Shown here one piece after another: positions 1-64,000 of a DNA stretch of 64,000 nt (position 1 is the first letter of the stretch; each line of letters opens with the position of its first letter). The position numbers were made by a program, and so were the translations under genes. The notes under the pieces are model-generated. The model saw only the letters and a program-made list of their open reading frames with translations, did not search any database and was not told the origin of the DNA. Source of the stretch: Salinibaculum litoreum (lineage in GTDB: Archaea > Halobacteriota > Halobacteria > Halobacteriales > Haloarculaceae); the NCBI GenBank assembly GCA_009789175.1, contig CP046866.1, positions 2,976,001-3,040,000 of the forward strand, written 5' to 3'.

Positions 1-265
1 AGACGGCGACGGTGAACCATCCCCCGGCGGCGATGACCATCCCGTGTTTCATTTTCGGCGGCGGTGCCTCCGAGAACCGACGGCGCGCACCCAGCCCGAT
101 AGCACCGGTCACGAGCGCGGCGACGACGAACGCCCCCGCCACGTACAACTCCATGAAGACGCCGGCGACCAGCACCGACAGTGCCATCAGTCCCGACTCC
201 ATCACGAGCAGCGAGCCCACGTCCCGCGCGATGGTCGCCAGGTCGGCTCTGGAACCCCGTCTCAT
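1..265 (-). CDS. trkH: TrkH-family K+ uptake subunit, N-terminal part (gene runs off the window)
   Basis: This is the first 88 codons of a membrane protein read leftwards; the rest lies outside the window. The translation starts MRRGSRADLATIARDVGSLL, has two hydrophobic stretches, and reaches KMKHGMVIAAGGWFTVAV at the edge. The HGM..A..W pattern before a membrane segment is typical of TrkH/KtrB ion-channel subunits. The ATG lies 3 bp after the trkA stop, so the two genes should be co-transcribed as a channel plus regulator pair. A second, complete trkH lies on the other side of trkA on the plus strand. Partial only because of the window edge. Confidence 0.85.
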   Translation of the reverse strand, partial: MRRGSRADLATIARDVGSLLVMESGLMALSVLVAGVFMELYVAGAFVVAALVTGAIGLGARRRFSEAPPPKMKHGMVIAAGGWFTVAV

Positions 266-267
266 CG

Positions 268-954
268 TCACGGATTGTGGTCCTCTGTGTGGCCAAACAC
301 GTCGGTCACATCCGGCGTCGCACCGACTGCGGAGTACACTGTCAGGAGGTCACCGGTCTCGATGCGGGTTCCCCCTTTTGGGGTAATCGGCTCCCCCTGC
401 CCGTTGCGCTCGATTGCGACGATGAGCATGTCGTCGGTGACCAATCCGTCCGCGGCCGCCTCCTGGAGCGTCTTGTCGGCAATGGGTGCACCCTCGTCGA
501 CGGTAATCTCGAAGACTTCGGCGGTGTCGCCGATACGCATGTAGTCGACGATAGCCGGACGCTTGATGGCGCGGTACATGTGTTCGGCGATGAGTCGTTC
601 GGGGTTCTCCATGGAGTGGACGCCGATGCGCTCGAACAGCGCGAGGTGTTCGGGGTTGTGGACCACGGAGACCACGTCCGGAATCTCCAGTTCCTGTGCC
701 AGCAGACAGACCATGACGTTGGTCGCGTCCTGGTTGGTCGTCGAGATGAGCGCGTCCGCCCGGTCGGCCCCCGCGTCTTCGAGGACATCCTGTGTCGTCG
801 CATCGTCGTTGATGACCAGGCAGTCGAACCGCCTGGCCGCCTCCTCGGCGCGTTGCTCGTTTTTCTCGATGACAACCACCTCGTTGCCCTCCCTGGTGGC
901 GACCTCGATGAGCGGCGTTCCGATGTCTCCCGCCCCGACGATGATGACGTACAT
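268..954 (-). CDS. trkA: TrkA K+ uptake regulatory subunit (RCK domains)
   Basis: A 228-residue cytosolic gating subunit of Trk/Ktr K+ channels. The N-terminal half is a Rossmann NAD-binding RCK_N domain: it opens MYVIIVGAGDIGTPL with the GxGxxG loop at residues 7-12 and an acidic residue (E30 in VVIEKNE) after beta-2. The C-terminal half (about 140-220) is a TrkA_C ligand domain (EITVDEGAPIADKTL, RIETGDLLTVY). The ATG at 954 was preferred to upstream starts because it begins exactly at the Rossmann strand. It is followed 3 bp later by trkH and diverges from the second trkH, so it could serve either channel. Confidence 0.93.
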   Translation of the reverse strand: MYVIIVGAGDIGTPLIEVATREGNEVVVIEKNEQRAEEAARRFDCLVINDDATTQDVLEDAGADRADALISTTNQDATNVMVCLLAQELEIPDVVSVVHNPEHLALFERIGVHSMENPERLIAEHMYRAIKRPAIVDYMRIGDTAEVFEITVDEGAPIADKTLQEAAADGLVTDDMLIVAIERNGQGEPITPKGGTRIETGDLLTVYSAVGATPDVTDVFGHTEDHNP

Positions 955-1059
955 TGCCCACGGATTCTCCGGCACTTGTGGAAAATGTTCTGTCTGCGCC
1001 GTCGCCGGGACAGCCGTCACGTGAAAACTGCTTTGTGGTGGACTCGCCAGTTGTAGGAC

Positions 1060-2601
1060 ATGTCGCAGGTAGTCGACTGGCGGGTAAGTCTCGGGCTGGT
1101 GGGGACCGTCTACCGGTATCTGACCGTCCCGCTGTTCCTGCCGATTCTGGTCGCCGTCTACTACAGGGAGAGTCCGGTCCCCTTTATCGCGGCTATTGTC
1201 GTCGCAGCCATCGTCGGGACGCTTCTGGAGTGGCAGGCACCCGACGACGAGTTGGGCCACCGCGAGGCGTTCTTACTGGTGAGTCTCACCTGGCTTGCGG
1301 TCCCGCTGCTGGGGATGATTCCGTATCTCGTCGCCGGCGACGGGACGGTCGCACAGCCGGCAAACGCGTTTTTCGAGAGCATGAGCGGGTTCACGACGAC
1401 CGGGTCCACAGTGCTGGGAAGCATCTCCTTCGAGGTCCATTCACGGTCGATGCTCATGTGGCGGCAACTCACCCAGTGGCTGGGTGGCATGGGTATCATC
1501 GTCCTCATGGTGGCCATCCTTCCCGAACTCTCGGTCGGCGGCGCACGCCTCATCCGCGAGGAGGCACCGGGCTTTGATCTGACGAAGCTCCGGCCGAAGA
1601 TTCGGGAGACGGCACGCATCCTCTGGCTCATCTATATCGGGCTGACCGTTGCCGCGGTGGCCGTCTACTACGGGCTGCATCTTCTCGGGGCCGCTCCGAA
1701 CATGGACTTCTACAACGCGGTCGCACACGCGCTGACGAGCCTCCCGACCGGTGGGTTCTCGCCGGAGGCTCGTAGCGTCGAGGCCTTCTCGCCGGCCGTC
1801 CAGTGGGCCGTGACGCTGTTTATGGTCGTCGCGGGGACGAACTTCGCGCTGTTCTGGTATGTCATCATCGGGCAACCGGAGAAGCTGGTCGACAACAGGG
1901 AGTTTCGGTCCTATCTCCTCGCGATGAGTATTGTAACGGCCGTCCTCACGGTCCTCCTGTTCACCGGTGTCGGACTGTCGTGGACCCCGACCGGCGTCGG
2001 CATCATCCCGAACAATCTCGAACCATCGCTGCGCCAGGCCGCCTTCCAGACCGCCGCAATCGTGACGACGACCGGCTATGCAAGCATGGATTTCAACACC
2101 TGGAGTGAACCCGCCAAGGCCATCCTGCTGGTCGCGATGTTCCTCGGTGGGTCGGCCGGCTCCGCCGCCGGCTCTATCAAAATCATCCGGTGGTACGTCG
2201 TCGGCAAGTCCCTCAGCAGGGAACTGTTCACGACTATCCACCCCGAGGCCGTCCGTCCGCTTCGCATCTCCGAGTCGATACTCATCGACGAAGATGACCT
2301 CCGCGGACTGGTCTTGTTCGTTCTCGTCTTTCTCATCATCTTCGCGCTGGCGACCATCGTCGTCTTCATCGAGGGGCTGACTAACCCCGCTATCGACTAT
2401 CTCTCGACGCTGGAGGCGATGAGCGTCGCCATTGCGACTCTGGGGAACATCGGTCCCGGCTTCGGCATCGTCGGCCCGATGAACTCCTTCCTGTCGTTCT
2501 CCCCGCAGGCGAAACTGTTCATGGCAGCCCTGATGTGGATTGGCCGACTGGAGATTCTCTCCGTGCTGGTCGTCCTCTCTCCGGCGTACTGGCGACGGTA
2601 G
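1060..2601 (+). CDS. trkH: TrkH-family K+ channel/transporter subunit, complete
   Basis: A 513-residue polytopic membrane protein. The selectivity-filter repeats of the TrkH/KtrB superfamily are visible: FFESMSGFTTTGSTV near residue 107, ALTSLPTGGFS near 225, TAAIVTTTGYASMDF near 332 and a last degenerate loop AIATLGNIGPGFG near 463. QLTQWLGGMGIIVLMVAILP is the conserved stretch after the first filter. Length fits the family (about 480-515). It is divergent from trkA-trkH with about 105 bp between start codons, so the three genes form a K+ uptake locus. K+ is the main cytoplasmic osmolyte of halophilic archaea, and TrkH would bring it in through a pore gated by TrkA. Confidence 0.94.
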   Translation: MSQVVDWRVSLGLVGTVYRYLTVPLFLPILVAVYYRESPVPFIAAIVVAAIVGTLLEWQAPDDELGHREAFLLVSLTWLAVPLLGMIPYLVAGDGTVAQPANAFFESMSGFTTTGSTVLGSISFEVHSRSMLMWRQLTQWLGGMGIIVLMVAILPELSVGGARLIREEAPGFDLTKLRPKIRETARILWLIYIGLTVAAVAVYYGLHLLGAAPNMDFYNAVAHALTSLPTGGFSPEARSVEAFSPAVQWAVTLFMVVAGTNFALFWYVIIGQPEKLVDNREFRSYLLAMSIVTAVLTVLLFTGVGLSWTPTGVGIIPNNLEPSLRQAAFQTAAIVTTTGYASMDFNTWSEPAKAILLVAMFLGGSAGSAAGSIKIIRWYVVGKSLSRELFTTIHPEAVRPLRISESILIDEDDLRGLVLFVLVFLIIFALATIVVFIEGLTNPAIDYLSTLEAMSVAIATLGNIGPGFGIVGPMNSFLSFSPQAKLFMAALMWIGRLEILSVLVVLSPAYWRR

Positions 2602-2668
2602 GCGACTAACGACTTCCGGGACTTCTGATAACCGCACTGACAACAAACGACACAACTTGGACACTACT

Positions 2669-2676
2669 GCATTAAA
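2669..2676 (+). promoter_or_regulatory. TATA-like box of the HalOD1 gene
   Basis: The sequence gcattaaac lies about 26 bp before the ATG at 2698, the spacing expected for a leaderless haloarchaeal transcript. Confidence 0.5.
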
Positions 2677-2697
2677 CACGCCACGACAAGACCCGAT

Positions 2698-3033
2698 ATG
2701 GGCGAGCATGGGCCGTCTCCGGGTGACGACAGTGACCGTCGACACGACGAACCGGACGACGGGAAACGAATCATCTACCGGGAGATACCGCCGGACTCCG
2801 ACACCGCCGAGTACGACCTGCTGGAACTGCTCGCCGAGTTGGAGGGCGTCGAGATGGACGAACTTCCGTCGTTGTATACGGAAATCGACCACTTCGTGGA
2901 AACGCTGTTCGAGGACCCGCCGTCTTCGGGTGCCCAGATGGAGATTCGCTTCTCCTATGCTGGCTACCGCATCACGGTCACGCAGGACGGCGGCATCAAA
3001 CTGGTTAGCGTGAAGGATTCGGTGGGCACGTGA
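2698..3033 (+). CDS. HalOD1 output-domain protein
   Basis: A 111-residue acidic protein. After a charged, probably disordered N-terminus (residues 1-30), residues 30-110 match the Halobacterial output domain 1 pattern: IIYREIPPDSDTAEYDLLEL, then an ELEGVEMDELPSLYTEID helix pair, a central F, and the closing SYAGYRITVTQDGGIKLV strand hairpin. HalOD1 is a haloarchaea-specific domain thought to act as a signalling output module, often in one-domain proteins. It stands alone between trkH and valS with its own TATA box. Its biochemical role is unknown. Confidence 0.8.
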   Translation: MGEHGPSPGDDSDRRHDEPDDGKRIIYREIPPDSDTAEYDLLELLAELEGVEMDELPSLYTEIDHFVETLFEDPPSSGAQMEIRFSYAGYRITVTQDGGIKLVSVKDSVGT

Positions 3034-3130
3034 TACCTGTCCGGAGCTACCAGCGCCGGTGGCCAGCGATTGGGTGTCACCGGTGCGGTTGCTGTCTTCG
3101 ACGGTGACGCCAGCGGCCGCGCGCTAAGCG

Positions 3131-3140
3131 AAAATTTATA
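3131..3140 (+). promoter_or_regulatory. BRE/TATA element upstream of the valS leader
   Basis: aaaatttata at 3131-3140, preceded by purine-rich gcg, is the best TATA box before valS. Its centre is about 27 bp before the ATG at 3165, not before the valS ATG at 3265. A transcript from it would start at or next to the short reading frame 3165-3203 and leave a leader of about 100 nt before valS. Confidence 0.6.
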
Positions 3141-3164
3141 CAGCCGACACTCCACCGGTCGGAC

Positions 3165-3203
3165 ATGGACGTGGTTATGTCGGTAGTACGTCTGCCAGCG
3201 TGA
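3165..3203 (+). CDS. possible leaderless leader peptide of valS (12 codons, four Val)
   Basis: The reading frame encodes MDVVMSVVRLPA and stops with TGA. Four of its twelve codons are valine, in two tandem pairs (GTG GTT and GTA GTA). It starts about 27 bp after a good TATA box, so it would be translated from the very 5' end of the mRNA, and it ends 61 nt before valS in another frame. Downstream, 3247-3260 can form a small hairpin; alternatively 3249-3253 can pair with 3267-3271 and place the valS ATG in a loop. The resemblance to amino-acid-responsive leader peptides is inference. The frame is short enough to be chance. Confidence 0.35.
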   Translation: MDVVMSVVRLPA

Positions 3204-3264
3204 GACCGGTCACCGTCGTTTTCGGAGCACTCGCCGACCGACAGACCACAGTCGATTGTGAATC

Positions 3265-5886
3265 ATGACTGAGATACCAGACTCGTACGACCCTGACAGC
3301 GCAGAACAGAAGTGGCGCGAACAGTGGCAGGAGATGGATGTCTACAGCTACGAGGGCACCAAACCTGACTACGTCATCGACACGCCGCCGCCGTATCCGA
3401 CGGGGAACCTCCACATCGGCAACGCCTTAGGCTGGTGTTACATGGACTTTGCCGCCCGCTATCACCGACTGGCTGGCGACGACGTGCTCTTCCCACAGGG
3501 CTGGGACTGCCACGGCCTCCCGACCGAGGTGAAAGTCGAGGAAAACGAGGACATCCACCGCACCGACGTGCCCCGGGAGGACTTCCGCGAGATGTGTATC
3601 GAGCACACCGAATCCCAGATCGACGCCATGCGGGACACGATGCAGACGCTGGGGTTCTCCCAGGACTGGGACCACGAGTTCAAGACGATGGACGACGGGT
3701 ACTGGGGCGAGACCCAGCGCTCCTTTGTCCGGATGGCAGAGGAGGGGTACGTCTATCAGGACGAACACCCGGTCAACTGGTGTCCCCGGTGTGAGACGGC
3801 CATCGCCGATGCCGAAGTCGAGACCGAGGAAGGCGTCGAGGGCACCCTCTATTATGTCACCTTCGAGGGCGTCGGCAACGACGACATCGAGATTGCGACT
3901 ACGCGGCCGGAACTGCTGGCGGCGTGTGTCTCGATGGCCGTCGACCCCGACGACGAGCGCTATGCCGACCGGGTCGGCGACACGTTCGAGGTCCCTCTGT
4001 TCGGTCACGAGGTCGAACTCATCGCCGACGACGACGTCGACGGCGACTTCGGGACCGGTGCGGTGATGATCTGTACCTTCGGGGACAAACAGGACGTGGA
4101 CTGGTGGGCGGAGTACGACCTCGACCTCCGTGCTGTGTTCACCGAGGACGGTCACCTCTCGGAGGACGCCGGCGACTACGCCGGGCTGACAATCGAGGAC
4201 GCCAAAGAGCAGATTACCGAGGACCTCCACGCGGAGGGCTACCTGAACAAATCCGAACCGACCACTCAGAACGTCGGGCAGTGCTGGCGCTGTGACACGC
4301 CCATCGAGATTCTCTCCAAAGAGCAGTGGTTCGTCAAGGTCGACCAGGAAGAGATCCTCGACACCGCCCAGGAGGTCGAATGGGTGCCCGAGCACATGTA
4401 CGACCGCCTGGAGGAGTGGACCGAGGGCATGGAGTGGGACTGGGTCATCTCCCGTCAGCGTGTCTTCGCGACCCCTATCCCCGCCTGGTTCTGTGAGTCC
4501 TGTGGCCACACCCACATCGCCGAGGAGGACGACCTCCCCGCAAAACCGACCGAGGACGGCCCCGGTATCGACTGTCCCGAGTGTGGCAGCGACGACTGGA
4601 CCGGCGAGACCGACGTGATGGACACGTGGATGGACTCCTCGATTACGCCGCTGTTCGTCCGTGACTGGCCCCAGGCCGACTTCGAACCCACGTCACTGCG
4701 CCCGCAGGGTCACGACATCATCCGGACGTGGGCGTTCTACACCATTCTCCGGACCGCCGCTATCGAGGACGAGATTCCGTGGGAGGACATCCTCATCAAC
4801 GGGATGGTCTTTGGCAACGACGGCAACAAGATGTCCAAATCCCGCGGTAACTTCGTCCAGCCCGAGGAAGTCGTCGAGGAACACTCCGCCGACGCCTTCC
4901 GGCAGGCGATGGCCCTTGGCGGCCAGCCCGGCAGCGACATCCAGTTCCAGTGGAAGGAAGTCACCTCCGCGAGTCGCTTCCAGACGAAGGTCTGGAATAT
5001 CACCCGCTTTGCGGGCCAGCACTTGGAGGACGACCGCGAACCGCTCACGGACCCGGCCTACCGGGACGCCGACCGCTGGATTCTCTCCCGGGCGTCCCAC
5101 GTCGCCGCGGAAGTCGCCGACCACATGGACGAGTACCGCTTCGACGCCGCCCTGCGCGAACTGCGGGAGTTCGTCTGGCACGACCTCGCCGACGACTACC
5201 TCGAACTCATCAAGGGCCGCCTCTACGAGGGTCGCCCCGGCGAGCGCGACGCTGCCCGACAGGCCCTCTTCACGGCGCTGTCGGCTTCGCTGCGGATGCT
5301 CTCGCCGTTTGCGCCCTTCCTCACCGAAGAGGCCTGGCATGCCCTGCCGAGCACCGAGGGGTCGATTCACGCCGCCGAGTGGCCCGACCTCGACATGGCC
5401 GACGAGGAAAGCGAGGCCGCCGGCCAGCTCATCGCCGACACCGCTTCCACGGTGCGTGGCTGGAAATCGGAGGAGGGGATGGCGCTGAACGCCGACCTCT
5501 CCAAGGTCGAGGTCTACCCTGACGAGATGCCCGACGCAGCCGTCGACACCTACGACCTCTCCGAGGCGGTCAACGCGCCCGTTCACGTCCGTGCGGGCAC
5601 GCCCAGCGTCGAACTCGTCCCCGTCGACATCGACCCCGACCACTCCACCATCGGACCGGAGTTCCGCGACCAGGCCGGCGAGGTCGTCGCCGCGCTCGAA
5701 TCGATGGACCCCGAAGTGGTGAAACGACAGCAGCGCCTCGACGACGAAATCGAGGTCGACCTCGGTGACGAGGAGGTCGTCGTTCCCGGTGATGCCGTCG
5801 ATGTCGAGGAACAACATCAGGCCGAAAGCGGCGAAGAAGTCGTCGTGCTCGACGAGGACTTCGGTACCGTGCTGGTCTACCCCTGA
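3265..5886 (+). CDS. valS: Valyl-tRNA synthetase
   Basis: An 873-residue class I aminoacyl-tRNA synthetase that charges tRNA-Val with valine. The Rossmann core shows [13 protein letters not shown] (HIGH signature as HIGN, residues 50-53) and NKMSKSRGN (KMSKS at 522-526). Between them lies the CP1 editing domain ([14 protein letters not shown] near 210). CxxC-type clusters occur near 171 (CPRCETA), 343 (CWRCDTP), 411 (CESCGH) and 436 (CPECGS), as in archaeal ValRS. The C-terminal anticodon-binding helical domain follows from about 600. The length and [10 protein letters not shown] motif separate it from IleRS and LeuRS. It is a single-gene unit behind an unusual 100-nt leader. Confidence 0.97.
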
Positions 5887-5992
5887 GTCAGGCCACTCGC
5901 GTTCGGATTCCCCTTTGACGGTGAGACAGCTCTATCGGATGTGAACTGCCACGGAGCGGCCGCTTTTCGAAGTGGAAAGTGGAAAGAGTGTA

Positions 5993-6020
5993 GGTGGGTG
6001 GGGGTGGGGGGTGGGGGTGG
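5993..6020 (+). other. G-quadruplex-type G-tract in the valS-rimI gap
   Basis: Four G-tracts of 3, 5, 6 and 5 G lie at 5996-5998, 6000-6004, 6006-6011 and 6013-6017, each separated by one T. Single-base loops are the most stable quadruplex arrangement known. It is on the sense strand about 110 nt after the valS stop, followed at once by a small hairpin (caccc at 6021-6025 with gggtg at 6031-6035). The rest of the 345-bp gap 5887-6231 shows no convincing gene; a C-rich minus-strand frame over this tract encodes proline runs and is rejected. Confidence 0.6.
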
Positions 6021-6231
6021 CACCCAAAACGGGTGCGTGTTAGCATTTGCGATAGATGAGTATGAAACTTGTGGTTGTTCCGTCCCGTGATTGGTCGGGT
6101 CGAACGGGGAGCATTCCTCACGCTTTCCAGAGCATGAGCTCTCACCGTCCCGTGGGGACAGTGCCGTCGGGAATCCCCCCCGTTTCAGGTAGGGCAGTAG
6201 CCCTTAGTGACCTGGGACCGTACGGCGTAGT

Positions 6232-6696
6232 GTGACGACCGTCACGCCACCAGGGGACCGATTGCAGGTCAGGCAGGCCGAGCGTGCCGACCTGCTCGCC
6301 GTCCACCGCATCGAGCAGTCGTCGTTTCCCCAGCCGTGGCCCTTCGAGGTATTCGAGCAGTACCTCGGGGAATCCGGCTTTCTGGTCGCTGAGGACGAGG
6401 CCGTGGTCGGGTACGTCGTCGCCGACTCGGTTCCGAACCACGGCCAGCCGTTGGGCCACATCAAGGATATCGCTGTCCGGGAGGAGCGACGGGGTGAGGG
6501 GATCGGGTCGACGCTACTGGAGCAGGCACTGGGGGTCTTGCACGCCCGTGGAGCCGCGTCGGTGAAACTCGAAGTCCGGGCCTCCAACGACGGCGCACAG
6601 CATCTCTACGACGAGTATGACTTCGTTCACCGCCGGACCATCCCTCGCTATTACAGCGACGGCGAGGACGCGCTCATCCTCGTCCGCGACCAGTAG
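6232..6696 (+). CDS. rimI: RimI-like N-acetyltransferase (GNAT family)
   Basis: A 154-residue GNAT-fold acetyltransferase with a GTG start. The acetyl-CoA-binding motif A is clear: HIKDIAVREERRGEGIGSTL (residues 80-99, R/QxxGxG/A as RRGEGIG). It is followed by a beta-bulge region and the ASNDGAQHLYDEYDF segment typical of RimI/NAA10-like N-alpha-acetyltransferases. The length matches RimI. N-terminal protein acetylation is common in haloarchaea, and this is a likely enzyme for it, though the exact substrate is inferred. It is followed 31 bp later by a zinc-ribbon protein gene. Confidence 0.82.
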   Translation: MTTVTPPGDRLQVRQAERADLLAVHRIEQSSFPQPWPFEVFEQYLGESGFLVAEDEAVVGYVVADSVPNHGQPLGHIKDIAVREERRGEGIGSTLLEQALGVLHARGAASVKLEVRASNDGAQHLYDEYDFVHRRTIPRYYSDGEDALILVRDQ

Positions 6697-6727
6697 CCCT
6701 TTCTCCGCTCGGCCCCCTCGATGGCGT

Positions 6728-7162
6728 ATGGGATATGCCTGCCCCGTCTGTGGCGACCCGCAGGCCGATGCGACACACCTCGCCAACCACCTCGCCTTTA
6801 CCGCACTGGCCCGCGGCGGTGACCACGAGGACTGGCTGGACGAGGCGGTTCCCGAGTGGGAATCGCTCGACGAGTCGACGCTCGGGGAGCGACTCGCCGA
6901 CATCGCCGAGGAGACCGACTACCCGCAGGTCTTCGAGGACACCACCGGCGACCACGACCACCAGCACGACCACGACGACGGGCGACAGGTCGGTGGCGAC
7001 GTACCCGACGCGATGCTCCGGCAGGCGGAGAACGAACTCGCTGATGCAGACCCGGTCGATACCGACGGCGTGCTGGAGGAAGCGATGGAGCTGACCCGAA
7101 AGCGCCACGGGGACGGCGAGGACACCGACGCGTCGGACGCGGACGACTCCGAAACCGAGTAG
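6728..7162 (+). CDS. Haloarchaeal DUF5810-like zinc-finger protein
   Basis: A 144-residue, very acidic protein. It opens MGYACPVCGDPQADATHLAN, a CxxC followed by paired His residues, which suggests a zinc site. The middle (about 75-95) is His/Asp rich (TTGDHDHQHDHDDG), and the tail is Asp/Glu rich. From memory this resembles the haloarchaeal family DUF5810, usually found next to a DUF5809 gene, as here. The start at 6728 was chosen because the Cys motif begins immediately and the upstream extension is low-complexity Ser/Arg. Function unknown. Confidence 0.7.
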   Translation: MGYACPVCGDPQADATHLANHLAFTALARGGDHEDWLDEAVPEWESLDESTLGERLADIAEETDYPQVFEDTTGDHDHQHDHDDGRQVGGDVPDAMLRQAENELADADPVDTDGVLEEAMELTRKRHGDGEDTDASDADDSETE

Positions 7163-7185
7163 TCGCTCCCCGCTAACACCCAGGT

Positions 7186-7599
7186 ATGGACACGGAGGGG
7201 CTGTTCGCTCCCGAGACGGCGGCGGCGGCACGAACGCGGTACGAGGCACTCGGCCCGGCCGCACAGACTGTCGTCAAAGAGACCACGAGAGCGATGGCGT
7301 TCGACCCGGAGGAGTACGACGAGCGCGTCACGGGCGAGGTCATCGAGACGGCGCGCGATGCACTGTTTGCCTCGCTGCTGGAAGTCCAGGTCGGGACCCG
7401 CGAGGAGTTCCTGTCCTGGCGGTCCGAGGCCGACTGCGATGTCACGGAAGTCGGCAACGAGAACGTCGACAACGTCGTCTGGCACGTCGCTCCCTTCGCC
7501 GACGAGGCCGTCGCCGCCACGTTCCACGAGAAGCGCCGGGCCGCCGTCGACACGCTCCGTCGCCAGGCTTTCGGGCGCATCTACCGGGAGGTCGTCTGA
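7186..7599 (+). CDS. Haloarchaeal DUF5809-like protein
   Basis: A 137-residue soluble protein, mostly helical by composition, beginning MDTEGLFAPETAAAARTRYE. Conserved-looking blocks are GPAAQTVVKETTRAMAFDPE, EYDERVTGEVIETARDALFA and VDNVVWHVAPFADEAVAATF. These fit my memory of the haloarchaeal family DUF5809. No catalytic motif is visible. It sits 23 bp after the zinc-finger gene, and its TGA overlaps the ATG of the next gene, so the run from 6728 to 8602 is probably one operon. Confidence 0.7.
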   Translation: MDTEGLFAPETAAAARTRYEALGPAAQTVVKETTRAMAFDPEEYDERVTGEVIETARDALFASLLEVQVGTREEFLSWRSEADCDVTEVGNENVDNVVWHVAPFADEAVAATFHEKRRAAVDTLRRQAFGRIYREVV

Positions 7600-8033
7600 T
7601 GCGCACCAGAACCAGAAATGCCATCCTCGCGATTCTCGCTGTGCTCGTCTTTCTGATCGCGCTCGGGGCGCTCCCTGGCCTGCTGAAAAGTGGCGACCCG
7701 TATTACCTGACGCTCTCCCCCGAAGGCGACTGGGACGCCGACAACGGGACGCTCGCGGAGGGCAACCAGACCGCAATCGACCTGAACAACCTCTCCGAGG
7801 ACCGCTTTCCCTACACCGCGGCGGCACTCGATAACGCGAGCGCCAACGAGACCGGACAGTCCCATCCCTACTGGAAGGGATACGTCGGACTGAAGGAGGT
7901 GTTCACGCACTCGCCGTTCGACGAGCGTGACGCCTTCGAACAACGGAACGGCGACGCTGCGGCCGAAAACGGCGTCTACGTCCGCCACGACGGAACGGTT
8001 TATCTACTCACCGTCACTCAGGAACAGACATGA
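7599..8033 (+). CDS. Membrane-anchored protein of unknown function
   Basis: A 144-residue protein with one N-terminal hydrophobic helix (residues 9-28, AILAILAVLVFLIALGAL) after a basic start, so it is probably tethered with its C-terminal part outside the cell. The outer part is acidic, with three potential N-glycosylation sequons (NGT, NQT and NLS) near residues 49-66 and others later. I do not recognise the family. The start codon overlaps the previous stop (TGATG) and the end overlaps the next gene by 4 bp, so translation is likely coupled. Confidence 0.72.
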   Translation: MRTRTRNAILAILAVLVFLIALGALPGLLKSGDPYYLTLSPEGDWDADNGTLAEGNQTAIDLNNLSEDRFPYTAAALDNASANETGQSHPYWKGYVGLKEVFTHSPFDERDAFEQRNGDAAAENGVYVRHDGTVYLLTVTQEQT

Positions 8034-8602
8034 CCGACGAGCATCCGTCGGATACGCCGACGACAATCCCCGACGACCCAGAGTGGCCCATCCTCGAGAC
8101 GACCGTCGAGTATGAGACCGGCTGGTACACCGGCGGCTACGACACGGTCGAACAGCCCGACGGCTCGACGAAACGCTACTACTGGGCGGAGCTCCCGCCG
8201 GCGACGATAATCGTCGCTCGCACCGCCGATGAACTCGTGATGGTCGAGCAGTACCGGCCGGCTATCCGCGAGACACATCTCGAACTCCCCGCCGGTATCG
8301 TCGAGGACGGCGAATCCTTCACCGAGGCCGGTGCCCGCGAACTCCGCGAGGAGACCGGGTTCGACCCCGCTGGCGTCTCCCTGCTGGAGGACTTCTGGGT
8401 CGCCACCGGCGTGATGCGTCACCGCCGTGGTATCGTCTTCGCCGAGGGGTTAGAACCCGTCGAAGTGGACCGTGACAGCAACGAGTTCCTCGAAGTCCGG
8501 ACCGTCCCCGTCGAGGATGCCCTGACAGTCGCCCGCAGTCAGCCGACTCACGACGCAACTATCGAGGGCATCCTGCTGGCGAAAGACGAGGGGCTGTTGT
8601 AG
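8030..8602 (+). CDS. Nudix hydrolase, ADP-ribose pyrophosphatase type
   Basis: A 190-residue protein with a perfect Nudix box (GX5EX7REUXEEXGU) at residues 89-111, reading GIVEDGESFTEAGARELREE then TGF. The box supplies the Mg2+-binding glutamates that cleave nucleoside-diphosphate-X substrates. Upstream, VEQYRPAI and LELPAG are the typical lead-in of ADP-ribose/ADP-sugar pyrophosphatases, so this subfamily is favoured over mutator-type Nudix enzymes. It overlaps the preceding membrane-protein gene by 4 bp. The exact substrate is inferred. Confidence 0.88.
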   Translation: MTDEHPSDTPTTIPDDPEWPILETTVEYETGWYTGGYDTVEQPDGSTKRYYWAELPPATIIVARTADELVMVEQYRPAIRETHLELPAGIVEDGESFTEAGARELREETGFDPAGVSLLEDFWVATGVMRHRRGIVFAEGLEPVEVDRDSNEFLEVRTVPVEDALTVARSQPTHDATIEGILLAKDEGLL

Positions 8603-8640
8603 TCCGTCACCGATTTGTTCGCGCACGCCCACACACGGGT

Positions 8641-9024
8641 ATGGACGGCGAAATCGAGCCCGAGCGGCTCGAAGACGAACTCGATAGCACGGACTCGCCG
8701 ACTGTCGTTGACATTCGCAACCCCGACTCCTTCCGACAGGGCCACATTCCCGACAGTCACAACCTCCCGCTCCCGCAACTGACCCAGCAGGTCGCGGAGA
8801 TAGCCGACGCCGACCACGTCGTCACGGTCTGTCCCCACGGCAAGGCAAGCGTCAAGGCCGCCCGTCTGATTGCGTCCTACGAAGGCTTCGACGGCCGCGT
8901 CGACAGCCTCCACGGCGGGCTGACGGCGTGGGACGGCCCCATCGAGACGGCCGCGGCCGACGGTGGCACTGACGATGCAGACGGCACTCCTCCGGCCGAC
9001 GAGGGCCCCGACGCACCGTTTTAG
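8641..9024 (+). CDS. Rhodanese-like sulfurtransferase
   Basis: A 127-residue single-domain rhodanese. VVDIRNPDSFRQGHIPDSHN (about 22-41) is the CH2A-like region, and VTVCPHGKASVKAA (about 61-74) carries the active-site Cys in a six-residue loop, CPHGKAS. LHGGLTAWDGPIE is the closing CH2B motif. The tail is acidic and probably disordered. These enzymes move sulfane sulfur via a Cys persulfide; the acceptor cannot be told. It follows the Nudix gene by 38 bp. The gap after it (9025-9287) shows no convincing gene. Confidence 0.88.
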   Translation: MDGEIEPERLEDELDSTDSPTVVDIRNPDSFRQGHIPDSHNLPLPQLTQQVAEIADADHVVTVCPHGKASVKAARLIASYEGFDGRVDSLHGGLTAWDGPIETAAADGGTDDADGTPPADEGPDAPF

Positions 9025-9287
9025 CTACTGTCTGGACTCCGTAACTGACCCTCTTTGATGGGTGAGGACTTCCTGCTGCTCGGTAGGGTCTGATATTGTA
9101 TGCGAAACCAGCCTCTCTGTCGTCGAGTCACCCCGCGTTCGGATGTGGTGGCTCAGGTTGTTTGGGTATCATCACAAGGGGCTGAGCGGGGGTAACGTCT
9201 CATCATCGCCACCACCCGCCGATATGCCCGGCGAGTGCAAAACCACTTCGACTGTCGACTCCCTTCATGGACGGACAGCCGACAGTA

Positions 9288-9485
9288 TCAGGCCGACGCG
9301 TCGTAGCCGGCGTCCTCGACGGCCCGGACGAGAGCGTCGGCGTCGGCTCCGCCCTCGACGGTCGCCCGCTCGTCCGCTCGGTCGACGGTGACCGACTCGA
9401 CGCCCTCGACTCCCGACAGGGCTTCCTCGACTGTCTGCTCGCAGTGCTCACAAGACATCCCTTCGACGGTCAGTGTGGTGCTCAT
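9288..9485 (-). CDS. Heavy-metal-associated (CopZ-like) domain protein
   Basis: A 65-residue ferredoxin-fold HMA domain. It opens MSTTLTVEGMSCEHCEQTVE; the GMSCEHC motif (residues 9-15) provides two Cys ligands for Cu(I) or another soft metal. VEGVESVTVDRADERATVEG and AVEDAGYDASA complete the fold. It is stand-alone, as in CopZ chaperones, with no P-type ATPase next to it. The start is fixed by the motif and by a TATA box (gcttaaaaatc on the minus strand, about 9508-9518) 27 bp upstream, so the mRNA is probably leaderless. Confidence 0.9.
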   Translation of the reverse strand: MSTTLTVEGMSCEHCEQTVEEALSGVEGVESVTVDRADERATVEGGADADALVRAVEDAGYDASA

Positions 9486-9507
9486 CTCACCCTTCCCTAC
9501 GGGTGCG

Positions 9508-9518
9508 ATTTTTAAGCG
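9508..9518 (-). promoter_or_regulatory. TATA box of the HMA-domain gene
   Basis: On the minus strand gcttaaaaatc is centred about 27 bp before the ATG at 9485, which supports that start and a leaderless transcript. Confidence 0.6.
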
Positions 9519-9571
9519 GGTTTCCCCTTCGAATCCGGTCGCCGACCGGAGACACACTTTAGATTCAGAAT

Positions 9572-10306
9572 TCACTCGACTGCGGTGGTTCGATAGAGCA
9601 AACCCGTCCCGAGGACGAGCAACAGGAGGACGTACCCACCGGCGGCGACGGCGTCGGTGCCGTCGACGCTGGTCGTAAACGTCGCGGCGAACAGCAACTC
9701 CGTCGCGTAGTGGCCCGGCAGGGCGCTCGTCCACGTCGGGGGGTCCGTCGCAAGCGGGTTCTGGAACATCAACACGTCGACCATCGGGGCAAACAGCATG
9801 ACGTAGACGCCGGGTAGGCGGTCGAGGACGACGCCGACGACGACCCCGAGGATGCCGTAGGTCAGCCCCGTGAGCACGGTCGCGAGGACGAACCAGCCCA
9901 GTAACTCTGGGGTGACCGCCGTCAGCGCGACTGCCAGCGACGCCGCCGTGACGAGTAGCGTCCCGACGACGAGCAGGCCAAAGCGTGCGGTCACCAGTTC
10001 CCCGGCGCGATAGCCCGCGAGTCGGAGGCGGTCGTCGGCCGCCTGCGAGGACTGCATCAGGAACAGGCCGACGATGCCGGCGAGGATGGCGACGGTCACC
10101 GGCGTCATGAACGCGGCGGCGAAAGCCGACATCTCAGCGTTGACGACACTCCCATCGATGGTCAGCGGCACGGCGGTATCGTCGACCAGCAGGACGAACA
10201 CGCCGATGACGTACACCGGCAGGACGACCAGCAGCGCCAGCAAGACCGGCGTCCGTGCGAACTCACGGGCACCCATCGCAGCCAGCGTCCGGACGCGTCC
10301 GTTCAT
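9572..10306 (-). CDS. ABC transporter permease
   Basis: A 244-residue integral membrane protein with about six hydrophobic segments and a short cytosolic lead (MNGRVRTLAAMGAREFART). The layout fits ABC-2-type export permeases. It is the last gene of a three-gene unit; its start overlaps the second permease by 4 bp. The paralogue at 10303-11046 has the same organisation (SAFAAAFMTPVTVAILAGIVGLFLMQSSQAADDRL here, GAVFATGALAGVLGLFQMISARHADRRL there, in part), so the two probably form a heterodimeric channel. Substrate unknown. Confidence 0.8.
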   Translation of the reverse strand: MNGRVRTLAAMGAREFARTPVLLALLVVLPVYVIGVFVLLVDDTAVPLTIDGSVVNAEMSAFAAAFMTPVTVAILAGIVGLFLMQSSQAADDRLRLAGYRAGELVTARFGLLVVGTLLVTAASLAVALTAVTPELLGWFVLATVLTGLTYGILGVVVGVVLDRLPGVYVMLFAPMVDVLMFQNPLATDPPTWTSALPGHYATELLFAATFTTSVDGTDAVAAGGYVLLLLVLGTGLLYRTTAVE

Positions 10307-11046
10307 GCGGGCTCACCCCCGACGGCGTAGGTGTAGGCGGCGATGCTCAACACGGCGAAGACGAGCAGGTGGCCACCTGCCGGCAGGAGGTGTTCGGTCG
10401 CCAGTTGCCCGTCGACAACCGCAGCCGTCACCAGTTCGTGGGGATGGGACAGCGGCGCAAACTGGGTAATCGACTCGTCGATACCGAACAGCCCGCTGGC
10501 GAAGACGTTGTCGACGTCCGCGAGGATGACGAGCACGAGCGACCCTTCGAGTTCCCGGGGGAGGACCGTCCCGACGAGAATGCCCAACAGCCCGTAGGCA
10601 GCGGCCGCGACCCCTAGCCCGACGAACACCAGTGGCGCAGCCGACACTGGCTCGCCGAGGATGGCGACCAGCGTCACCGTCGCGACGCCGGCAATGACGC
10701 TGCCCACGACGGCAATAGTCAGCAACCGCGAGACGACGAGTTCGACATCCGGGAACCCACAGAGTGCGAGTCGGCGGTCGGCGTGTCTGGCGCTTATCAT
10801 CTGGAAGAGCCCGAGGACGCCCGCCAGCGCACCGGTGGCGAAGACGGCACCGGTGATACGGCCGGTCGTCTCCAGGGTCCCCGCGGCGTCGAAGATACCG
10901 ACAGCGGGGAACTGTGCGAGGCTGACGCCGTAAATCTGAATCGAGAGTGCTGGCAAGACGAGTAACAGGACGACGTTGAACGGTTCACGGACGAACGACT
11001 GCGTGCCCGCACGGACGCCGGCACCCACGCGGCCGAGTGCGGTCAT
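10303..11046 (-). CDS. ABC transporter permease, paralogue of the following gene
   Basis: A 247-residue membrane protein with about six hydrophobic segments. It opens MTALGRVGAGVRAGTQSFVR and has the LFQMISARHADRRLALCGF loop that aligns with LFLMQSSQAADDRLRLAGY in the next permease, indicating gene duplication. Its start overlaps the ATPase stop by 4 bp and its stop overlaps the next start by 4 bp, so all three proteins are likely made in balanced amounts. The substrate cannot be predicted from sequence. Confidence 0.8.
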   Translation of the reverse strand: MTALGRVGAGVRAGTQSFVREPFNVVLLLVLPALSIQIYGVSLAQFPAVGIFDAAGTLETTGRITGAVFATGALAGVLGLFQMISARHADRRLALCGFPDVELVVSRLLTIAVVGSVIAGVATVTLVAILGEPVSAAPLVFVGLGVAAAAYGLLGILVGTVLPRELEGSLVLVILADVDNVFASGLFGIDESITQFAPLSHPHELVTAAVVDGQLATEHLLPAGGHLLVFAVLSIAAYTYAVGGEPA

Positions 11047-11852
11047 CGGGACCCCTCCCCGGTCGCGCGTTGTCCCCCACCGGCGTCGTCGTCGACGAAC
11101 GGCGTCGTCCGTTCGCAGTCGACCTGGCCCTCGGTCGGCCGGGACTGAGGCTCGTCGTCGGCTCCGATTTCCTGGCGGTGGAGATGACCGTCGTGGAGTT
11201 CATAGACCACGTCGAAGCGGTCGCGCTCGTTGATGATGTGGGAGATGATGGCGACGCCGACGCCGCGGTCGCGCAACTGCTCGGTCAACTCCCAGAACGC
11301 CAGGAAGGTCTCCCAGTCGAAGCCGGTGTACGGTTCATCAAGCAACAGCAGGTCCGGTTCGTGCATCAGCGCCACGGAGAGGTTCAGTTTCTGACGGTTC
11401 CCGCCGCTCAAGTGACGCACCTGGCGGTCGGCGAACTCCTCGAAATCGAGGACATCGGTCAGCCAGTCACGCGCCTCGCGCACCTCGTCGTCGTCCATCC
11501 CGTAGGCCTGGCCGAACAGCCGGAAGGTCTCGTCGACGGTCAGCCGGTCGTACAGTCGGGGCTCCTGTGGACACCAGCCGACCGTCCCCGCCCGCTGGAC
11601 CGCTCCGGCGTCGGCATCGAGGGCACCGGCGAGAATCTGCATCAGCGTCGACTTGCCGCTGCCGTTCTCGCCCATGATGCCGACGACCTCGCCGCGCCTG
11701 ACCTCCAGCGTTGCCCCGTCCAGTACCTCGACCGACCGCGTGAACGGGAGACGGGAGTCGTAGGTCTTTGCGATGCTGTCTGCTGCCACGACGATGTCGC
11801 TCGCTGCTCGCTGCTCACTGTGCTCCGGAGGGCTCGACCTGTCAGCGGTCAT
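11043..11852 (-). CDS. ABC transporter ATP-binding protein
   Basis: A 269-residue nucleotide-binding subunit. Motifs in order: Walker A GENGSGKST, Q-loop CPQEPRLYDRLT, signature LSGGNRQKLNLSVALM, Walker B LLLLDEP, and switch His in IISHI. An acidic tail follows the core. The ATG at 11852 (MTADRSSPPEHSEQ) was preferred over one 42 bp upstream because it lies about 27 bp after an AT-rich box. It drives the two permeases encoded directly downstream. The LSGGNRQK signature and drug-exporter-like length suggest export, but the substrate is unknown. Confidence 0.9.
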   Translation of the reverse strand: MTADRSSPPEHSEQRAASDIVVAADSIAKTYDSRLPFTRSVEVLDGATLEVRRGEVVGIMGENGSGKSTLMQILAGALDADAGAVQRAGTVGWCPQEPRLYDRLTVDETFRLFGQAYGMDDDEVREARDWLTDVLDFEEFADRQVRHLSGGNRQKLNLSVALMHEPDLLLLDEPYTGFDWETFLAFWELTEQLRDRGVGVAIISHIINERDRFDVVYELHDGHLHRQEIGADDEPQSRPTEGQVDCERTTPFVDDDAGGGQRATGEGSR

Positions 11853-12130
11853 CTCGTCTAGACATACATGGTGATAGTTCAATGCGATTGCCACTCAGAT
11901 TCCATCGTGTCCGAGCCCGCAACTTTCCTTTCGAAACCGACCCTACTCCTTCTCGCTCTGTCGCTTCTCATCAAGAACCGTCAGAGACAGCTCTCAAGGC
12001 GAAATATCGGCGTACTCTCTGCTGATGTGGGGTGTTTCGAACCGAAAGTCAATCCCACAAGTGGGTTTGGGTGTGCAAGGGAAATCCGCTTGAACGGGCA
12101 GACCGTACACTGAGACAGAGGGTGATACTG

Positions 12131-12487
12131 ATGGGAGACAACACCGACAAACTCGTGGTCGGGCTGCTCGCGGGCCTGGTGGTCCTCGTCGTCATTCCGA
12201 TGGTCGCGATGGGACCGATGGTGACGATGGGGTCGTGGATGGTTGGAGAGGGGCACATGGGGAGCGGGGCTGGTGGTGGCTCCGGGTGGGTGACAATCGC
12301 GGGAGCCGCGATGCAACTGCTGGTGGTTCTCGCCGTCGCTGTCGGCATCTACCTCCTCTATCACGGCCTCTACTCGTCGGACAGCGAGGACGACGCCCTC
12401 GAAGCGCTCCGTCTCGCCTACGCGCGGGGTGACCTCTCCCAGGAGGAGTACGAAACCCGCCGGCAACGGCTCGAAGACGACTCCTGA
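12131..12487 (+). CDS. SHOCT-domain membrane protein
   Basis: A 118-residue protein with two hydrophobic helices (about 8-30 and 56-78) separated by a Met/Gly-rich loop (MGPMVTMGSWMVGEGHMGSG), then a C-terminal SHOCT motif, ALRLAYARGDLSQEEYETRR (about 95-114). SHOCT is a short helical oligomerisation motif common at the ends of membrane proteins. The Met- and His-containing loop could bind a soft metal, which is speculation. The 278-bp gap before it (11853-12130) contains a short palindrome (cccacaagtggg near 12056) but no gene. Confidence 0.82.
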   Translation: MGDNTDKLVVGLLAGLVVLVVIPMVAMGPMVTMGSWMVGEGHMGSGAGGGSGWVTIAGAAMQLLVVLAVAVGIYLLYHGLYSSDSEDDALEALRLAYARGDLSQEEYETRRQRLEDDS

Positions 12488-12626
12488 GGAAGCCACCGTT
12501 TTCGACGCCCGTGGCGCTATCTCCCGATGATTCGATTCTTACCGAGGTCCCTCCGGAACCTGGCTCCAGTCTCGTTTGTCTCTGTTTTCCGTTTCCGGAG
12601 CCAGCATCCGAGATACGTGTCGCCCG

Positions 12627-13949
12627 CTACCGTTGCCACCGGGCGTGCTCGCGGTGCTGGTCGACGACTTCCGTTACGGCTGTCCCGTCGAGGACGCCAC
12701 GTTCGGTCACGACGCCGTCGATGCACTCCGGTGGTGCGACGTCGAACGTCGGGTTCAGTACCGCCACGTCCGCACCGCCGTAGACTTCCTCCGGGTCCCG
12801 CGGTTCGAGGTCTATCTCACCGTCCGGTGAGAGCTTGTCCGCCGCCGCAGTCACCAGCACTTCGATACCCTCGAAGGAAGCAGCGACGCTCGCCGCCCGT
12901 GTCCCGACCTTGTTGACGACGCGGCCGTCGGCGAGAACGGTGTCGGCACCCACGAGCAGGCAGTCGGCGTTCCACTCACGGAGTGCGTTCGCCAGGCCGG
13001 CGTCGGTCGTGAGCGACACGTCGGTTTCGTCGGCGAGTTCCTCGGCGACGGCGATGCCCTCCCGGCCTGGGCGGGATTCGGCAACGAGGACGGCCTCGGG
13101 GTCGCCCAGAGAGAGCGCCTGCAGGACCGTTCCCGACCGCGAGAGTGTGGCAACCCGGCGGTCGGTGATGAACTCGGTGGCACCCTCGGCGGCGCGGCGG
13201 TCGGCGCTGACCGAGCGCTCGATGGCCGTGGCGGCGACGTGTTCGACCGAGCGGGTGGCGTCCTCACCAGCGGCGGCCATCACGCGATTGACCCGGTTGC
13301 GGACGACCGACATCGACGGGCGGGCGTCGAGTAACGCGCGGGCTACGTCGGCGATGCCCTCGCCGTGGCTGTTCATGCCCGCGGGTTCACTGCTGGTCGG
13401 CCCCGCTGGAACCCCCTGCGCGGCGAGTGCCGCCTCGTCCCGGAGGACTTCGAGTGCACGCACGGAGATGTAGGCCGCGCCGTGGTCGCGGTCGGTCGCC
13501 ACCGTCTCGACGGTCGGTCGCACCCGGTCGTAGGAGTCCCAGAGGTCGGGCACCGTCTCGCGGTGGAGGATGGCCGTCGGCGACGCCCACTCGTAGGCAC
13601 TGGTCTCCCAGTTCGGTTCGACCCCGCGGGTGGCGGCGTCGAACAGGTAGGGGTGGACCAGCCACCGCGTCCCGCGGTCGTCGTCCTCGACGGCGAAGGC
13701 CTCGCCCCGCCGGATGAGCGTCACATCCGTCTCCGGGTCCAGCCCCGTCTCCTCGCGTATCTCCTGACGGGCGGCGGCGTCGGGGGAGACCTCTGCGGCT
13801 TCCCCGCGTCGGTTCGCCGAACGTGGCTCCGCGTGTCCCGCGACCGCCCCCCAGCGGCCGCTGTAGGAACCGACTTTGTCGCTGCGCTGCAACAGGAGTA
13901 CCGCGCCCTCGTTGCGCAGGAAACACGTGACCACCGCCCGCTCGTCCAT
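12627..13949 (-). CDS. Nudix domain fused to eIF2B-alpha/R15P-isomerase-like domain
   Basis: A 440-residue two-domain protein. Residues 1-150 are a Nudix domain (VVTCFLRNEGAVLLLQRSDK; box GHAEP...AARQEIREETGL at 38-70). The box carries an insertion of about eight residues between the G and E parts and has Q in place of the usual R of REUXEE. Residues 195-440 resemble the eIF2B alpha/beta/delta and ribose-1,5-bisphosphate isomerase superfamily: SVEHVAATAIERSV, LVGADTVLADGRVVNKVGT, ASFEGIEVLVTAAADKL and NPTFDVAPPECIDGVVTERG. The start at 13949 is where the Nudix fold begins. Such fusions are known in haloarchaea; the reaction is unclear, but nucleotide salvage fits both halves. Confidence 0.85.
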   Translation of the reverse strand: MDERAVVTCFLRNEGAVLLLQRSDKVGSYSGRWGAVAGHAEPRSANRRGEAAEVSPDAAARQEIREETGLDPETDVTLIRRGEAFAVEDDDRGTRWLVHPYLFDAATRGVEPNWETSAYEWASPTAILHRETVPDLWDSYDRVRPTVETVATDRDHGAAYISVRALEVLRDEAALAAQGVPAGPTSSEPAGMNSHGEGIADVARALLDARPSMSVVRNRVNRVMAAAGEDATRSVEHVAATAIERSVSADRRAAEGATEFITDRRVATLSRSGTVLQALSLGDPEAVLVAESRPGREGIAVAEELADETDVSLTTDAGLANALREWNADCLLVGADTVLADGRVVNKVGTRAASVAASFEGIEVLVTAAADKLSPDGEIDLEPRDPEEVYGGADVAVLNPTFDVAPPECIDGVVTERGVLDGTAVTEVVDQHREHARWQR

Positions 13950-14006
13950 GCCACTGTGGTTCACACGCCCCCGATATGAACCTCGGGGATTCAGTGTGAA
14001 CGGACG

Positions 14007-14014
14007 ACATTTAT
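14007..14014 (+). promoter_or_regulatory. TATA box of the phosphodiesterase gene
   Basis: acatttatcc lies about 27 bp before the ATG at 14038, which supports that start and a leaderless mRNA. Confidence 0.55.
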
Positions 14015-14037
14015 CCACGGACCACGCACGTCCCCGT

Positions 14038-14529
14038 ATGCAGGTCGCCATCATCTCTGATACACACATTCCGTCCCGCGCACAGCGCATGCCCGAGGCG
14101 TTTCGTGAGCGCGTCACCGAAGCCGACCACGTACTGCACGCCGGTGACTTCGATTCCGAGGGAGCCCTCGCAGACATCAAAGCGATGGCATCGGAGTTGA
14201 CTGCCGTCGCGGGAAACATGGACGCCCGAACGGGACTCCCCTCTGTCGCGTCGGTCGAACTCGGCGGCGTCGAGTTCGTCCTCACCCACGGCACCGGCTC
14301 CAAGCGGGGCTACGAGAGTCGCGTCGCAACGACCGTCCGCGAGCACGCCGAAACCGACGAGCCCGTCGGCGTCTCCGGGCATACTCACGAGGTGCTGGAT
14401 ACGACCAACGAGGGGATTCGCCTGCTCAACCCCGGGAGCGCGACGGGCGCTGCTCCCGCAGAGGGGACGACGATGATGACTGCAACGGTCGAACACGGCG
14501 ATATCACCGTCGAGTTACACGAGGCGTAG
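14038..14529 (+). CDS. YfcE/MJ0936-family metallophosphoesterase
   Basis: A 163-residue calcineurin-like phosphoesterase. The metal-binding motifs are in order: SDTH (IISDTHIPSRAQRM), HAGDFD (D of GDxx), AVAGNMDA (GNxD version of GNHD), LTHGT and SGHTHE. The compact length and GNMD form are those of the YfcE/MJ0936 subgroup, which cleave phosphodiesters with Mn2+ or Ni2+; the physiological substrate is unknown. The ATG at 14038 is leaderless relative to a TATA box at 14007-14014, and the upstream in-frame extension runs into the divergent gene's promoter. Confidence 0.9.
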   Translation: MQVAIISDTHIPSRAQRMPEAFRERVTEADHVLHAGDFDSEGALADIKAMASELTAVAGNMDARTGLPSVASVELGGVEFVLTHGTGSKRGYESRVATTVREHAETDEPVGVSGHTHEVLDTTNEGIRLLNPGSATGAAPAEGTTMMTATVEHGDITVELHEA

Positions 14530-14575
14530 TCTCCGGTTCCGGGTCGCTTTTGAGCGCGCACTGCCCAACAGAGGT

Positions 14576-15379
14576 ATGAACGTCTTCGCCGTCGATGGCC
14601 TGCCCGAGGTGCGGCCTGGCGACGATGTGGCCGACCTCGTCGCAGACAACGTCGACCTCCAGCCGTCGGACGTGGTCTGTGTCGCCAGCACCATCGTCTC
14701 CAAGGCCGAGGGCCGCCAGCGCGACCTCGGCGACTTCGAGGCCGGCGAGCGTGCCCGCTCGATTGCAGACCGGGTCAGCGAGGCCGCCGGGGAACGGAAA
14801 GACCCACGCTTCGCCCGGGCCGTCATCGAGGAAAGCGAGGAACTGCTCACCGAGTTTCCCATCATGCTCGCCGCGACACCCTTCGGCCACATCACCGTCA
14901 ACGCGGGCATCGACCGCTCGAACGTCCCCGACGCCGATATGCTCCTGTTGCCCGAAGACCCCGCGGCCAGCGCACAGGCACTCCACGAGCGCCTGGACGC
15001 CCGCGTCGTCGTCACCGACACCTCCGGGCGACCCTTCCGCTATGGCCAGCGCGGGGTTGCACTCGGCTGGGCCGGCTTGCCCGCCGCCCGCGACTGGCGG
15101 GGCGAACACGACCGCGAGGGCAAGGAACTCGAAGCCACCGTCCAGGCCGTCGTTGACGAACTTTCTGCCGCTGCTAACCTCGTCACCGGCGAGGGTGACG
15201 GTGGCACGCCCGTCGCCGTCGTTCGAGACTTCGAGTTCGGTGCCCACGACGGCAGCGACAATCTCTTCCGCGACCCGGAAGACGACATCGTTCGCTCGGC
15301 ACTCGAGGCGTGGGAGCATGGCGAGGACGAGACGGGACCAGCGACCAGCACGCCGGCAGGGGAGGAGGACCGTTCATGA
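14576..15379 (+). CDS. cofE: Coenzyme F420-0:L-glutamate ligase
   Basis: A 267-residue enzyme that adds gamma-linked glutamates to F420-0 using GTP. Family landmarks are VASTIVSKAEGRQRDL near 37-52, GHITVNAGIDRSNVP near 102-116, LLLPEDPAASA and VVVTDTSGRPFRYGQRGVAL near 143-162. An acidic extra C-terminus follows the core. The stop codon overlaps the ATG of the next gene (ATGA). That gene encodes an F420-dependent enzyme of the bacterial-luciferase-like class, so coenzyme synthesis and use are encoded together. Confidence 0.93.
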   Translation: MNVFAVDGLPEVRPGDDVADLVADNVDLQPSDVVCVASTIVSKAEGRQRDLGDFEAGERARSIADRVSEAAGERKDPRFARAVIEESEELLTEFPIMLAATPFGHITVNAGIDRSNVPDADMLLLPEDPAASAQALHERLDARVVVTDTSGRPFRYGQRGVALGWAGLPAARDWRGEHDREGKELEATVQAVVDELSAAANLVTGEGDGGTPVAVVRDFEFGAHDGSDNLFRDPEDDIVRSALEAWEHGEDETGPATSTPAGEEDRS

Positions 15380-16353
15380 TTGGGATTGAACTCACGCCGG
15401 AGCATCCGGTCTCCGAACTCACGGACTTCGCAGTGCGCGCCGAGGAGGCAGGCTTTGATACCGTCTTCGCCAGCCACCACTACAACAACCGCGACGAGTT
15501 CGTCGCGCTGGCCGAGATGGCCCGCGCGACCGACGAGGTGGGACTCGGTCCGGGTATCACCAACCCCTTCGAGACCCACCCGGTGACGCTGGCCTCGCGG
15601 ATGGCGACGCTCGACGAACTCGCCGACGGGCGGGGCATCTTCGGCGTCGGAGCGGGCGACCGCTCGACGCTGTCGAATCTCGGTCTCGACGACGAGTCGC
15701 CGCTACGGCGGGTGCTGGAGACGATGCAGGTCGCCCGCCGGCTGTTCGACGGCGAGCGCGTCGACCACGACGGCACTTTCCGGGCTCGCGACGCCGGTCT
15801 CAACTACGACGCCGGCTCTATCCCCGTCTACGTCGGCGCACAGGGGCCGGACATGACCCGGATGGCCGCGAAATACGCCGACGGAGTCCTGTTCAACGGC
15901 GCACACCCCCGGGATATCTCCTGGGCCAGCGACCGCATCAGTGAAGGGCTAGCGGACCGCCCCGAGGACCGCGGCGAGTTCGACTTTGCGGCGTATGCAA
16001 GTGTCAGCGTTGCCAGCGAGGCCGAGGCCGCACGCGATGCCGCTCGCCCGCCGGTCGCCTTTATCGCAAGCGGCGCACCCGCCCCCGTCTTGGACCGTCA
16101 CGACCTCGACCACGACCGTGCCGAGCGCATCGGCGAGGCTATCGCTGCCGGTGAGTTTACCGAGGCCTTCGGAGAAGTGAGCGCGGAGATGGTCGATGCG
16201 TTCTGTATTGCGGGGACGCCGGAGACGGTCGAAACACGGATTACGCAGTTACTGTCCGAGGCCGACAGCGTGGTCATGGGGTCGCCGCTGGGGCCGGACC
16301 TGGGAGACGCTATTGACCTGGCTGGCGAGGCTGTCCGCCGGGCGCAGGCGTGA
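15376..16353 (+). CDS. mer: F420-dependent methylene-tetrahydropterin reductase-like enzyme (LLM class)
   Basis: A 325-residue TIM-barrel flavin/F420 enzyme. It opens MIGIELTPEHPVSELTDFAV, and FASHHYNNRDEF, LGPGITNPFETHPVTLASRM, GVGAGDRSTLSNL and IPVYVGAQGPDMTRMAAKYAD match Mer-type 5,10-methylene-H4MPT/H4F reductases. In haloarchaea this family is thought to act in folate-linked one-carbon metabolism. The start overlaps the cofE stop (ATGA), supporting coupled translation and F420 as cofactor. A less specific F420 oxidoreductase is the alternative. Confidence 0.82.
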   Translation: MIGIELTPEHPVSELTDFAVRAEEAGFDTVFASHHYNNRDEFVALAEMARATDEVGLGPGITNPFETHPVTLASRMATLDELADGRGIFGVGAGDRSTLSNLGLDDESPLRRVLETMQVARRLFDGERVDHDGTFRARDAGLNYDAGSIPVYVGAQGPDMTRMAAKYADGVLFNGAHPRDISWASDRISEGLADRPEDRGEFDFAAYASVSVASEAEAARDAARPPVAFIASGAPAPVLDRHDLDHDRAERIGEAIAAGEFTEAFGEVSAEMVDAFCIAGTPETVETRITQLLSEADSVVMGSPLGPDLGDAIDLAGEAVRRAQA

Positions 16354-16522
16354 GTGCGGCCGCAATCGAGCCCAGTGCGAGCAGGCCGAAGTAGGCGATG
16401 GCCACTGTCGTCAGGCCGCCGCCGATAACCAGCAGGATGGCACTCAACGGGTCGTGCATCGCGACATCGGCGAACTCGCCGGGCATGTCGAGAACGCTCT
16501 GGAACAGGTCCCTGATGAACAT
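16310..16522 (-). CDS. Small one-helix membrane protein
   Basis: A 70-residue protein convergent with the Mer-like gene, overlapping its 3' end by 44 bp. Residues 1-25 (MFIRDLFQSVLDMPGEFADV) are amphipathic; residues 27-57 are a hydrophobic helix rich in Gly and Ala, and the tail is Pro/Gln rich. It looks like a conserved haloarchaeal small membrane protein but I cannot name the family. Expression evidence would settle whether it is real. Confidence 0.55.
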   Translation of the reverse strand: MFIRDLFQSVLDMPGEFADVAMHDPLSAILLVIGGGLTTVAIAYFGLLALGSIAAALTPAPGGQPRQPGQ

Positions 16523-16623
16523 ATCCGGAGGTTTTGCCCGGTGCTACTTGTGTGCTTCTATCCCAGAGACGCGCTGTTGCCCTCTCCGTCACTGCTTTGG
16601 GCGCTGGGACCGTCAGGTCGTGT

Positions 16624-16965
16624 ATGGACGACGCCTCGCTCGATGACTTTCTCGGAAGCGACGCCGACGAGGAGCCGGCGGCTGATGCCGGGGGCACACC
16701 GGGCGGCGACAGCGAGGCAGCCGAGGACGCTACGGAGACGGAACCGGACGACGTTGCGGAGACGGAACCGGACGACGTTGCGGAGACGGAACCGGACGAC
16801 ACGCCCGAGTGCCCACGCGTCGACCCCGCGACCGTGGACCCGGCGACGGTAACCTCGCGGTGGGACGGCGACGGCGTGGCCTGTTCGTCCTGTGGTGAGC
16901 GTGTCGAACGCGGCTGGGTAGCAGCGGACGGCATCGTCTGCCCCTCCTGTAAAGAGTGGTCCTGA
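16624..16965 (+). CDS. Zinc-ribbon protein with acidic repeat linker
   Basis: A 113-residue protein in three parts: MDDASLDDFLGSD at the N-terminus, a Glu/Asp/Pro linker made of the octamer ETEPDDVA repeated two and a half times (about 38-59), and a C-terminal CxxC...CxxC zinc ribbon (CSSCGERVERGW, CPSCKEW). The Cys pairs are 20-plus residues apart, the usual spacing. I believe this is a haloarchaea-specific family of unknown role, perhaps DNA or RNA binding. The ATG at 16624 matches the short DASLDDFLG-type head of such proteins. Confidence 0.7.
   Translation: MDDASLDDFLGSDADEEPAADAGGTPGGDSEAAEDATETEPDDVAETEPDDVAETEPDDTPECPRVDPATVDPATVTSRWDGDGVACSSCGERVERGWVAADGIVCPSCKEWS
16735..16800 (+). 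repeat. 24-bp tandem repeat, 2.75 copies, inside a coding region
   Basis: Two identical 24-bp units (16735-16758 and 16759-16782) and a partial third (16783-16800) encode ETEPDDVA. The copies are identical at the DNA level, including third positions, which points to recent slippage or unequal crossover rather than protein-level selection alone. Confidence 0.9.
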
Positions 16966-17162
16966 CATCGCACAAAGAGCCGCTGTACCCACCCGCAGCC
17001 TTACTACCGTGCAGTCGTAATGCCCCCCAATGGTGACCGCCCAGCCGTTCCGTGACGGTCGGGTTCGCCACCCACCGGGACCCGTCTTTCATCACAGACA
17101 GAAAACATATGTGCGGACCGGGCACACCATCACCTACCGCTCCCCTGCTTGCTCCCCCAGCC

Positions 17163-18122
17163 ATGACTGATACAGAGACGGAGACGGCCGATGCACAGGC
17201 CGAGTCTGCCATCGCGGAAGCGAGTGCCGTCGTCGACGATGTCATCGACAACGTCGAGGGCGTCATCGTCGGCCACCACGAAGAAATCGAGCATATCATG
17301 ACTGCCCTGCTGGGCCGGGGCCACGTCCTGCTTGAGGACGTTCCCGGCGTCGGCAAGACGATGCTCGCGCGGTCGGTGGCCCGGTCCTTCGATGGTAGCT
17401 TCAAACGGGTCCAGTTCACGCCCGACCTGCTGCCCTCGGACGTGACTGGTGTCAACATCTACAACCAGCAAACGGAGTCCTTCGAGTTCCGCGAGGGGCC
17501 TATCTTCGCAAACGTCGTGCTGGGCGACGAAATCAACCGCGCGCCACCGAAGACGCAGTCCGCGCTCTTGGAGGCCATGGAGGAAACACAGGCCACTGTC
17601 GACGGGGAGACCTACGACCTGCCCCAGCCGTTTACCGTCATCGCCACGCAGAACACCGTCGAAGGTGACCGCGCCTACGACCTGCCGATGGCCGAAGTCG
17701 ACCGCTTCATGAAGAAACTCCACCTGGGCTATCCCGACGAGCGCGAGGAGACGGAGATGCTCGGCCGGGTCGTCGGCGACCATCCAATCGAGGACCTCTC
17801 TGCGGTCGCCACGCTCGCGGACCTGCGGGCGGCACGCGCGGCGACCGCGGAGGTGACCGTCAGCGAACCCGTCCGCACATACGCGACGCGGCTGGCGAAC
17901 GACACCCGCGAGCAGGCACAACTCGGTGTCAGCCCCCGCGGGACTATCGCCCTGTTGCAGGCCGCACAGGCCCGCGCAGTGCTGGCTGGCCGCTCTTATG
18001 TCGTCCCCGACGACGTGCAGGCCGAAGCCCGTGTCGTCCTCACACACCGTGTACGCACGGCGACCGACCGTCCCGCGAGTGCCGTCGTCGAGGACGCACT
18101 CGCGACCGTCGATATCGAATGA
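17163..18122 (+). CDS. MoxR-family AAA+ ATPase
   Basis: A 319-residue AAA+ chaperone-like ATPase. Walker A is DVPGVGKT (59-66), Walker B is VVLGDEINRAPP (about 117-128), and TQNTVEGDRAYDLPMAEVDRF is the sensor 1/arginine region typical of MoxR. SPRGTIALLQAAQARAVL is sensor 2. It starts a MoxR-DUF58-transglutaminase operon. In such clusters MoxR is proposed to assist folding or metal insertion of a partner. The ATG at 17163 was preferred to one 111 bp upstream because the upstream part is low-complexity Pro/Ser. The gap 16966-17162 shows nothing else. Confidence 0.93.
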   Translation: MTDTETETADAQAESAIAEASAVVDDVIDNVEGVIVGHHEEIEHIMTALLGRGHVLLEDVPGVGKTMLARSVARSFDGSFKRVQFTPDLLPSDVTGVNIYNQQTESFEFREGPIFANVVLGDEINRAPPKTQSALLEAMEETQATVDGETYDLPQPFTVIATQNTVEGDRAYDLPMAEVDRFMKKLHLGYPDEREETEMLGRVVGDHPIEDLSAVATLADLRAARAATAEVTVSEPVRTYATRLANDTREQAQLGVSPRGTIALLQAAQARAVLAGRSYVVPDDVQAEARVVLTHRVRTATDRPASAVVEDALATVDIE

Positions 18123-19084
18123 GACTCACGCGTCGTGGGTGGGCGGTGCTTGCCGTCCTCGCCGGTACGTACGTCGCTGCCTACCTCGCCGGGGAGCGAG
18201 CGCTCAACGCTGTCGCTGCTCCGTTGCTGGCTGCGCTCGTGGTCGGTGCCGTCCTCGTCTGGCGGGCCGACCCACCGACGCTTTCCTACAGTTCGCTCCG
18301 ACCGGGGTTTCCCGGCGACGAGCGCACACTGACCGTCACCGCCGGAGGCGGGGGTGTCGTCACCGTCGAGCAGCCACTCCCTGACGGACTGGACGCAACA
18401 GCCATCGACGCCGCCGTGACCCCTCCCCATTCCTTCGAGCGTCCGGTCACGCTCGCACGGCGGGGGGTTTATCGACTGGAGTCACCGACGGTCCGGCAGC
18501 GGGACCCGCTCGGACTCGTCTCGACGGCCGTCACGGTCGACCCGGCCTGTGAGTTCGTCGTCTATCCGACCATCTACGACCTCGATGACCGACACGTCAC
18601 GCGGCTGTTCAGCGATGAAAACGCCGCCGAGCGCCAGGAGTTCGACCGCCTCCGTGAGTACGTCCCCGGCGACCCGCTGCGCAACGTCCACTGGAAGTCC
18701 AGCGCCAAACGCGACGACCTTCTCGTGATGGAGTTCGCTCCGGCCGAACACACAGAGACCGTCACCGTCGCGGCCGACGCCGACGAGGGTCACGCCGACG
18801 CGATGGCTGCCGCCGCCGCGACAGTCGCACTCGCCGCTCTCGATGCTGATTTGCAGGTCGCACTCACGATTCCCGACGACCACCTGGCCGCTGGTCTGGG
18901 CGAGACCCACCGGGGGAACGTGCTGCGCCTGCTCGCGGGCGCGACGGCCGGACGGGTGTCGGCGGAGACCCACGCCGAGGCCGAGGTTTCCGTCCGCGCC
19001 GATGCCAACGGGACACACGTACGCATCGGCGACCGCTTCGTGGCTCTGCGTGACGGGGGCGACACGCGGGAGGTCTCGGCATGA
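18119..19084 (+). CDS. DUF58 membrane-anchored protein
   Basis: A 321-residue protein with two N-terminal membrane helices (about 9-47) followed by a beta-rich domain and the DUF58 signature near residues 170-205: FDRLREYVPGDPLRNVHWKS then SAKRDDLLVMEF. The protein is thought to be a von Willebrand A-like partner of MoxR ATPases. It overlaps moxR by 4 bp and the next gene by 4 bp (both ATGA type), so the three products are made together. The molecular role in archaea is not established. Confidence 0.9.
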   Translation: MRLTRRGWAVLAVLAGTYVAAYLAGERALNAVAAPLLAALVVGAVLVWRADPPTLSYSSLRPGFPGDERTLTVTAGGGGVVTVEQPLPDGLDATAIDAAVTPPHSFERPVTLARRGVYRLESPTVRQRDPLGLVSTAVTVDPACEFVVYPTIYDLDDRHVTRLFSDENAAERQEFDRLREYVPGDPLRNVHWKSSAKRDDLLVMEFAPAEHTETVTVAADADEGHADAMAAAAATVALAALDADLQVALTIPDDHLAAGLGETHRGNVLRLLAGATAGRVSAETHAEAEVSVRADANGTHVRIGDRFVALRDGGDTREVSA

Positions 19085-21291
19085 CTCCCGACGCTGCTGG
19101 CCGGACTGGCGGGTCACGCGGCCGAATTGACGATACCTTCGCTCGGCTCTTTTCGCGGGTGGGGGTCGACATGTCGCTGACGCGTGCCCTGGCCCTGGGC
19201 GGGTTGGTGCTGGTGCTCGTCTCCGTTCTCTCTGTGTTGCACTACATCGTCCTCGTCTCGCAGGAACCGGACACCTTCTTTTTGCTCGTGGCTGCCTCGC
19301 TCGTGGCCGCGACGGTGACGGCGCGGTTCCTGCGGGTGACGGTTGCGCTCTCGATTGCCGGGGTGGCATTCGCCGTGGGCCTGTTTTTCTATCTCGGGGC
19401 GCTGTCCTCGGACCCGCAGGTTGGGGCGTTGCTCGCCAGTAACGCCGAGTTGCTGAGCGGGAAATCGATTCTGGAAATCGAGGCCGCGACGCTGTGGGCG
19501 CTGTCGGTCACGCCCGCCCCCGTCTTCGTGCTGTGGTATCTCGGCCTCCGTGGCTGGTACGGGACAGCGACGCTCGTCGGTGCCGGCTTGCTCGCCTACT
19601 TCGTCTTGACCGGTGATGCGGGCCTGCCGCTGACGCTGCTCGGTGTCGTCGGTGGGGCGGCGGCGGTCGGCTTCGGTGACCTCGACCGTCGCGAGCACTC
19701 ACAGGGGGCCCTCGAAGCCGTCGCAGTCGTGCTTGCGGTGATGGTTGTCACGCCGCTTGTCGTCTCGGTCGTTCCCGGGAGCATCGGTTTGCCCTTCGGC
19801 TTCGGCGGGGCCGACCAGAGCACGGGGGACACAACGCTTGAAGCGTCGCTTCTGTCGTCTGACTCGGAGTTCGAACTGCAGGGCAGTATCGAACTCTCGC
19901 CGAAGGTCCGGTACACCGTCACCAGCACGGAGCCGCGATACTGGCGGGTCGACAGCTACAACCGCTACACCGGCGACGGCTGGGTGCGCAGCGGCGAATC
20001 GGTTCCCGAAAGCGAGATGGGGCTCCCGAACCCCCCGGGGCCGACCCGCGAGGTGCGCCAGACGTTCCAGGTCGAATCAGCGACGGCAGTGATGCCGGCG
20101 GCGTGGCGACCGGTCGCGGTATCCGGGGCTGGGGACCCCCAGGTGTCGACGGAGTTCGGCCTCGCACCCAGTGGCACCCTCAGCGATGGGTCCTCCTATC
20201 AGGTGACCAGCGCAGTCCCGGAAGCCTCACCGCGGGACCTCGCTACGGCCGGCAGTCGCGACCCCCAGCGGGTCACCGAGCGGTACACGCAGGTCCCCGC
20301 CAGCACCCCCGACCGCGTGGCCGCGCGGGCCGAGAGCATCACCGACCCCGCCGAGAACCGGTACGAGGCGGCCAGCCGGGTCGAGCAGTGGCTCGAATCG
20401 AACAAGGAGTACTCGCTGGCTGTCGACCGGCCGGAGGGTGACGTGGCCGATGCTTTCATCTTCGAGATGGACCGGGGCTATTGCACCTACTACGCGACGG
20501 CGATGGCTGTCATGTTGCGGACACAGGATGTCCCGGCCCGTGTGACCGTCGGCTACACGACCGGCGAGCAGGTCGATGACGACCGCTACGTGGTCCGGGG
20601 CTACGATTCGCATGCCTGGGTCGAGGTGTACTTCCCGGATGTGGGCTGGATGCGCTTTGACCCGACGCCCGCGAGTCCCCGCCAGACAGCCCAGCAGGCT
20701 CGACTTGACGAAGCCCGTGCGACCGGCGAGCCCGGTGTCGACACGGACGAGACCGACCCTGCCCAGCAGACGCCGACGCCGACTGAGACGACGGCGACGC
20801 CTGGCGAGCCGACGACTGTGCCTCCGTCCGGGCCGACACAGACGACGACGGACCCCTACGAGAACGTCTCCGAGCCGACATCGTTGCCGGAGGACGACGA
20901 CGGCGGGTCGCCCCTTCCCGACCTGCCGCCGCCGGACCAGCTAGCGCTTGCGGCTATCCTCTTCGTGGGGACCGTCGCCGGTCTTCGCCGGAGTGGGGTC
21001 TCCGAGCGGGTCTACCGGTGGGCGTGGCTCCGCTACCAGCCACAGACACCCCCGCCGACCGATGTCGAGCGGACTTTCCGGCGGCTGATGTACGTCCTGC
21101 AGCGACGGTCCCGGCCTCGACGGTCGGGTGAGACGGTGCGAGCGTATCTGGCAGCTATCGATGCCGGCGAGGAGGCACGGGAACTGGCCGCAATTCGGGA
21201 ACAATCACGGTATGGCGACGGGATAGGTCAGGAGCAGGCTGCCCGAGCCCGGGAGCTACTGCGGCGGGTTCGCAGTCGCGAGGCTGTATAA
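19081..21291 (+). CDS. Membrane-bound transglutaminase-like protein (TgpA type)
   Basis: A 736-residue protein. After a cytosolic lead there are about seven membrane helices (40-240), a large extracytoplasmic part with a transglutaminase-like core, a Thr/Pro-rich linker (about 560-620), one more helix (about 620-640) and a cytosolic C-terminal DUF4129-like region. The catalytic triad is visible: C468 in MDRGYCTYYATAM, H511 in YDSHAWVEVYF and D527 in RFDPTPA. These proteins are papain-fold and may cleave or cross-link cell-surface peptides. The MoxR-DUF58-TgpA order is conserved across bacteria and archaea. Confidence 0.92.
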   Translation: MTPDAAGRTGGSRGRIDDTFARLFSRVGVDMSLTRALALGGLVLVLVSVLSVLHYIVLVSQEPDTFFLLVAASLVAATVTARFLRVTVALSIAGVAFAVGLFFYLGALSSDPQVGALLASNAELLSGKSILEIEAATLWALSVTPAPVFVLWYLGLRGWYGTATLVGAGLLAYFVLTGDAGLPLTLLGVVGGAAAVGFGDLDRREHSQGALEAVAVVLAVMVVTPLVVSVVPGSIGLPFGFGGADQSTGDTTLEASLLSSDSEFELQGSIELSPKVRYTVTSTEPRYWRVDSYNRYTGDGWVRSGESVPESEMGLPNPPGPTREVRQTFQVESATAVMPAAWRPVAVSGAGDPQVSTEFGLAPSGTLSDGSSYQVTSAVPEASPRDLATAGSRDPQRVTERYTQVPASTPDRVAARAESITDPAENRYEAASRVEQWLESNKEYSLAVDRPEGDVADAFIFEMDRGYCTYYATAMAVMLRTQDVPARVTVGYTTGEQVDDDRYVVRGYDSHAWVEVYFPDVGWMRFDPTPASPRQTAQQARLDEARATGEPGVDTDETDPAQQTPTPTETTATPGEPTTVPPSGPTQTTTDPYENVSEPTSLPEDDDGGSPLPDLPPPDQLALAAILFVGTVAGLRRSGVSERVYRWAWLRYQPQTPPPTDVERTFRRLMYVLQRRSRPRRSGETVRAYLAAIDAGEEARELAAIREQSRYGDGIGQEQAARARELLRRVRSREAV

Positions 21292-21304
21292 GGTCCCGAC
21301 AGTG

Positions 21305-21311
21305 TTTAATA
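21305..21311 (+). promoter_or_regulatory. TATA box of the aIF1 gene
   Basis: gtttaatagg is centred about 28 bp before the ATG at 21337, consistent with a leaderless transcript separate from the transglutaminase operon. Confidence 0.55.
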
Positions 21312-21336
21312 GGTTGATTTCGTACGCCGAACTGTA

Positions 21337-21630
21337 ATGTCGGAAGTCTGCTCGACGTGCGGGCTGCCCGAGGAGCTTTGCGTCTGTGAGGATGTCGCCA
21401 AAGACTCCCAGGAAATCACCGTCCGCATCGACGAGCGCCGCTACGGAAAGGAGGTAACGATCATCGAGGGATTCGACCCGAGCGACGTCGACATGGACAG
21501 TCTGTCCTCGGACCTGAAATCGAAATTTGCTTGCGGGGGGACTGTCGACGACGGACAGATCGAGCTCCAGGGCAACCACACCGGGCGCGTCGAGGACTTT
21601 CTCCGGGACAAGGGCTTCAACGTCGCCTGA
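21337..21630 (+). CDS. sui1: Translation initiation factor aIF1 (SUI1 family)
   Basis: A 97-residue SUI1-fold protein that helps select the start codon on the 30S subunit. The N-terminus has a zinc-binding cluster, [16 protein letters not shown] (residues 5-20), as in archaeal and some eukaryotic eIF1. The core follows: [40 protein letters not shown] and [20 protein letters not shown]. The length is normal. It has its own TATA box and is a single-gene unit. Confidence 0.95.
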
Positions 21631-21676
21631 GCTCTCCGGTTCGTTCTGCAGAAACTGCCTTTCTCCAGCGACTGCT

Positions 21677-22516
21677 CTATAGCGTGTCGTCCCCGAACGA
21701 GACCAGTAGCGTCGGCTGTGCTCTCCGTGTCTCACAGTCCGTGCCCCGCTCGACGGCCAGTGTCGTTTCCTGCGAGGCGTTTTCCTCCCAGTAGATTGTC
21801 GCGACCACGTCGTATGTCTCGGTTCCGCTGCCGGCTATGGTATCGCTGCTCAACTGCCAGTGGTTCTTGTAGTCGACCTCCACGTCAGCAGGCAGACGCT
21901 GGTCGCCGGCGACACAGGTCTCGATTTCCGGTAGCGCCACCGGTCGCCGGAAGACGAAGCCGTTGGTCGCGGTCACCGTCGCGACGGTCCGTTTGAGGTT
22001 TTCGCTCCGTCGGGCGTCCTCGCTGGCAGGTGCGGTGAACGTCACAGAGTCGTCGACTTCGAGTTCGTGACTGACGCCGCCACCGAGTGCATCGGCGCTG
22101 ACGAGAACCGCACTCGCCACCGCGAGGCCGAGGACGACGTACCCTGCAGTTCTGGTCGAGACCGAGAGGCCACGCTCACGGAGGCCGTACCCCAGCCCGA
22201 TGAACAGTCCTGCTGAGAGGGTAAACAGCAGGAAGACGCCGGTCTCGCCCGGGTTGTGTCGACCGATGACGTAGGCGACGAAGGCGACGTAGCTGACCAC
22301 CGACAGCGCGAAGGCGACCGTGTCGAGTACGTCCCGCTGTATCGCCACGCCGGCGACGAAGAAGGCCACGAACCCGAACAGCAACAGGAGGGCCTTGACG
22401 GTCACCGAGAGCCGAAACACCACGTCCCGGAGGAAATACAGCGTCGCGAGCGCGGCGAAGACGACCCCCAGCGCGTACAGTATCGTCCCGCTGTCGATGT
22501 CGATATCGAACGCCAT
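21677..22516 (-). CDS. Polytopic membrane protein of unknown function
   Basis: A 279-residue protein with about six hydrophobic helices in the first 150 residues (TILYALGVVFAALATLYFLR, ALLLLFGFVAFFVAGVAI and others), then an extracytoplasmic beta-rich domain of about 125 residues containing two Cys (in EIETCVAGDQR and GTDCETR) that could form a disulfide. I do not recognise the family. It is monocistronic, and the 400 bp upstream of it is the hairpin-rich region before engB's stop. Confidence 0.75.
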   Translation of the reverse strand: MAFDIDIDSGTILYALGVVFAALATLYFLRDVVFRLSVTVKALLLLFGFVAFFVAGVAIQRDVLDTVAFALSVVSYVAFVAYVIGRHNPGETGVFLLFTLSAGLFIGLGYGLRERGLSVSTRTAGYVVLGLAVASAVLVSADALGGGVSHELEVDDSVTFTAPASEDARRSENLKRTVATVTATNGFVFRRPVALPEIETCVAGDQRLPADVEVDYKNHWQLSSDTIAGSGTETYDVVATIYWEENASQETTLAVERGTDCETRRAQPTLLVSFGDDTL

Positions 22517-22616
22517 TTCACTGACAGTCTCCCGGCTGTGGTATCAGTATTGTGCAACCACTGTCAGGTTGGTTACGATTGCTGTCGCGGTGCGGAGTCA
22601 GGGAGGGTGGCCTGCG

Positions 22617-22910
22617 GCGCTGTGGCCAGGAGCGCGTGCCGCGGTAACGCCGCGGCCAAGCGACCCACCGGGAGATGTGAACGTCTCCCGAACCGTACCT
22701 CGCTTCGCTCGGTGAGATGGGGAAGGGCAGGGCTGCCGTTGCAGTGCGGTCGCGGTGTGGCACGGAGGCGGCAGCGGAGCGATTGCGGTAAGTCACTACG
22801 ATAGCACCCGCTCGCGCGCTACCGCACGCGAGCGGCTTTTTCACTATGTTTTTTCGCCGAGCGGTCCGGTGTGCGCTCTGCGAGCGCGCCCGAGACCCGA
22901 CGGCGAAAAA
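22617..22910. repeat. Intergenic hairpin cluster between engB and the membrane-protein gene
   Basis: The 400-bp gap 22517-22916 has no gene but carries several inverted repeats. I find 22638-22643 with 22651-22656, 22669-22675 with 22684-22690, 22808-22816 with 22827-22835 (9 bp, followed by a T-run), and 22850-22859 with 22901-22910 (10 bp, T5 at one base and A5 at the other), which encloses 22873-22878 with 22882-22887. 22785-22790 can also pair with 22820-22825, competing with the 9-bp hairpin. The word ctcgcttcgctcg sits at 22699-22711. T-runs on both strands make bidirectional termination possible. Confidence 0.8.
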
Positions 22911-22916
22911 GTAGTT

Positions 22917-23534
22917 TCAGAAAAACTGAAACAACTCGTCTCTGTTCTCCTCGTGGAGATGCTGCCGGACGGCCTCGGTCAGCGAAGAGATGTTGCCCCG
23001 TTTGGCGCTGATTGGGGCGATGGTCTCTTGCCATTGCTTCCATGGGGGGACCAGTCCCAGGCGGTCACAGATGTCGTTCAGCCGCTGGTCTTTGTCGTCG
23101 ACCTTGTCCATCTTGTTGACGGCGACGACGGGTGGAATCCCGACATCCCGGAGGAAATGAAACAGCTCCACATCGTGTGGAATCTCGTCGGGGCCGGAGT
23201 GGCGGTCGATGATGTCGACGGCGGCTTTCCCGTCAAGGACGAGAATCCCGACGAGAATCTCGTCGGCGTACTCCTCGATGTAGCGGACGACATCGGTCTT
23301 GATTTGCTCGCGGGCCTCCTCGGGGACGCCTTTCATGAAGCCAAAGCCGGGGAGGTCCGTGAGCACGAAGTCGGGACCCGCCCAGTCGTAGTGGTTTGGC
23401 TCGCGGGTGACGCCGGGGCGTTGCCCGGTGTCGAAAGTGTGGCCCGTCAACTCGCGCATCAGCGTGGATTTGCCCACGTTCGACCGGCCACACAGGACCA
23501 CTTCCGACCCTCTGTCCGGTCGACTCTCGAACAT
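22917..23534 (-). CDS. engB: GTP-binding protein EngB (YihA family)
   Basis: A 205-residue P-loop GTPase. G1 is GRSNVGKST (16-24), the switch region is [12 protein letters not shown]3 is [10 protein letters not shown]4 is NKMDKVD and G5 is ISAKRGN. Bacterial YihA/EngB helps assemble the large ribosomal subunit; the archaeal role is assumed similar. The start at 23534 gives the normal short lead before the first strand ([16 protein letters not shown]) and lies 27 bp from an AT-rich box near 23560. Its 3' end abuts a hairpin cluster, and its 5' side faces a long palindrome. Confidence 0.93.
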
Positions 23535-23603
23535 AGGCGGTGTAGACGACGAGGAGCGAAAACGTCGGCGATTCCGGCTAGGAGTAGTAACGGTCTTCGA
23601 GAC

Positions 23604-23894
23604 TGACAGCCACAACAACAGCAAGAAAGCCCCCGCGCGCTCACCAGTCCGGGACTCGCTGCGCTCCTCGTTACCTGCGGTGCTTGCGTCGTCCGGGACG
23701 GACTGAGCGCGCGGCCCCTTTCAGTCCCACCCGATGCCAGGTCGATCAGCCGACACGGGTGGGACTGAAAGGGGCCGCAGTCAGGGGGAAGGCGGGCGAC
23801 GCAAGCACGCGAGCGAAGCGAGGCGGGCGCAGCGAGCCCCCCGACTCCTGACTGCGGGGGCTTTCTCGCTGTTTGCAGTCGTGGTTGTTCTGTC
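23604..23894. repeat. Long imperfect palindrome (about 250-290 bp) between divergent genes
   Basis: The gap 23535-23951 between engB and the GH2-like gene holds a large inverted repeat centred near 23744. Paired blocks, moving outwards: 23711-23733 with 23756-23778 (23 bp perfect, 22-nt loop), 23680-23691 with 23797-23808 (12 bp perfect), 23655-23664 with 23827-23836 (10 bp perfect), 23619-23636 with 23854-23871 (17 of 18), and 23604-23608 with 23890-23894 (5 bp). Gaps between blocks are nearly equal on both arms. An alternative four-way junction is possible using 23633-23643 with 23704-23714 and 23777-23785 with 23847-23855. No reading frame of note is inside. Confidence 0.9.
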
Positions 23895-23951
23895 GCCGAC
23901 TCACACTGCAGACTCATCACCCACATCTCCTAGCCGGCGGACGTAACAGAT

Positions 23952-25805
23952 ATGGGCGCGGGGAACGCGGCAGTGAGTATGTTCGACGAGTGGCGTGCGA
24001 CGGCGGTCGGGGGCACCGAGGAGTCGTCGGTCGCGGTGCCGGGCAAACCGGCCGAGTTTGCCGACGCCGACGGGGTCACGTACGTGACCACTTTCGAGGA
24101 CCCGCGCGACGAGCGCGACGACGCTGCCGTCGTGGAGTTGCGAGGGCTGTATGCCCACGCCGAGGTGGACGTGACCGGGGAGCGACTCGACGGTGAGGGC
24201 ACGGTCACTCACGACGCCTACTTCGAGCCACTGCGGATTCCGATTCTCCCCTACGAGGAAAACGAACTTTCCGTGACCTGTCACGCGCCACGGGACCGGT
24301 TCGGGGGGCTACACGACACCGACGCCGTCCCCGAAGCGGAGCGAGTACCGGGTATCTGGTGGGGGGCACGCGTCGAGAGCCACCCGCTCCCGTATATCGA
24401 CCGCATGCGCGTGCGCCCGGAGGTGACCGAGGATGGGGCCGTCCTGCACGTCCGGACCACTGTCGTGAGCGAGGACCCGATCGACGAGCGCATCACCTAC
24501 TCGCTGAAACCCGAAGGCGAACTGCAGACGCGGGGGATGATGGACCGCGGCAGAGTCGAGACGACGGGGCCGGGCAAGACCACCGTCGAACACACAATCG
24601 ACGTGCGCGACCCGGCGCTGTGGTGGCCCCGGGAGTTCGGCCAGCAACACCGCTATACCCTGCGGGCGAAACTCGGCAACAGCGAGCGGACGGTTACCAC
24701 CGGCATCTGCGAGGTCGACCGCGAGGGCGACCACCTGGTCGTCAACGGTCAGGAAGTCCCGATTCGTGGTGTGACGCTATCGACGGCCGACCCTGCGGAT
24801 GTCCAGCGCGCCGCGGAGACCAACGCGAACCTCGTCCGCGCGCGGGCACACGCACTCCCGCGGGAGGTCTACGAGGCCTGCGACGAGGCGGGGATGCTCG
24901 TCTGGCAGGACATGCCCCTTTCCGGGCCCGGCGCGTTCGACGCCGACCGCGGGGCCGAGCTTGCGGCGACGATGGCCGAAACATACAGCCAGCACCCCAG
25001 CCTGGCGGCCTTTGGCGTCCACGACGAGCCGACCGATGCGTTTGCCGAGGGCATCGGTGGCGGCCTGCTCGATGGGTTGCGCTTGCGCTGGCGCACCTGG
25101 CGAACCGGCTACGACCGCAGCGACGCGGACGCCATCGCCGACGCGTTCCCCGAACATCGGCCGGTCATCCCTGTGGTCGGCGGCCCGGGTGTCGACCACG
25201 ATGCGGCCGCCTACTATCCCGGCTGGGACTATGGAACCCCAGAGACTATCGACCGGCTGCTGGAGCGGCATCCGACCGACGTGCTGGCGGCCTTCGGTGC
25301 GGGCTCGCTGGCCGACGATGTCGAGACGGCGGCGGGCTTTGACGCCACGAAACACGACCGCCACGTCGACGGGGGCATCGAGGACTCACAGGCCTACCAG
25401 GCCGAGGTGTTGCGAACGGTCGCCGAGCGGGCGCGCTGTCGCGGTCTGGGTACCGTGGCGTCGTCGTTGCGGGACACCGACGGCGCGGGGATGGGTGTCT
25501 ACAGCGTCGACGGCGACCCCAAGGACAGCCAGGCAGCGCTGGCACGGGCGTTCCAGCCGGCACAGGCCTTTCTCGCACAGCCTGGGACGGGTACGCGCGA
25601 ACTCGTCGTGCGCAACGACGGGCCGAAGCCGCTGTCGGCGACCGTCTCGTGGGAGGCCGGCGAGGAACGCGGCGAACGGGATGTGACCGTCGACGCGACT
25701 GGGCTCTGGCGAGACGAGGTGGAGATACCCGCCGACGCCGATGTGGTCACGCTTCAACTGAGCGCCTCCGGTGGCACTGTCGAGAACAGGTATGACCTCT
25801 CGTAG
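23952..25805 (+). CDS. Glycoside hydrolase family 2-like protein, nucleophile apparently missing
   Basis: A protein of 617 residues (608 if it starts at the ATG at 23979). The architecture resembles GH2: an N-terminal beta-sandwich, an Ig-like middle domain (LHVRTTVVSEDPIDERITYS), then a TIM barrel starting at NGQEVPIRGVTLS with NANLVRARAHALPREVYEAC and GMLVWQDMPL. The acid/base Glu is present in FGVHDEPTD (E359). The segment where GH2 enzymes carry the nucleophile in TE(F/Y)GA reads LAAFGAGSL, with A447 in that place. A short C-terminal beta domain follows. It may be inactive, use another residue, or bind glycans. Confidence 0.7.
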   Translation: MGAGNAAVSMFDEWRATAVGGTEESSVAVPGKPAEFADADGVTYVTTFEDPRDERDDAAVVELRGLYAHAEVDVTGERLDGEGTVTHDAYFEPLRIPILPYEENELSVTCHAPRDRFGGLHDTDAVPEAERVPGIWWGARVESHPLPYIDRMRVRPEVTEDGAVLHVRTTVVSEDPIDERITYSLKPEGELQTRGMMDRGRVETTGPGKTTVEHTIDVRDPALWWPREFGQQHRYTLRAKLGNSERTVTTGICEVDREGDHLVVNGQEVPIRGVTLSTADPADVQRAAETNANLVRARAHALPREVYEACDEAGMLVWQDMPLSGPGAFDADRGAELAATMAETYSQHPSLAAFGVHDEPTDAFAEGIGGGLLDGLRLRWRTWRTGYDRSDADAIADAFPEHRPVIPVVGGPGVDHDAAAYYPGWDYGTPETIDRLLERHPTDVLAAFGAGSLADDVETAAGFDATKHDRHVDGGIEDSQAYQAEVLRTVAERARCRGLGTVASSLRDTDGAGMGVYSVDGDPKDSQAALARAFQPAQAFLAQPGTGTRELVVRNDGPKPLSATVSWEAGEERGERDVTVDATGLWRDEVEIPADADVVTLQLSASGGTVENRYDLS

Positions 25806-25867
25806 GACGCCCTGAACGGCCGGTACATGGCGTGTGGTAGCTGGTGTCGGGGGTTTCAGCGACCGGA

Positions 25868-25875
25868 ATATTTAA
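25868..25875 (+). promoter_or_regulatory. TATA box upstream of the coiled-coil protein gene
   Basis: ggaatatttaag has a strong AT-rich TATA core at 25868-25875. A transcript from about 25898 would carry a leader of roughly 200 nt before the ATG at 26097, long for this organism. The leader contains a GC-rich repeat (tggcgtggctggcgtgg near 25986) but no gene I would call. Confidence 0.45.
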
Positions 25876-26096
25876 GCGTCTATCGACTGTAGGACAGGTC
25901 ACCAGAACGTTGCGGCGTTCCGGCAGTATCGTGCATCGCCCAGTATGACAGGGAAATCTTGTTATCGGCGTCAGCGACCGACTACTGGCGTGGCTGGCGT
26001 GGCCGATATGGCTCCGCCAGCGGGCGTGGTGCAGTTGCCAGCCCTGATGGGGGTCGACTGTCCGAGCCGCAACCGATATGGCACAGAGGTACAACT

Positions 26097-26987
26097 ATGG
26101 CAGACTCGATAGACGAATCGAAGAACGTAGAACTGACAGAAGAGGACCTAGAGGAAAAATCCAAAGGCGAGCTCATCAAGCTTGCCGGCAAGCTGCGTGA
26201 CCGACGCAACGAGCTCAACCAGCTTGCTTCCGAGCGTGCTTCAAGCCGTGACGACCTGAACGCAGAGACGCGCGAGAAGGTCGACGAGGCACAGGAGCAC
26301 CGCGAGCAACGCGACGAGCTCAACGAGCAGGTCCAGGAACACAAAGAACAGCGCAACGAGCTCAACGCCGAGGCCAACGAGTTGTTCGACGAGGTCGAAC
26401 AGCTCAAAGACGACATGAAGCTCGACGAGGGCACCTCGATCGAGCAGCTCGAAGAGGAAATCGAGGACCTCGAATTCAAACAGCAGACCGAAGTCCTCGG
26501 TCCCGAGGAAGAGCGCGAGCTCATCGAGAAAATCGAGCAAAAGCGCGAGAAACTCCAGGAGAAAAAGGAGAAACTCGAACAGAACGCCGACCTCGAGGGC
26601 ATCAAGGAGGAAGCCGAGGAAGTTCGCGCTGAAGCCTCCGAACACCACCAGAAGGTGACCGAACTCGCGGACGAGGCCCAGAAACATCACAACCAGATGA
26701 TCGAGGCCTACCGCGAGGCCGACGAAATCCGTGACGAAGCCGACGAGATGCACGAGAAGTTCGTCGAGGCCCAGGAAGCGGCCGACCGACATCACGAGGA
26801 CTTCGTCCGCGTCCAGAAGCGCCTGCGCGAACTCGACAAGAAAGAGGAAGAAGAAGAGCGCGAGGCCCGCGAGCAGAAAGAAGAGGAAGCCCGCGAAGAG
26901 GCCGAAGAAATCTATCAGAAGTTCAAGGAAGGCGAGACCCTGGACACCGAAGACCTGATGAAGCTGCAGAAGACCGGCCTGCTCTAG
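26097..26987 (+). CDS. Long coiled-coil protein (archaeal conserved)
   Basis: A 296-residue protein composed almost entirely of heptad-like Glu, Lys, Arg, Gln, Leu and Ala from residue 12 to 285, with no membrane segment or enzyme motif. Landmarks are SKGELIKLAGKLRDRRNELN, RDELNEQVQEHKEQRNELNA and a His-containing stretch ASEHHQKVTELADEAQKHHN. It ends GETLDTEDLMKLQKTGLL, which looks like a conserved C-terminal tail. Similar long coiled-coil proteins occur widely in Euryarchaeota, and I am not sure of a function. The ATG at 26097 begins the acidic head; the upstream in-frame part is non-coding in composition. Confidence 0.85.
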   Translation: MADSIDESKNVELTEEDLEEKSKGELIKLAGKLRDRRNELNQLASERASSRDDLNAETREKVDEAQEHREQRDELNEQVQEHKEQRNELNAEANELFDEVEQLKDDMKLDEGTSIEQLEEEIEDLEFKQQTEVLGPEEERELIEKIEQKREKLQEKKEKLEQNADLEGIKEEAEEVRAEASEHHQKVTELADEAQKHHNQMIEAYREADEIRDEADEMHEKFVEAQEAADRHHEDFVRVQKRLRELDKKEEEEEREAREQKEEEAREEAEEIYQKFKEGETLDTEDLMKLQKTGLL

Positions 26988-27003
26988 GTCCGGTTTCTTT
27001 TCT
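26973..27003 (+). terminator. Terminator of the coiled-coil gene
   Basis: 26973-26980 pairs with 26986-26994 (one bulge), spanning the stop codon, and is followed by the pyrimidine run ttcttttct. A U-rich run after a coding region is the usual archaeal termination signal; the hairpin is an extra. Confidence 0.55.
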
Positions 27004-27049
27004 CTGCGTTCCCGCCCGATAGCGGTGCGGCTGGCCTGTCTCGTCGACG

Positions 27050-27661
27050 CTACTCGCGGAACCGGACTGATTCCTCGGCCAGACGCTCATCGAGTTCACC
27101 GAGCACTTCGAGTTCGGCGGCTGCAACTGGGTGTAAAGCCAGCGCCTCGGCGATGCGGGCGACCAGTCGGTCGCGGTCAATGTCGATGCGCTCGATGGTC
27201 TCGCTGTCGGCGAACACGCTCCCATCGACGAGGGCACCGGTGAAGTTGGGGACCTGCCGTCGCCGAACCGTCGGTTCCGGCTTGCTCAACGTCGGGAGTT
27301 CGTCGGTCGCACCCAACCGATGGTCACCCTGGCGGTCGAGAACAGCCGCGTATTTCTGTGCGGAGAGCTGTTCCTCACGGGTCCGGTCGGGCAACAGCGT
27401 CAGCGTCGTCCACTCTCTTCGGGGGACAGCAAGCGAGTGGTCGCCGACCAGCACCGTATAGCGGTCCGTCTCCTTGCGGAGCCGACAGATAGGCGACCAG
27501 TCGCCGACCGCTTCCTGTACGTCCTCGGTCGCGGCGCGATAGAGGCCGTCGAGTCCCTGCTGGCGGAGTGGCTCCCAGTAGGCCGCCGTCAGGAACGGTC
27601 GGTCACCGATTTCGAGGTCGTCGATGAGAGTCGTCGGGTCCTCTGCTGGTGGGGAACTCAT
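27050..27661 (-). CDS. Protein of unknown function
   Basis: A 203-residue soluble, acidic protein. Visible blocks are PFLTAAYWEPLRQQGLDGLY, ICRLRKETDRYTVLVGDHSL and TLLPDRTREEQLSAQKYAAV; no membrane segment or catalytic motif is seen. I do not recognise a family. The ATG at 27661 was chosen because upstream in-frame sequence is Arg-rich and overlaps the divergent sppA promoter region. It diverges from sppA with about 110 bp between starts. Confidence 0.6.
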   Translation of the reverse strand: MSSPPAEDPTTLIDDLEIGDRPFLTAAYWEPLRQQGLDGLYRAATEDVQEAVGDWSPICRLRKETDRYTVLVGDHSLAVPRREWTTLTLLPDRTREEQLSAQKYAAVLDRQGDHRLGATDELPTLSKPEPTVRRRQVPNFTGALVDGSVFADSETIERIDIDRDRLVARIAEALALHPVAAAELEVLGELDERLAEESVRFRE

Positions 27662-27771
27662 CCGTCCATAGTCAGGGCTGGAACGGGCATAAAGCTCGCG
27701 TCGGGGTGTTCCGTATCGCCCGGTCGGTGCCCCGTGCGTGCCTTTTTGTGGCCGGCACACCGAGCGGGGAT

Positions 27772-28764
27772 ATGCGCCTGTTGACTGCGCTGACACGCGT
27801 TGTCGGGTTCGTGCTGGGGCTGGCGGTCGTCGTCTTCGCAGGCTGGTTCCTGTTTCTCCGGTATCCGACTTCGCTGACCGACCTGCTCGGTGTCGTGCTG
27901 GTCCTGCTGTTCGTGCTCGCAGGGCTGCGTGGCGTGAGCAATGCCGTCGATGCACTCGTCCCCACGCATAACGTCGCTGAAGTGGCTGTCGAGGGACCCA
28001 TCACCCGCGATGGTGGCGGCGGCATCGGGAGCGCGCCCGTCGGTGCGGCGGCCGACGACATCGTCGAGCAGATAGAGCGGGCCGATGCCGACCGCGGTGC
28101 GGAGGCGCTGCTGGTGAAACTGAACACGCCCGGCGGGGAAATCGTCCCCAGCCAGGACATCAGGCTGGCCATCGAACGGTTCGACGGGCCGGCCATCGCG
28201 TATGCGACGGACACCTGTGCCAGCGGTGGCTACGAAATCGCAAGCGGCTGTGACGAACTCTGGGCGCGGGAAGGCTCTATCGTCGGCTCGATCGGCGTCA
28301 TCGGCTCGCGAGTGACTGTCGACGACCTCGCCGACCGGCTGGGTGTCGAGTACGAACAACTCACCGCCGGCGAGTACAAGGACGCCGGCAACCCGCTGAA
28401 GGAACTCGAAGACGACGAACGGGAGTACCTGCAGGGACTCATCGACGACTACTACGACCAGTTCGTCGCCGGCGTCGCCGACGGGCGGGACCTCGACGCG
28501 GAGACAATCCGTGACACGGAAGCCCGCATCTATCTGGGCGAGGAGGCTCTGGAGCTTGGACTTGTCGACGAACTCGGGACTCGCAGCGATGTTCTCGAAC
28601 GCGTCGAGGCCGAACTCGGGACGGAAGCGACCGTCAGGGAGTTCCAGCCGAGCCGTGGTCTCACCGGCCGTCTACAGGCTGGAACACAGCGCGTCGCCTA
28701 CGCGCTCGGTGCTGGCGTCGCCGGTACCCTTACTGACGACGAGACACCGCTTGGCAAATGGTGA
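27772..28764 (+). CDS. sppA: Signal peptide peptidase SppA, archaeal short form
   Basis: A 330-residue membrane serine protease that degrades cleaved signal peptides. Two helices (about 10-28 and 36-55) are followed by the protease domain. LVKLNTPGGEIVPSQDI near 114-130 is the oxyanion region; the nucleophile is S151 in DTCASGGYEIASG and the general-base Lys is K203 in TAGEYKDAG. The 52-residue Ser-Lys spacing equals that known for archaeal SppA. It is the half-length archaeal form, not the tandem bacterial one. Downstream is a convergent UbiA gene. Confidence 0.93.
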   Translation: MRLLTALTRVVGFVLGLAVVVFAGWFLFLRYPTSLTDLLGVVLVLLFVLAGLRGVSNAVDALVPTHNVAEVAVEGPITRDGGGGIGSAPVGAAADDIVEQIERADADRGAEALLVKLNTPGGEIVPSQDIRLAIERFDGPAIAYATDTCASGGYEIASGCDELWAREGSIVGSIGVIGSRVTVDDLADRLGVEYEQLTAGEYKDAGNPLKELEDDEREYLQGLIDDYYDQFVAGVADGRDLDAETIRDTEARIYLGEEALELGLVDELGTRSDVLERVEAELGTEATVREFQPSRGLTGRLQAGTQRVAYALGAGVAGTLTDDETPLGKW

Positions 28765-28773
28765 GCGACTCGG

Positions 28774-29628
28774 CTATCCCAGCGGCCGAAACCAGATCGT
28801 CCCCACCAGTACCGCCAGAAAGAGATAGGAGCCACGAATCAACAGCATGGTCGCAAGCTCCGGCTCCGCCCGGCGAGCGAGGAGTGCAACGACACCGAAG
28901 ACAACGGCAGCCAGTCCTGCGCTTGCTGGCATCGCCGGCAACAGTACTGCCAGCCCGACCACGCCGACCATCCCCGCGGTCATCAGCGTGTACGCTGCCG
29001 TCCGCGCCCGGTCGGGGCCGATTGCGACGGCCACCGTTCGCTTACCGATAGAGCGGTCGTACTCGTAGTCCGTCGAGTCGTCGATGACCTTGATTCCCGA
29101 GAGGATGACGACGAACACCGCCGCAAGCGCCACCACGAGCGCCGAGAGGGCCTGTGCCTGCACGTAGTAGCCCCCGACCAGCGCGAAACCGATACCGAGC
29201 GGGTAGCCCGCCGTTGCACCGACCGGGTTCGTATCCAACTGTGGGGCGTGGTTGACGGCGATGAGCCACCCGGGCAGGCTCAGGGCCGCAGCCCAGACGT
29301 CCACGAGTACCGCAAGCGCGACGAGACAGGCCGCGAACCCTCCCGAGGCTCCCGCGAGTGCGGCCTTACAGCCCCGTGCCGTCAGCGGGTGGTCGTCGTC
29401 TTCCTCGCGGACGTAGAAATCGACGTAGCCGTCGGTAACGTGGGCGGTGTACAGCGCCAGAAACGCTGCGAGGACGTGCAACGCAGCCAGCCCCACGGAC
29501 TCCCCACCGGCGAGGACTGCCCCGAGGAGAGAGGTCGCAAGCGGCGGGAGCATGAACACGGGATGCACCTGGGAGGCCAGTGCCCGGGCCGCCGCACCGA
29601 CGCCGGACCCGTGACGGGAGAACGACAT
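28774..29628 (-). CDS. UbiA-family prenyltransferase
   Basis: A 284-residue protein with about eight or nine membrane helices. The two Asp-rich motifs that bind Mg2+-prenyl diphosphate are present: HVTDGYVDFYVREEDDDHP (about 63-81) and KVIDDSTDYEYDRSIGKRT. The second has the D...YEYD form. Possible acceptors include a menaquinone precursor or the carotenoid of bacterioruberin synthesis; the surroundings do not decide. A T-rich box (ggggtttttactc on the minus strand) lies about 28 bp before the start. Confidence 0.87.
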   Translation of the reverse strand: MSFSRHGSGVGAAARALASQVHPVFMLPPLATSLLGAVLAGGESVGLAALHVLAAFLALYTAHVTDGYVDFYVREEDDDHPLTARGCKAALAGASGGFAACLVALAVLVDVWAAALSLPGWLIAVNHAPQLDTNPVGATAGYPLGIGFALVGGYYVQAQALSALVVALAAVFVVILSGIKVIDDSTDYEYDRSIGKRTVAVAIGPDRARTAAYTLMTAGMVGVVGLAVLLPAMPASAGLAAVVFGVVALLARRAEPELATMLLIRGSYLFLAVLVGTIWFRPLG

Positions 29629-29741
29629 GTGTCACAGGTCGGAACGGGCGAGTAAAAACCCCGGGGCAAACCGTTGGGGTCGCCCGTTTACTCGTCGTCT
29701 CCCGGTCCACACGGCGTGATAACATGAACTGCCAGCGGGCG

Positions 29742-30134
29742 CTACTGCCAGTGCGAGTCGTCGAAGACGACCGCCGACAGCCGCGAGGCCAGCAGCCGGG
29801 CATCGTCCTCGCTCCCGGTATGCAGGCTGCCCGAGACAGGCCCGGCTTCGCCGCCGATACCTTCGGCTTCCGAGAGGGGGTCTGCGCCGACGGTCCCGCC
29901 GGTGCCTGCGGTCGGGTAGGGTCGCCAGTCCCGCGCCCGCTCGCGGAGCAGGTCGAGCCCGCCCGCTCCGAGTTCGGTCCCCAGATGCTGGAGGTCGTAC
30001 CGGACGATGTATCCCCGCTGTCCGTTCCGGATGGCGACGACCGGCTGGTCGCGCTCGGCGCAGTGCTCCCAGAGCCGGCGCCGTTGCTCGTGGGTTTCAT
30101 ACACCGGCACGTGGTGGGGGGAGAGTTGGTCCAT
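29742..30134 (-). CDS. Protein of unknown function
   Basis: A 130-residue soluble protein starting MDQLSPHHVPVYETHEQRRR. The N-terminal half has charged, conserved-looking sequence (LWEHCAERDQPVVAIRNGQRGYIVRYDLQHLGTE); the middle is Gly-rich and probably flexible, and it ends SRLSAVVFDDSHWQ. No known motif is seen. A GTG two codons upstream is an alternative start. It precedes the aminotransferase gene's stop by 45 bp on the opposite side and appears to be monocistronic. Confidence 0.55.
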   Translation of the reverse strand: MDQLSPHHVPVYETHEQRRRLWEHCAERDQPVVAIRNGQRGYIVRYDLQHLGTELGAGGLDLLRERARDWRPYPTAGTGGTVGADPLSEAEGIGGEAGPVSGSLHTGSEDDARLLASRLSAVVFDDSHWQ

Positions 30135-30184
30135 ACCCACAGTACGGGCTGGACGACTTTTGTCCTGTCGCCGGTGTCACTCTC

Positions 30185-31315
30185 CTATCGGACAGCCTCG
30201 GTCGCTGCGGCCATGATTTCCAGCGCTTCCTCGATGGTCTCGATGTCGGTCGCATAGGAGATGCGCGCGTATCCCTCGCCTGCCGAGCCGAAAGCCTCGC
30301 CGGGGACGACCACGACGCCGCGGTCGATGACCTCCTCGACCCATCCCTCGGGTACCTTCGGCATCGCGTAGAAGGCCCCTTCCGGCCGCGGACATTCCAG
30401 GCCCATCTCTTCTAAGCCCGCCAGCAGGATGTCACGGCGCTCGCGGAAGGCCTCGCGCATCTCGTCGACGGGGTCCTGTGGGCCGGTGAGCGCGGCCTCG
30501 GCGGCGTACTGGGCGGGGGCGCTCGCACACGCCTGGCCGTACTGGTGGACCCGGAGCATCCGCTCGATACGCTCATCGCTCGCGGCGATCCAGCCCAGCC
30601 GCCAGCCCGTCATCGAGTAGGCCTTCGAGCAGGCGTTGACGAGGACGACGTTGTCTGACTCGGCGAACTCCATCGGCGAGCGGTGTTCGCCCTCGAAGAC
30701 CTGCTGTTCGTACACCTCGTCGCTGATACAGAGCAGGTCGTGTTCGTCTGCGATGCGGGCGAACTCCCGCATGTCCTCCGGCGACTGGACGGCTCCCGTC
30801 GGATTGGCGGGGCTGTTGACGATGAAGGCGGCGGTGTTGTCGGTGATGGCGTCTTCGACGGCTGCCGGTGACAGCGTCAAATCCTCCCGCAGGGCGACTG
30901 GCTCGGGCTCTCCACCGGCGAGGTGGGTCAGCGCATCATACGAGACGAAGCCGGGGTCGGGAAAGATGACCTCCTCACCCGCGTCGACGTGGGCCTCCAG
31001 GGCGATGTGGAGGGCTTCGCTGCCGCCGGCGGTGGCGATGACGTTCCCGGGGTCGATGTCGAGACCGTTGTCCCGCTCGTGTTTGGCGGCGATAGCCTCC
31101 CGGAGGGATTCGATGCCCTTGTTGGAGGTGTAGGCGTCGGCCTTGCCGGACTCGATGGCGTCGATTGCGGCCTGTCGGGCGTGGTCGGGCGTGGGAAAGT
31201 CCGGCTGTCCAAGCCCGAGGTTGATGGCGTCCTCGCCGGCAGCCTCGAACACTTCGCGGATGCCGCTGATAGAAACCTGTTCGACGCGCTCGGAGAAGCC
31301 TGCAGCGTCTGTCAT
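30185..31315 (-). CDS. Class I/II PLP-dependent aminotransferase (aspartate-type)
   Basis: A 376-residue fold-type I aminotransferase. INLGLGQPDFPTPDHARQAA (about 30-50) is the typical start; AYTSNKGIESLREAIA, GGSEALHIALEAHVD, VNSPANPTGAV (the NPTG motif) and ISDEVYE follow. The Schiff-base lysine is K231 in VNACSKAYSMTGWRLGW, with the distal Arg in GYARISYA near the C-terminus. It transfers amino groups between an amino acid and 2-oxoglutarate; aspartate, alanine or aromatic substrates are all possible. The ATG at 31315 gives the normal N-terminal length. Confidence 0.9.
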   Translation of the reverse strand: MTDAAGFSERVEQVSISGIREVFEAAGEDAINLGLGQPDFPTPDHARQAAIDAIESGKADAYTSNKGIESLREAIAAKHERDNGLDIDPGNVIATAGGSEALHIALEAHVDAGEEVIFPDPGFVSYDALTHLAGGEPEPVALREDLTLSPAAVEDAITDNTAAFIVNSPANPTGAVQSPEDMREFARIADEHDLLCISDEVYEQQVFEGEHRSPMEFAESDNVVLVNACSKAYSMTGWRLGWIAASDERIERMLRVHQYGQACASAPAQYAAEAALTGPQDPVDEMREAFRERRDILLAGLEEMGLECPRPEGAFYAMPKVPEGWVEEVIDRGVVVVPGEAFGSAGEGYARISYATDIETIEEALEIMAAATEAVR

Positions 31316-31399
31316 GCTTGAATTGCGGGTCCGCGTGCCGATAACTGTTGGTGACTCCGGCACCGAAAGTTCAGGGGGACAGGGGTCGAACTGCCGGCC

Positions 31400-32647
31400 A
31401 TGGCCCTCCCGGAACTGACCCTGTCGCTCCCTGTGCGGGTCTTCGTGGCGGCGGCGGTGGGCGCACTTGTCGGCCTCGAACGCGAGGGCAGCGACTCCGG
31501 TGGCACGTTCGCCGGGAGTCGCACCTTTCCACTCCTCGCATTCTACGGTGCGCTGGTCGAGGTGTTCTTCCCCGCTTTCTTGCCCGTCGCCCTCGCGGCC
31601 GTTGCCCTCCCGCTGACGGTCGCCTACGTCGCGAAGGTCGTTCTAACACGGGATATCGGGCTGACGACGCTGGTCGCGGCGCTGCTGGTCGTCGTGTTCG
31701 GAGCCATGGCTGCCCACTCCGCTCGTGGCGCGGTCGCGACCGTCGTGGTCGGCGGTGTAGTGACTGCCCTGCTGTCAGCGAAAGACCCGATTCATACCTT
31801 CGCCGAGGGTCTCGATGAGGAGGAGCGCCGCGCCAGCGTCACCTTCGTCCTCGTGGTGTTCGTCGTCCTGCCGCTGTTGCCCGACCGCTCCGTCGAAGCG
31901 CTTTACGGACTCAATCCACGGTTCGTCTGGCTGATGGTCGTGTTCGTCTCCGGACTGAGTTTCGCCGCCTACGCGCTGAGTCAGGTACTCGGGACCGAAC
32001 GCGGTCTCGCCGTCACTGGGATTCTCGGCGGGTTCGTCTCCTCGACAGCGACTGCCGTTTCGATGGCCGAACAGGCCGCCGAGAACCCGTCACTGTACCA
32101 GGTTTGTGCCGTCTCGACGGTGGTCGCCGCCACGGTGATGTTCCCCCGGGCGCTGGTCGAAGTCGTCGTCGTCAACCCCGCGCTCGCATCACAGGTGGTG
32201 GTGCCGCTGGGCGTGATGACCGTCGTCGCGGCCGTCGCTGCCGCCGTCGTCTACTGGCGGGCGACGGTCACGATGGACGCCGACGGCGACGTGGAGAACC
32301 CGTTCCGTCTCAAGCCGGCGCTGTTTTTCGGCGCTGTCTTCGCAGTCATCCTGCTGGTCTCCGAGCAGGCCAACGCCTTGCTTGGCTCCTCCGGGGTGTA
32401 CGCGACGGCTTTCGTCTCCGGGCTTGCCGATGTCGACGCGATGACGCTGACGCTCAGTCGCCTCGCCGCCGAGGGGGTTGTCACCGACGAGGTGGCGACG
32501 ACCGGCATCGTCATCGCTGCCGTCGCCAACACGCTCGTCAAGGCCGGCATCGCGTGGGTTCTCGGGACCAGAGAGCTCGGCAAACTGGTGATGGCCGTCC
32601 TCCTGACTGCCGCTATCGCCGGTCTCGGGACCGTCCTCCTGCTGTGA
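31400..32647 (+). CDS. MgtC/SapB and DUF4010 membrane protein
   Basis: A 415-residue protein with about twelve hydrophobic helices. The first domain (about 10-130) is MgtC/SapB-like: AAAVGALVGLEREGSDSGG is the diagnostic GxERE-type motif, followed by GSRTFPLLAFYGAL. The second (about 190-410) is DUF4010, with GLAVTGILGGFVSSTATAVS and SGLADVDAMTLTLSRLA. Proteins of this combination are found in bacteria and archaea; transport or Mg2+-related roles are suggested but unproven. It is monocistronic, 40 bp before the phosphoesterase gene. Confidence 0.85.
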   Translation: MALPELTLSLPVRVFVAAAVGALVGLEREGSDSGGTFAGSRTFPLLAFYGALVEVFFPAFLPVALAAVALPLTVAYVAKVVLTRDIGLTTLVAALLVVVFGAMAAHSARGAVATVVVGGVVTALLSAKDPIHTFAEGLDEEERRASVTFVLVVFVVLPLLPDRSVEALYGLNPRFVWLMVVFVSGLSFAAYALSQVLGTERGLAVTGILGGFVSSTATAVSMAEQAAENPSLYQVCAVSTVVAATVMFPRALVEVVVVNPALASQVVVPLGVMTVVAAVAAAVVYWRATVTMDADGDVENPFRLKPALFFGAVFAVILLVSEQANALLGSSGVYATAFVSGLADVDAMTLTLSRLAAEGVVTDEVATTGIVIAAVANTLVKAGIAWVLGTRELGKLVMAVLLTAAIAGLGTVLLL

Positions 32648-32686
32648 CTCCGGTACGTCTTTCCGCCTCGGCACCCCACGGCGGAT

Positions 32687-33397
32687 ATGTACCGCGGGCC
32701 AGTCCCTGACCCGGTGGCCGACTGTACCCTCGACGACAGGGCGCTCCTGTTCGATGACGTCCTCGTCGTCGCGGACTGTCATGTCGGCCGTGGCCCGTCC
32801 TCGAACGTGGAGTTGCCTGTCGGCGACGGCGCGGAGATGCTCGACCGCGTCGAGGGGTTGCTGGCGCGTCACGACCCTGCCGAGTTGGTCGTCGCCGGTG
32901 ACCTGTTGCACTCCTTTCGGACGGTTCCACGGACCGTCGAGGACGTTGTGGACTCGCTGGCGGCGCTGGCCCGCGACGCGGGCGCGCGAATGGTCGTCAC
33001 ACCGGGCAACCACGATACGATGCTTGATTCGGTCTGGGACGGCCCCGTCGAACGCGAGTTCCGCGTCGGCGACACCGTGGTCTGTCACGGCCACGAACCG
33101 CCCGACGCTGCCGCCGACCGCTACGTCGTCGGCCACGACCACCCGACAATCACCATCGAGGGCCAGCGCCGCCCCTGCTATCTCGCCGGGACTGGCGTCT
33201 ACGATGGGAGCGACGTGGTGATGGTGCCCGCGTTCAACCGCCTGCTCAGGGGTGTCGAGGTCAACGAGATGCGTGCGGGCGATTTCATGTCGCCGCTGGT
33301 GACCGACGCCGACGCCTTCGCGCCGGTCGTCTACGATGCTGAGGCCAGGGAGACGCTCGCCTTTCCGCCGCTGGGGGAGTTTCGCCACCGACTCTGA
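32687..33397 (+). CDS. Metallophosphoesterase
   Basis: A 236-residue calcineurin-like phosphoesterase with motifs in order: VVADCHVGRG (DxH), VVAGDLLHSF (GDxx), VTPGNHDTML (GNHD), VCHGHEPP and VVGHDHPTI (GHxH). The archaeal cytosolic group often sits next to an Lhr-type helicase, and DNA-repair roles have been proposed; no helicase gene is next to it here. The substrate is unknown. The next gene on the plus strand starts 40 bp downstream. Confidence 0.88.
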   Translation: MYRGPVPDPVADCTLDDRALLFDDVLVVADCHVGRGPSSNVELPVGDGAEMLDRVEGLLARHDPAELVVAGDLLHSFRTVPRTVEDVVDSLAALARDAGARMVVTPGNHDTMLDSVWDGPVEREFRVGDTVVCHGHEPPDAAADRYVVGHDHPTITIEGQRRPCYLAGTGVYDGSDVVMVPAFNRLLRGVEVNEMRAGDFMSPLVTDADAFAPVVYDAEARETLAFPPLGEFRHRL

Positions 33398-33436
33398 GCC
33401 GCTACATTCTTATTCCAGTCTCGCCCAGTTGCGAGT

Positions 33437-33586
33437 ATGGCTGACGTTGGAGTGTACATCCTCGGATTCACGCTGTTCGTACTCCTGTTTTTCACCGTGG
33501 CGACTATCATCTACGTCCCGAAGGCGCTGGGCCTGGGCGAGGACGACCACGGTGACGACGAGGAGTCGAACGGCCACACCGCGTAG
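33437..33586 (+). CDS. Small one-helix membrane protein (49 aa)
   Basis: Reads MADVGVYILGFTLFVLLFFT then VATIIYVPKALGLGEDD and an acidic, His-containing tail ending NGHTA. One hydrophobic helix covers residues 6-27. It starts 40 bp after the phosphoesterase stop and ends 25 bp before the convergent flavoprotein gene. The clean start, helix and acidic haloarchaeal tail make a real micro-protein likely, though I cannot name it. Confidence 0.6.
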   Translation: MADVGVYILGFTLFVLLFFTVATIIYVPKALGLGEDDHGDDEESNGHTA

Positions 33587-33610
33587 GATTCACACCGCCT
33601 GCGACCGCGC

Positions 33611-34870
33611 TCACTTCTCGACAGCGGCGAGTGCCGCGTTTCGCCCGCTCTCCATCGCGCCCTGTATCGACGACCATTCGGTGTAGTCGCCGGCCAGATA
33701 CACGTCACCCGCGGGGTCGTCGACGGCCGGTAGCGTCTCCCGAAAGCCCCGCGGCTGGTCGAACTGCGCGAACTCGATGCGGTCGGTCGCCAGCAGTTCG
33801 AGGTTTCCGAACTGGTTTTCGGGATACCACGAGGCGAGTGTGTCTCGTACTTCGGCGGCCAGTTCGTCGTCGCTGGCGTCCTGCTGGCCGAGGAAGGTTG
33901 CACTTAGCAACTGCGCACCCTGTGGAGCGTACTCCGGAGCGGCCGCCGACATCGGCGCGACCTGATTCGGCCGGTCGTCCGCGGCGTTGAGCACCAGTCG
34001 CTTCCCGGTTCGGAGGTCCTGTGTCGACGGCAGTCGGAAGTGCTGTGTGACACAACTTCGTGCCGTCGTTGGAATCGACTCGACGCCGGTCAACTCCTTC
34101 GCTGTCGGCGGGTCCGTCGCGACGATTGCGGCGTCGGCCGTCAGCGTCTCCGTGCCCGTCTCGACGGTGACGCCGCCTCCGTCGGACTCGACGGCCGTCA
34201 CCTCGGTGTCGGTCTCGACGGTCGCGCCGGCCGCGGTCGCTTTCCCGGCGAGTTGCCGGGGGATGGCTGCCATGCCCTCGGCAGGAACGACCGTGCGACC
34301 GCTGGCGAGCATCCGGAAGGTGTACGCGAAGACGGCCGCGGATGTCGTCAGCGACCGGTCGAGCGTGATGCCGCCGTAGAAGGGGGCAGCGAAGTTCTCG
34401 ACGAACCGCTGGGAGAAGCCCCGCTCCCGGAGGAACTCGGTGATGGTGGCGTCGTCCTCGCGTAGCAGGGCGTCGGGTGACTGCTTTGCGAGTTCGCGGC
34501 GAAGCGAGAGCACGCGGAGTTTGTCCCGCGTGGTCACCTCGCGGTTGAACACTGTCGCGGGAAAACTCCCGGGGTCGGCGAGCGGGTCCGACAGCGTCGA
34601 GCGCTCGCCGGGCCGGGCCAGCGTCGCACCCGGCGTGAACGACCGCAAGTTCAGAGCCCCGAAATCCAGTTCCCGCTTGACGGCCGGATACGACGTGAAC
34701 ATGACCTGGAAGCCACGGTCGAGCGTGAACCCCTCTACTTCCCGGGTCTGGACGCGGCCGCCGACCGAGGCCTCGCGCTCCAGGAGCGTCACGTCAACGC
34801 CCCGGTCGGCCAGTGTGCGCGCGGCGACAAGCCCTGCCAGTCCGCCACCGACGACGGCTACCTCTGTCAT
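33611..34870 (-). CDS. FAD-dependent amine-oxidase/phytoene-desaturase-like protein
   Basis: A 419-residue flavoprotein. The N-terminus is a dinucleotide-binding fold, VAVVGGGLAGLVAARTLADR (GxGxxG with acidic E35 after it), then ASVGGRVQTREVEGFTLDRG, the typical second FAD motif of the NAD(P)-binding-8/amine oxidase superfamily. The C-terminus has GDVYLAGDYTEWSSIQGAME, the ATG/GG FAD motif. It resembles carotenoid desaturases and protoporphyrinogen-oxidase-like proteins; the substrate cannot be fixed. It diverges from the threonine-synthase-like gene. Confidence 0.87.
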   Translation of the reverse strand: MTEVAVVGGGLAGLVAARTLADRGVDVTLLEREASVGGRVQTREVEGFTLDRGFQVMFTSYPAVKRELDFGALNLRSFTPGATLARPGERSTLSDPLADPGSFPATVFNREVTTRDKLRVLSLRRELAKQSPDALLREDDATITEFLRERGFSQRFVENFAAPFYGGITLDRSLTTSAAVFAYTFRMLASGRTVVPAEGMAAIPRQLAGKATAAGATVETDTEVTAVESDGGGVTVETGTETLTADAAIVATDPPTAKELTGVESIPTTARSCVTQHFRLPSTQDLRTGKRLVLNAADDRPNQVAPMSAAAPEYAPQGAQLLSATFLGQQDASDDELAAEVRDTLASWYPENQFGNLELLATDRIEFAQFDQPRGFRETLPAVDDPAGDVYLAGDYTEWSSIQGAMESGRNAALAAVEK

Positions 34871-34937
34871 ACCCGGGTCTGCGGGCCGGAGCATCAAAAA
34901 CGGACAGGGCTTAGTCACCTGCGCCCTGAGACCCGGT

Positions 34938-36116
34938 ATGGAGACGACTGCGGCTTTCGCCGGCCTTCGCTGCATCGACTGTGGGACGACCCACGACGCC
35001 GACACCACGCACCGCTGTCCCGACTGTGGCGGGCTCCTCGATGCCACCTACGACGACCTCACGGTCGACACCGACGCTCTCGATGTCGACGGGCGTGAGG
35101 GTCTCGCCGGCTTCGCCGACGTACTGCCAGTCCCGGCCGACGCGCTCGTGACCGCCGGCGAAGCGGGCACGCCGTTGCTTTCCTGTCCCGACCTCGCCGA
35201 CGAACTCGGCGTCGAAACCGTCTACGTCAAAGACGAGGGCGCGAGCACGACCGGCGCGGCCTTCGACCGCGGGATGGCGCTTGCCGTCACTGCCGCCCGC
35301 GAACACGGTGCGACGGATGTGGCTCTCCCCTCGATGGGGAACGGCGGGCAGGCCGCCGCAGCCTACGCCGCCCGCGCTGGCCTCGACTCTCACTCCTTCG
35401 TCCCTTCGCGGACCCCCTTCGTCAACAAGGCCATGGTGAACGTCCACGGCGGTGATATGTCCGTCGTCGGCGGCCGCTTCGCCGACGCCGCCGAGGCATT
35501 CGAGGATGCGATGGCCGACGAAGAGTGGTACTCGGTTGCGCCCTTCGCGAGTCCCTACCGTCACGAGGGGCTGAAGACGCTGGCCTACGAGATTGCCGGG
35601 CAACTGGACTGGACCGCCCCCGACGCCGTCGTCCACCCGACCGGCCACGGGACCGGTGTCGTCGGCCTCCAGAAGGGGTATTCGGAACTCGCCGAGGCAG
35701 GAACCATCGACGACCAGCCACGTCTGTACGCTGCACAGGCTGGTGGCTGTTCCCCCTACGCTACCGCGTGGGCCGAGGGCGAAGCCGAACCGTCCGCGGT
35801 CGACCATCCCGACACTATCGTCGGCCCCCTGGAGATTCCCGACCCTGCAGGCGGGTCGTGGGCCATCGATGCGCTCGAAGCGACCGACGGTGCGGCTGTC
35901 GGCACGCCCGACCAGGACATCCTCGAAGGCGCGACCTCGCTTGCCGAGGCCGGCGTGACGATGGGGGCCTCCGGCGGGGCCGCCTACAGCGGGGCGTTGG
36001 CCCTCGCCGACCAGGGCGCTTTCGACGCCGACGACACCGTCGTCCTCGTGAACCCCACGACCGGCAACAAGGAAGCCGACATCCTCCGCAGCCACCTGAT
36101 GAGCAAGGGTATCTGA
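34938..36116 (+). CDS. Threonine synthase-like fold-type II protein lacking the PLP lysine
   Basis: A 392-residue protein with an N-terminal zinc ribbon (CIDCGTTHDADTTHRCPDC, about 12-30) followed by a PLP fold-type II body: TAGEAGTPLLSCPDLADELG, VYVKDEGASTTGAAFDRG, SMGNGGQAAAAYAARAGL and MGASGGAAYSGALALA. In threonine synthases the cofactor lysine lies in TGSFKDRG; here the aligned stretch is TGAAFDRG, with F109 in its place. The rest of the fold and Gly-rich phosphate loop remain. So it is either a non-catalytic paralogue or uses another lysine. It has a TATA box 29 bp before the start. Confidence 0.8.
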   Translation: METTAAFAGLRCIDCGTTHDADTTHRCPDCGGLLDATYDDLTVDTDALDVDGREGLAGFADVLPVPADALVTAGEAGTPLLSCPDLADELGVETVYVKDEGASTTGAAFDRGMALAVTAAREHGATDVALPSMGNGGQAAAAYAARAGLDSHSFVPSRTPFVNKAMVNVHGGDMSVVGGRFADAAEAFEDAMADEEWYSVAPFASPYRHEGLKTLAYEIAGQLDWTAPDAVVHPTGHGTGVVGLQKGYSELAEAGTIDDQPRLYAAQAGGCSPYATAWAEGEAEPSAVDHPDTIVGPLEIPDPAGGSWAIDALEATDGAAVGTPDQDILEGATSLAEAGVTMGASGGAAYSGALALADQGAFDADDTVVLVNPTTGNKEADILRSHLMSKGI

Positions 36117-36248
36117 CGACGCAGCGTCGGCAGACGACTCACCGGGTGTCTATCGACGGACCAGTAACTGACAGCGTTCTGCTGGCGTATCCGATAAGAG
36201 ACTACTGACTGTGCGACTGCCGACTGTCGGCACGCGAGACCGCTCTCC

Positions 36249-36866
36249 TCAGTCGGCGTGTTGTTTGGCTGTCGTGTAGGCCTCGCGCACCCGTTTGAAC
36301 TCGTCTTCGTCGCCGCCCTGGTCGGGGTGGACCTCCTTGATTTTCCGGCGGTAGGCCCGCTTGACCTCCTCGATGGAGGCGCTGACGGGGACGCCGAGTT
36401 CGGCGAAGGCTGCCTGAATCGGGTCGCGGTCGTCGTTCTCGTTCAACTCGACTTCGGGCGTCTCGAAGGGCAGACGACTGCCCAGCGCGGAGCCGGGCAT
36501 CTCGTGTTCGACCAGAATCGGCTCCGTCTCGCTGCGCTCGATACGGTAGTACGCCTTCGGGTCGAACGTAATCGCCACGTCCCGTTTCGGGAGGTAGAAG
36601 GCGACAGCCTGTCCTCCGACCGGATGGTCTTCGGCGTACTGCTCGTCGATGGCGTCCAGGTAATCCCGAAACTCTACACGCCGACGCGATTCGCCGCCCG
36701 TGTCGTAGCGGTGGTAGTGGCTGCTGGCAGGTAACAGGCGCTCTGCGAGCACGAACGCGAGCGCGACGACACACGTCCCCGCGAGCCCCAGCAAAGCGCC
36801 CGTGACCAGCTCGGGTGGGAGACCTGCAAGCCCCTCCTGTGGCACACTCTCCTCTTCGGTATCCAC
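36249..36866 (-). CDS. Membrane-anchored protein with C-terminal J-domain
   Basis: A 205-residue protein. One membrane helix lies at about 20-42 (ELVTGALLGLAGTCVVALAF), then a soluble region with a haloarchaeal-looking domain (DYLDAIDEQYAEDHPVGGQA, FYLPKRDVAITFDPKAYYRI), and the C-terminal 60 residues are a J-domain: AFAELGVPVSASIEEVKRAY, RRKIKEVHPDQGGDEDEFKR with the HPD tripeptide. J-domains stimulate DnaK ATPase. The location at the C-terminus, with a membrane anchor, suggests recruitment of DnaK to the membrane. It is a single-gene unit. Confidence 0.85.
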   Translation of the reverse strand: MDTEEESVPQEGLAGLPPELVTGALLGLAGTCVVALAFVLAERLLPASSHYHRYDTGGESRRRVEFRDYLDAIDEQYAEDHPVGGQAVAFYLPKRDVAITFDPKAYYRIERSETEPILVEHEMPGSALGSRLPFETPEVELNENDDRDPIQAAFAELGVPVSASIEEVKRAYRRKIKEVHPDQGGDEDEFKRVREAYTTAKQHAD

Positions 36867-36953
36867 GAGTAAGAATCGTCCGCTTTTGCCGGTCTGGTGA
36901 CCGTCACCGCTACGGGCCGGCCGACCGCTGCTGTCCTGCCCGGGGTCGCTGTC

Positions 36954-37706
36954 CTAGCCGATGTACCGGAGGTCCTCGTCGGCCGCCGCTGGCGTCCCCT
37001 GCTCCATCTCCTGTATCTTCCGGACGACTTCCTCCATCTCCTCGGCGCGGTCCTCCAGCGAGCCGAAGCCGACCTCGAAGTCGAGTACGTCCTGCAGCAC
37101 TTCCAGGACGGCCTGTGCGCTTTTGGGGTCGACGAGATAGCCGCTGGTCTCGCCCATCAGACAGGTCGCCGGCACGTCCCGGCGCTCGCCCAGGCCGAGC
37201 AGGAGACCGCTGACGCCGACGATACCCCCGGCGGGTTCGTCGCCGCGGAACGCCACGCCCACCTCTTCGAGTTCGTCTTTCTGACTCTCGGTGTTGGTCG
37301 CCCCGATGACGTCGTACTCCTCGATGAGTTCGCCCGTCGGGACGCCCCCGAGAGCGAAGGCGCGCTCAGCGCCCAACTCCGTGGCCACATCGAGGACGGT
37401 GTCGGCCAGCCCGTAGTGGCCGACGGTGTCCTGTGCCTGGTGGTCACCGGTCAGCACAAGCAGGTCCTGACCGTCGGTCTCGACAGCGTGGAGTTCGATA
37501 CACGCGAGCTGTGTCAGTCCCTCCTCGACGCTGACCTGCGGTGGGAGATGCGTCGAGTAGACCCGTCGGATGAGCTGTCCGTCGCGCTCCTCGACGAGGT
37601 GTTCGGCGGCGAGTTTGCCGACGTGGCCGACGCCGGGCAGTCCCTCGACCAGCACCGGCTCGGAGAGGTCGGGCTCGGCGACCGCTTCGATGTCGAATTC
37701 GTCCAT
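36954..37706 (-). CDS. PAC2 family protein (proteasome assembly chaperone-like)
   Basis: A 250-residue protein. VLVEGLPGVGHVGKLAAEHL (about 18-37), VYSTHLPPQV, LLVLTGDHQAQDTVGHYGLA, LGGVPTGELIEEYDVIGATN and GIVGVSGLLLGLGERRDVPA are the PAC2 domain blocks. In archaea such proteins are found at the end of the L44e-S27e-aIF2alpha-Nop10 cluster, as here, and may chaperone 20S proteasome or ribosome-linked assembly. It has its own TATA-like element (gctcttaagcgg on the minus strand, 37729-37737) inside the 3' end of nop10, so it can be expressed separately. Confidence 0.9.
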   Translation of the reverse strand: MDEFDIEAVAEPDLSEPVLVEGLPGVGHVGKLAAEHLVEERDGQLIRRVYSTHLPPQVSVEEGLTQLACIELHAVETDGQDLLVLTGDHQAQDTVGHYGLADTVLDVATELGAERAFALGGVPTGELIEEYDVIGATNTESQKDELEEVGVAFRGDEPAGGIVGVSGLLLGLGERRDVPATCLMGETSGYLVDPKSAQAVLEVLQDVLDFEVGFGSLEDRAEEMEEVVRKIQEMEQGTPAAADEDLRYIG

Positions 37707-37711
37707 ACCCT

Positions 37712-37894
37712 CTATTCCCGGCTGCGCCGCTTAAGAGCGCGTCGATACTTTCCGTGAGGGTCTTCGGGCGAGAATGGCGCTGGCGCGCTGTTGACCGCTG
37801 TTGCCCCACACTCCGGACACTCCTCGCCGAGCGTGTACACCGGTTGCTCGTGTGTCTCCGCCCAGGCAGAACAGACGAGAATGTCCGATTTCAT
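37712..37894 (-). CDS. nop10: Nop10, H/ACA RNP component
   Basis: A 60-residue RNA-binding protein. It has the family pattern MKSDILVCSAW, then EECPECGATAVNSAPAPFSP EDPHGKYRR in two parts, ending in a basic stretch. The CPECG motif binds zinc with an upstream Cys at residue 8. Nop10 pairs with Cbf5 to guide pseudouridine formation in rRNA. It is 6 bp from the aIF2alpha stop and 5 bp before PAC2, inside the conserved translation cluster. Confidence 0.95.
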   Translation of the reverse strand: MKSDILVCSAWAETHEQPVYTLGEECPECGATAVNSAPAPFSPEDPHGKYRRALKRRSRE

Positions 37895-37900
37895 GGGCCG

Positions 37901-38701
37901 CTACTCGTCGTCTTCGTTGCGCTCGCGGTGGTACTGACCGGTCCCACCGTGTTCGGCGACGGTCGCCTGTGCCCGCTCTGCACTCTCTTCGAGGTGGGCC
38001 TCGGCGGTTTTGTAGTCGGGTGCCTGCACCTCGATGCGGTACTCGGGGGAACCGACGTAGGTCACGTCGAGGTCGACCTCGTCGGGGATGTCGCCGTCAC
38101 CCTCGGCGGCCTGCAGGGCCTGCTTGATGACGTCGACGCCATCGCTGCTGGGGCATTCGAGGTCGACGTAGCCCGTGACGTTGACGTAGGGGACCGAGAC
38201 GTTCTCGCGGGCGGTGTCGACGATGGCTTCTATCTCGTCGTCGTCGAGGTCGGTCTCCTCGAGTGCCTCCGTCCCGTGGATGGCAGCCTGCTCGAAGCCG
38301 TCGTACATCGAGCCAAACGCCGAGAGCAACTCGTTGCCGACGGCAGCGTACTGCTCGTCGGAGATGTCCTCGCCGAAAGCGATACCCATCCAGTTGTCGG
38401 CCTTTTGCTCGTTTTTCCACTCCTGAATCTTGTCCTTGCGCTGGTGGTCGTTGACGTCTTTCAGCGAGAGGTCGATCTGCTGGGCGCTCTCGTCGATATC
38501 GAGCACCTTGGCGACGACCCGCTGGTCGACGTTGACGTGGTCGCGGACGTTTTTGATCCAGCCGGAGGCGACCTCGGAGATGTGACAGAGGCCGCGCTTG
38601 TCTTCGTACTCCAGCAGGTCCACGAACACCCCGAAGTCCTCGATTTCGTCGATGCGCCCGACGACGAGCTCGCCGGGTTCGGGCCAGCCGCTGTATTTCA
38701 T
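37901..38701 (-). CDS. eif2a: Translation initiation factor aIF2 alpha
   Basis: A 266-residue subunit of the aIF2 complex that delivers initiator Met-tRNA. The N-terminal S1 RNA-binding domain is [20 protein letters not shown] to [20 protein letters not shown] (about 10-95), followed by the helical domain and the C-terminal alpha/beta domain ([20 protein letters not shown]). Length matches archaea (about 265). Start overlaps the S27e stop by 4 bp. In this genome region it lies about 5 kb from the initiator tRNA gene. Confidence 0.96.
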
Positions 38702-38871
38702 CGGGCCTCGACGGTCTCGATGACCTCGCCCTCGATATCGGCCTTGCCGCCGGTGGGTCGGGCCAGGGTGTGCCCACAGACCGCACAGTCGACGGCCGTC
38801 GCAGCCTTCTCGAAGACGGTCTGTTCGTTCTCACAGTCCGGGCAGACGATAGTGTGGAAGCTTCCTGCCAT
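38698..38871 (-). CDS. rps27e: 30S ribosomal protein S27e
   Basis: A 57-residue zinc-binding ribosomal protein with the four-Cys finger: [20 protein letters not shown] then [20 protein letters not shown]. The ATG at 38871 begins MAGSFHTI, the correct length for archaeal S27e. It lies 2 bp after the L44e stop and overlaps aIF2alpha by 4 bp. Confidence 0.96.
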
Positions 38872-38873
38872 GA

Positions 38874-39155
38874 TTACTCCTGGAAGGTGAGCCGGCCAGC
38901 ACGCCAGCCTTCGCGCTGATGTGCCTTGCCACACTCGCCACAGCGGTATTTCAGCTGGGTCTTCTTCGTGGGTTTGTCCCCACCGGGCACCTTCGAGAAC
39001 TTACCGTCGTTCCCGATACCCGAGCGGCGCTCGCGCTGGCGGTCGTTGACCTTCTTCATACCCGAGGAGCGGCCCGAACGGACCTTCTCGACCTCGTGTT
39101 CGTGGTGTTCGTTGCAGTGCGGACAGTACGTGTTCATCCGGCGTGGCATCTCCAT
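38874..39155 (-). CDS. rpl44e: 50S ribosomal protein L44e
   Basis: A 93-residue zinc-binding ribosomal protein. It starts [20 protein letters not shown], then [20 protein letters not shown] and ends with the second Cys pair [19 protein letters not shown]. The length and motifs match archaeal L44e. It is first in the L44e-S27e-aIF2alpha-Nop10-PAC2 operon, with a TATA box at about 39189-39197 giving a leader of about 10 nt. Confidence 0.96.
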
Positions 39156-39188
39156 AGATATCGACCTTGCGGCGCTGTTAGATAGCGG

Positions 39189-39197
39189 TGCTTAAAA
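39189..39197 (-). promoter_or_regulatory. TATA box of the L44e operon
   Basis: On the minus strand gttttaagc (centred about 39192) lies about 37 bp before the L44e ATG, predicting a short leader. It is the only good promoter for the whole translation cluster. Confidence 0.6.
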
Positions 39198-39353
39198 CCC
39201 GTACGGTTCGCCGACCACGTGTCTTGCCTGTGGTTGTCACACGCGAGCCCCGGAACTGGCCCAACGTCGTCCGCCCGTACAGAGGCGCCTGCGCACGGTT
39301 GTGTGCGAGCGACTGTCACCGTGGTCAATTACAGGTTTCACACCGCGATGGGT

Positions 39354-39497
39354 TCACAGGCCGATAACGTCGTCGAGGTCCATGTCCTCGACGTGGCCGC
39401 CACAGACGGCACACTCCTCGATATAATCGGGGCCGACGGCACCAGCGACGTGTGCGTTTCCACAGTCCGTACAGACGAGTGCTTCTGCATCGATCAT
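39354..39497 (-). CDS. Small zinc-finger protein (47 aa)
   Basis: Reads MIDAEALVCTDCGNAHVAGA then VGPDYIEECAVCGGHVEDMD and ends DDVIGL. Two CxxC pairs 21 residues apart make one zinc site. It is acidic and of the size of haloarchaeal zinc-finger micro-proteins. A TATA-like cataaaaca on the minus strand near 39526-39534 lies about 33 bp upstream. The precise function is unknown. Confidence 0.68.
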   Translation of the reverse strand: MIDAEALVCTDCGNAHVAGAVGPDYIEECAVCGGHVEDMDLDDVIGL

Positions 39498-39564
39498 GCG
39501 AGTTGGTTCTGACACGCCCCCGACAAGTGTTTTATGACTACTTCGACAGCGTGACTTGACCTGG

Positions 39565-39738
39565 CTACTGGCCGAGTTCGTATCCTTCGAACAGTATGTA
39601 CGCGACGCCGATAAGCACATAGACGAACCCGAGGGCCGCAAAAACCCAGTCCTCCTGCATGATTCCCGTCCCCGTCTGAATAAGTCCCAGGGCGACCATG
39701 GCAAGACCGATGAGTTTTCTGAGCCGCGTCTTTTCCAT
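39565..39738 (-). CDS. Small two-helix membrane protein (57 aa)
   Basis: Reads MEKTRLRKLIGLAMVALGLI then QTGTGIMQEDWVFAALGFVY and VLIGVAYILFEGYELGQ. Two hydrophobic helices (about 9-25 and 31-50) are joined by a short acidic loop. It has a basic start and clean stop. The family is unknown to me. Confidence 0.6.
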   Translation of the reverse strand: MEKTRLRKLIGLAMVALGLIQTGTGIMQEDWVFAALGFVYVLIGVAYILFEGYELGQ

Positions 39739-39907
39739 GTATAATCGTAATCGCGCCTCGAAATGAAATGTTTCCCATCTCTCCGGGCCCCGAGAGCTCG
39801 CAGTAGCCTGCTATCGTGATGGGTTTTCTCATGGTGGCGAGGAGGGTGTCCCGGGCGCGAAAAGGCGGTCCGAAGTCCCTAAGTGCACATCTTGCGAACG
39901 GCCAGAT

Positions 39908-40165
39908 ATGCAAAAGCTCATCATCCACGGGGACCCCGGCATTCGGAAAGGTGCCGTCATCGAGTACGACGACGAGGAGTGGGTCTGTTTCAGCATCCAC
40001 CGGCAGGGCGACTGGCACGGTCCTGACCGACCACAGCTGTGGTGTACCATCGGCAAACCCGACGAGAAGGACACCTACGACCGCCGTGAGTACATCCCGA
40101 ACCACCTCGATGTCGACGATATCGACGCTGACGCCGTCGATGTCGTCCGCGCTCGCGCCGAGTAA
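39908..40165 (+). CDS. HAH_0734-type haloarchaeal conserved protein
   Basis: An 85-residue protein starting MQKLIIHGDPGIRKGAVIEY with IHRQGDWHGPDRPQLWCTIG in the middle and acidic tail. I recall this pattern as the HAH_0734 family, a short haloarchaeal conserved protein of unknown function; that identification is from memory. A TATA-like element (tccctaagtgc, about 39877) lies 27 bp before the ATG. Confidence 0.7.
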   Translation: MQKLIIHGDPGIRKGAVIEYDDEEWVCFSIHRQGDWHGPDRPQLWCTIGKPDEKDTYDRREYIPNHLDVDDIDADAVDVVRARAE

Positions 40166-40185
40166 GACGACTGCGGTCTCCGTTC

Positions 40186-42459
40186 CTACCCGGACTCCTC
40201 GACCCGATAGATTGTCACGTTCTCGAACTTCTTCTCGACAGTGACGCCGGGGACGTTCTCGACGGTTAGCTCACCGTAGCGTGCCCGCTCGGCTGGTCCG
40301 ACGTAGATATACTCCACGTCGTAGTGCGTCAGCAGGTCGCGCTGATAGCCCTGATTCTCGTGGGTGTAGATGTCTTTGACCTTCTCCAGCCGGAGTCGGT
40401 AGGGGTCGTCCCCGCGGTACTGTGACTCGTGGTGCCAGCCCAGCACTGTCGACACGCCAGTCAGGCTCGCCGGCGCGGAGGAGCCACGGCCCCGGTCGGC
40501 ATCCCAGACGTATCCGCCCGGCGCGGCGGTGACGATTGTCGGCTGGCCCGCCTGCTGGTCGAGCCACCGAATCGCCTCGGCCTCGCGGGGGTACTGGTAC
40601 TCCAGGTAGGCCGTCGCATCGAGCGTTCGCCCCTCCGCCTGGACTGCCGGGCCGGGGTTGCTCTGGTGGGCCGGAAGTGCGAAGACGGCGTACAGACTCG
40701 TGGTCACGACGAGCACGGCCACGAGTGCGCGGCCGCCGAGTGCCAGCCGTTCGCGGTTGGCAGCGAGCAACTCGGCAGGCCATCCCGTCGCCAGCCGCGC
40801 CCCGAGTGCGCCAGCGCCCAGCGCCCAGAACAGCCACACCTGCGCGTACGGCTTGAAGATGGTGTTGAACCGCTCGCCTTCGACGGTTATCAGTTCGACC
40901 AGCAGGAGGATGCCCGCGCCGGCGACGACCAACAGAAGCGGGAAGCCAGTGTCCTCTTGCGTGCGCAGGAGCCACCACCCACCAACGACGAGCGGCCCGA
41001 CAAGTCCCAGCGCAGGGAAGCCGAGGACGAACGCCACCAGCAGGACGACTGCGCCGGTGTAGTACAGAAAGGAGGGACGGCTGAGCTGGCCGCCACAGCG
41101 CCGTGCCAGCGCGACCGCAAAGACGGCGAGGAACGCGCCGTGGATGACCAGCAGCGGCCCCAGGGGCGAGTGGGCGTACCAGCGCGTCACCGTCCGGCCC
41201 GGCCCTTCGAGGACGGCTCCCAGCCAGAACGGGAGCGTCCAGATGACCCCCGCCGCGAGCACTGCGACCGCACTGGCGAGCCCGAACCCGACCCTGCGGA
41301 CCTCCTCGCGGAACCAGTCCGCCTGCGGGCCGACCCGGTCCCGGTAGCCCGCCGGCAACAGCGTGGCGGGGTCCGCCGGGGCAAGCGCGACGGCGAGGGT
41401 GAGGAGTCCACCGACGGTGGGGAACGACCAGATGCTCGTCAGTCCGACGACTCCGGCGACCGGTGTCAGGGCGGCCAGGACGGCCAGCCGTTTCCGTCGA
41501 CTCTCGGCCGGCAGCCGGTAGTACGCCAGTGCGAGGCCGACCACCAGCAGGAGGAACGGCTGGGCCATCATGTGGGCGTGGAGGTCGCCGTTGAGCCACG
41601 CAAAGAGGGGGAACTCCGTGGCCGCCTGTGCGGAGTCGGGCACGCTCGGGTCCGTCGGGAGGACGCGACTCGCGTCGAAGTAATAGAAGTCACCGGGGGA
41701 CCACTCGGTGATGCCCCGTTCGGTTCCCGTGAGGCCGACGAGCCAGCCGTCGACGGGTCCCGGCAGCCCCCAGACCAGCACGCGGACGAGCGTTTCGAGG
41801 TTCCCCGCGATACCGACGAAGAAGGCACCCAGCCCGGCCGCGAGTCGCCGGGGCGCCCTGGTGCCCTCGACCAGCGAGCCGGCCAGCCCGTAGGCGGCGG
41901 CGACGAGCGTCCCGAAAAAGCCCGCGAGCGCGAGGTTGTACGCGTAGCGCGCGGCGGTGTCGGTGAGTGTTCCCAGCAGCACCGTCAGCATGTGCCCGCC
42001 GTAGTAGTACCGCATCGGCTCGCCGGCAAACCACATGTCCTCGGGTGGGAGCTGTCCCGACCGCTCCAGCGTTCGGAGCAGGCCGAAATCGAGGAACTTC
42101 TCGCCGATGGCAAGCGGCAGCGGCGCAGCAGCGGGAGTCAGCGACCGAATCCAGATGACGAGGCCAAAGGCCAGCACGAAGACGCCTGCCACCTCGGCGT
42201 AGGCCCGCAAATCCAGTTCGACGACCCGGACCGACAGCGCAGACCCTACCGCAAGCACCGCGAGGCCGGCAAGCACTGCGGGCAGGCCGAAGGCGAACTG
42301 GCCGACGAGATAGCCGACGATGCCGAGCACAGCGAGCGCGAGCGGGATGGCCAGCCCGGCGTCGGCACTCTCGGGCAACAGCCACGTCGCGATCGGGAGT
42401 GCGGCGAGGCCGAGCAACAGGAACGTAGCCACCCAGATGACGACGAGGCCGACTTCCAT
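40186..42459 (-). CDS. DUF2298 polytopic membrane protein (putative glycan transferase)
   Basis: A 757-residue protein with about a dozen or more membrane helices. DUF2298 landmarks include FLDFGLLRTLERSGQLPPED, WFAGEPMRYYYGGHMLTVLL, FPLFAWLNGDLHAHMMAQPF and ERFNTIFKPYAQVWLFWALG. The last 120 residues are an extracytoplasmic domain with QYRGDDPYRLRLEKVKDIYT. The DLHAHM motif and YYY/GGH region are thought to be in the catalytic loop of GT-C-like enzymes; transfer of a lipid-linked sugar is inferred. It diverges from the GT2/GtrA pair, forming a glycan locus. Confidence 0.85.
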   Translation of the reverse strand: MEVGLVVIWVATFLLLGLAALPIATWLLPESADAGLAIPLALAVLGIVGYLVGQFAFGLPAVLAGLAVLAVGSALSVRVVELDLRAYAEVAGVFVLAFGLVIWIRSLTPAAAPLPLAIGEKFLDFGLLRTLERSGQLPPEDMWFAGEPMRYYYGGHMLTVLLGTLTDTAARYAYNLALAGFFGTLVAAAYGLAGSLVEGTRAPRRLAAGLGAFFVGIAGNLETLVRVLVWGLPGPVDGWLVGLTGTERGITEWSPGDFYYFDASRVLPTDPSVPDSAQAATEFPLFAWLNGDLHAHMMAQPFLLLVVGLALAYYRLPAESRRKRLAVLAALTPVAGVVGLTSIWSFPTVGGLLTLAVALAPADPATLLPAGYRDRVGPQADWFREEVRRVGFGLASAVAVLAAGVIWTLPFWLGAVLEGPGRTVTRWYAHSPLGPLLVIHGAFLAVFAVALARRCGGQLSRPSFLYYTGAVVLLVAFVLGFPALGLVGPLVVGGWWLLRTQEDTGFPLLLVVAGAGILLLVELITVEGERFNTIFKPYAQVWLFWALGAGALGARLATGWPAELLAANRERLALGGRALVAVLVVTTSLYAVFALPAHQSNPGPAVQAEGRTLDATAYLEYQYPREAEAIRWLDQQAGQPTIVTAAPGGYVWDADRGRGSSAPASLTGVSTVLGWHHESQYRGDDPYRLRLEKVKDIYTHENQGYQRDLLTHYDVEYIYVGPAERARYGELTVENVPGVTVEKKFENVTIYRVEESG

Positions 42460-42520
42460 TACGCGTGGGACGTTGCCCGCTGGTGATACGTTTTCCGGAC
42501 TGGATGGGACAAGCCGAACT

Positions 42521-42530
42521 GCTTTTAATC
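42521..42530 (+). promoter_or_regulatory. TATA box of the GT2-GtrA pair
   Basis: gcttttaatc is centred about 27 bp before the ATG at 42553, consistent with leaderless transcription of the two overlapping genes. Confidence 0.6.
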
Positions 42531-42552
42531 AGCGCGGCGGTGCGTTAAGACG

Positions 42553-43317
42553 ATGACGACTGCCGTCGGACTGGTGGTCCCCGCCTACCATCCTGACGTC
42601 GACCACCTGGCGGCGTACGTTCGCTCGCTACAGGAGCAACTGGACCTCGCCACGGTCCGCATCGAACTCGACGCCGTCACTGACGGGATACCGCCCGCTC
42701 TCGCCGCCCTCGATGCCGAAATCAACGCCGTCCCCTACCGCCGGGGCAAGGGCGCGGCCATCACCGCCGGCTTCGAGGCGCTGTCGACAGACGTGCTGGC
42801 ATTTGCCGACGCCGACGGTGCGACACCGACTTCCTCCATCGGCGATGTCCTCGCACCGGTCCACAACGGCGATATCGACCTCGCGGTCGGGTCGCGCCGT
42901 CACCCCGAGGCGTCCGTCGAGAGCCACCAGACCGTCGCTCGTCGGTACATGGGCGATGGGTTCGCGTGGCTGGCCCGCCAGATGCTCGCCGTCGACCTCT
43001 ACGACTTCCAGTGTGGCGCGAAGGCCATCGACGCGAGCGCGTGGGACGTCGTCCGGGACCACCTCTACGAACCGGGATTCGCGTGGGACGTGGAACTGAT
43101 TGCTATCGCGGGGGCGCTGGAGCTCACTATCGAGGAGGTGCCCGTCGAGTGGCACGACCAGCCGGGGTCGACGGTGTCGCCGCTCCGGGATTCCCTGCAG
43201 TTTGCCCGCGCGCTCGTGACCGCTCGCCACCGCGGGAAACGCCTCAGTGACAGCCGCCTGCACGCGGCAATCGCCGCCCGGCGCGAGGAGTCCCCGGCGC
43301 TGGTCGAGGAGCAATGA
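42553..43317 (+). CDS. Family 2 glycosyltransferase (dolichyl-phosphate hexose synthase-like)
   Basis: A 254-residue GT-A fold enzyme. It opens TTAVGLVVPAYHPDVDHLAA; the Mg2+/nucleotide motif is FADADGATP (DAD, near residue 84), and NAVPYRRGKGAAITAGFEAL precedes it. IDLAVGSRRHPEASVESHQT, then DFQCGAKAID and GFAWDVELIAIAGALELTIE, match dolichyl-phosphate mannose/glucose synthases. No membrane helix is seen in this gene. It overlaps a GtrA gene by 4 bp, and GtrA-like proteins often partner such enzymes as flippases or regulators. Confidence 0.88.
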   Translation: MTTAVGLVVPAYHPDVDHLAAYVRSLQEQLDLATVRIELDAVTDGIPPALAALDAEINAVPYRRGKGAAITAGFEALSTDVLAFADADGATPTSSIGDVLAPVHNGDIDLAVGSRRHPEASVESHQTVARRYMGDGFAWLARQMLAVDLYDFQCGAKAIDASAWDVVRDHLYEPGFAWDVELIAIAGALELTIEEVPVEWHDQPGSTVSPLRDSLQFARALVTARHRGKRLSDSRLHAAIAARREESPALVEEQ

Positions 43318-43769
43318 GCGATGCGAACCGCGTCGAGGCGCTGCTCTCGGGGGCGCGTTTCGGTCAGTTCGTCTCCGTCGGTATCGTCGGTGCTGCAAGC
43401 GACAACGCGGTGCTGGCAACCTTGCGACTCCTCTTTGGCGTGCCCGAACTCTGGGCGAAAGCCGCCGGCGTCGAGACAGCTATCGTCGTGATGTTTCTGG
43501 TCAACGAACACTGGACCTTCGCCGGCGAGGGAGAGCCCGGACGCGGACCGTTTCTCCGGCGACTGGGTAAGTCCCACCTGGTTCGCTCGGGCGGGGTTAC
43601 CGTCCAACTGGTCGTCTACTGGCTGCTCATCGAACAGGTCGACCTGACGGTGACAGTCTCCGGGACGGACCTGTGGTTTCTGCTCGCCAGCCCCATCGCG
43701 ATCGCGGTGGCGATGCTGGTGAACTACGTCTTCGAGAGCCTGTTCACCTGGCAGGTCCACGACACGTGA
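43314..43769 (+). CDS. GtrA-family membrane protein
   Basis: A 151-residue protein with four hydrophobic helices typical of GtrA. ARFGQFVSVGIVGAASDNAV is the family start, VEVAIVVMFLVNEHWTF-like sequence (here ETAIVVMFLVNEHWTFAGEG) the second helix, then HLVRSGGVTVQLVVYWLLIE and SPIAIAVAMLVNYVFESLFT. GtrA proteins are proposed flippases of polyprenyl-phosphate-linked sugar. It overlaps the upstream GT2 gene by 4 bp, so both act together. Confidence 0.88.
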   Translation: MSDANRVEALLSGARFGQFVSVGIVGAASDNAVLATLRLLFGVPELWAKAAGVETAIVVMFLVNEHWTFAGEGEPGRGPFLRRLGKSHLVRSGGVTVQLVVYWLLIEQVDLTVTVSGTDLWFLLASPIAIAVAMLVNYVFESLFTWQVHDT

Positions 43770-43806
43770 CCGCGGTAAAATCTCACGGACGGCAGCGTAA
43801 TCACAA

Positions 43807-43815
43807 TCCTTAAAC
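43807..43815 (+). promoter_or_regulatory. TATA box of the initiator tRNA gene
   Basis: tccttaaac is centred about 27 bp before the 5' end of the tRNA, the expected spacing for an archaeal tRNA promoter. Confidence 0.65.
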
Positions 43816-43838
43816 AGTGAACGGGGTTACGAGGAAGT

Positions 43839-43916
<78 letters not shown>

Positions 43917-44022
43917 TTCACAAACTCACAACGGACTGCTGAGTTCCATCTCGGTACGAGGTGAGTGAGTCGTTGCAGTGTGGATTGAACGAGGGAAACG
44001 CGAGCGATAGCGAGCGTTTCGC

Positions 44023-44049
44023 GTGGTTCAAATCCACTTCCCGCTACTT
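44023..44049 (+). repeat. 27-bp direct repeat, copy 2 (att-like tRNA 3' end duplicate)
   Basis: An exact copy of 43890-43916. It is immediately preceded by an inverted repeat: gtggattgaac at about 43980-43990 is nearly the reverse complement of gttcaaatccac, and gaaacgc (43994-44000) pairs with gcgtttc (44014-44020). No integrase gene is nearby, so it may be a scar of an integrated element or a retro-copied fragment. The gap 43914-44098 contains no gene. Confidence 0.8.
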
Positions 44050-44098
44050 CTGACGTGACTACAGACGAAAAGCGGTGAGTCCCGGGATCGTCAGACTG

Positions 44099-44311
44099 TC
44101 AGTCGCTGGCGGCTTCGGTGTCCCGAACCTGATCGAGTTTGTCCGTGACTGTGACGCTTTTCTCGCCGACGATAGCGCCGACGAGAGCGCCGACGGCTCC
44201 CCCGGTACTGGCGGCGTTGTTGCTGATGAGTCCACCTGCTGCGGCACCGAGTGCGGCACCGGCAGCGGCGTACTTGCTCCGACTGAGTGCGCGTTTGATT
44301 CGACTTCCCAT
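44099..44311 (-). CDS. Small glycine-zipper membrane-like protein
   Basis: A 70-residue protein starting MGSRIKRALSRSKYAAAGAA. The middle is a Gly/Ala-rich hydrophobic stretch (AAAGAALGAAAGGLISNNAA, then GGAVGALVGAIVGEKS) with GxxxG-type spacing, like glycine-zipper proteins that insert in membranes. The C-terminus is acidic (TDKLDQVRDTEAASD). A TATA box (tttataat on the minus strand, about 44333-44341) lies 26 bp before this ATG, which decides the start over one eight codons upstream. Confidence 0.7.
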   Translation of the reverse strand: MGSRIKRALSRSKYAAAGAALGAAAGGLISNNAASTGGAVGALVGAIVGEKSVTVTDKLDQVRDTEAASD

Positions 44312-44353
44312 ACTACTGATAACGATAGAGACCATTATAAAACCGGTCCCGGG

Positions 44354-44574
44354 TTACTGGAACTGCATCCCGCCGTTGACGTTGACAATCTCCCCTTGCA
44401 CGTAGTCGTTTTCCAGCAGGTAGCCAACGGTGTGTGCGACGGCCTCGGCAGCCTCGGCAGACTCGTTGTACGCGACTGCGATATCGTAGTCCGGTGCAAG
44501 CTGCTGTGCAATCGCGCGGCCGATTCCCCACTCAGGCCAGTGACGAGAACGGATATATCGGGTAGCTGTACCAC
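44354..44574 (-). pseudogene. Remnant of a short-chain dehydrogenase/reductase gene
   Basis: Three pieces of an SDR are visible in two frames. The start reads VVQLPDISVLVTGLSG (the beta1 strand and TG of TGxxxGIG), then after a frame change EWGIGRAIAQQLAPDYDIAV, the rest of the cofactor loop and alpha-1. The central 150 or so residues with the YxxxK site are missing, and HTVGYLLENDYVQGEIVNVN then GGMQFQ is the normal C-terminal end (FabG-type). So there is one frameshift and a large internal deletion. It is a decayed gene next to the tRNA-end duplicate. Confidence 0.75.
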
Positions 44575-44595
44575 TCGGTAATGGGTGTTGTGTCT

Positions 44596-44868
44596 CTACT
44601 GGTTGAGAATCCGGTCGGTTGCTCGCCTGGCCGCGGCGACGTGTTCGTCGCCTTCGTCGTGGCCGGTCCCGTCTACTTCCGCAAGCAGGTCGGCGACCTT
44701 CTCGACGCGTTCCTTTGCGACTGCCTCGCTGGCGGAGCCATCGGCAACGTCGGCGGCGACAGCCTGTGCCTCGCCGAGCAGACGATTTGCCGACTCGTCG
44801 AGCGGGAGTTCTTCGGTGGCTTCGAGGTGGTCGTGCAGCGAGGCAAGTAACTCCTCCATGTCGCTCAT
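44596..44868 (-). CDS. Small acidic helical protein, partner of hpt
   Basis: A 90-residue protein: [20 protein letters not shown], then [20 protein letters not shown], a helical, acidic, His-containing sequence ending RATDRILNQ. Its ATG overlaps the hpt stop by 4 bp, so they are co-translated. No known motif is evident; a haloarchaeal conserved family is likely, but I do not know its name. Confidence 0.7.
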
Positions 44869-45434
44869 CCGTCCCCCTCCTCGTCGACGATGACGACCTC
44901 GCCGTCCTCGACGACGACGTTGATGAGCGTCTTCGGTTCGTAGCCGGCGTCTGCGACCTTGTTCTGGCCGTCGGCCTTCTTGATGACACAGACGATATCG
45001 GCGATATCGGCACCGATGTCATCCAGTGCGCCCGTGATTGCCTTGAGCGTCCCCCCGGTCGAGAGCACGTCATCGAGGATGAGCACGCGGTCGCCCTCGG
45101 TGACATCGTTGATGTACATCTCGCCCTCGGAGTAGCCGGTGACCTGTGCGAGCGAGACTTCGCCGTCGAGGCCGTACTGTCGCTTGCGGACGACCACCAG
45201 CGGGATGTCGGTCATCAGCGAGACAGCAGTCGAAATGTGGATGCCCATCGCCTCGGGCGCGACGATTTTGTCGACGCTGTCGATGTCGGCCTTGCGGATG
45301 ATACCGATGACAATTTCGCGCAACAGCTCCGGGCGGAGTACCGGAACGCCGTCGCTGATGGGGTGTACGAAGTAGTGATACCCCTCCTTCTCCACGATTG
45401 GGGCTGCCAGCAGCGACTCTTTCAGTCGGTCCAT
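44865..45434 (-). CDS. hpt: Hypoxanthine/guanine (adenine-like) phosphoribosyltransferase
   Basis: A 189-residue type I PRTase for purine salvage. The PRPP-binding motif is [20 protein letters not shown] (about 115-134), preceded by [17 protein letters not shown] and [20 protein letters not shown]. The archaeal Hpt form also starts [20 protein letters not shown]. It uses PRPP and a purine base to make the nucleotide; hypoxanthine or guanine is more likely than adenine by archaeal family. A T-rich box on the minus strand (ctttttt, about 45459-45466) is 29 bp before the ATG. Confidence 0.9.
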
Positions 45435-45474
45435 GTCGGCGGTACTGGGAGCCACACCAAAAAAGCCCGGTTCG

Positions 45475-47349
45475 TCACCCGACCGCCGACAGCAAGTCAC
45501 TGAGTGCGCCGGCCACCGGCAGGACGTACTCGCCGACGAAGGCGAAGTGCGACAGCGTTGCCAGCAGGAAAAAGACGGTCCCGGCAGCACCAGCAAGCCC
45601 CAGCGCGACCGCGGCAACTGGCCTGGCACGCTCGTCGAAGGCACTCGCCGTCGACGTGACGGCCACCGCGATGCCGAGGACGACCCCGAGCAGCGCGTGG
45701 ATGCGTGCGGCTTCGCCCACCGCGTACTGGCCAATCACGAGGTACGCCACCAGTAACTGCCCACCCACTGCGACGCCAGCGGTGTAACTCCACACCAGTT
45801 CGCTCCGGTGGGTGTTCAGCAGGCCCCGCACTGTCGCCGACCGCGCGAGCAACAGTATGCCAAGCGGGTACAACACGAGCAGGTACCGGACCGTCACCTG
45901 CGTATTCAGCGGGAGTTTGCCGTTGTAGATGAGGACGAACCCGACCCCGAACAGGACGGCGAGTGCGTCGGTCGCATCGAGCGTCGCGCGGAGACGCTCG
46001 TGGCCGGCGTGGACGCCGCCCACGACTGCGGCGATACACGCGCCGAGTACGGGCGCTGGCTCCAGCAACGCGAGGTTGATGCCGAGGAACCGGCTCTTGT
46101 TTTGCTGGATTCCCTCGACACTGCTGGCGACGTACGTCCGGTAGAGACTCTCGACGTTCCCGAAGCTGGCGACTCCCTCGACGGTGATACTGACGACCTG
46201 TGCGATGACGACTCCGACCGACCCAGCACCCAGGGCGCCGAACAGGCCTTCAATTCCGCTTGCAGTCCCCGAGGAGTCCCCGCCGCCCGAACTGGTGAGG
46301 TTCTCCTGTGCCGGGGCCGTGAGACCACGCTCGCCCATCGCCCGTGGCGGACGGAGCATCTCGCCGGTCACGATGCTGTTTGTCACGAGCAGCGGGACCA
46401 GCGAGAGCGCGAACGCCGCGGCCACGACTGCCAGCGACCGGCGGTCGTTCGAGGGTGCTGTCGGTATGTCGACGGCCAGCAGCGCAACGAACATGAACAG
46501 CGCTTCCGCAGCGTGGACCCACGCCCACAGGCCGATGAGCGCGTACGCTCCGGCCCTGTAGACCGGTGCCTGCCCGAGGACCGGGACAGATACCGCACCG
46601 TTGCTCTCCCGACTCCGTGCGAAGGCATAGAGCACTCCGACCGCAATCAGCGCACCGAGGACGTGGCGCTTCGGAATCGTCGCCCACAGGCTAATCGGCG
46701 TCACGAGAACCATCGCAGCGCCGGCGACCACGCCGGCTTTCCTGCCGTGGCGCAATGTGACGAGTCGGTAGAGGACGACCGCGAGCAGCGCCGCCGCGAC
46801 GGCAGTCGTCACCTGCAGAGCGAGCGTGTAAACCGAGACACTGACGAACGACTGTGCGATGGCCGCGTTCAGGAGAAACGAGGTGCCGACGAGGACGCTT
46901 CCGCCGAGTTGGGACTCCAGTCTGTAACCCGACAGCCGGCCGAGTTGGACGACGAAGGCAAGCGCCAGCAGGTGCCACGCCGCCGCGAGTGCAATGCGCA
47001 AATCGAGGATGGCGTCGATAGCCTGCAGAAGCCACAGCGCCGGCAGCGCGGCAACCACCTGACCGTAGTTGCGGCCGAAGATGACGCCGGCCCGCGTGTT
47101 GGTCCCCGGCGCGAGGTAGGCACTCTCTCCTGCGGGCGCAATCCACGCCCGTCCCTCGCTGAGTGCCTCCAGCGTCCAGACGAGCGTGAAGTTGTCGTTG
47201 ATGAACACGCCCGCCCGCCAGGTGGCCGTCACGACACACAGCGTGCCGAGAAACAGCGCGAGCCCCGCTCTGTCGCCGAACACCGCCCTGCCCAGCCGCC
47301 ACAGCAGTGCTCGTATGGTCACCGCCTGGTCGTCCGTCCGGTCGCTCAT
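45475..47349 (-). CDS. Large polytopic membrane protein (GT-C-like)
   Basis: A 624-residue protein with about twelve to fourteen hydrophobic helices. An extracytoplasmic loop near residues 55-95 carries [20 protein letters not shown] and [20 protein letters not shown], the latter rather like membrane glycosyltransferases of the GT-C class. A long loop (about 330-400) has a Gly/Ser-rich stretch. I cannot place it in a named family. It overlaps the next gene by 4 bp (start at 47349 versus stop 47346), so the two are likely a unit. Confidence 0.72.
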
Positions 47350-47834
47350 CGCTGTACCTCGACGGGCATCGATTCGTTGTACAGGACGCGTTTCTCCCCG
47401 TTCTCACGAAGAATCAGGCTCACTGTTGCCGTGTATTGGCCGTCCTCGTCGAGTTCTCGCTCGTCCAGTGACAGGCGCTCGATGGACAGTCGCTTCTGGC
47501 CGGTCCCGAGGTCGGCGACGCCGTGGACGGAACTGCGTGACTTCCCCAGGCCATCGATATCGATTTTGTAGGTGAGAATGGGGTTGCCATTCCGTTCCGA
47601 GATGTTGACCGTCGCGTCGGGGACACGGAGGTAGTAGGTTCCGCCACCCTGTCGACCGGGTTCGATGGTCAGTTCCTCTGGCGTCGAGACGACCGATACC
47701 GTTGCCGTGCCGTTGCCGAGTGTGGCGCTGTCGCTTCCGGGCTCGGGCACGTTCCACAGCGGCGTGGCCGTCGCTGCCGTCACCAGCAAGACGATGCAGA
47801 CTACACCACCAACGGCCACCCGCCCCGGATGCAT
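47346..47834 (-). CDS. Secreted/membrane-anchored protein of unknown function
   Basis: A 162-residue protein starting MHPGRVAVGGVVCIVLLVTA. One N-terminal helix or signal (about 7-27) is followed by an extracytoplasmic beta-rich domain with several sequons (NGT and NIS). No motif is recognised. There are three candidate ATGs; that at 47834 lies about 27 bp after a TATA box (ttataaaat, about 47858-47866), and leaderless starts are usual here, so it is preferred over 47843 and 47903. It overlaps the large membrane-protein gene downstream by 4 bp. Confidence 0.7.
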   Translation of the reverse strand: MHPGRVAVGGVVCIVLLVTAATATPLWNVPEPGSDSATLGNGTATVSVVSTPEELTIEPGRQGGGTYYLRVPDATVNISERNGNPILTYKIDIDGLGKSRSSVHGVADLGTGQKRLSIERLSLDERELDEDGQYTATVSLILRENGEKRVLYNESMPVEVQR

Positions 47835-47857
47835 CACCGGCATTCGGTAAGCCCAGG

Positions 47858-47866
47858 TTATAAAAT
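47858..47866 (-). promoter_or_regulatory. TATA box deciding the start at 47834
   Basis: On the minus strand attttataa is centred about 28 bp before the ATG at 47834, but only 19 bp before the alternative ATG at 47843. Confidence 0.6.
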
Positions 47867-47924
47867 CGTCGGCAGTGCTGCCGCTGGTCGGTGTGGCGCT
47901 CAAAAAATGAACTGCGTTGTGTCG

Positions 47925-48353
47925 TTATGCGCCTGGGCCGGTATCCGAGGACAGCGTTGCTGAATTCTCGTCACTTTCCCAGACTACACTGACGTCATAA
48001 TCGTCCGGGACACCAGTCAGGGTGGTTGAGTCACCCGACGAAACGGCAGTCTGGCTACCTATAGTCGAGCTAGCGTCCGAAACAGGCCATTCCTTATTAC
48101 TCACACCATCACCTCGGATGAACAGTTCGCTCGTCTTGATTTGGTCACCGTTCTCATGCGTGATTTTCAACTCACTGGAACCGTCGTAGTCAAACCCGAA
48201 CGATGCCGTTGGCTGATTGTCCCCACTCGGCCCCAGTCCGAGCACGAAGGATGCAATTACTGCTGCCAGGATGACGGTAATCGCGACCATCAGGATGACC
48301 CCGATGACCGGACTCACTGCGTCGTCGTCTTCCAGTATGCTTCGTAGACGCAT
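47925..48353 (-). CDS. Type IV pilin (archaeal class III signal, PilA type)
   Basis: A 142-residue pilin. The class III prepilin signal is RSILEDDDAVSPVIGVILMV: a short basic lead, acidic stretch, then the hydrophobic AVSPVIGVILMVAITVILAA helix with cleavage expected just before DAVSPVIG. The rest is a beta-rich extracellular domain with a sequence like ELFIRGDGVSNKEWPVSDAS and SSGDSTTLTGV. Haloarchaeal pilins assemble into adhesion fibres. It is one of two intact copies in this cluster, and a decayed third copy lies between them. Confidence 0.92.
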   Translation of the reverse strand: MRLRSILEDDDAVSPVIGVILMVAITVILAAVIASFVLGLGPSGDNQPTASFGFDYDGSSELKITHENGDQIKTSELFIRGDGVSNKEWPVSDASSTIGSQTAVSSGDSTTLTGVPDDYDVSVVWESDENSATLSSDTGPGA

Positions 48354-48372
48354 AAGAGAGCGATTTACTTTC

Positions 48373-48387
48373 CGGGTATATATTAAT
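48373..48387 (-). promoter_or_regulatory. TATA box of the first pilin gene
   Basis: On the minus strand aattaatatatac lies about 27 bp before the ATG at 48353, a strong AT-rich box that predicts a leaderless mRNA. Confidence 0.75.
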
Positions 48388-48540
48388 TGGGGGTCGTATT
48401 ATCCGGCAGTATCACGTTTGAACCTTCTTCAGGCGCTGAAAAAACCTTTCACGGGGCTTCAGATGCCCGTTTACGACATTCTCCCGTTATCACCGGTGAT
48501 ATCTGGAGCGGTATCGGACGGTAGTACCGACGACCGCACG

Positions 48541-48977
48541 CTAGTCGCCGTCGCCGTTCCAGCGGTCCAGCCTAGCCGACTCCTCGGTGTCGAGGTCGTG
48601 AAAGAGAACGGTGACTGCGTCGTCGCTGTCGACCCACATCGTGAGGGTGTCACCGGACTCGATTTTGGCCTCGGGCGCGTAGCCGCCGTCGGGACTGCAC
48701 CGCGCGCCCTGATTCCGAGGCTGGCCTAGTAACCAATATCTCCACCATCGACAGTAATCCTCAGCAGGCCGTCGAAACTCTTGCAGTATTAGAAGTCTCA
48801 CTCCCTCACTGGTGTTGTCGTCGTTGAAAGAAAATCCAGGAACTGTCAGAGGTTTCGCCGCCGTGGAGTAACCGTCGCCACGACAGCAGCGAGCAAGCAG
48901 ACGAGGACGACGGCAACACCAACACCTACAATCGGACTAACTGTCCTGCTGTCGTCTCCTCAGATACTTGATGTCAT
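48541..48977 (-). pseudogene. Decayed type IV pilin gene
   Basis: On the minus strand 48846-48977 gives a pilin-like N-terminus after an in-frame TGA at codon 6: DDSRTVSPIVGVGVAVVLV with a hydrophobic helix, then stop. Further on, 48726-48780 reads SFDGLLRITVDGGDIGY followed by a stop, as in the GLLTIT strand of the intact copy. The last part, 48541-48720, reads KIESGDTLTMWVDSDDAVTV and ends in DLDTEESARLDRWNGDGD, similar to the intact C-termini (SSGDSADL, DSATLSNY). Stops and frame changes separate the three. Confidence 0.7.
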
Positions 48978-49009
48978 GTGGTATGCCAGCCGTCGCTGGC
49001 AAATGGTCC

Positions 49010-49498
49010 TTAGTTCGGCACGTCGTAGTTGCTCAGCGTCGCCGAGTCGGTTCCCTCCTTGTTTTGCCACGTGACCTTGATATTATCGCCGTTCTGGACA
49101 GCGAGGTCTGCGGAGTCACCAGATGAGACTTCGGAGTCTGCGGCAGCTGGATAGGTCCCCGAACCATCGCTGCCCCAGTCTAATCGTTCACCATGGACTC
49201 CGGAGCCAGACACATACAATTGGTTGGCGTTCAGTGTCGCACCACTGGAGTGGGTAATTGTCAACAGCCCACCTTTACTCGAACTGGCGCTGTCACCCCA
49301 GCTATCTTTTGCCGTGTCACCGTCTTCATAGTTGAAATTGAAACTCGCCTGCGGTGCGGTATCGCTGACCTGTTCGCCCAGGCCCAGCACGAACGTGGCG
49401 ATGACCGCCGCCAGAATGACCGTAATGGCGACCATCAGAATCACGCCGATAACCGGGCTGACTGCCTCGTCGTCGTCGAAGAGTTTGCGTAGTTGCAT
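49010..49498 (-). CDS. Type IV pilin (archaeal class III signal, PilA type)
   Basis: A 162-residue pilin. The start MQLRKLFDDDEAVSPVIGVI fits a class III signal with cleavage before EAVSPVIG, then the helix ending FVLGLGEQ. The extracellular part has GLLTITHSSGATLNANQLYV and VSSGDSADLAVQNGDNIKVT. It is the best-preserved copy and 20 residues longer than the first. A GTG twelve codons upstream is less likely. A TATA box (atttatgta on the minus strand near 49620) would give a leader near 95 nt. Confidence 0.92.
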   Translation of the reverse strand: MQLRKLFDDDEAVSPVIGVILMVAITVILAAVIATFVLGLGEQVSDTAPQASFNFNYEDGDTAKDSWGDSASSSKGGLLTITHSSGATLNANQLYVSGSGVHGERLDWGSDGSGTYPAAADSEVSSGDSADLAVQNGDNIKVTWQNKEGTDSATLSNYDVPN

Positions 49499-49665
49499 AG
49501 TTCGTTCTCGTATCCTGCGCCTGCCGGGTGTCACGGACCGACCCTGTCTCGTAGCCGCCGCCTACCCGCAACCCCTACCGGCAGTTACGCTTCACTTACT
49601 GGGAGGCTAGCTCTGTACATAAATGCTGGCCTGTATTTTCCAAAGCTGAGAAAGCCTGCCGGCGA

Positions 49666-50823
49666 TTAGCCCAGGATTGTTGCCAGTTCCGTCGCTACTG
49701 CCCCAGCGAGGTCGGTTTTCGACCCCTCGACGCGCTCTGTCGTCTCCGGGCGGACGATGACTGCCCGGGTCTGCTTTTCGCCCATTACGCGTGCGTTGTT
49801 GCCGACGACGAACGCCATTCCCGCCCGCTCCAACAGGTCGCGGGCCTTCTCGACGATTGCGCCCTCGTCGGCTTCCGTCTCGGCCTTGAAGCCGACGATG
49901 GAGAGGTCGGGATGTGACTCGCGGATGGTGTCGACGAGCTTCGGCGTGGGCTGGAGGGTGAGCGTGAGTTCGTCCTGGCCGGAGCGAATCTTCTCGTCGT
50001 GGGCTTCGACGGTGTAGTCGGAGATGGCCGCCGCCGAAACGAGTGCGTCGGCCTCGTCGGCGACCGACTGGACGGCCGCTAACATCTCCGCGGCGCTTTC
50101 GACCTGTTCGGTGTTCGCCCACGGCAGGTCGGGACCGTCGTGGACGACAGTCACCTCGGCCCCGCGGACGTAGCAGGCGCGGGCGACCGCCCGTCCCGTG
50201 CGCCCGGAGGCGCGGTTCGAGAGCGTTCGAATCGGGTCGATTGACTCCGTGGTCGCGCCGCTAGTGACGACGACGTGTTTCCCGGCGAGTGACTGCTCGG
50301 TCGTCGCCCGCGCGAGCGCAGTGACGACCGCCGACTCCGCTGCAATCTTCGCTTTCCCTTCCTCGATACGCGGGTCGACGAAGTCCACTCCCCACGACTC
50401 CAGTCGCTCGATAGCGTCCAGTACCCCCGGATGGTCGTACATCGGTTCGTGCATCGCGGGGACGACGACGACTGGCATGTCCGCGCCGAGTGCCGTCGTC
50501 GCCGTCGTCGTCACTGGCGTGTCGTCGACTGCGGCAGCCATCTTCCCGACGGTGTTTGCCGTCGCCGGCGCGACGACGAAGACATCGGCCCATCCCTCCC
50601 GACCACAGAACTCGACGTGTTCCACACGCCCGGTAATCTCCGTGACGACGGGGTTATCGGTGGCGTACTCCAGCGCCCACGGATGGATGATATTCTCCGC
50701 GGCGGGGGTTGTGATAGCCCGGACCGTCGCCCCCTGCCGCCGGAGTTCGTGGGCGAGTTCGACCGTCTTCACCGCGGCGATAGAGCCGCTGACGCCGAGT
50801 GCGACGTTGACTCCCTCCAGCAT
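49666..50823 (-). CDS. coaBC: Bifunctional CoaBC: phosphopantothenoylcysteine decarboxylase/synthase
   Basis: A 385-residue enzyme for two steps to coenzyme A. The N-terminal CoaC flavodoxin-like half has VALGVSGSIAAVKTVELAHE, TPAAENIIHPWALEY with the FMN-site His and the catalytic PAMHEPMYDHP loop. The C-terminal CoaB half begins VVTSGATTESIDPIRTLSNR, with GRTGRAVARACYVRGAEVTV, the CTP-binding Rossmann region. LTLTLQPTPKLVDTIRE is near the CoaB active site. The length is normal. It has a T-rich box about 27 bp before the ATG. It is divergent in function from its flanks. Confidence 0.95.
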   Translation of the reverse strand: MLEGVNVALGVSGSIAAVKTVELAHELRRQGATVRAITTPAAENIIHPWALEYATDNPVVTEITGRVEHVEFCGREGWADVFVVAPATANTVGKMAAAVDDTPVTTTATTALGADMPVVVVPAMHEPMYDHPGVLDAIERLESWGVDFVDPRIEEGKAKIAAESAVVTALARATTEQSLAGKHVVVTSGATTESIDPIRTLSNRASGRTGRAVARACYVRGAEVTVVHDGPDLPWANTEQVESAAEMLAAVQSVADEADALVSAAAISDYTVEAHDEKIRSGQDELTLTLQPTPKLVDTIRESHPDLSIVGFKAETEADEGAIVEKARDLLERAGMAFVVGNNARVMGEKQTRAVIVRPETTERVEGSKTDLAGAVATELATILG

Positions 50824-50868
50824 ACTCCTACTGCGTGGGTGCTCGCCTAAAAAGGTGCGCTGACGGAC

Positions 50869-51621
50869 TCACTCCTCTCGGACGCTGGGGTGTTGGGTCG
50901 GTTCCTCCGGATGGGGGTCGGCGAAATGTTCTTGCATCGCGTCGCGGGCCTCCTGCTCGCGGCGCTTGCGTTCCTCGTCGGTGATCTCCTCACAGCCCGG
51001 CGGCACTTCCCGACCGCGGTCGGTGAAATAGCCCTCCGGGGCAACCCAGTCGTGATAGAAGGGCACTTCGGAGTCGTCGATGACCTCCAGCGCGACGCGT
51101 GCCCCATCGCCCGCGACGACGACGGTTTGATGGTGGCGCTCTGCGATGCGACCGGCAGCGTAGAGCCCCTCAACGCCGGTCCGGCCGCGCTCGTCGACAT
51201 CAATGTAGGTCTTGCTCCCGCGGGTCGTCATTCCCACGCCCTCGATACCATCCAGATAGCCGGTGTCTGCCCAGGAGGTACAGATAACGTAGTCGGCGAC
51301 TAGGCGCTCGTCCTCACCCTCGGTGTTGACACAGTCCATCTCGAAGCGGCCGCTCGCGGCCTGCTGGATGTGCTCGACCGTGCCAGAACGAATCTGGCAG
51401 TCGTTGCGCTCGGCCTGCTCGCGGGTCAACTCCAGGAAGCGTCGCGCGTTGACGCCGGCCGGAAAGCCCGGAACGTTCTCCAGGTGGGCATTGCGTTCGA
51501 GGATGGGGTCCCCGCCGTCTAAAACGAGTGTGTCCAGTCCCGCGCGTGCGGTGAAAATTCCGGCGGTCAGTCCGGCGGGTCCAGCGCCGACGATGCAGAC
51601 GTCTCTGGTCTCGGGACTCAT
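50869..51621 (-). CDS. FAD-dependent oxidoreductase, thioredoxin-reductase-like single domain
   Basis: A 250-residue flavoprotein. VCIVGAGPAGLTAGIFTARAGL (in two parts) is the GxGxxG FAD motif, RNAHLENVPGFPAGVNARRF the second FAD motif, and VEGLYAAGRIAERHHQTVVV the C-terminal FAD motif, as in thioredoxin reductases. It lacks the CxxC redox pair and the whole inserted NADPH domain: the protein goes from the FAD N-half directly to the C-half. So it may use another electron donor or act as a binding protein. The tail is acidic and may be disordered. Confidence 0.82.
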   Translation of the reverse strand: MSPETRDVCIVGAGPAGLTAGIFTARAGLDTLVLDGGDPILERNAHLENVPGFPAGVNARRFLELTREQAERNDCQIRSGTVEHIQQAASGRFEMDCVNTEGEDERLVADYVICTSWADTGYLDGIEGVGMTTRGSKTYIDVDERGRTGVEGLYAAGRIAERHHQTVVVAGDGARVALEVIDDSEVPFYHDWVAPEGYFTDRGREVPPGCEEITDEERKRREQEARDAMQEHFADPHPEEPTQHPSVREE

Positions 51622-51664
51622 GCTCACTCGTTCGGGCCGAAAGAAGTGAAGCCTGTGGAATCCG

Positions 51665-52117
51665 CTACACGAACTCGATGTTGTCGTCGACGCAGCCGTC
51701 GCTGAGCGTCGGCGACGCCTTCATAATCTCTGTTACAGCGTCTTCGTCTGGCCCGGCCGCACCGAAGATGTATGCCCCGGTTTGGATATAGCCGAATGCT
51801 CCTCCTTCCGTGCTCTCGTCACTCGTGTTCTCTGCTTCATCTGAGGCCGTACTCTCGTCCTCGTACTCGCTGATGACGAAGATGAACTCCCCGTCGTCGG
51901 GACCAACGTAGAATGCACCCACTGCGTCTTCGGCGTTCTCGCCCGGTTCTGAGAACGTCTCCTGTTGCTGTTCGTAGTCGTCACTGTCCGGAAGCGAGTC
52001 TTCGAGATTGTCCCCTGGTGTGTCACAGCCCCCGCCGAGGATGCCACAGCCTGCCAGCCCGACTGTCGATGCCGCCGCAACTGTCGATGCGGATTTGAGT
52101 ACGTCACGCCGTTCCAT
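51665..52117 (-). CDS. Tat-type lipoprotein, small family member A
   Basis: A 150-residue secreted protein. The signal peptide is MERRDVLKSASTVAAASTVG then LAGCGILGGGC: twin Arg (Tat) with lipobox LAGC, so the protein is probably exported folded and lipid-anchored at Cys. The mature part is acidic and ends GCVDDNIEFV. It aligns with the neighbour at 52298-52765 in CDTP/CATP near the start, FIFVI/YLFVI in the middle and the C-terminal C(V/I)(E/D)DNI. Function unknown. Confidence 0.8.
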   Translation of the reverse strand: MERRDVLKSASTVAAASTVGLAGCGILGGGCDTPGDNLEDSLPDSDDYEQQQETFSEPGENAEDAVGAFYVGPDDGEFIFVISEYEDESTASDEAENTSDESTEGGAFGYIQTGAYIFGAAGPDEDAVTEIMKASPTLSDGCVDDNIEFV

Positions 52118-52297
52118 TGTGTAACCAAATATTACATATTCTGTTGCTAACTTAAACAATTCTAATCCAAATTGATATTTATGCTACCGTTACTAGCTGG
52201 CTACCTACGTGCTGGTCGCTACCGAGTGGACAGTGTGTGATAGTATTACCCACTAATTGTTGGATGTAAACCTACTGGGGGTGGCCACCGTCCAGAG

Positions 52298-52765
52298 TTA
52301 CAGGATTGTGATATTATCCTCGATACAGGCCTCGTTGAGTGGGCCGGCCTGTGCCATGAGGTCACGGACGCCGGACTCTTTGGGGCCCATCGCGATGTAG
52401 GCGTAGGCGTTGACGACGAGTGACCCGACAACCCCGTCGCTGTAACTCTCCCACGTTTCACGGTCGGTTGCGGCGTTGCGTGCCGCTTCCTCGGAGTCGT
52501 ACTGGCCGATGACGAACAGATACGTCCCGCTGTCCGTCTGATAACTCGCGAGGACGTTCTGTGTCGCGCCGGCGACCTCCTCGGCAGAATTGTTCTGGTC
52601 GACCGACGGGTCGCTGTACTCGTCGCCCCGCGGGAGTGCGTCGTTCAGGCCTCCGTTTGGCGTTGCGCATTCGGGGCCCTCGTTACCGCCACCGGCAGCG
52701 GGACATCCTGCCAGTCCGGTAACGGTTGTCGCGGCCACTGCCCCCAGCAAGTCACGCCGTCGCAT
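52298..52765 (-). CDS. Tat-type lipoprotein, small family member B
   Basis: A 155-residue paralogue of the gene at 51665-52117. Signal MRRRDLLGAVAATTVTGLAG with Cys at 21 (LAGC lipobox) and twin Arg. The mature region has GTYLFVIGQYDSEEAARNAA and ends LNEACIEDNITIL. A TATA-like box (catattttactt on the minus strand, about 52788-52800) is 29 bp before the ATG. The two genes are 180 bp apart and the intervening 52118-52297 is AT-rich. Function unknown. Confidence 0.8.
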   Translation of the reverse strand: MRRRDLLGAVAATTVTGLAGCPAAGGGNEGPECATPNGGLNDALPRGDEYSDPSVDQNNSAEEVAGATQNVLASYQTDSGTYLFVIGQYDSEEAARNAATDRETWESYSDGVVGSLVVNAYAYIAMGPKESGVRDLMAQAGPLNEACIEDNITIL

Positions 52766-52881
52766 CTACATAGACGCATCATCCCCAGGTAAGTAAAATA
52801 TGTCCTCTCCAGCCCGACACACTGCCGCGAGCGTCTCTGGTGCAACAACGGGCATTAGGGGCTCCAGTCCTTTCAGAACGT

Positions 52882-53415
52882 GTGGACAGCGTCGATGTCA
52901 GTACGGTCGTGTACGTCCCTCCACAGGAGGTCTACGAGTTCCTACTGGAGTTTCCCCGCTACGCCCGCTACTCGAAGCACCTGGAAGAGGTCCGTCGACA
53001 CGGCGGGGACGGCTCGCCCGGGACCCGTTATGACATCACCTTCGCGTGGTGGCGTCTCTCGTATACGGCCCGGTCGGAAGTGACTGATGTCGACGCGCCG
53101 AACCGCATCGACTGGCGACTCGTCAAAGATATCGATGCACGCGGTCACTGGACGGTGACCCCCGAACCGGAGTCTGCACCCGACCTGGAGACGCCGGCGA
53201 CGCGGGTTCGCCTCTACGTCGAGTTCGCGCCCGGGTCGACCGACCGCAACAGCATCGGGCTCCCGCGGACGGTTCCCCTCGACTGGCTGATCGACCGCGT
53301 CAAACCGAAAGTGCGCACGGAAGCAGAACGCATCGTCGAGCGCATCGTCGCTGACCTGGAAGGACAGCGCCGTGATGTCACACTCGATGTCCACGAGACC
53401 CCGGATTCGCTCTAG
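52882..53415 (+). CDS. SRPBCC (START/polyketide-cyclase-like) protein
   Basis: A 177-residue helix-grip fold protein. It starts (GTG) VDSVDVSTVVYVPPQEVYEF, then LLEFPRYARYSKHLEEVRR is the family front part, followed by the alternating strand segments DITFAWWRLSYTARSEVTDV and DWRLVKDIDARGHWTV, and a long C-terminal helix (IDRVKPKVRTEAERIVERIV). Such proteins bind hydrophobic ligands or act as Coq10/ribosome-toxin-like factors. The GTG at 52882 matches the normal short start; an extension to 52840 is possible. It overlaps the convergent lipoprotein gene by 4 bp. Confidence 0.85.
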   Translation: MDSVDVSTVVYVPPQEVYEFLLEFPRYARYSKHLEEVRRHGGDGSPGTRYDITFAWWRLSYTARSEVTDVDAPNRIDWRLVKDIDARGHWTVTPEPESAPDLETPATRVRLYVEFAPGSTDRNSIGLPRTVPLDWLIDRVKPKVRTEAERIVERIVADLEGQRRDVTLDVHETPDSL

Positions 53416-54437
53416 CGACCGAGGTCGTAGGTGTCGATGGTACCCGTGATAGTCACGACGTTGTCGCTGACGTTGACCGAGGTATCGCGGTAGTACTGCC
53501 AGGTTCCACCGTTGGTGTCCTGCGCTTCTACCCAATCGTTGACATCGCCTTCGTCCGCGTCACCCGAACTGTCGAAGACGAGAACGATCTGTCGTTTCGA
53601 GTTGTCCCCGTTGATGGAGAGACTCGACCCGGACGCAATCAGTCCCTCGAAGTCGCCCGACTCCGCGTCTGCCTCGTCACTGTCGATTTCTTCGTCGCGC
53701 AGTCGGCCGAAGACTCGGTCGCCGTTGTTGAGCTCGTTCGTCAGCGTCTGGAAGTCGTCGCTGTCGTCGATTGCTCGGTCGTTCCCGTTCTCCCCGGCAT
53801 CGATGATGGTCTCTGCTGCCTCCGCTGCGGAGATATCCACCGACGGGTCCTCGTTGAACCCGCCCGGCGAGAACCCGACGCGGGAGGCCTGCACAATCGT
53901 ATTGCCACTCACTGCGTACGCCGCCGACGAGTAGTCCGTACTCGCTGCGTCCTCGCTGAGGCCCGTACTCTCGGCGACTGCTTCCTCGGTCTGCACGTAG
54001 ATATCGTAGCCGTTACTGCTCCCGTCCTCGGTGTACTCCGTACTCCCACCGCTGTCGTCCGTGAGTTCGCTTTTCACTGTCTCCGCATCGAAGGACCCGG
54101 AGTACACTGCACCGTTCCGAAAGCTGAGGTCCATCTTTAGCGACTTCCAGGCGACACCGGTCGCGTCGTAGCTCTCCTGGAGCTGCCGGTATCGGTTCGG
54201 GTGGAGTTTGTTCCGACTGCCGTTTATCGAGGAGGGGTTCGACGCACCGAAACCAATCCCCTGACTGCTCTCATCATCTGACTCCGGTGCGAGCGTGCCC
54301 TCTGCAGGCACCCAGTCGGGATACTGTCCCAGCCCGCCACCGCCGATGAACGGAATCTGGTCGAGCGAACACCCCGCGAGCGCTCCCGCACCTACAACCG
54401 CACTCGTCGCCATGAACTGTCGTCGTGTCGGTTTCAT
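53412..54437 (-). CDS. Tat-type lipoprotein (341 aa), function unknown
   Basis: Signal MKPTRRQFMATSAVVGAGAL with twin Arg and lipobox AGC at residues 21-23, so it is a Tat lipoprotein. The mature protein is acidic and Ser/Thr/Gly-rich, with repeated blocks: GSFDAETVKSELTDDSGGST, EDPSVDISAAEAAETIIDAG and SASGDADEGDVNDWVEAQD-like sequence (seen as SSGDADEGDVNDWVEAQD). It resembles haloarchaeal secreted proteins of unknown role. A TATA box (catatataac on the minus strand, about 54461-54472) is 29 bp before the ATG. Confidence 0.78.
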   Translation of the reverse strand: MKPTRRQFMATSAVVGAGALAGCSLDQIPFIGGGGLGQYPDWVPAEGTLAPESDDESSQGIGFGASNPSSINGSRNKLHPNRYRQLQESYDATGVAWKSLKMDLSFRNGAVYSGSFDAETVKSELTDDSGGSTEYTEDGSSNGYDIYVQTEEAVAESTGLSEDAASTDYSSAAYAVSGNTIVQASRVGFSPGGFNEDPSVDISAAEAAETIIDAGENGNDRAIDDSDDFQTLTNELNNGDRVFGRLRDEEIDSDEADAESGDFEGLIASGSSLSINGDNSKRQIVLVFDSSGDADEGDVNDWVEAQDTNGGTWQYYRDTSVNVSDNVVTITGTIDTYDLGR

Positions 54438-54460
54438 GCTATTACTATATGTTCAGGCAC

Positions 54461-54472
54461 GTTATATATGTG
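54461..54472 (-). promoter_or_regulatory. TATA box of the 341-aa lipoprotein gene
   Basis: On the minus strand catatataac is centred about 29 bp before the ATG at 54437, consistent with leaderless transcription. Confidence 0.65.
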
Positions 54473-54580
54473 TGCTGCTTTCGGCAGTTTTGTAAGAATT
54501 ATTTCACTCCGTGCGGTAGCTACCGGATAATGCTGCGACGGCGCGGAAAATACGCGGGGTGGTGAGTGTAGCGGAGCCGA

Positions 54581-55654
54581 CTATTCGTAGTCGCCGTAGT
54601 CGCCGCCAAACTTCATGAAGAAGTAGGCTAGCCCGAGCGTCGCGACCATCACGACCATCGTTCCGATGCCGAGCGACTTGGCGGCACTGGGGAGGTCACC
54701 GGGGCCAACATTGCCGCCGGTCTGGATGGTCGGGTAGTTGGTCCCGACGACGATGGAGCCTTTCATCCCCTGTCCTTTGTGGGGTGAGCAGTAGTAGTTG
54801 TAGATGCCGTCCTCTTCGAAGGTGTACTCGAAGGTCCCTTGCTCGACCGGAGACCCTGATTCGAAGGCCCCGTCCTCGGAAACGACGTTGTGTGCGCCGC
54901 CCTGGCCGGTCCACTCCCAGGTGACCGTCGCACCGTTGTCGACGTGGACCGCAGCGGGACCGAAGGCCAACCCACTACTGCCGGCTCCGACTTTCACGGT
55001 CACGTTATCGTTGCCGGTCTGGTCGGAGACACTGCTGAAGTTGTTGGCGCCGTCGAGATAGCCGCCGAAGTCCGGCTGGCCGCCGCCACCGCCGCCGCCA
55101 CCGCCGCCGTCTTCGCTGTCGCCACCGCCACCGCCGGCGTACTCGACTTCGCTTGCGGCAGCAATGTCGCCCTGTGCGTTGTCGCCGACGACGACGACGC
55201 CTTTCATGCCTGCCCCCTGGTGTGGGTTACAGTAGTAGGCGAAGACGCCCTCGGCCTCGAAGGTGTACTCGAAGGTGATATCGCTGCCTTCCTCGGTATC
55301 CCCGGACCGGAACACCTCCCCGTCGTGCTCGCCGACATCCGGGTTGTGGACGACGTTGTGCGCGCCGCCCTCGCCGGTCCACTCCCAGGTGACTGTCGTG
55401 CCGACGGGAACCTTGATAGCGGGTAGGTTAAAACCCAGCCCGTTACTGCCGGCACCGACCGCGACACTTACGCTGTCAGTGTCGGTGTACTCGGCAGTGG
55501 TCCCATCGAAGCCGTTCGCGTCCGACAGGTAACCACCGTAGATGTCCTCCTGTGCCAGCGCCGTCCCGCTCGCGCCTGAGGCGGCCAGTGCCGTCGTCCC
55601 TGCCGCCGCACGCATGAAGCCGCGGCGCGAGACGCCCGCGTCTTTGCCGTTCAT
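54581..55654 (-). CDS. Double-domain halocyanin-like copper protein with C-terminal anchor
   Basis: A 357-residue protein. It starts with a Tat-like signal (VSRRGFMRAAAGTTALAASG) and ends with a C-terminal helix (about 323-345, LGIGTMVVMVATLGLAYFFM) just before the charged tail. Two plastocyanin-type domains (about 35-155 and 195-310) each carry four Cu ligands: the His in GGAHNVV and the C, H and M in YYCNPHQGAGM or YYCSPHKGQGM. A Gly-rich linker (GGGGDSEDGGGGGGGGGG) joins them. Halocyanins carry electrons at the outer membrane surface; two copies in one chain would hold two coppers. Confidence 0.93.
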   Translation of the reverse strand: MNGKDAGVSRRGFMRAAAGTTALAASGASGTALAQEDIYGGYLSDANGFDGTTAEYTDTDSVSVAVGAGSNGLGFNLPAIKVPVGTTVTWEWTGEGGAHNVVHNPDVGEHDGEVFRSGDTEEGSDITFEYTFEAEGVFAYYCNPHQGAGMKGVVVVGDNAQGDIAAASEVEYAGGGGGDSEDGGGGGGGGGGQPDFGGYLDGANNFSSVSDQTGNDNVTVKVGAGSSGLAFGPAAVHVDNGATVTWEWTGQGGAHNVVSEDGAFESGSPVEQGTFEYTFEEDGIYNYYCSPHKGQGMKGSIVVGTNYPTIQTGGNVGPGDLPSAAKSLGIGTMVVMVATLGLAYFFMKFGGDYGDYE

Positions 55655-55693
55655 ACTCAGGCGTTAGAAACCCCGCGTAGTGAATACTTCGCT

Positions 55694-56032
55694 TCACGGC
55701 CAGAGATTCAGGAACCCGGCCACGAACAGCAGCGCCAACACGACCCCCACGAGTACGAAGAGTGCATTCTCCACGTTCACATCGCCAGCTTCCAGTTCCT
55801 CCTCGACATCCAGCGTCCCGGCTACGCCCGCGTCTATCCCACCGTCGTCTGTCGCTTCGTCCTCATCGGCCGCCGATGATTCGGTCACGTCGTTGCTCAC
55901 GGCGGTGCCGCTCGCGTCGGTGGAGGACTCGGCCGCGTTGCTCCCTGTGTCATCGCCGTCCTCGTCTTCGAGGTCCGACAGCGAGAAGCGCCACTCGTCG
56001 TCGGCATCTTCATCCTCCGGGTCCGTTGCCAT
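55694..56032 (-). CDS. Acidic C-tail-anchored membrane protein (DUF7312-like)
   Basis: A 112-residue protein. The first 80 residues are highly acidic with an N-terminal MATDPEDEDADDEWRFSLSD block and many Ser/Thr (DASGTAVSNDVTES), and the C-terminal 25 residues form one helix (NALFVLVGVVLALLFVAGFL), so the N-terminal part is cytosolic or external with a tail anchor. I recall a haloarchaeal family like this, but the name is a guess. It lies between the halocyanin and metG genes. Confidence 0.65.
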   Translation of the reverse strand: MATDPEDEDADDEWRFSLSDLEDEDGDDTGSNAAESSTDASGTAVSNDVTESSAADEDEATDDGGIDAGVAGTLDVEEELEAGDVNVENALFVLVGVVLALLFVAGFLNLWP

Positions 56033-56102
56033 GGGCAAACGTAGGAACCCGATACGCAAAAGTGTGGTCTGTCACAGGCCCGTGTGGGCACTCGCGTGCG
56101 GA

Positions 56103-58268
56103 TTATCGAATCTTCGTCCCCGGCTCGCTGTCGCCGTGGGTCCGCAGCAGGTCCGCGTCCTCGCCGGCCGCGAGTACCATCCCGTCGGATTCGTAGCCAA
56201 ACAGCTCCGCTTTCTCCATGTTCGCCAGCAGGACACACTTCGTACCCGGCAACGCATCGGCGTCGTGCAGTCCCTGGATGCCGGCGACGACCTGTCGCGT
56301 TTCGATGCCGATGTCGACTTCCAGTCGCATGAGGTTGTCCGAGTCCTCGATGGCCTCGGCGGCGGTAATCTCGCCGACTCGCAGGTCCAGTTCCTGGAAG
56401 TCCTCGAAGCCGATGCGCTCCTCGGCCAGCGGTTCGAAGTCTGCAGCCGCCTCGCCGTCCGCGGAGTCGGCTGTTTCACTTCCTGCGTCTTCGTCGTCTT
56501 CGCTGTCGGCATCCTCGCTCGCCGCTGCGACCCGTTCACGGAGCGTTTCGTTGAGGGCTTCGACCTCCTCGTCTTCGATTTCGGCAAACAACTCCGCGGG
56601 CGCGTCGAACCCGGCAGGTGGCTCCGCGAGCGCATCGCTCAACTCTGCATCGGCGACGCTCCCGTCCTCGTTTAGCTGCTCCCACAGCGTCTCGGCCTTC
56701 TCGGGCATCACCGGCTGCATCAACACGGCACAGGCCTTTGCCAGCTGCACACAGTCCCGGATGACCTGTGCGGCCTGCTCCGGGTCGTCGTCGACGAGGT
56801 TCCAGGGCTCGTTGCGCTGGATGTATCCGTTCCCGAAGTCCGCGAGGTCGACCGCCACGTCCGCTACATCGCGGATGGTGTACTCCGCCACTGCGTCCTC
56901 GAAGTCGGCGATGGCGTCCTGAATCGCCTCGCGTACTTCCTCGCTCACGTCGGCGTCGGGCGTCCCGTCGTAGTTACGGTGTGCAAAGAGCAGACCCCGG
57001 TAACAGAAGTTCCCGAGGTTGCCGACGAGTTCGCTGTTGACGCGTTGCTGGAAGCGGTCCCACGAGAAGTCCACGTCCTGTTCTAACCCCGACCCCGTCG
57101 TGATGTAGTACCGGAACAGGTCCGGGTGGAAGTCGGTATCCAGATACTCTTCGGCCCAGACAGCGCGGTTGCGCGATGTCGAGAGGGCCTTCCCGTCGAT
57201 GCCGACAAAGCCGGTCGCCAGCACCGCACGCGGCTCGTTGTAGCCCGCCCCGCGGAGCATCGCCGGCCAGAAGACGGTGTGGTGCTGAATGATATCCCGG
57301 CCGATGATGTGGATGATTTCGCCGGCATCGTCGGTCCAGTCGTCGTCCCACTCCGTGCCGGGTCGGGCCTCGCCACCGGGTTTCCAGACCTCCTCCCAGT
57401 CGTAGGTCTCGGTGCCGACCTGCTCGGTGTACTGTTTCGTCGCGGAGACGTACTCGATAGGCGCATCCACCCAGACGTACAGTACCAGTTCCTCGGCGGT
57501 TTCGCCGGCCTCGGGGTCGTCCTCGGCGGGGTAGTCGATACCCCAGTCCATATCCCGCGTGATACAGAGGTCCTGCAGTTCGCCCTCTATCCACTCGCGG
57601 GGCTGGTTGCGGGCGTTTTCGGTCCCTTCCAGTCGGTCGATAAACTCCTGGAGGTACTCCTGGAAATCCGACAGCCGGAGGAATTTGTGTTCGCGCGTGC
57701 GGTACTCGGCCGGATTGCCCGTCAGTGTCGAGACGGGGTCTTCGATTTCGCCGGGTTCGAGGTGGCGCTGACAGCCCTCGTCGCACTCGTCGCCGCGGGC
57801 GTGCTCGCCACAGTAGGGACAGGTCCCCTCGACGTAGCGGTCGGGAAGGGGTTGGTCTTCCTCGCTGTCCCAGGCGACTTGAATCTCCTTTTCGATGACT
57901 ACGTCCTGGTCGATCCACGAGCGGACGAACTCGCGTGTCGTCTCCGTGTTGGTCTCGTCGTGGGTATGACCGTAGTTGTCGAACTCGACGTTGAACTGCG
58001 GGAACGTCGCCTCGTATTGCTCGTGATACGCCAGCGCGAACTCCTCGGGGTCCGTGCCTTCTTCGGCGGCGTTGACGGCGATGGGCGTTCCGTGCATATC
58101 CGACCCACAGACGAACGCTGCCTGCTGGCCGATGCGGTCGAGTGCCCGTGTGTAGGCATCGCCGACGACGTAGGTCCGAAGGTGGCCCACGTGCAGGTCG
58201 CCGTTTGCGTAGGGCAACCCGCAGGTGACCACCGCCGGATTGTCCGTCGGCAGCTGGTCGTGGCTCAT
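56103..58268 (-). CDS. metG: Methionyl-tRNA synthetase with C-terminal tRNA-binding domain
   Basis: A 721-residue class I synthetase. The HIGH motif is YANGDLHVGHLRTY (HVGH 26-29) and the KMSKS counterpart is KALSTSRNRAVW. The zinc knuckle is CPYCGEHARGDECDEGC. After the helical anticodon domain there is an acidic linker rich in Glu, Asp and Ser (about 590-625), then a C-terminal EMAP/Trbp111-type tRNA-binding domain (FEDFQELDLRVGEITAAEAI; MRLEVDIGIETRQVVAGIQG). The start at 58268 lies 27 bp after a T-rich TATA box. The upstream DNA (58320-58722) is a hairpin array beyond the promoter. Confidence 0.97.
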   Translation of the reverse strand: MSHDQLPTDNPAVVTCGLPYANGDLHVGHLRTYVVGDAYTRALDRIGQQAAFVCGSDMHGTPIAVNAAEEGTDPEEFALAYHEQYEATFPQFNVEFDNYGHTHDETNTETTREFVRSWIDQDVVIEKEIQVAWDSEEDQPLPDRYVEGTCPYCGEHARGDECDEGCQRHLEPGEIEDPVSTLTGNPAEYRTREHKFLRLSDFQEYLQEFIDRLEGTENARNQPREWIEGELQDLCITRDMDWGIDYPAEDDPEAGETAEELVLYVWVDAPIEYVSATKQYTEQVGTETYDWEEVWKPGGEARPGTEWDDDWTDDAGEIIHIIGRDIIQHHTVFWPAMLRGAGYNEPRAVLATGFVGIDGKALSTSRNRAVWAEEYLDTDFHPDLFRYYITTGSGLEQDVDFSWDRFQQRVNSELVGNLGNFCYRGLLFAHRNYDGTPDADVSEEVREAIQDAIADFEDAVAEYTIRDVADVAVDLADFGNGYIQRNEPWNLVDDDPEQAAQVIRDCVQLAKACAVLMQPVMPEKAETLWEQLNEDGSVADAELSDALAEPPAGFDAPAELFAEIEDEEVEALNETLRERVAAASEDADSEDDEDAGSETADSADGEAAADFEPLAEERIGFEDFQELDLRVGEITAAEAIEDSDNLMRLEVDIGIETRQVVAGIQGLHDADALPGTKCVLLANMEKAELFGYESDGMVLAAGEDADLLRTHGDSEPGTKIR

Positions 58269-58290
58269 GTCTCCCCATTCCGAGACGCCA

Positions 58291-58299
58291 CCAAAAAAC
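58291..58299 (-). promoter_or_regulatory. TATA-like box of metG
   Basis: On the minus strand gttttttgg is centred about 27 bp before the metG ATG, predicting a leaderless mRNA. The box separates metG from the hairpin array, so the array is not in the metG leader. Confidence 0.6.
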
Positions 58300-58319
58300 T
58301 CCGCCGGTTCCCAATCACC

Positions 58320-58722
58320 TTTTTGCCGCGAATGGTGCGCTTCGCGCACCCGGGCGGCAAAAACGTCCGCAGAAATCTTCGATTTCTGCCGTCGAAGCCA
58401 ATCACGGATTGGCTGACCATTGGAGAGAAAAGCTCTCCAAGAGGCTGTCCTCAGAACGCGTCGCGTTCTGATGGGCATGGAAGACGCACGCGTCTTCCAT
58501 ACTGCGGAAGAGCACTGCTCTTCCGAACGTGGGCGAAAAAGACCCGGCGCTCACTACGTTCGCGCCGCGGGAACCGCCTCGCTTCGCTCGGCGGATGCTT
58601 TCCCAACCGCACATAGCCCCCTACGCATTGTATCGGTGGGTACGAGCATCCGCGCGACCGAAGGGAGCGCGGTTCTCTGAACCGAGGACGAAGGCCGAGG
58701 TTCAGCCTTTTTCGCCCACGTT
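58320..58722. repeat. Array of short hairpins and a 197-bp bounded domain between mfnA and metG
   Basis: The 509-bp gap 58269-58777 has no gene. Perfect inverted repeats follow one another: 58320-58329 with 58354-58363 (enclosing 58334-58340 with 58344-58350), 58369-58377 with 58381-58389, 58396-58403 with 58407-58414, 58420-58427 with 58433-58440, 58451-58459 with 58463-58471, 58477-58487 with 58490-58500, and 58505-58513 with 58517-58525. Stems are 7-11 bp with loops of 2-5 nt and differ in sequence. Then 58526-58541 pairs perfectly (16 bp) with 58707-58722, closing a domain with more pairs (58571-58577 with 58669-58675; 58591-58598 with 58646-58653; 58677-58683 with 58699-58705). Confidence 0.92.
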
Positions 58723-58766
58723 TTTCGAGGAGTGGTGTGCGACCAACGGGAGCACACCCGACGATG

Positions 58767-58771
58767 AAAAA
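58767..58771 (-). terminator. Possible U-tract terminator of mfnA
   Basis: On the minus strand the mfnA stop is followed within seven bases by ttttt (58771 to 58767), a U-run of the archaeal type. More T-runs (58721-58725, and those at the hairpin bases) follow on both strands. Confidence 0.4.
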
Positions 58772-58777
58772 GGTGGT

Positions 58778-59842
58778 CTAGTACCAGTCCAAATCCGCGA
58801 CGAACGACCGCAACATCGACCGGGTCACATGGGGCATGCAAACGACGCGCATCTCACCGGCACCGGTCTTGGAGACCCGCCAGCCGCGGTCACGCAACTC
58901 GTCGGTCATCGGTATCGAGAGGTCCGCAGCCACCAGCGGCAACTCGGGACCGACGACCTCGTGTCCCCTGCTTTCGAGTGCGTCCGCCAGCCACTCGGCG
59001 TTGTCCATCGCTCGGTCGTAGGTCTCGCGATAGCCCGCCGGCCAGAGGGCGTCCATCGCGGCGACGGCGCTTGCGACGCCCGCACCCGACCGCGTACCGG
59101 TCAGCGTTACCTGTGCCGTCGATTCCAGATACGGTGTGTCGATTGCGAGTTCGTCCAACAGTGTCGGTGAGCGAGCGAGCAGGCCACCGGCCGGCACAGC
59201 GGCCTGCCCGACCTTGTGGGGGTCGATGGTCAGCGTGTCGATGTCCGCATGCTCGAAGTTCCACTCGTGGTCGCTGAACGGGAGATAGAAGCCGCCCCAC
59301 GCGGCATCGACGTGACAGAGCGCGTCGACATCGGCCGCCAGGTCCGCAAGCGCCGGAATCGGGTCGACGTACCCGTACTCGGTGGTCCCGGCGACGCCGA
59401 CGATACAGACGGTGTCGTCGTCGATGCACTCGGTGACGGCGTCGATGTCGGCGCGGTAGTCCGTCGTGGGAACGGTCCGCAACTCTACGCCCAGTACTTC
59501 GGCGGCTTTCCGGAAGCTGAAGTGTGCGCTCTCGGATGCGACGATGTTGGGGTCGTCGGTCCGGGCGCGGTTGCGTGCGATGCGAATCGCCTGCATGTTG
59601 GCTTCGGTCCCGCCGCTGGTGACGTAGCCGGCGGCGTCGTTGAGGCCGGCAATCTCGCCGAGTTGGCCGACTGCCTCCCGTTCGAGTTCGGCTATCGTCT
59701 CGTAGGTACCGGGATCTCCGGGGTTGGTGGCGAGAAAGCGTTCCGCAGCACGTCTGGCCGCAGGGTGTGGTTCCGTACACATAGAGGAGAGCACGCGGTC
59801 GAAATCCTGCGGAGTCGGCTCGGCCCGCTGGGCCTGCTGCAT
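58778..59842 (-). CDS. mfnA: L-tyrosine/L-aspartate decarboxylase MfnA
   Basis: A 354-residue group II PLP decarboxylase. The start [20 protein letters not shown] is archaeal MfnA-like. [20 protein letters not shown] is the cofactor region, [20 protein letters not shown] and [15 protein letters not shown] follow, and the PLP lysine is K210 in [16 protein letters not shown]. In archaea it makes tyramine for methanofuran or beta-alanine for CoA; haloarchaea have no methanofuran, so beta-alanine for CoA fits best, and coaBC is 8 kb away. Upstream alternatives to the ATG at 59842 lack family sequence. Confidence 0.93.
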
Positions 59843-59934
59843 ATCCAGTATCACACTGTCGACCTGCTTAGTGGTTACGCTCCAGTCGACGCCTAACAAC
59901 GACGATTGTCGAAGGAACTGGCCGCCCGCAGAGC

Positions 59935-60828
59935 TTACCAGTTCCGCGGCGAGATTTTCTTCGTCGCCTTCACGCGGAAGCCGGCGCTGCCGACCTGTGT
60001 CCGGTATACGACCTGCTCTTCGCGGTCGAGTGCGCCACCGAACGAGCCGACACGCATCGTCCGGTACGTCTCGAAGCCCTGGTCGTTGGAGTAAAAATAG
60101 AGGTTCCCGTGCATGAGGTTGGTGAGCAACGAATCTGACCGGACTTGCTCTGCCTTGTGTTTGTAGGGGATGTGGACGAGGCCGTCCCAGTCGACGGCCG
60201 CTTCCCGCAGCCCGATGAGAAACCCCAGTATCGTCCGCTCGGACAGGCCGAACTGTCCGGCCCTGTAGAGTTCGTTCAGCGAGTCGACGACGACGAGCGC
60301 GTCCTTGCCCCACTCCTCGATGTCGGCTGCCACCTCCTCTAGCAGCTCACCGAACGACGACACGCCGGTCGCCCTACCTTCCACGGCGGCCAGTGGCCCC
60401 TCCGTCGGTGGCTCCCGGTCGAAGGCCGCCGGCGTCTCAACGAGGTCCAGAAACGACTCGGAGTAATCGAGCAGCTTCAGGTGCTCGGTGAGCGTATCGA
60501 ACTGAAACTGGTCGAGGACCGTATCCATCGCGTTGAGGATGTGTTCGCTGTCCCTGCTGAGTGTCACGTAGACCACCCGCTCGGGCAGTGTCTCCCGGGA
60601 CGTGCGCACGCTGGTCGGGTACATCGACGGGTTGTGTTTGGCCAGCATCACCTGTGCGGCGTGGGTGTAGAGAAACGCGTCCCCGCCGGCGTCGGATGCA
60701 CCTGCAAGGAGCGTCGCCGTCCCGCTGGGCAATCCGCCGAGCCCGTTGTCAAGCGTCGCCATCCCGAAGGGTATCTCTCGGACCCCTTCGCTGACACTTT
60801 TTGCCTCCGGCGGCGAAATATCGCTCAT
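59935..60828 (-). CDS. RecA/KaiC-like (RAD55-type) protein with degenerate P-loop
   Basis: A 297-residue protein of the RecA superfamily. [20 protein letters not shown] is the KaiC/RAD55 start. The Walker A position reads GASDAGGD (43-50) instead of GxxxxGK[ST], so the lysine and Ser/Thr are missing. Walker B is present as [14 protein letters not shown] (about 177-190). Haloarchaea have several such HTR-like or regulatory proteins of unknown role. It may bind nucleotide weakly or act as a scaffold. It follows mfnA upstream on the same strand by 92 bp and has a T-rich box 27 bp before its ATG. Confidence 0.8.
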
Positions 60829-60867
60829 ACGTTGCCCACGGTCCCGTGGGACAAAACGGTTGCCGCG

Positions 60868-63156
60868 TTATCGAACGGAATCGAGGAGGAGTTTCTGCTC
60901 GGTGCGTTTGACTTCGTGCTGGACGTCGCGGACGGCGTCGATGTTTGCGGAGATGGAGGTGACGCCCTCGTTGACGAGGTGGGAGACCATCCGCGGTTTC
61001 GAGCCGGCCTGTCCGCAGATGCTCGTGTTCACATCGTGTTCCCGGCAGGTCTCGATGACATCGCTGATGAGTTCCAGCACGGCCGGGTGGAGTTCGTCGT
61101 AGCGGTCGGCGACCTGCTCGTTGTTGCGGTCCACAGCAAGCGTGTACTGTGTGAGGTCGTTGGTGCCAAAGGAAGCGAAGTCGATGCCGGCCTCGGCCAT
61201 CTCCCCGACGGTCAAGGCGGCGGCAGGCGTCTCGATCATCACACCCCAGGAGCGTTTTGCCGTGTCGATGCCGGCTTCCTGGAGCTGGGCTTTCCCACGG
61301 CGGACATCGCCGGCGTCGTTGACCAGCGGGAACATGATTTCGACGTTGTCATAGCCCATATCGTACAGCTTCCGGAACGCCGCGAGTTCGTGCTGGAACA
61401 GGTCCGGCCGGTCGAGGCTGCGCCGAATCCCGCGGTAGCCAAGCATCGGGTTGTGTTCGGCCGGCTCGTTCTCGCCACCTTCGAGCTGCCGGAACTCATC
61501 AGTCGGGGCGTCGAGCGTCCGCACGCGGACCGGGCGCGGGTAGAACTCGTCGGCGACCCCGCGAACGCCGTCGACGATTTCCTCGATATACGCGTCGACG
61601 CCGTGGTCCTCGATATACTGCTCTGGCGTTTTCCCCAGCGACGTAATCATGTGCTCGATTCGCAACAGGCCGACACCATCCGCACCGGTCGCGGCGGCAC
61701 GCTCGGCGGCATCGGGAATCGAGACGTTGACCTTGACTTCCGTGGCGGTCATCGGTTTGACTGGCGTCTCAGGGCGAACGGCCTCGACGGCATCCTGCTG
61801 TTCGCTCGTCTCCGCGCCGGTCTCGATACTGCCTTTCTCGCCGTCGATGGTGATTGGCTGGCCGTCTTCGAGCTGTTCGGTCGCGTTCTCCGCACCGACG
61901 ACTGCGGGAACGCCGAGTTCGCGTGAGACGATAGCGGCGTGAGAGGTCATCCCACCCTCGTCAGTCACGATGCCGGCGGCGCGTTTCATCGCGGGCACCA
62001 TGTCCGGTGTGGTCATCTCCGCCACGATAACGTCTCCCTCACTGACCTTGTCCAGTTGGTCGAGCTTCCGGACGATGCTGGCTGGGCCGGCAGCATCTCC
62101 GGGACTGGCTCCCAGTCCCGACAGCACTACGTCGCTGCCCTCGGTGTCGCTGTCACTCGACCCGCCGGTCTCGCTGGAGACGCCGCCGTCTGCGACGCTG
62201 CCTTCCGTCGACCCCTCGGCGATTGTCGTGATAGGACGGGACTGCAGGAGATAGACCTCGCCGTCGTGGATGGCCCACTCAACGTCCTGTGGTTCGCCGT
62301 AGTAGTTCTCGATTTCCTCGCCCAACGCCAGCAAGGCGTCGAGTTCGTCGTCAGAGAGAACGCGCTCGTCTTGCTTTTCCGCGGGGACCTCGTCCTCGAC
62401 GGTCTCGCCGGTGTTGGCGTCGCGGACGTGCATCACTTTCTTCGTGGCGACGGTCTCCTCCTGCAGGTCACCGGTCGCGCGGTCGATGACGTAGTTGTCG
62501 GGCGTTACGGCACCGGAGACGACTGCCTCGCCCAGCCCCCAGGCAGCTTCGATGGTAACGACCGGCGCACCGGTCGATGGGTGACTTGTGAACAGCACGC
62601 CGCTTTTGTCGGCGTCGACCATCTCCTGGACGACGACGGCGATATCGACGGCCTCGCCGTCGAAACCCTGCTCCTGGCGGTAGTAGATAGCGCGCTGGGT
62701 GAACAGCGACGCCCAGCACTCCCGGACTTTCTCAAGCAGGTCCTCGCCGGTGACGTTGAGAAACGTCTCCTGTTGGCCGGCAAACGAGGCGTCGGGCAGG
62801 TCCTCGGCGGTCGCCGAGGAGCGGACGGCGACCGCGGCGTCCTCGCCGATGCGGTCGTAGGCTTCGAGGATACCCTCGCGTTGCTCGGCGGGAATCTCCG
62901 TCTCCCGGATGAGCTGTTGGGCCTGCTCTGCGGCCTCGGCGAGCGCCTTCGAGTCGTCGGAGTCGACATCGACGATGTCGAACAGCTCTTCGTCGATGCC
63001 GGTCTCCTCGATAAACGAGCGGTACGTATCCGCTGTGACGATAAACGCCGGAGGGACCGGAAGGTCCGCCGAGGTCATCTCCCCGAGCGACGCCGCCTTC
63101 CCACCGACTGCCTCCAGGTCGTCGGTCCTGACATCCTCCAGCCAGAGTACGGTCAT
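60868..63156 (-). CDS. ppsA: Phosphoenolpyruvate synthase
   Basis: A 762-residue enzyme that makes PEP from pyruvate and ATP in gluconeogenesis. The N-terminal ATP-grasp half has VGGKAASLGEMTSADLPVPP, VAVRSSATAEDLPDASFAGQ and ETFLNVTGEDLL. The swivelling His domain has GGMTSHAAIVSRELGVPAVV with H406 phosphorylated in the cycle. The C-terminal TIM barrel has EVKVNVSIPDAAERAAATGA, RIEHMITS and GICGQAGSK-like sequence (seen as SICGQAGSKPRMVSHLVNEG). Length and order are normal for PpsA. The ATG at 63156 lies 25 bp after a TATA-like element (tctttatcc on the minus strand). Confidence 0.96.
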   Translation of the reverse strand: MTVLWLEDVRTDDLEAVGGKAASLGEMTSADLPVPPAFIVTADTYRSFIEETGIDEELFDIVDVDSDDSKALAEAAEQAQQLIRETEIPAEQREGILEAYDRIGEDAAVAVRSSATAEDLPDASFAGQQETFLNVTGEDLLEKVRECWASLFTQRAIYYRQEQGFDGEAVDIAVVVQEMVDADKSGVLFTSHPSTGAPVVTIEAAWGLGEAVVSGAVTPDNYVIDRATGDLQEETVATKKVMHVRDANTGETVEDEVPAEKQDERVLSDDELDALLALGEEIENYYGEPQDVEWAIHDGEVYLLQSRPITTIAEGSTEGSVADGGVSSETGGSSDSDTEGSDVVLSGLGASPGDAAGPASIVRKLDQLDKVSEGDVIVAEMTTPDMVPAMKRAAGIVTDEGGMTSHAAIVSRELGVPAVVGAENATEQLEDGQPITIDGEKGSIETGAETSEQQDAVEAVRPETPVKPMTATEVKVNVSIPDAAERAAATGADGVGLLRIEHMITSLGKTPEQYIEDHGVDAYIEEIVDGVRGVADEFYPRPVRVRTLDAPTDEFRQLEGGENEPAEHNPMLGYRGIRRSLDRPDLFQHELAAFRKLYDMGYDNVEIMFPLVNDAGDVRRGKAQLQEAGIDTAKRSWGVMIETPAAALTVGEMAEAGIDFASFGTNDLTQYTLAVDRNNEQVADRYDELHPAVLELISDVIETCREHDVNTSICGQAGSKPRMVSHLVNEGVTSISANIDAVRDVQHEVKRTEQKLLLDSVR

Positions 63157-63292
63157 TAGGTGTAGGGAGTCGAACGAGGATAAAGAACCTTCTGGAGTTG
63201 TCGGCCCAGCGGCAGTCTCCGTGCCGTCTGAGCGTTCACCGGCCGGAGACAGACGCTGCCCGATTTCCACCCTCCATCCGCTGTGCTGGCGG

Positions 63293-64000
63293 TCAGGCCT
63301 CGATGATGTCGTCGTCTGCGGCCGGCGGCACCGTCACCGTCCCATCGAGTGTCGTTACCCCGAACCCACCCACGCGGAGTCGTTCGCCAGCCTCCACGTG
63401 GACCAGTCCCGGCCGGTCCCGGAAGTGTCCCTGCTCGACGGCTGTCGTCGCCGACTCGATGGTCCCAGTCCCGTACAGATGCGAGACCAGCCCCCCAGCG
63501 AGCGCCGGCCACGCGGGTGTCTCCAGGTCGGTCGTCGGGACGCCGACGCGGGCACCTGGCGGAACGAACGTCCGGACGTGACAGGCCACATCATCATCCA
63601 GCGTATCGAAGGTAAAGCCACAGACGGCATCGACGCCGGCCTGTTCGGCCACGTCGACCAGCGCCCCGGCGTCAGGGCTTGCCCCGCTGACGTGTTCGAG
63701 GAAGTTCACCGGTGCAGCGAGGACATCCGCTCCGACGGACAGCACCATTGGTGGCAGGTCCGCGCCTACGTCTCGCAGCGCCGCCGCGTCGATGCCCAGT
63801 GCGGCCGCGATGTCCTGCTCCCGTAGGTCTGTCCCGCTGGCTGTCGGGCGAGGTCGCTCGACCCACGCGCCGCCGTCCTCGGTCACCTCGACTGTCTCCG
63901 TTCCCGCTGCTGTCGAGAGGTCGTGTGTGCCGGCCTCGCGGTCGCCGCGCTCGAACTGCCGTATCACCGCGCCGAGCGTCGCGTGTGGATGTGTCGAAAG
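63293..64000 (-). CDS. PhzF-family isomerase-like protein, C-terminal part (runs off the window)
   Basis: The last 235 codons of a gene whose start is beyond the window. At the right edge the frame reads STHPHATLGAVIRQFERG, which matches the PhzF-fold motif after the first strands (GHATLAA). The body continues AGTETVEVTEDGGAWVERPR, DVGADLPPMVLSVGADVLAA, AVCGFTFDTLDDDVACHVRT then FVPPGARV, and GGLVSHLYGTGTIESATTAV, typical of the second half of PhzF-like epimerase/isomerase proteins. The substrate is unknown. Truncated only by the window. Confidence 0.85.
   Translation of the reverse strand, partial: LSTHPHATLGAVIRQFERGDREAGTHDLSTAAGTETVEVTEDGGAWVERPRPTASGTDLREQDIAAALGIDAAALRDVGADLPPMVLSVGADVLAAPVNFLEHVSGASPDAGALVDVAEQAGVDAVCGFTFDTLDDDVACHVRTFVPPGARVGVPTTDLETPAWPALAGGLVSHLYGTGTIESATTAVEQGHFRDRPGLVHVEAGERLRVGGFGVTTLDGTVTVPPAADDDIIEA

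Follow-up and report, generated by a model that had tools for sequence, protein, structure and literature searches.

The 64,000-nt stretch of Salinibaculum litoreum DNA analysed here (the window) holds a dense run of hairpins between the end of mfnA (58778) and the start of metG (~58268), both on the minus strand, and the question is what such an array is and how it came to lie there. A preliminary description, made from the letters of the sequence, had proposed at least seven adjacent perfect hairpins with stems of 7-11 bp and loops of 2-5 nt, followed by a domain closed by a perfect 16-bp stem. We located seven disjoint perfect hairpins at 58334-58350, 58369-58389, 58396-58414, 58420-58440, 58451-58471, 58477-58500 and 58505-58525, with the proposed stem lengths and a slightly wider range of loops, 1-5 nt; the closing stem (58526-58541 with 58707-58722) was exact, and the array does lie between the two genes. 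Its seven hairpins in 206 bp are far beyond chance, as 1000 dinucleotide shuffles averaged 0.08 hairpins and never gave more than 2. The scan for an equal density elsewhere found none, either in these shuffles or in the rest of the 64-kb window, where any 206-bp stretch contains at most two hairpins. The folding stability of the array also greatly exceeded that of shuffled sequence on both strands (z = -13.9 and -12.6). The metG reading frame is open beyond its conserved start, through the array to 58478 (56103-58478, minus strand); gene calls made automatically may thus carry MetG too far upstream, into the hairpins.

Based on comparisons with other copies of its parts, the array is very probably made up of non-autonomous mobile palindromic DNA elements nested in one another. 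The segments of the window involved are as follows.

58316-58365, unstranded: left part of a dispersed repeat, D, reading CACCTTTTTG-hairpin-CAAAAACG and with the target dinucleotide CG (58364-58365) as its last two bases.
58364-58447, plus strand: left portion of the outer four-hairpin element, CG/TCC(GCAGAAATC)CGTCGAAG(CCAATC)CTGACCA(TTGGAGAG)GAGGC-TG, matching a copy on a Haloterrigena salifodinae plasmid (L010).
58446-58504, plus strand: inner twin-hairpin (two-hairpin) element, TG/TCC(TCAGAACGCG)TGGGC(ATGGAAGACGC)AC/TG, matching covariance model R1 and sitting at a TG in the last linker of the outer element.
58505-58529, plus strand: right end of the outer element, (CGGAAGAGC..)AA/CG, with the fourth hairpin and the AACG family end.
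58530-58600, unstranded: repeat D resuming after the insertion, TGGGCGAAAAAG...GGATGCT, recognised by BLAST to L005 and L303.
58645-58776, unstranded: second copy of repeat D, inverted, AGCATCCGC...CCTTTTTCGCCCACGTTTTT-hairpin-AAAAAGGTGG, recognised by own-genome BLAST hits to query 346-441.

The array is thus a nest three deep, since a four-hairpin element lies in repeat D and a two-hairpin element lies inside the four-hairpin element. The first of the seven hairpins makes up the inner portion of a longer hairpin, TTTTTGCCGC...GCGGCAAAAA, which belongs to repeat D and not to the hairpin family. The outer element shares 81.7% identity over 82 bp with the H. salifodinae plasmid copy and has further four-hairpin relatives (L009, L011 and L275-L282), Natrialbaceae plasmids among them; it carries CG at both ends, as do 121 of the 136 unique family copies. 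The inner element matches model R1 at 58446-58503 (54 bits, E 5.7e-12), and its excision restores a four-hairpin element of about 107-109 nt that aligns with L010 and L276 with no internal gap. In genome G001 (L026), from a congener of S. litoreum, the same inner element is located at the TG of another element's linker. The fourth hairpin of the outer element has diverged from the plasmid copies, which is a point against the nest. Taken together, the alignments show that the elements in the window are nested.

Repeat D is a sequence in its own right. Its core, CCTTTTTNGCNNANRTTTTT, has 22 exact copies in the S. litoreum genome, ten of which form one 171-bp tandem array (G000:C1:2703790-2705409), while a reversed-pattern control gave none. 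The mfnA-metG interval contains two D copies, whose inverted arrangement explains the 16-bp stem. The left copy is interrupted at a CG, AAAAACG^TGGGCGAAAAAG. Two further copies of D from this genome run through this point without a break: L005, which reads GCAAAAACGTGGGCGAAAAAGAC and is 86% identical over 79 bp to the window copy with the array spliced out, and L303. Conversely, twin hairpins occupy this point of D in at least a dozen other loci, at the identical CG in L083, L088, L091, L042, L047, L232, L128, L129, L154, L177 and L209, and with CA replacing CG in L026 and L046. These pairs of empty and occupied copies show a recurrent target in repeat D.

The composition of D bears on the possibility that the locus is a bank of terminators, in which T-tract hairpins end mfnA transcription and shield metG, extra copies being tolerated. 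D has T5/A5 tracts beside its hairpins and lies directly after the mfnA stop codon, and the genome contains at least 22 copies of its core. Nevertheless, the T/A tracts are part of D; within the inserted block (58366-58527), none of the six hairpins has T tracts of its own, and D occurs elsewhere as the same sequence without inserted hairpins. We therefore consider it unlikely that termination accounts for the array; it may be a property of repeat D rather than the reason for the hairpins.

The preliminary description had held that the hairpins share no sequence, and this did not stand: hairpins and linkers match a recurring family with conserved ends, of which single hairpins and pairs were found in many other haloarchaea when relatives were searched with the array. 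The family unit has the consensus CG/TCC(CAGAA stem)TGGGCTG(AGAGC stem)AA/CG and a length of 53-60 nt in the 136 copies. Hairpin 1 consists of a CGTCC head and a 9-bp stem with a triloop (TCAGAAnnC nnn GnnTTCTGA); a linker, TGGGCTG or TGTGCGA, leads to hairpin 2, with a stem of 8-11 bp (..AGAGC nnn GCTCT..) followed by AACG. The ends, CGTCC and AACG, are only weakly inverted. At the level of sequence, the match of the array hairpins to this unit shows their membership in the family. The earlier suggestion of a process that makes short palindromes was therefore right in spirit, the process being repeated insertion, while that of unrelated sequences selected for structure was not, the hairpins being modules of one family.

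The family appears to span the class. Of 194 Halobacteria genomes, 186 matched model R1 (E up to 0.01), with every one of the 66 sampled genera represented; as 28 candidates were scored per genome and some genomes hold 28 copies or more, the copy counts are lower bounds. Sampling across the phylum gave 36 matching genomes, of which 32 were Halobacteria. The other four, from the same phylum (G245, G254, G261 and G352), gave weak matches (E 1e-7 to 5e-5), which may reflect either remote relatives of the element or palindromes that arose by chance. An exact-pattern search over GTDB species genomes returned at least 80 loci, all from Halobacteria among the matches listed. A phage collection searched with the twin hairpin and its flanks gave no match, Rfam gave no family match (chance-level hits only, outside the array), and no description of the class-wide family was found in the open-licence literature. 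In genome G043, loci L034 and L050 consist of twin hairpins repeated in tandem every ~57-58 bp, neighbours sharing a CG, as if each unit had been inserted at the end of the previous one.

The junctions of these units were examined in the 136 unique copies, which start with CG in 129 cases, end with CG in 123 and do both in 121. For 67 copies, a clean uninterrupted homologous site was available at another locus, and 43 of these homologues have CG at the junction. The junctions share the dinucleotide CG only, and target duplication is absent. The clearest pair consists of two near-identical IS605 elements, L093 and L094, which differ by exactly 57 nt: L093 is empty, CCCGCCGTTCACGGC^GGGCGTGAATC, whereas L094 carries a twin hairpin at the marked position, within its near-terminal palindrome. 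The same class of site recurs in L104/L108 and in L116, and the copies of a Haloquadratum MAG (L258-L266) share one common recurrent insertion site. In L099 (1300-1400), a different short hairpin lies in the IS605 near-terminal palindrome that the twin hairpin occupies in L094. Among the sequences that host the units are IS6-type transposases (DDE_Tnp_IS240), TnpB and a histidine kinase. These comparisons show insertion as discrete blocks with CG ends. The sites themselves tend to be palindromic: once joined, empty sites are more stably folded than either random CG sites (p 9e-6) or shuffled versions of themselves (p 6e-8), and their target CG is preferentially in the 3′ arm (65 versus 27, compared with 172 versus 184 in controls), these tests being indicative because many of the target sites are mutually related IS6-type transposase genes and the statistics are not fully independent.

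The association with IS605 raises the possibility that the elements are PATEs, that is, terminal-only remnants of IS605-type transposons whose left and right palindromic ends have fused. Their size and shape are similar to those of the 52-bp palindromic PATE remnants of Haloquadratum (PMC3119063), and twin hairpins are often found beside TnpA or TnpB genes. However, the twin hairpin of the L093/L094 pair interrupts the different palindrome that IS605 itself carries near its end, no element with a clear gene between the two hairpins occurred among 193 hairpin-1 sites, and the target is a CG core rather than a conserved terminal tetranucleotide. A PATE origin is thus distinctly improbable.

In intact genes, the insert is 54, 57 or 60 nt long and always has one orientation and one frame, encoding a peptide like VRKTTESSSAAHQNAERSED with the pattern V..T...AHQN..SED. 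In-frame copies were located in trpB (L179, L184 and L185, the first two called from the translated sequence and not by the Pfam scan), fibrillarin (L141), an ABC ATPase (ABC_tran, L178), a UvrD-type helicase/nuclease (UvrD_C, L200), NAD(P)HX dehydratase (Carb_kinase, L168), histidine kinases (L133 and L148) and TnpB (L163, L144, L124, L035 and L164). The L133 and L148 kinases contain repeated NAVEHGSTS segments, hairpin-like as DNA, which host the in-frame insert. Open passage in this frame was found in 16 of the 29 copies with a length divisible by three versus 18 of the 105 others (p 9e-5, a test in which related host genes are not independent). The 56-nt insert of L191 lies in a host gene that appears broken, and no in-frame gene insertion was seen for the window copy.

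The palindromes change in a characteristic way. In the stems of the first 20 aligned copies, 46 cells showed two-sided compensating changes versus 2 with one-sided changes; 90 further distinct copies, in an alignment fitted to the R1 model, gave 265 versus 14, and G-U pairs were almost absent. RNA helices, by comparison, normally drift via G-U pairs. Because two-sided changes so outnumber one-sided ones and G-U pairs are so rare, these counts show a palindrome apparently maintained as DNA and not as RNA.

This bears directly on whether the array is a structured regulatory or small RNA (a leader, a riboswitch-like or multi-hairpin RNA) selected at metG. The very stable fold on both strands and the strong covariation in the family would suit such an RNA; against it stand the lack of an Rfam match, the near absence of stem changes via G-U, as for DNA palindromes, and the presence of the same units at unrelated sites, including the inside of genes. 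Nor is the array conserved in relatives: in G010, mfnA still precedes metG with a gap of ~65 bp free of hairpins and array, and in G001 and other relatives the sequence upstream of metG differs. Comparison of the gap in relatives ruled out that the array is a leader of metG or a conserved RNA; we infer that it has no present role for metG, and an RNA selected here is very improbable.

The triloops give a further indication of how the units behave. In the 136 copies, hairpin 1 has both orientations of its triloop in approximately equal numbers (GAA 32 and TTC 31; GGA 19 and TCC 11; AAA 13 and TTT 8), while in hairpin 2 one orientation strongly prevails (TTC 42 versus GAA 5) and the triloop is almost always TTC, TCC or TTT. 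These equal orientations suggest that hairpin 1 inverts independently of hairpin 2, for example by cutting at its base. Local generation of palindromes by template switching or cruciform repair without mobile insertion would agree with the nearly always perfect stems and with a triloop that seems to flip, but it hardly merits credence given a head, linker and tail conserved over many genera and blocks that are present or absent as whole units.

Under the preferred reading of the array as nested mobile elements, the following history may be proposed. A terminator-like dispersed repeat, D, in two inverted copies between mfnA and metG, would have been the host; a four-hairpin element would have inserted at the CG of the left copy, and a two-hairpin element of the same family would then have inserted at the TG in the last linker of the four-hairpin element. 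Movement would most likely proceed as single-stranded DNA hairpins, with cutting and joining at CG (rarely TG or CA) by a putative recombinase supplied in trans and a preference for sites that are themselves hairpins; because of this preference, copies would pile up into arrays. As to the mobiliser, a Y1/HUH transposase resident in the genome was considered and rejected for its lack of association with copy number: no PF01797 match was found in the S. litoreum genome, and the domain is present in 29 of 58 relatives, whose copy number does not follow it. Since several genomes without PF01797 carry 10-17 copies, a Y1 transposase does not seem to be required in the same genome. In its broadest form, the proposal is that class-wide hairpin elements move as folded single-stranded DNA, insert at CG inside hairpins (transposon recognition hairpins, transposase genes and their own copies) and have coding-compatible lengths that add 18-20 amino acids in frame, as an archaeal counterpart of REP and RPE with a putative recombinase; we advance this form tentatively, as possible rather than probable.

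REP-type palindromes are known mainly from bacteria, and Rickettsia palindromic elements (RPE) are palindromic units that occur both between genes and, in frame, within protein genes. The twin hairpins likewise occur in frame in intact genes and in intergenic DNA, and differ from RPE in lineage and sequence. RPE have been treated as CGTC-tagged REPs, which have an unpaired CGTC head, an 8-9 bp stem and loops of 4-5 nt, have no known dedicated transposase and are listed from no archaea (PMC3733652). With its CGTCC head and 9-bp stem, the twin hairpin resembles these REPs, as it does in its paired units, conserved linkers, insertion into palindromes and intragenic copies; in contrast, its hairpin-1 loops are 3 nt long and the heads of its paired units point outward. 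It is also unlike the REPs mobilised by RAYT/TnpA_REP in that no Y1 transposase was found flanked by the repeat, and archaea are reported to have only TnpA subclass 1.1, REP-type TnpA being absent (PMC6006769). Like PATEs and IS605 palindromes, the twin hairpins are short, palindromic, haloarchaeal and free of a transposase, but they insert into IS605 palindromes and are not IS605 ends.

Among the haloarchaeal small mobile repeats, reported in 2011 with a mobilisation called enigmatic, SMR-A of Haloquadratum walsbyi (HqIRS42, HqIRS43 and HqIRS55) is ~110 bp long with prominent terminal inverted repeats and no coding capacity; it inserts without target duplication in near-terminal palindromes of IS605-type transposons and PATEs (PMC3119063). 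The twin hairpins are similarly short, non-coding and without target duplication, they occupy IS605 near-terminal palindromes (L093/L094; the window copy lies in repeat D instead), and their four-hairpin form, ~107 bp, is close to the 110 bp of SMR-A. They differ, in a comparison made by description only, in that their basic unit is a 54-60 bp twin hairpin that lacks long inverted terminal repeats, and in that SMR-A was described from one species whereas twin hairpins are class-wide and found in repeats and genes. What they offer is an anatomically defined unit that is found across the class, inserts at an exact dinucleotide, returns to a recurrent target and is documented by dozens of paired empty and occupied sites as well as by in-frame copies in cellular genes. 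The search for the recombinase, and for effects on host proteins and on the transposition of IS605, thereby becomes directly testable in tractable Haloferax strains. We therefore place the family beside and not within the known groups: it is best called a kind of small palindromic mobile repeat that works like REP, RPE and, as far as its description goes, SMR-A, filed as a member of none of them.
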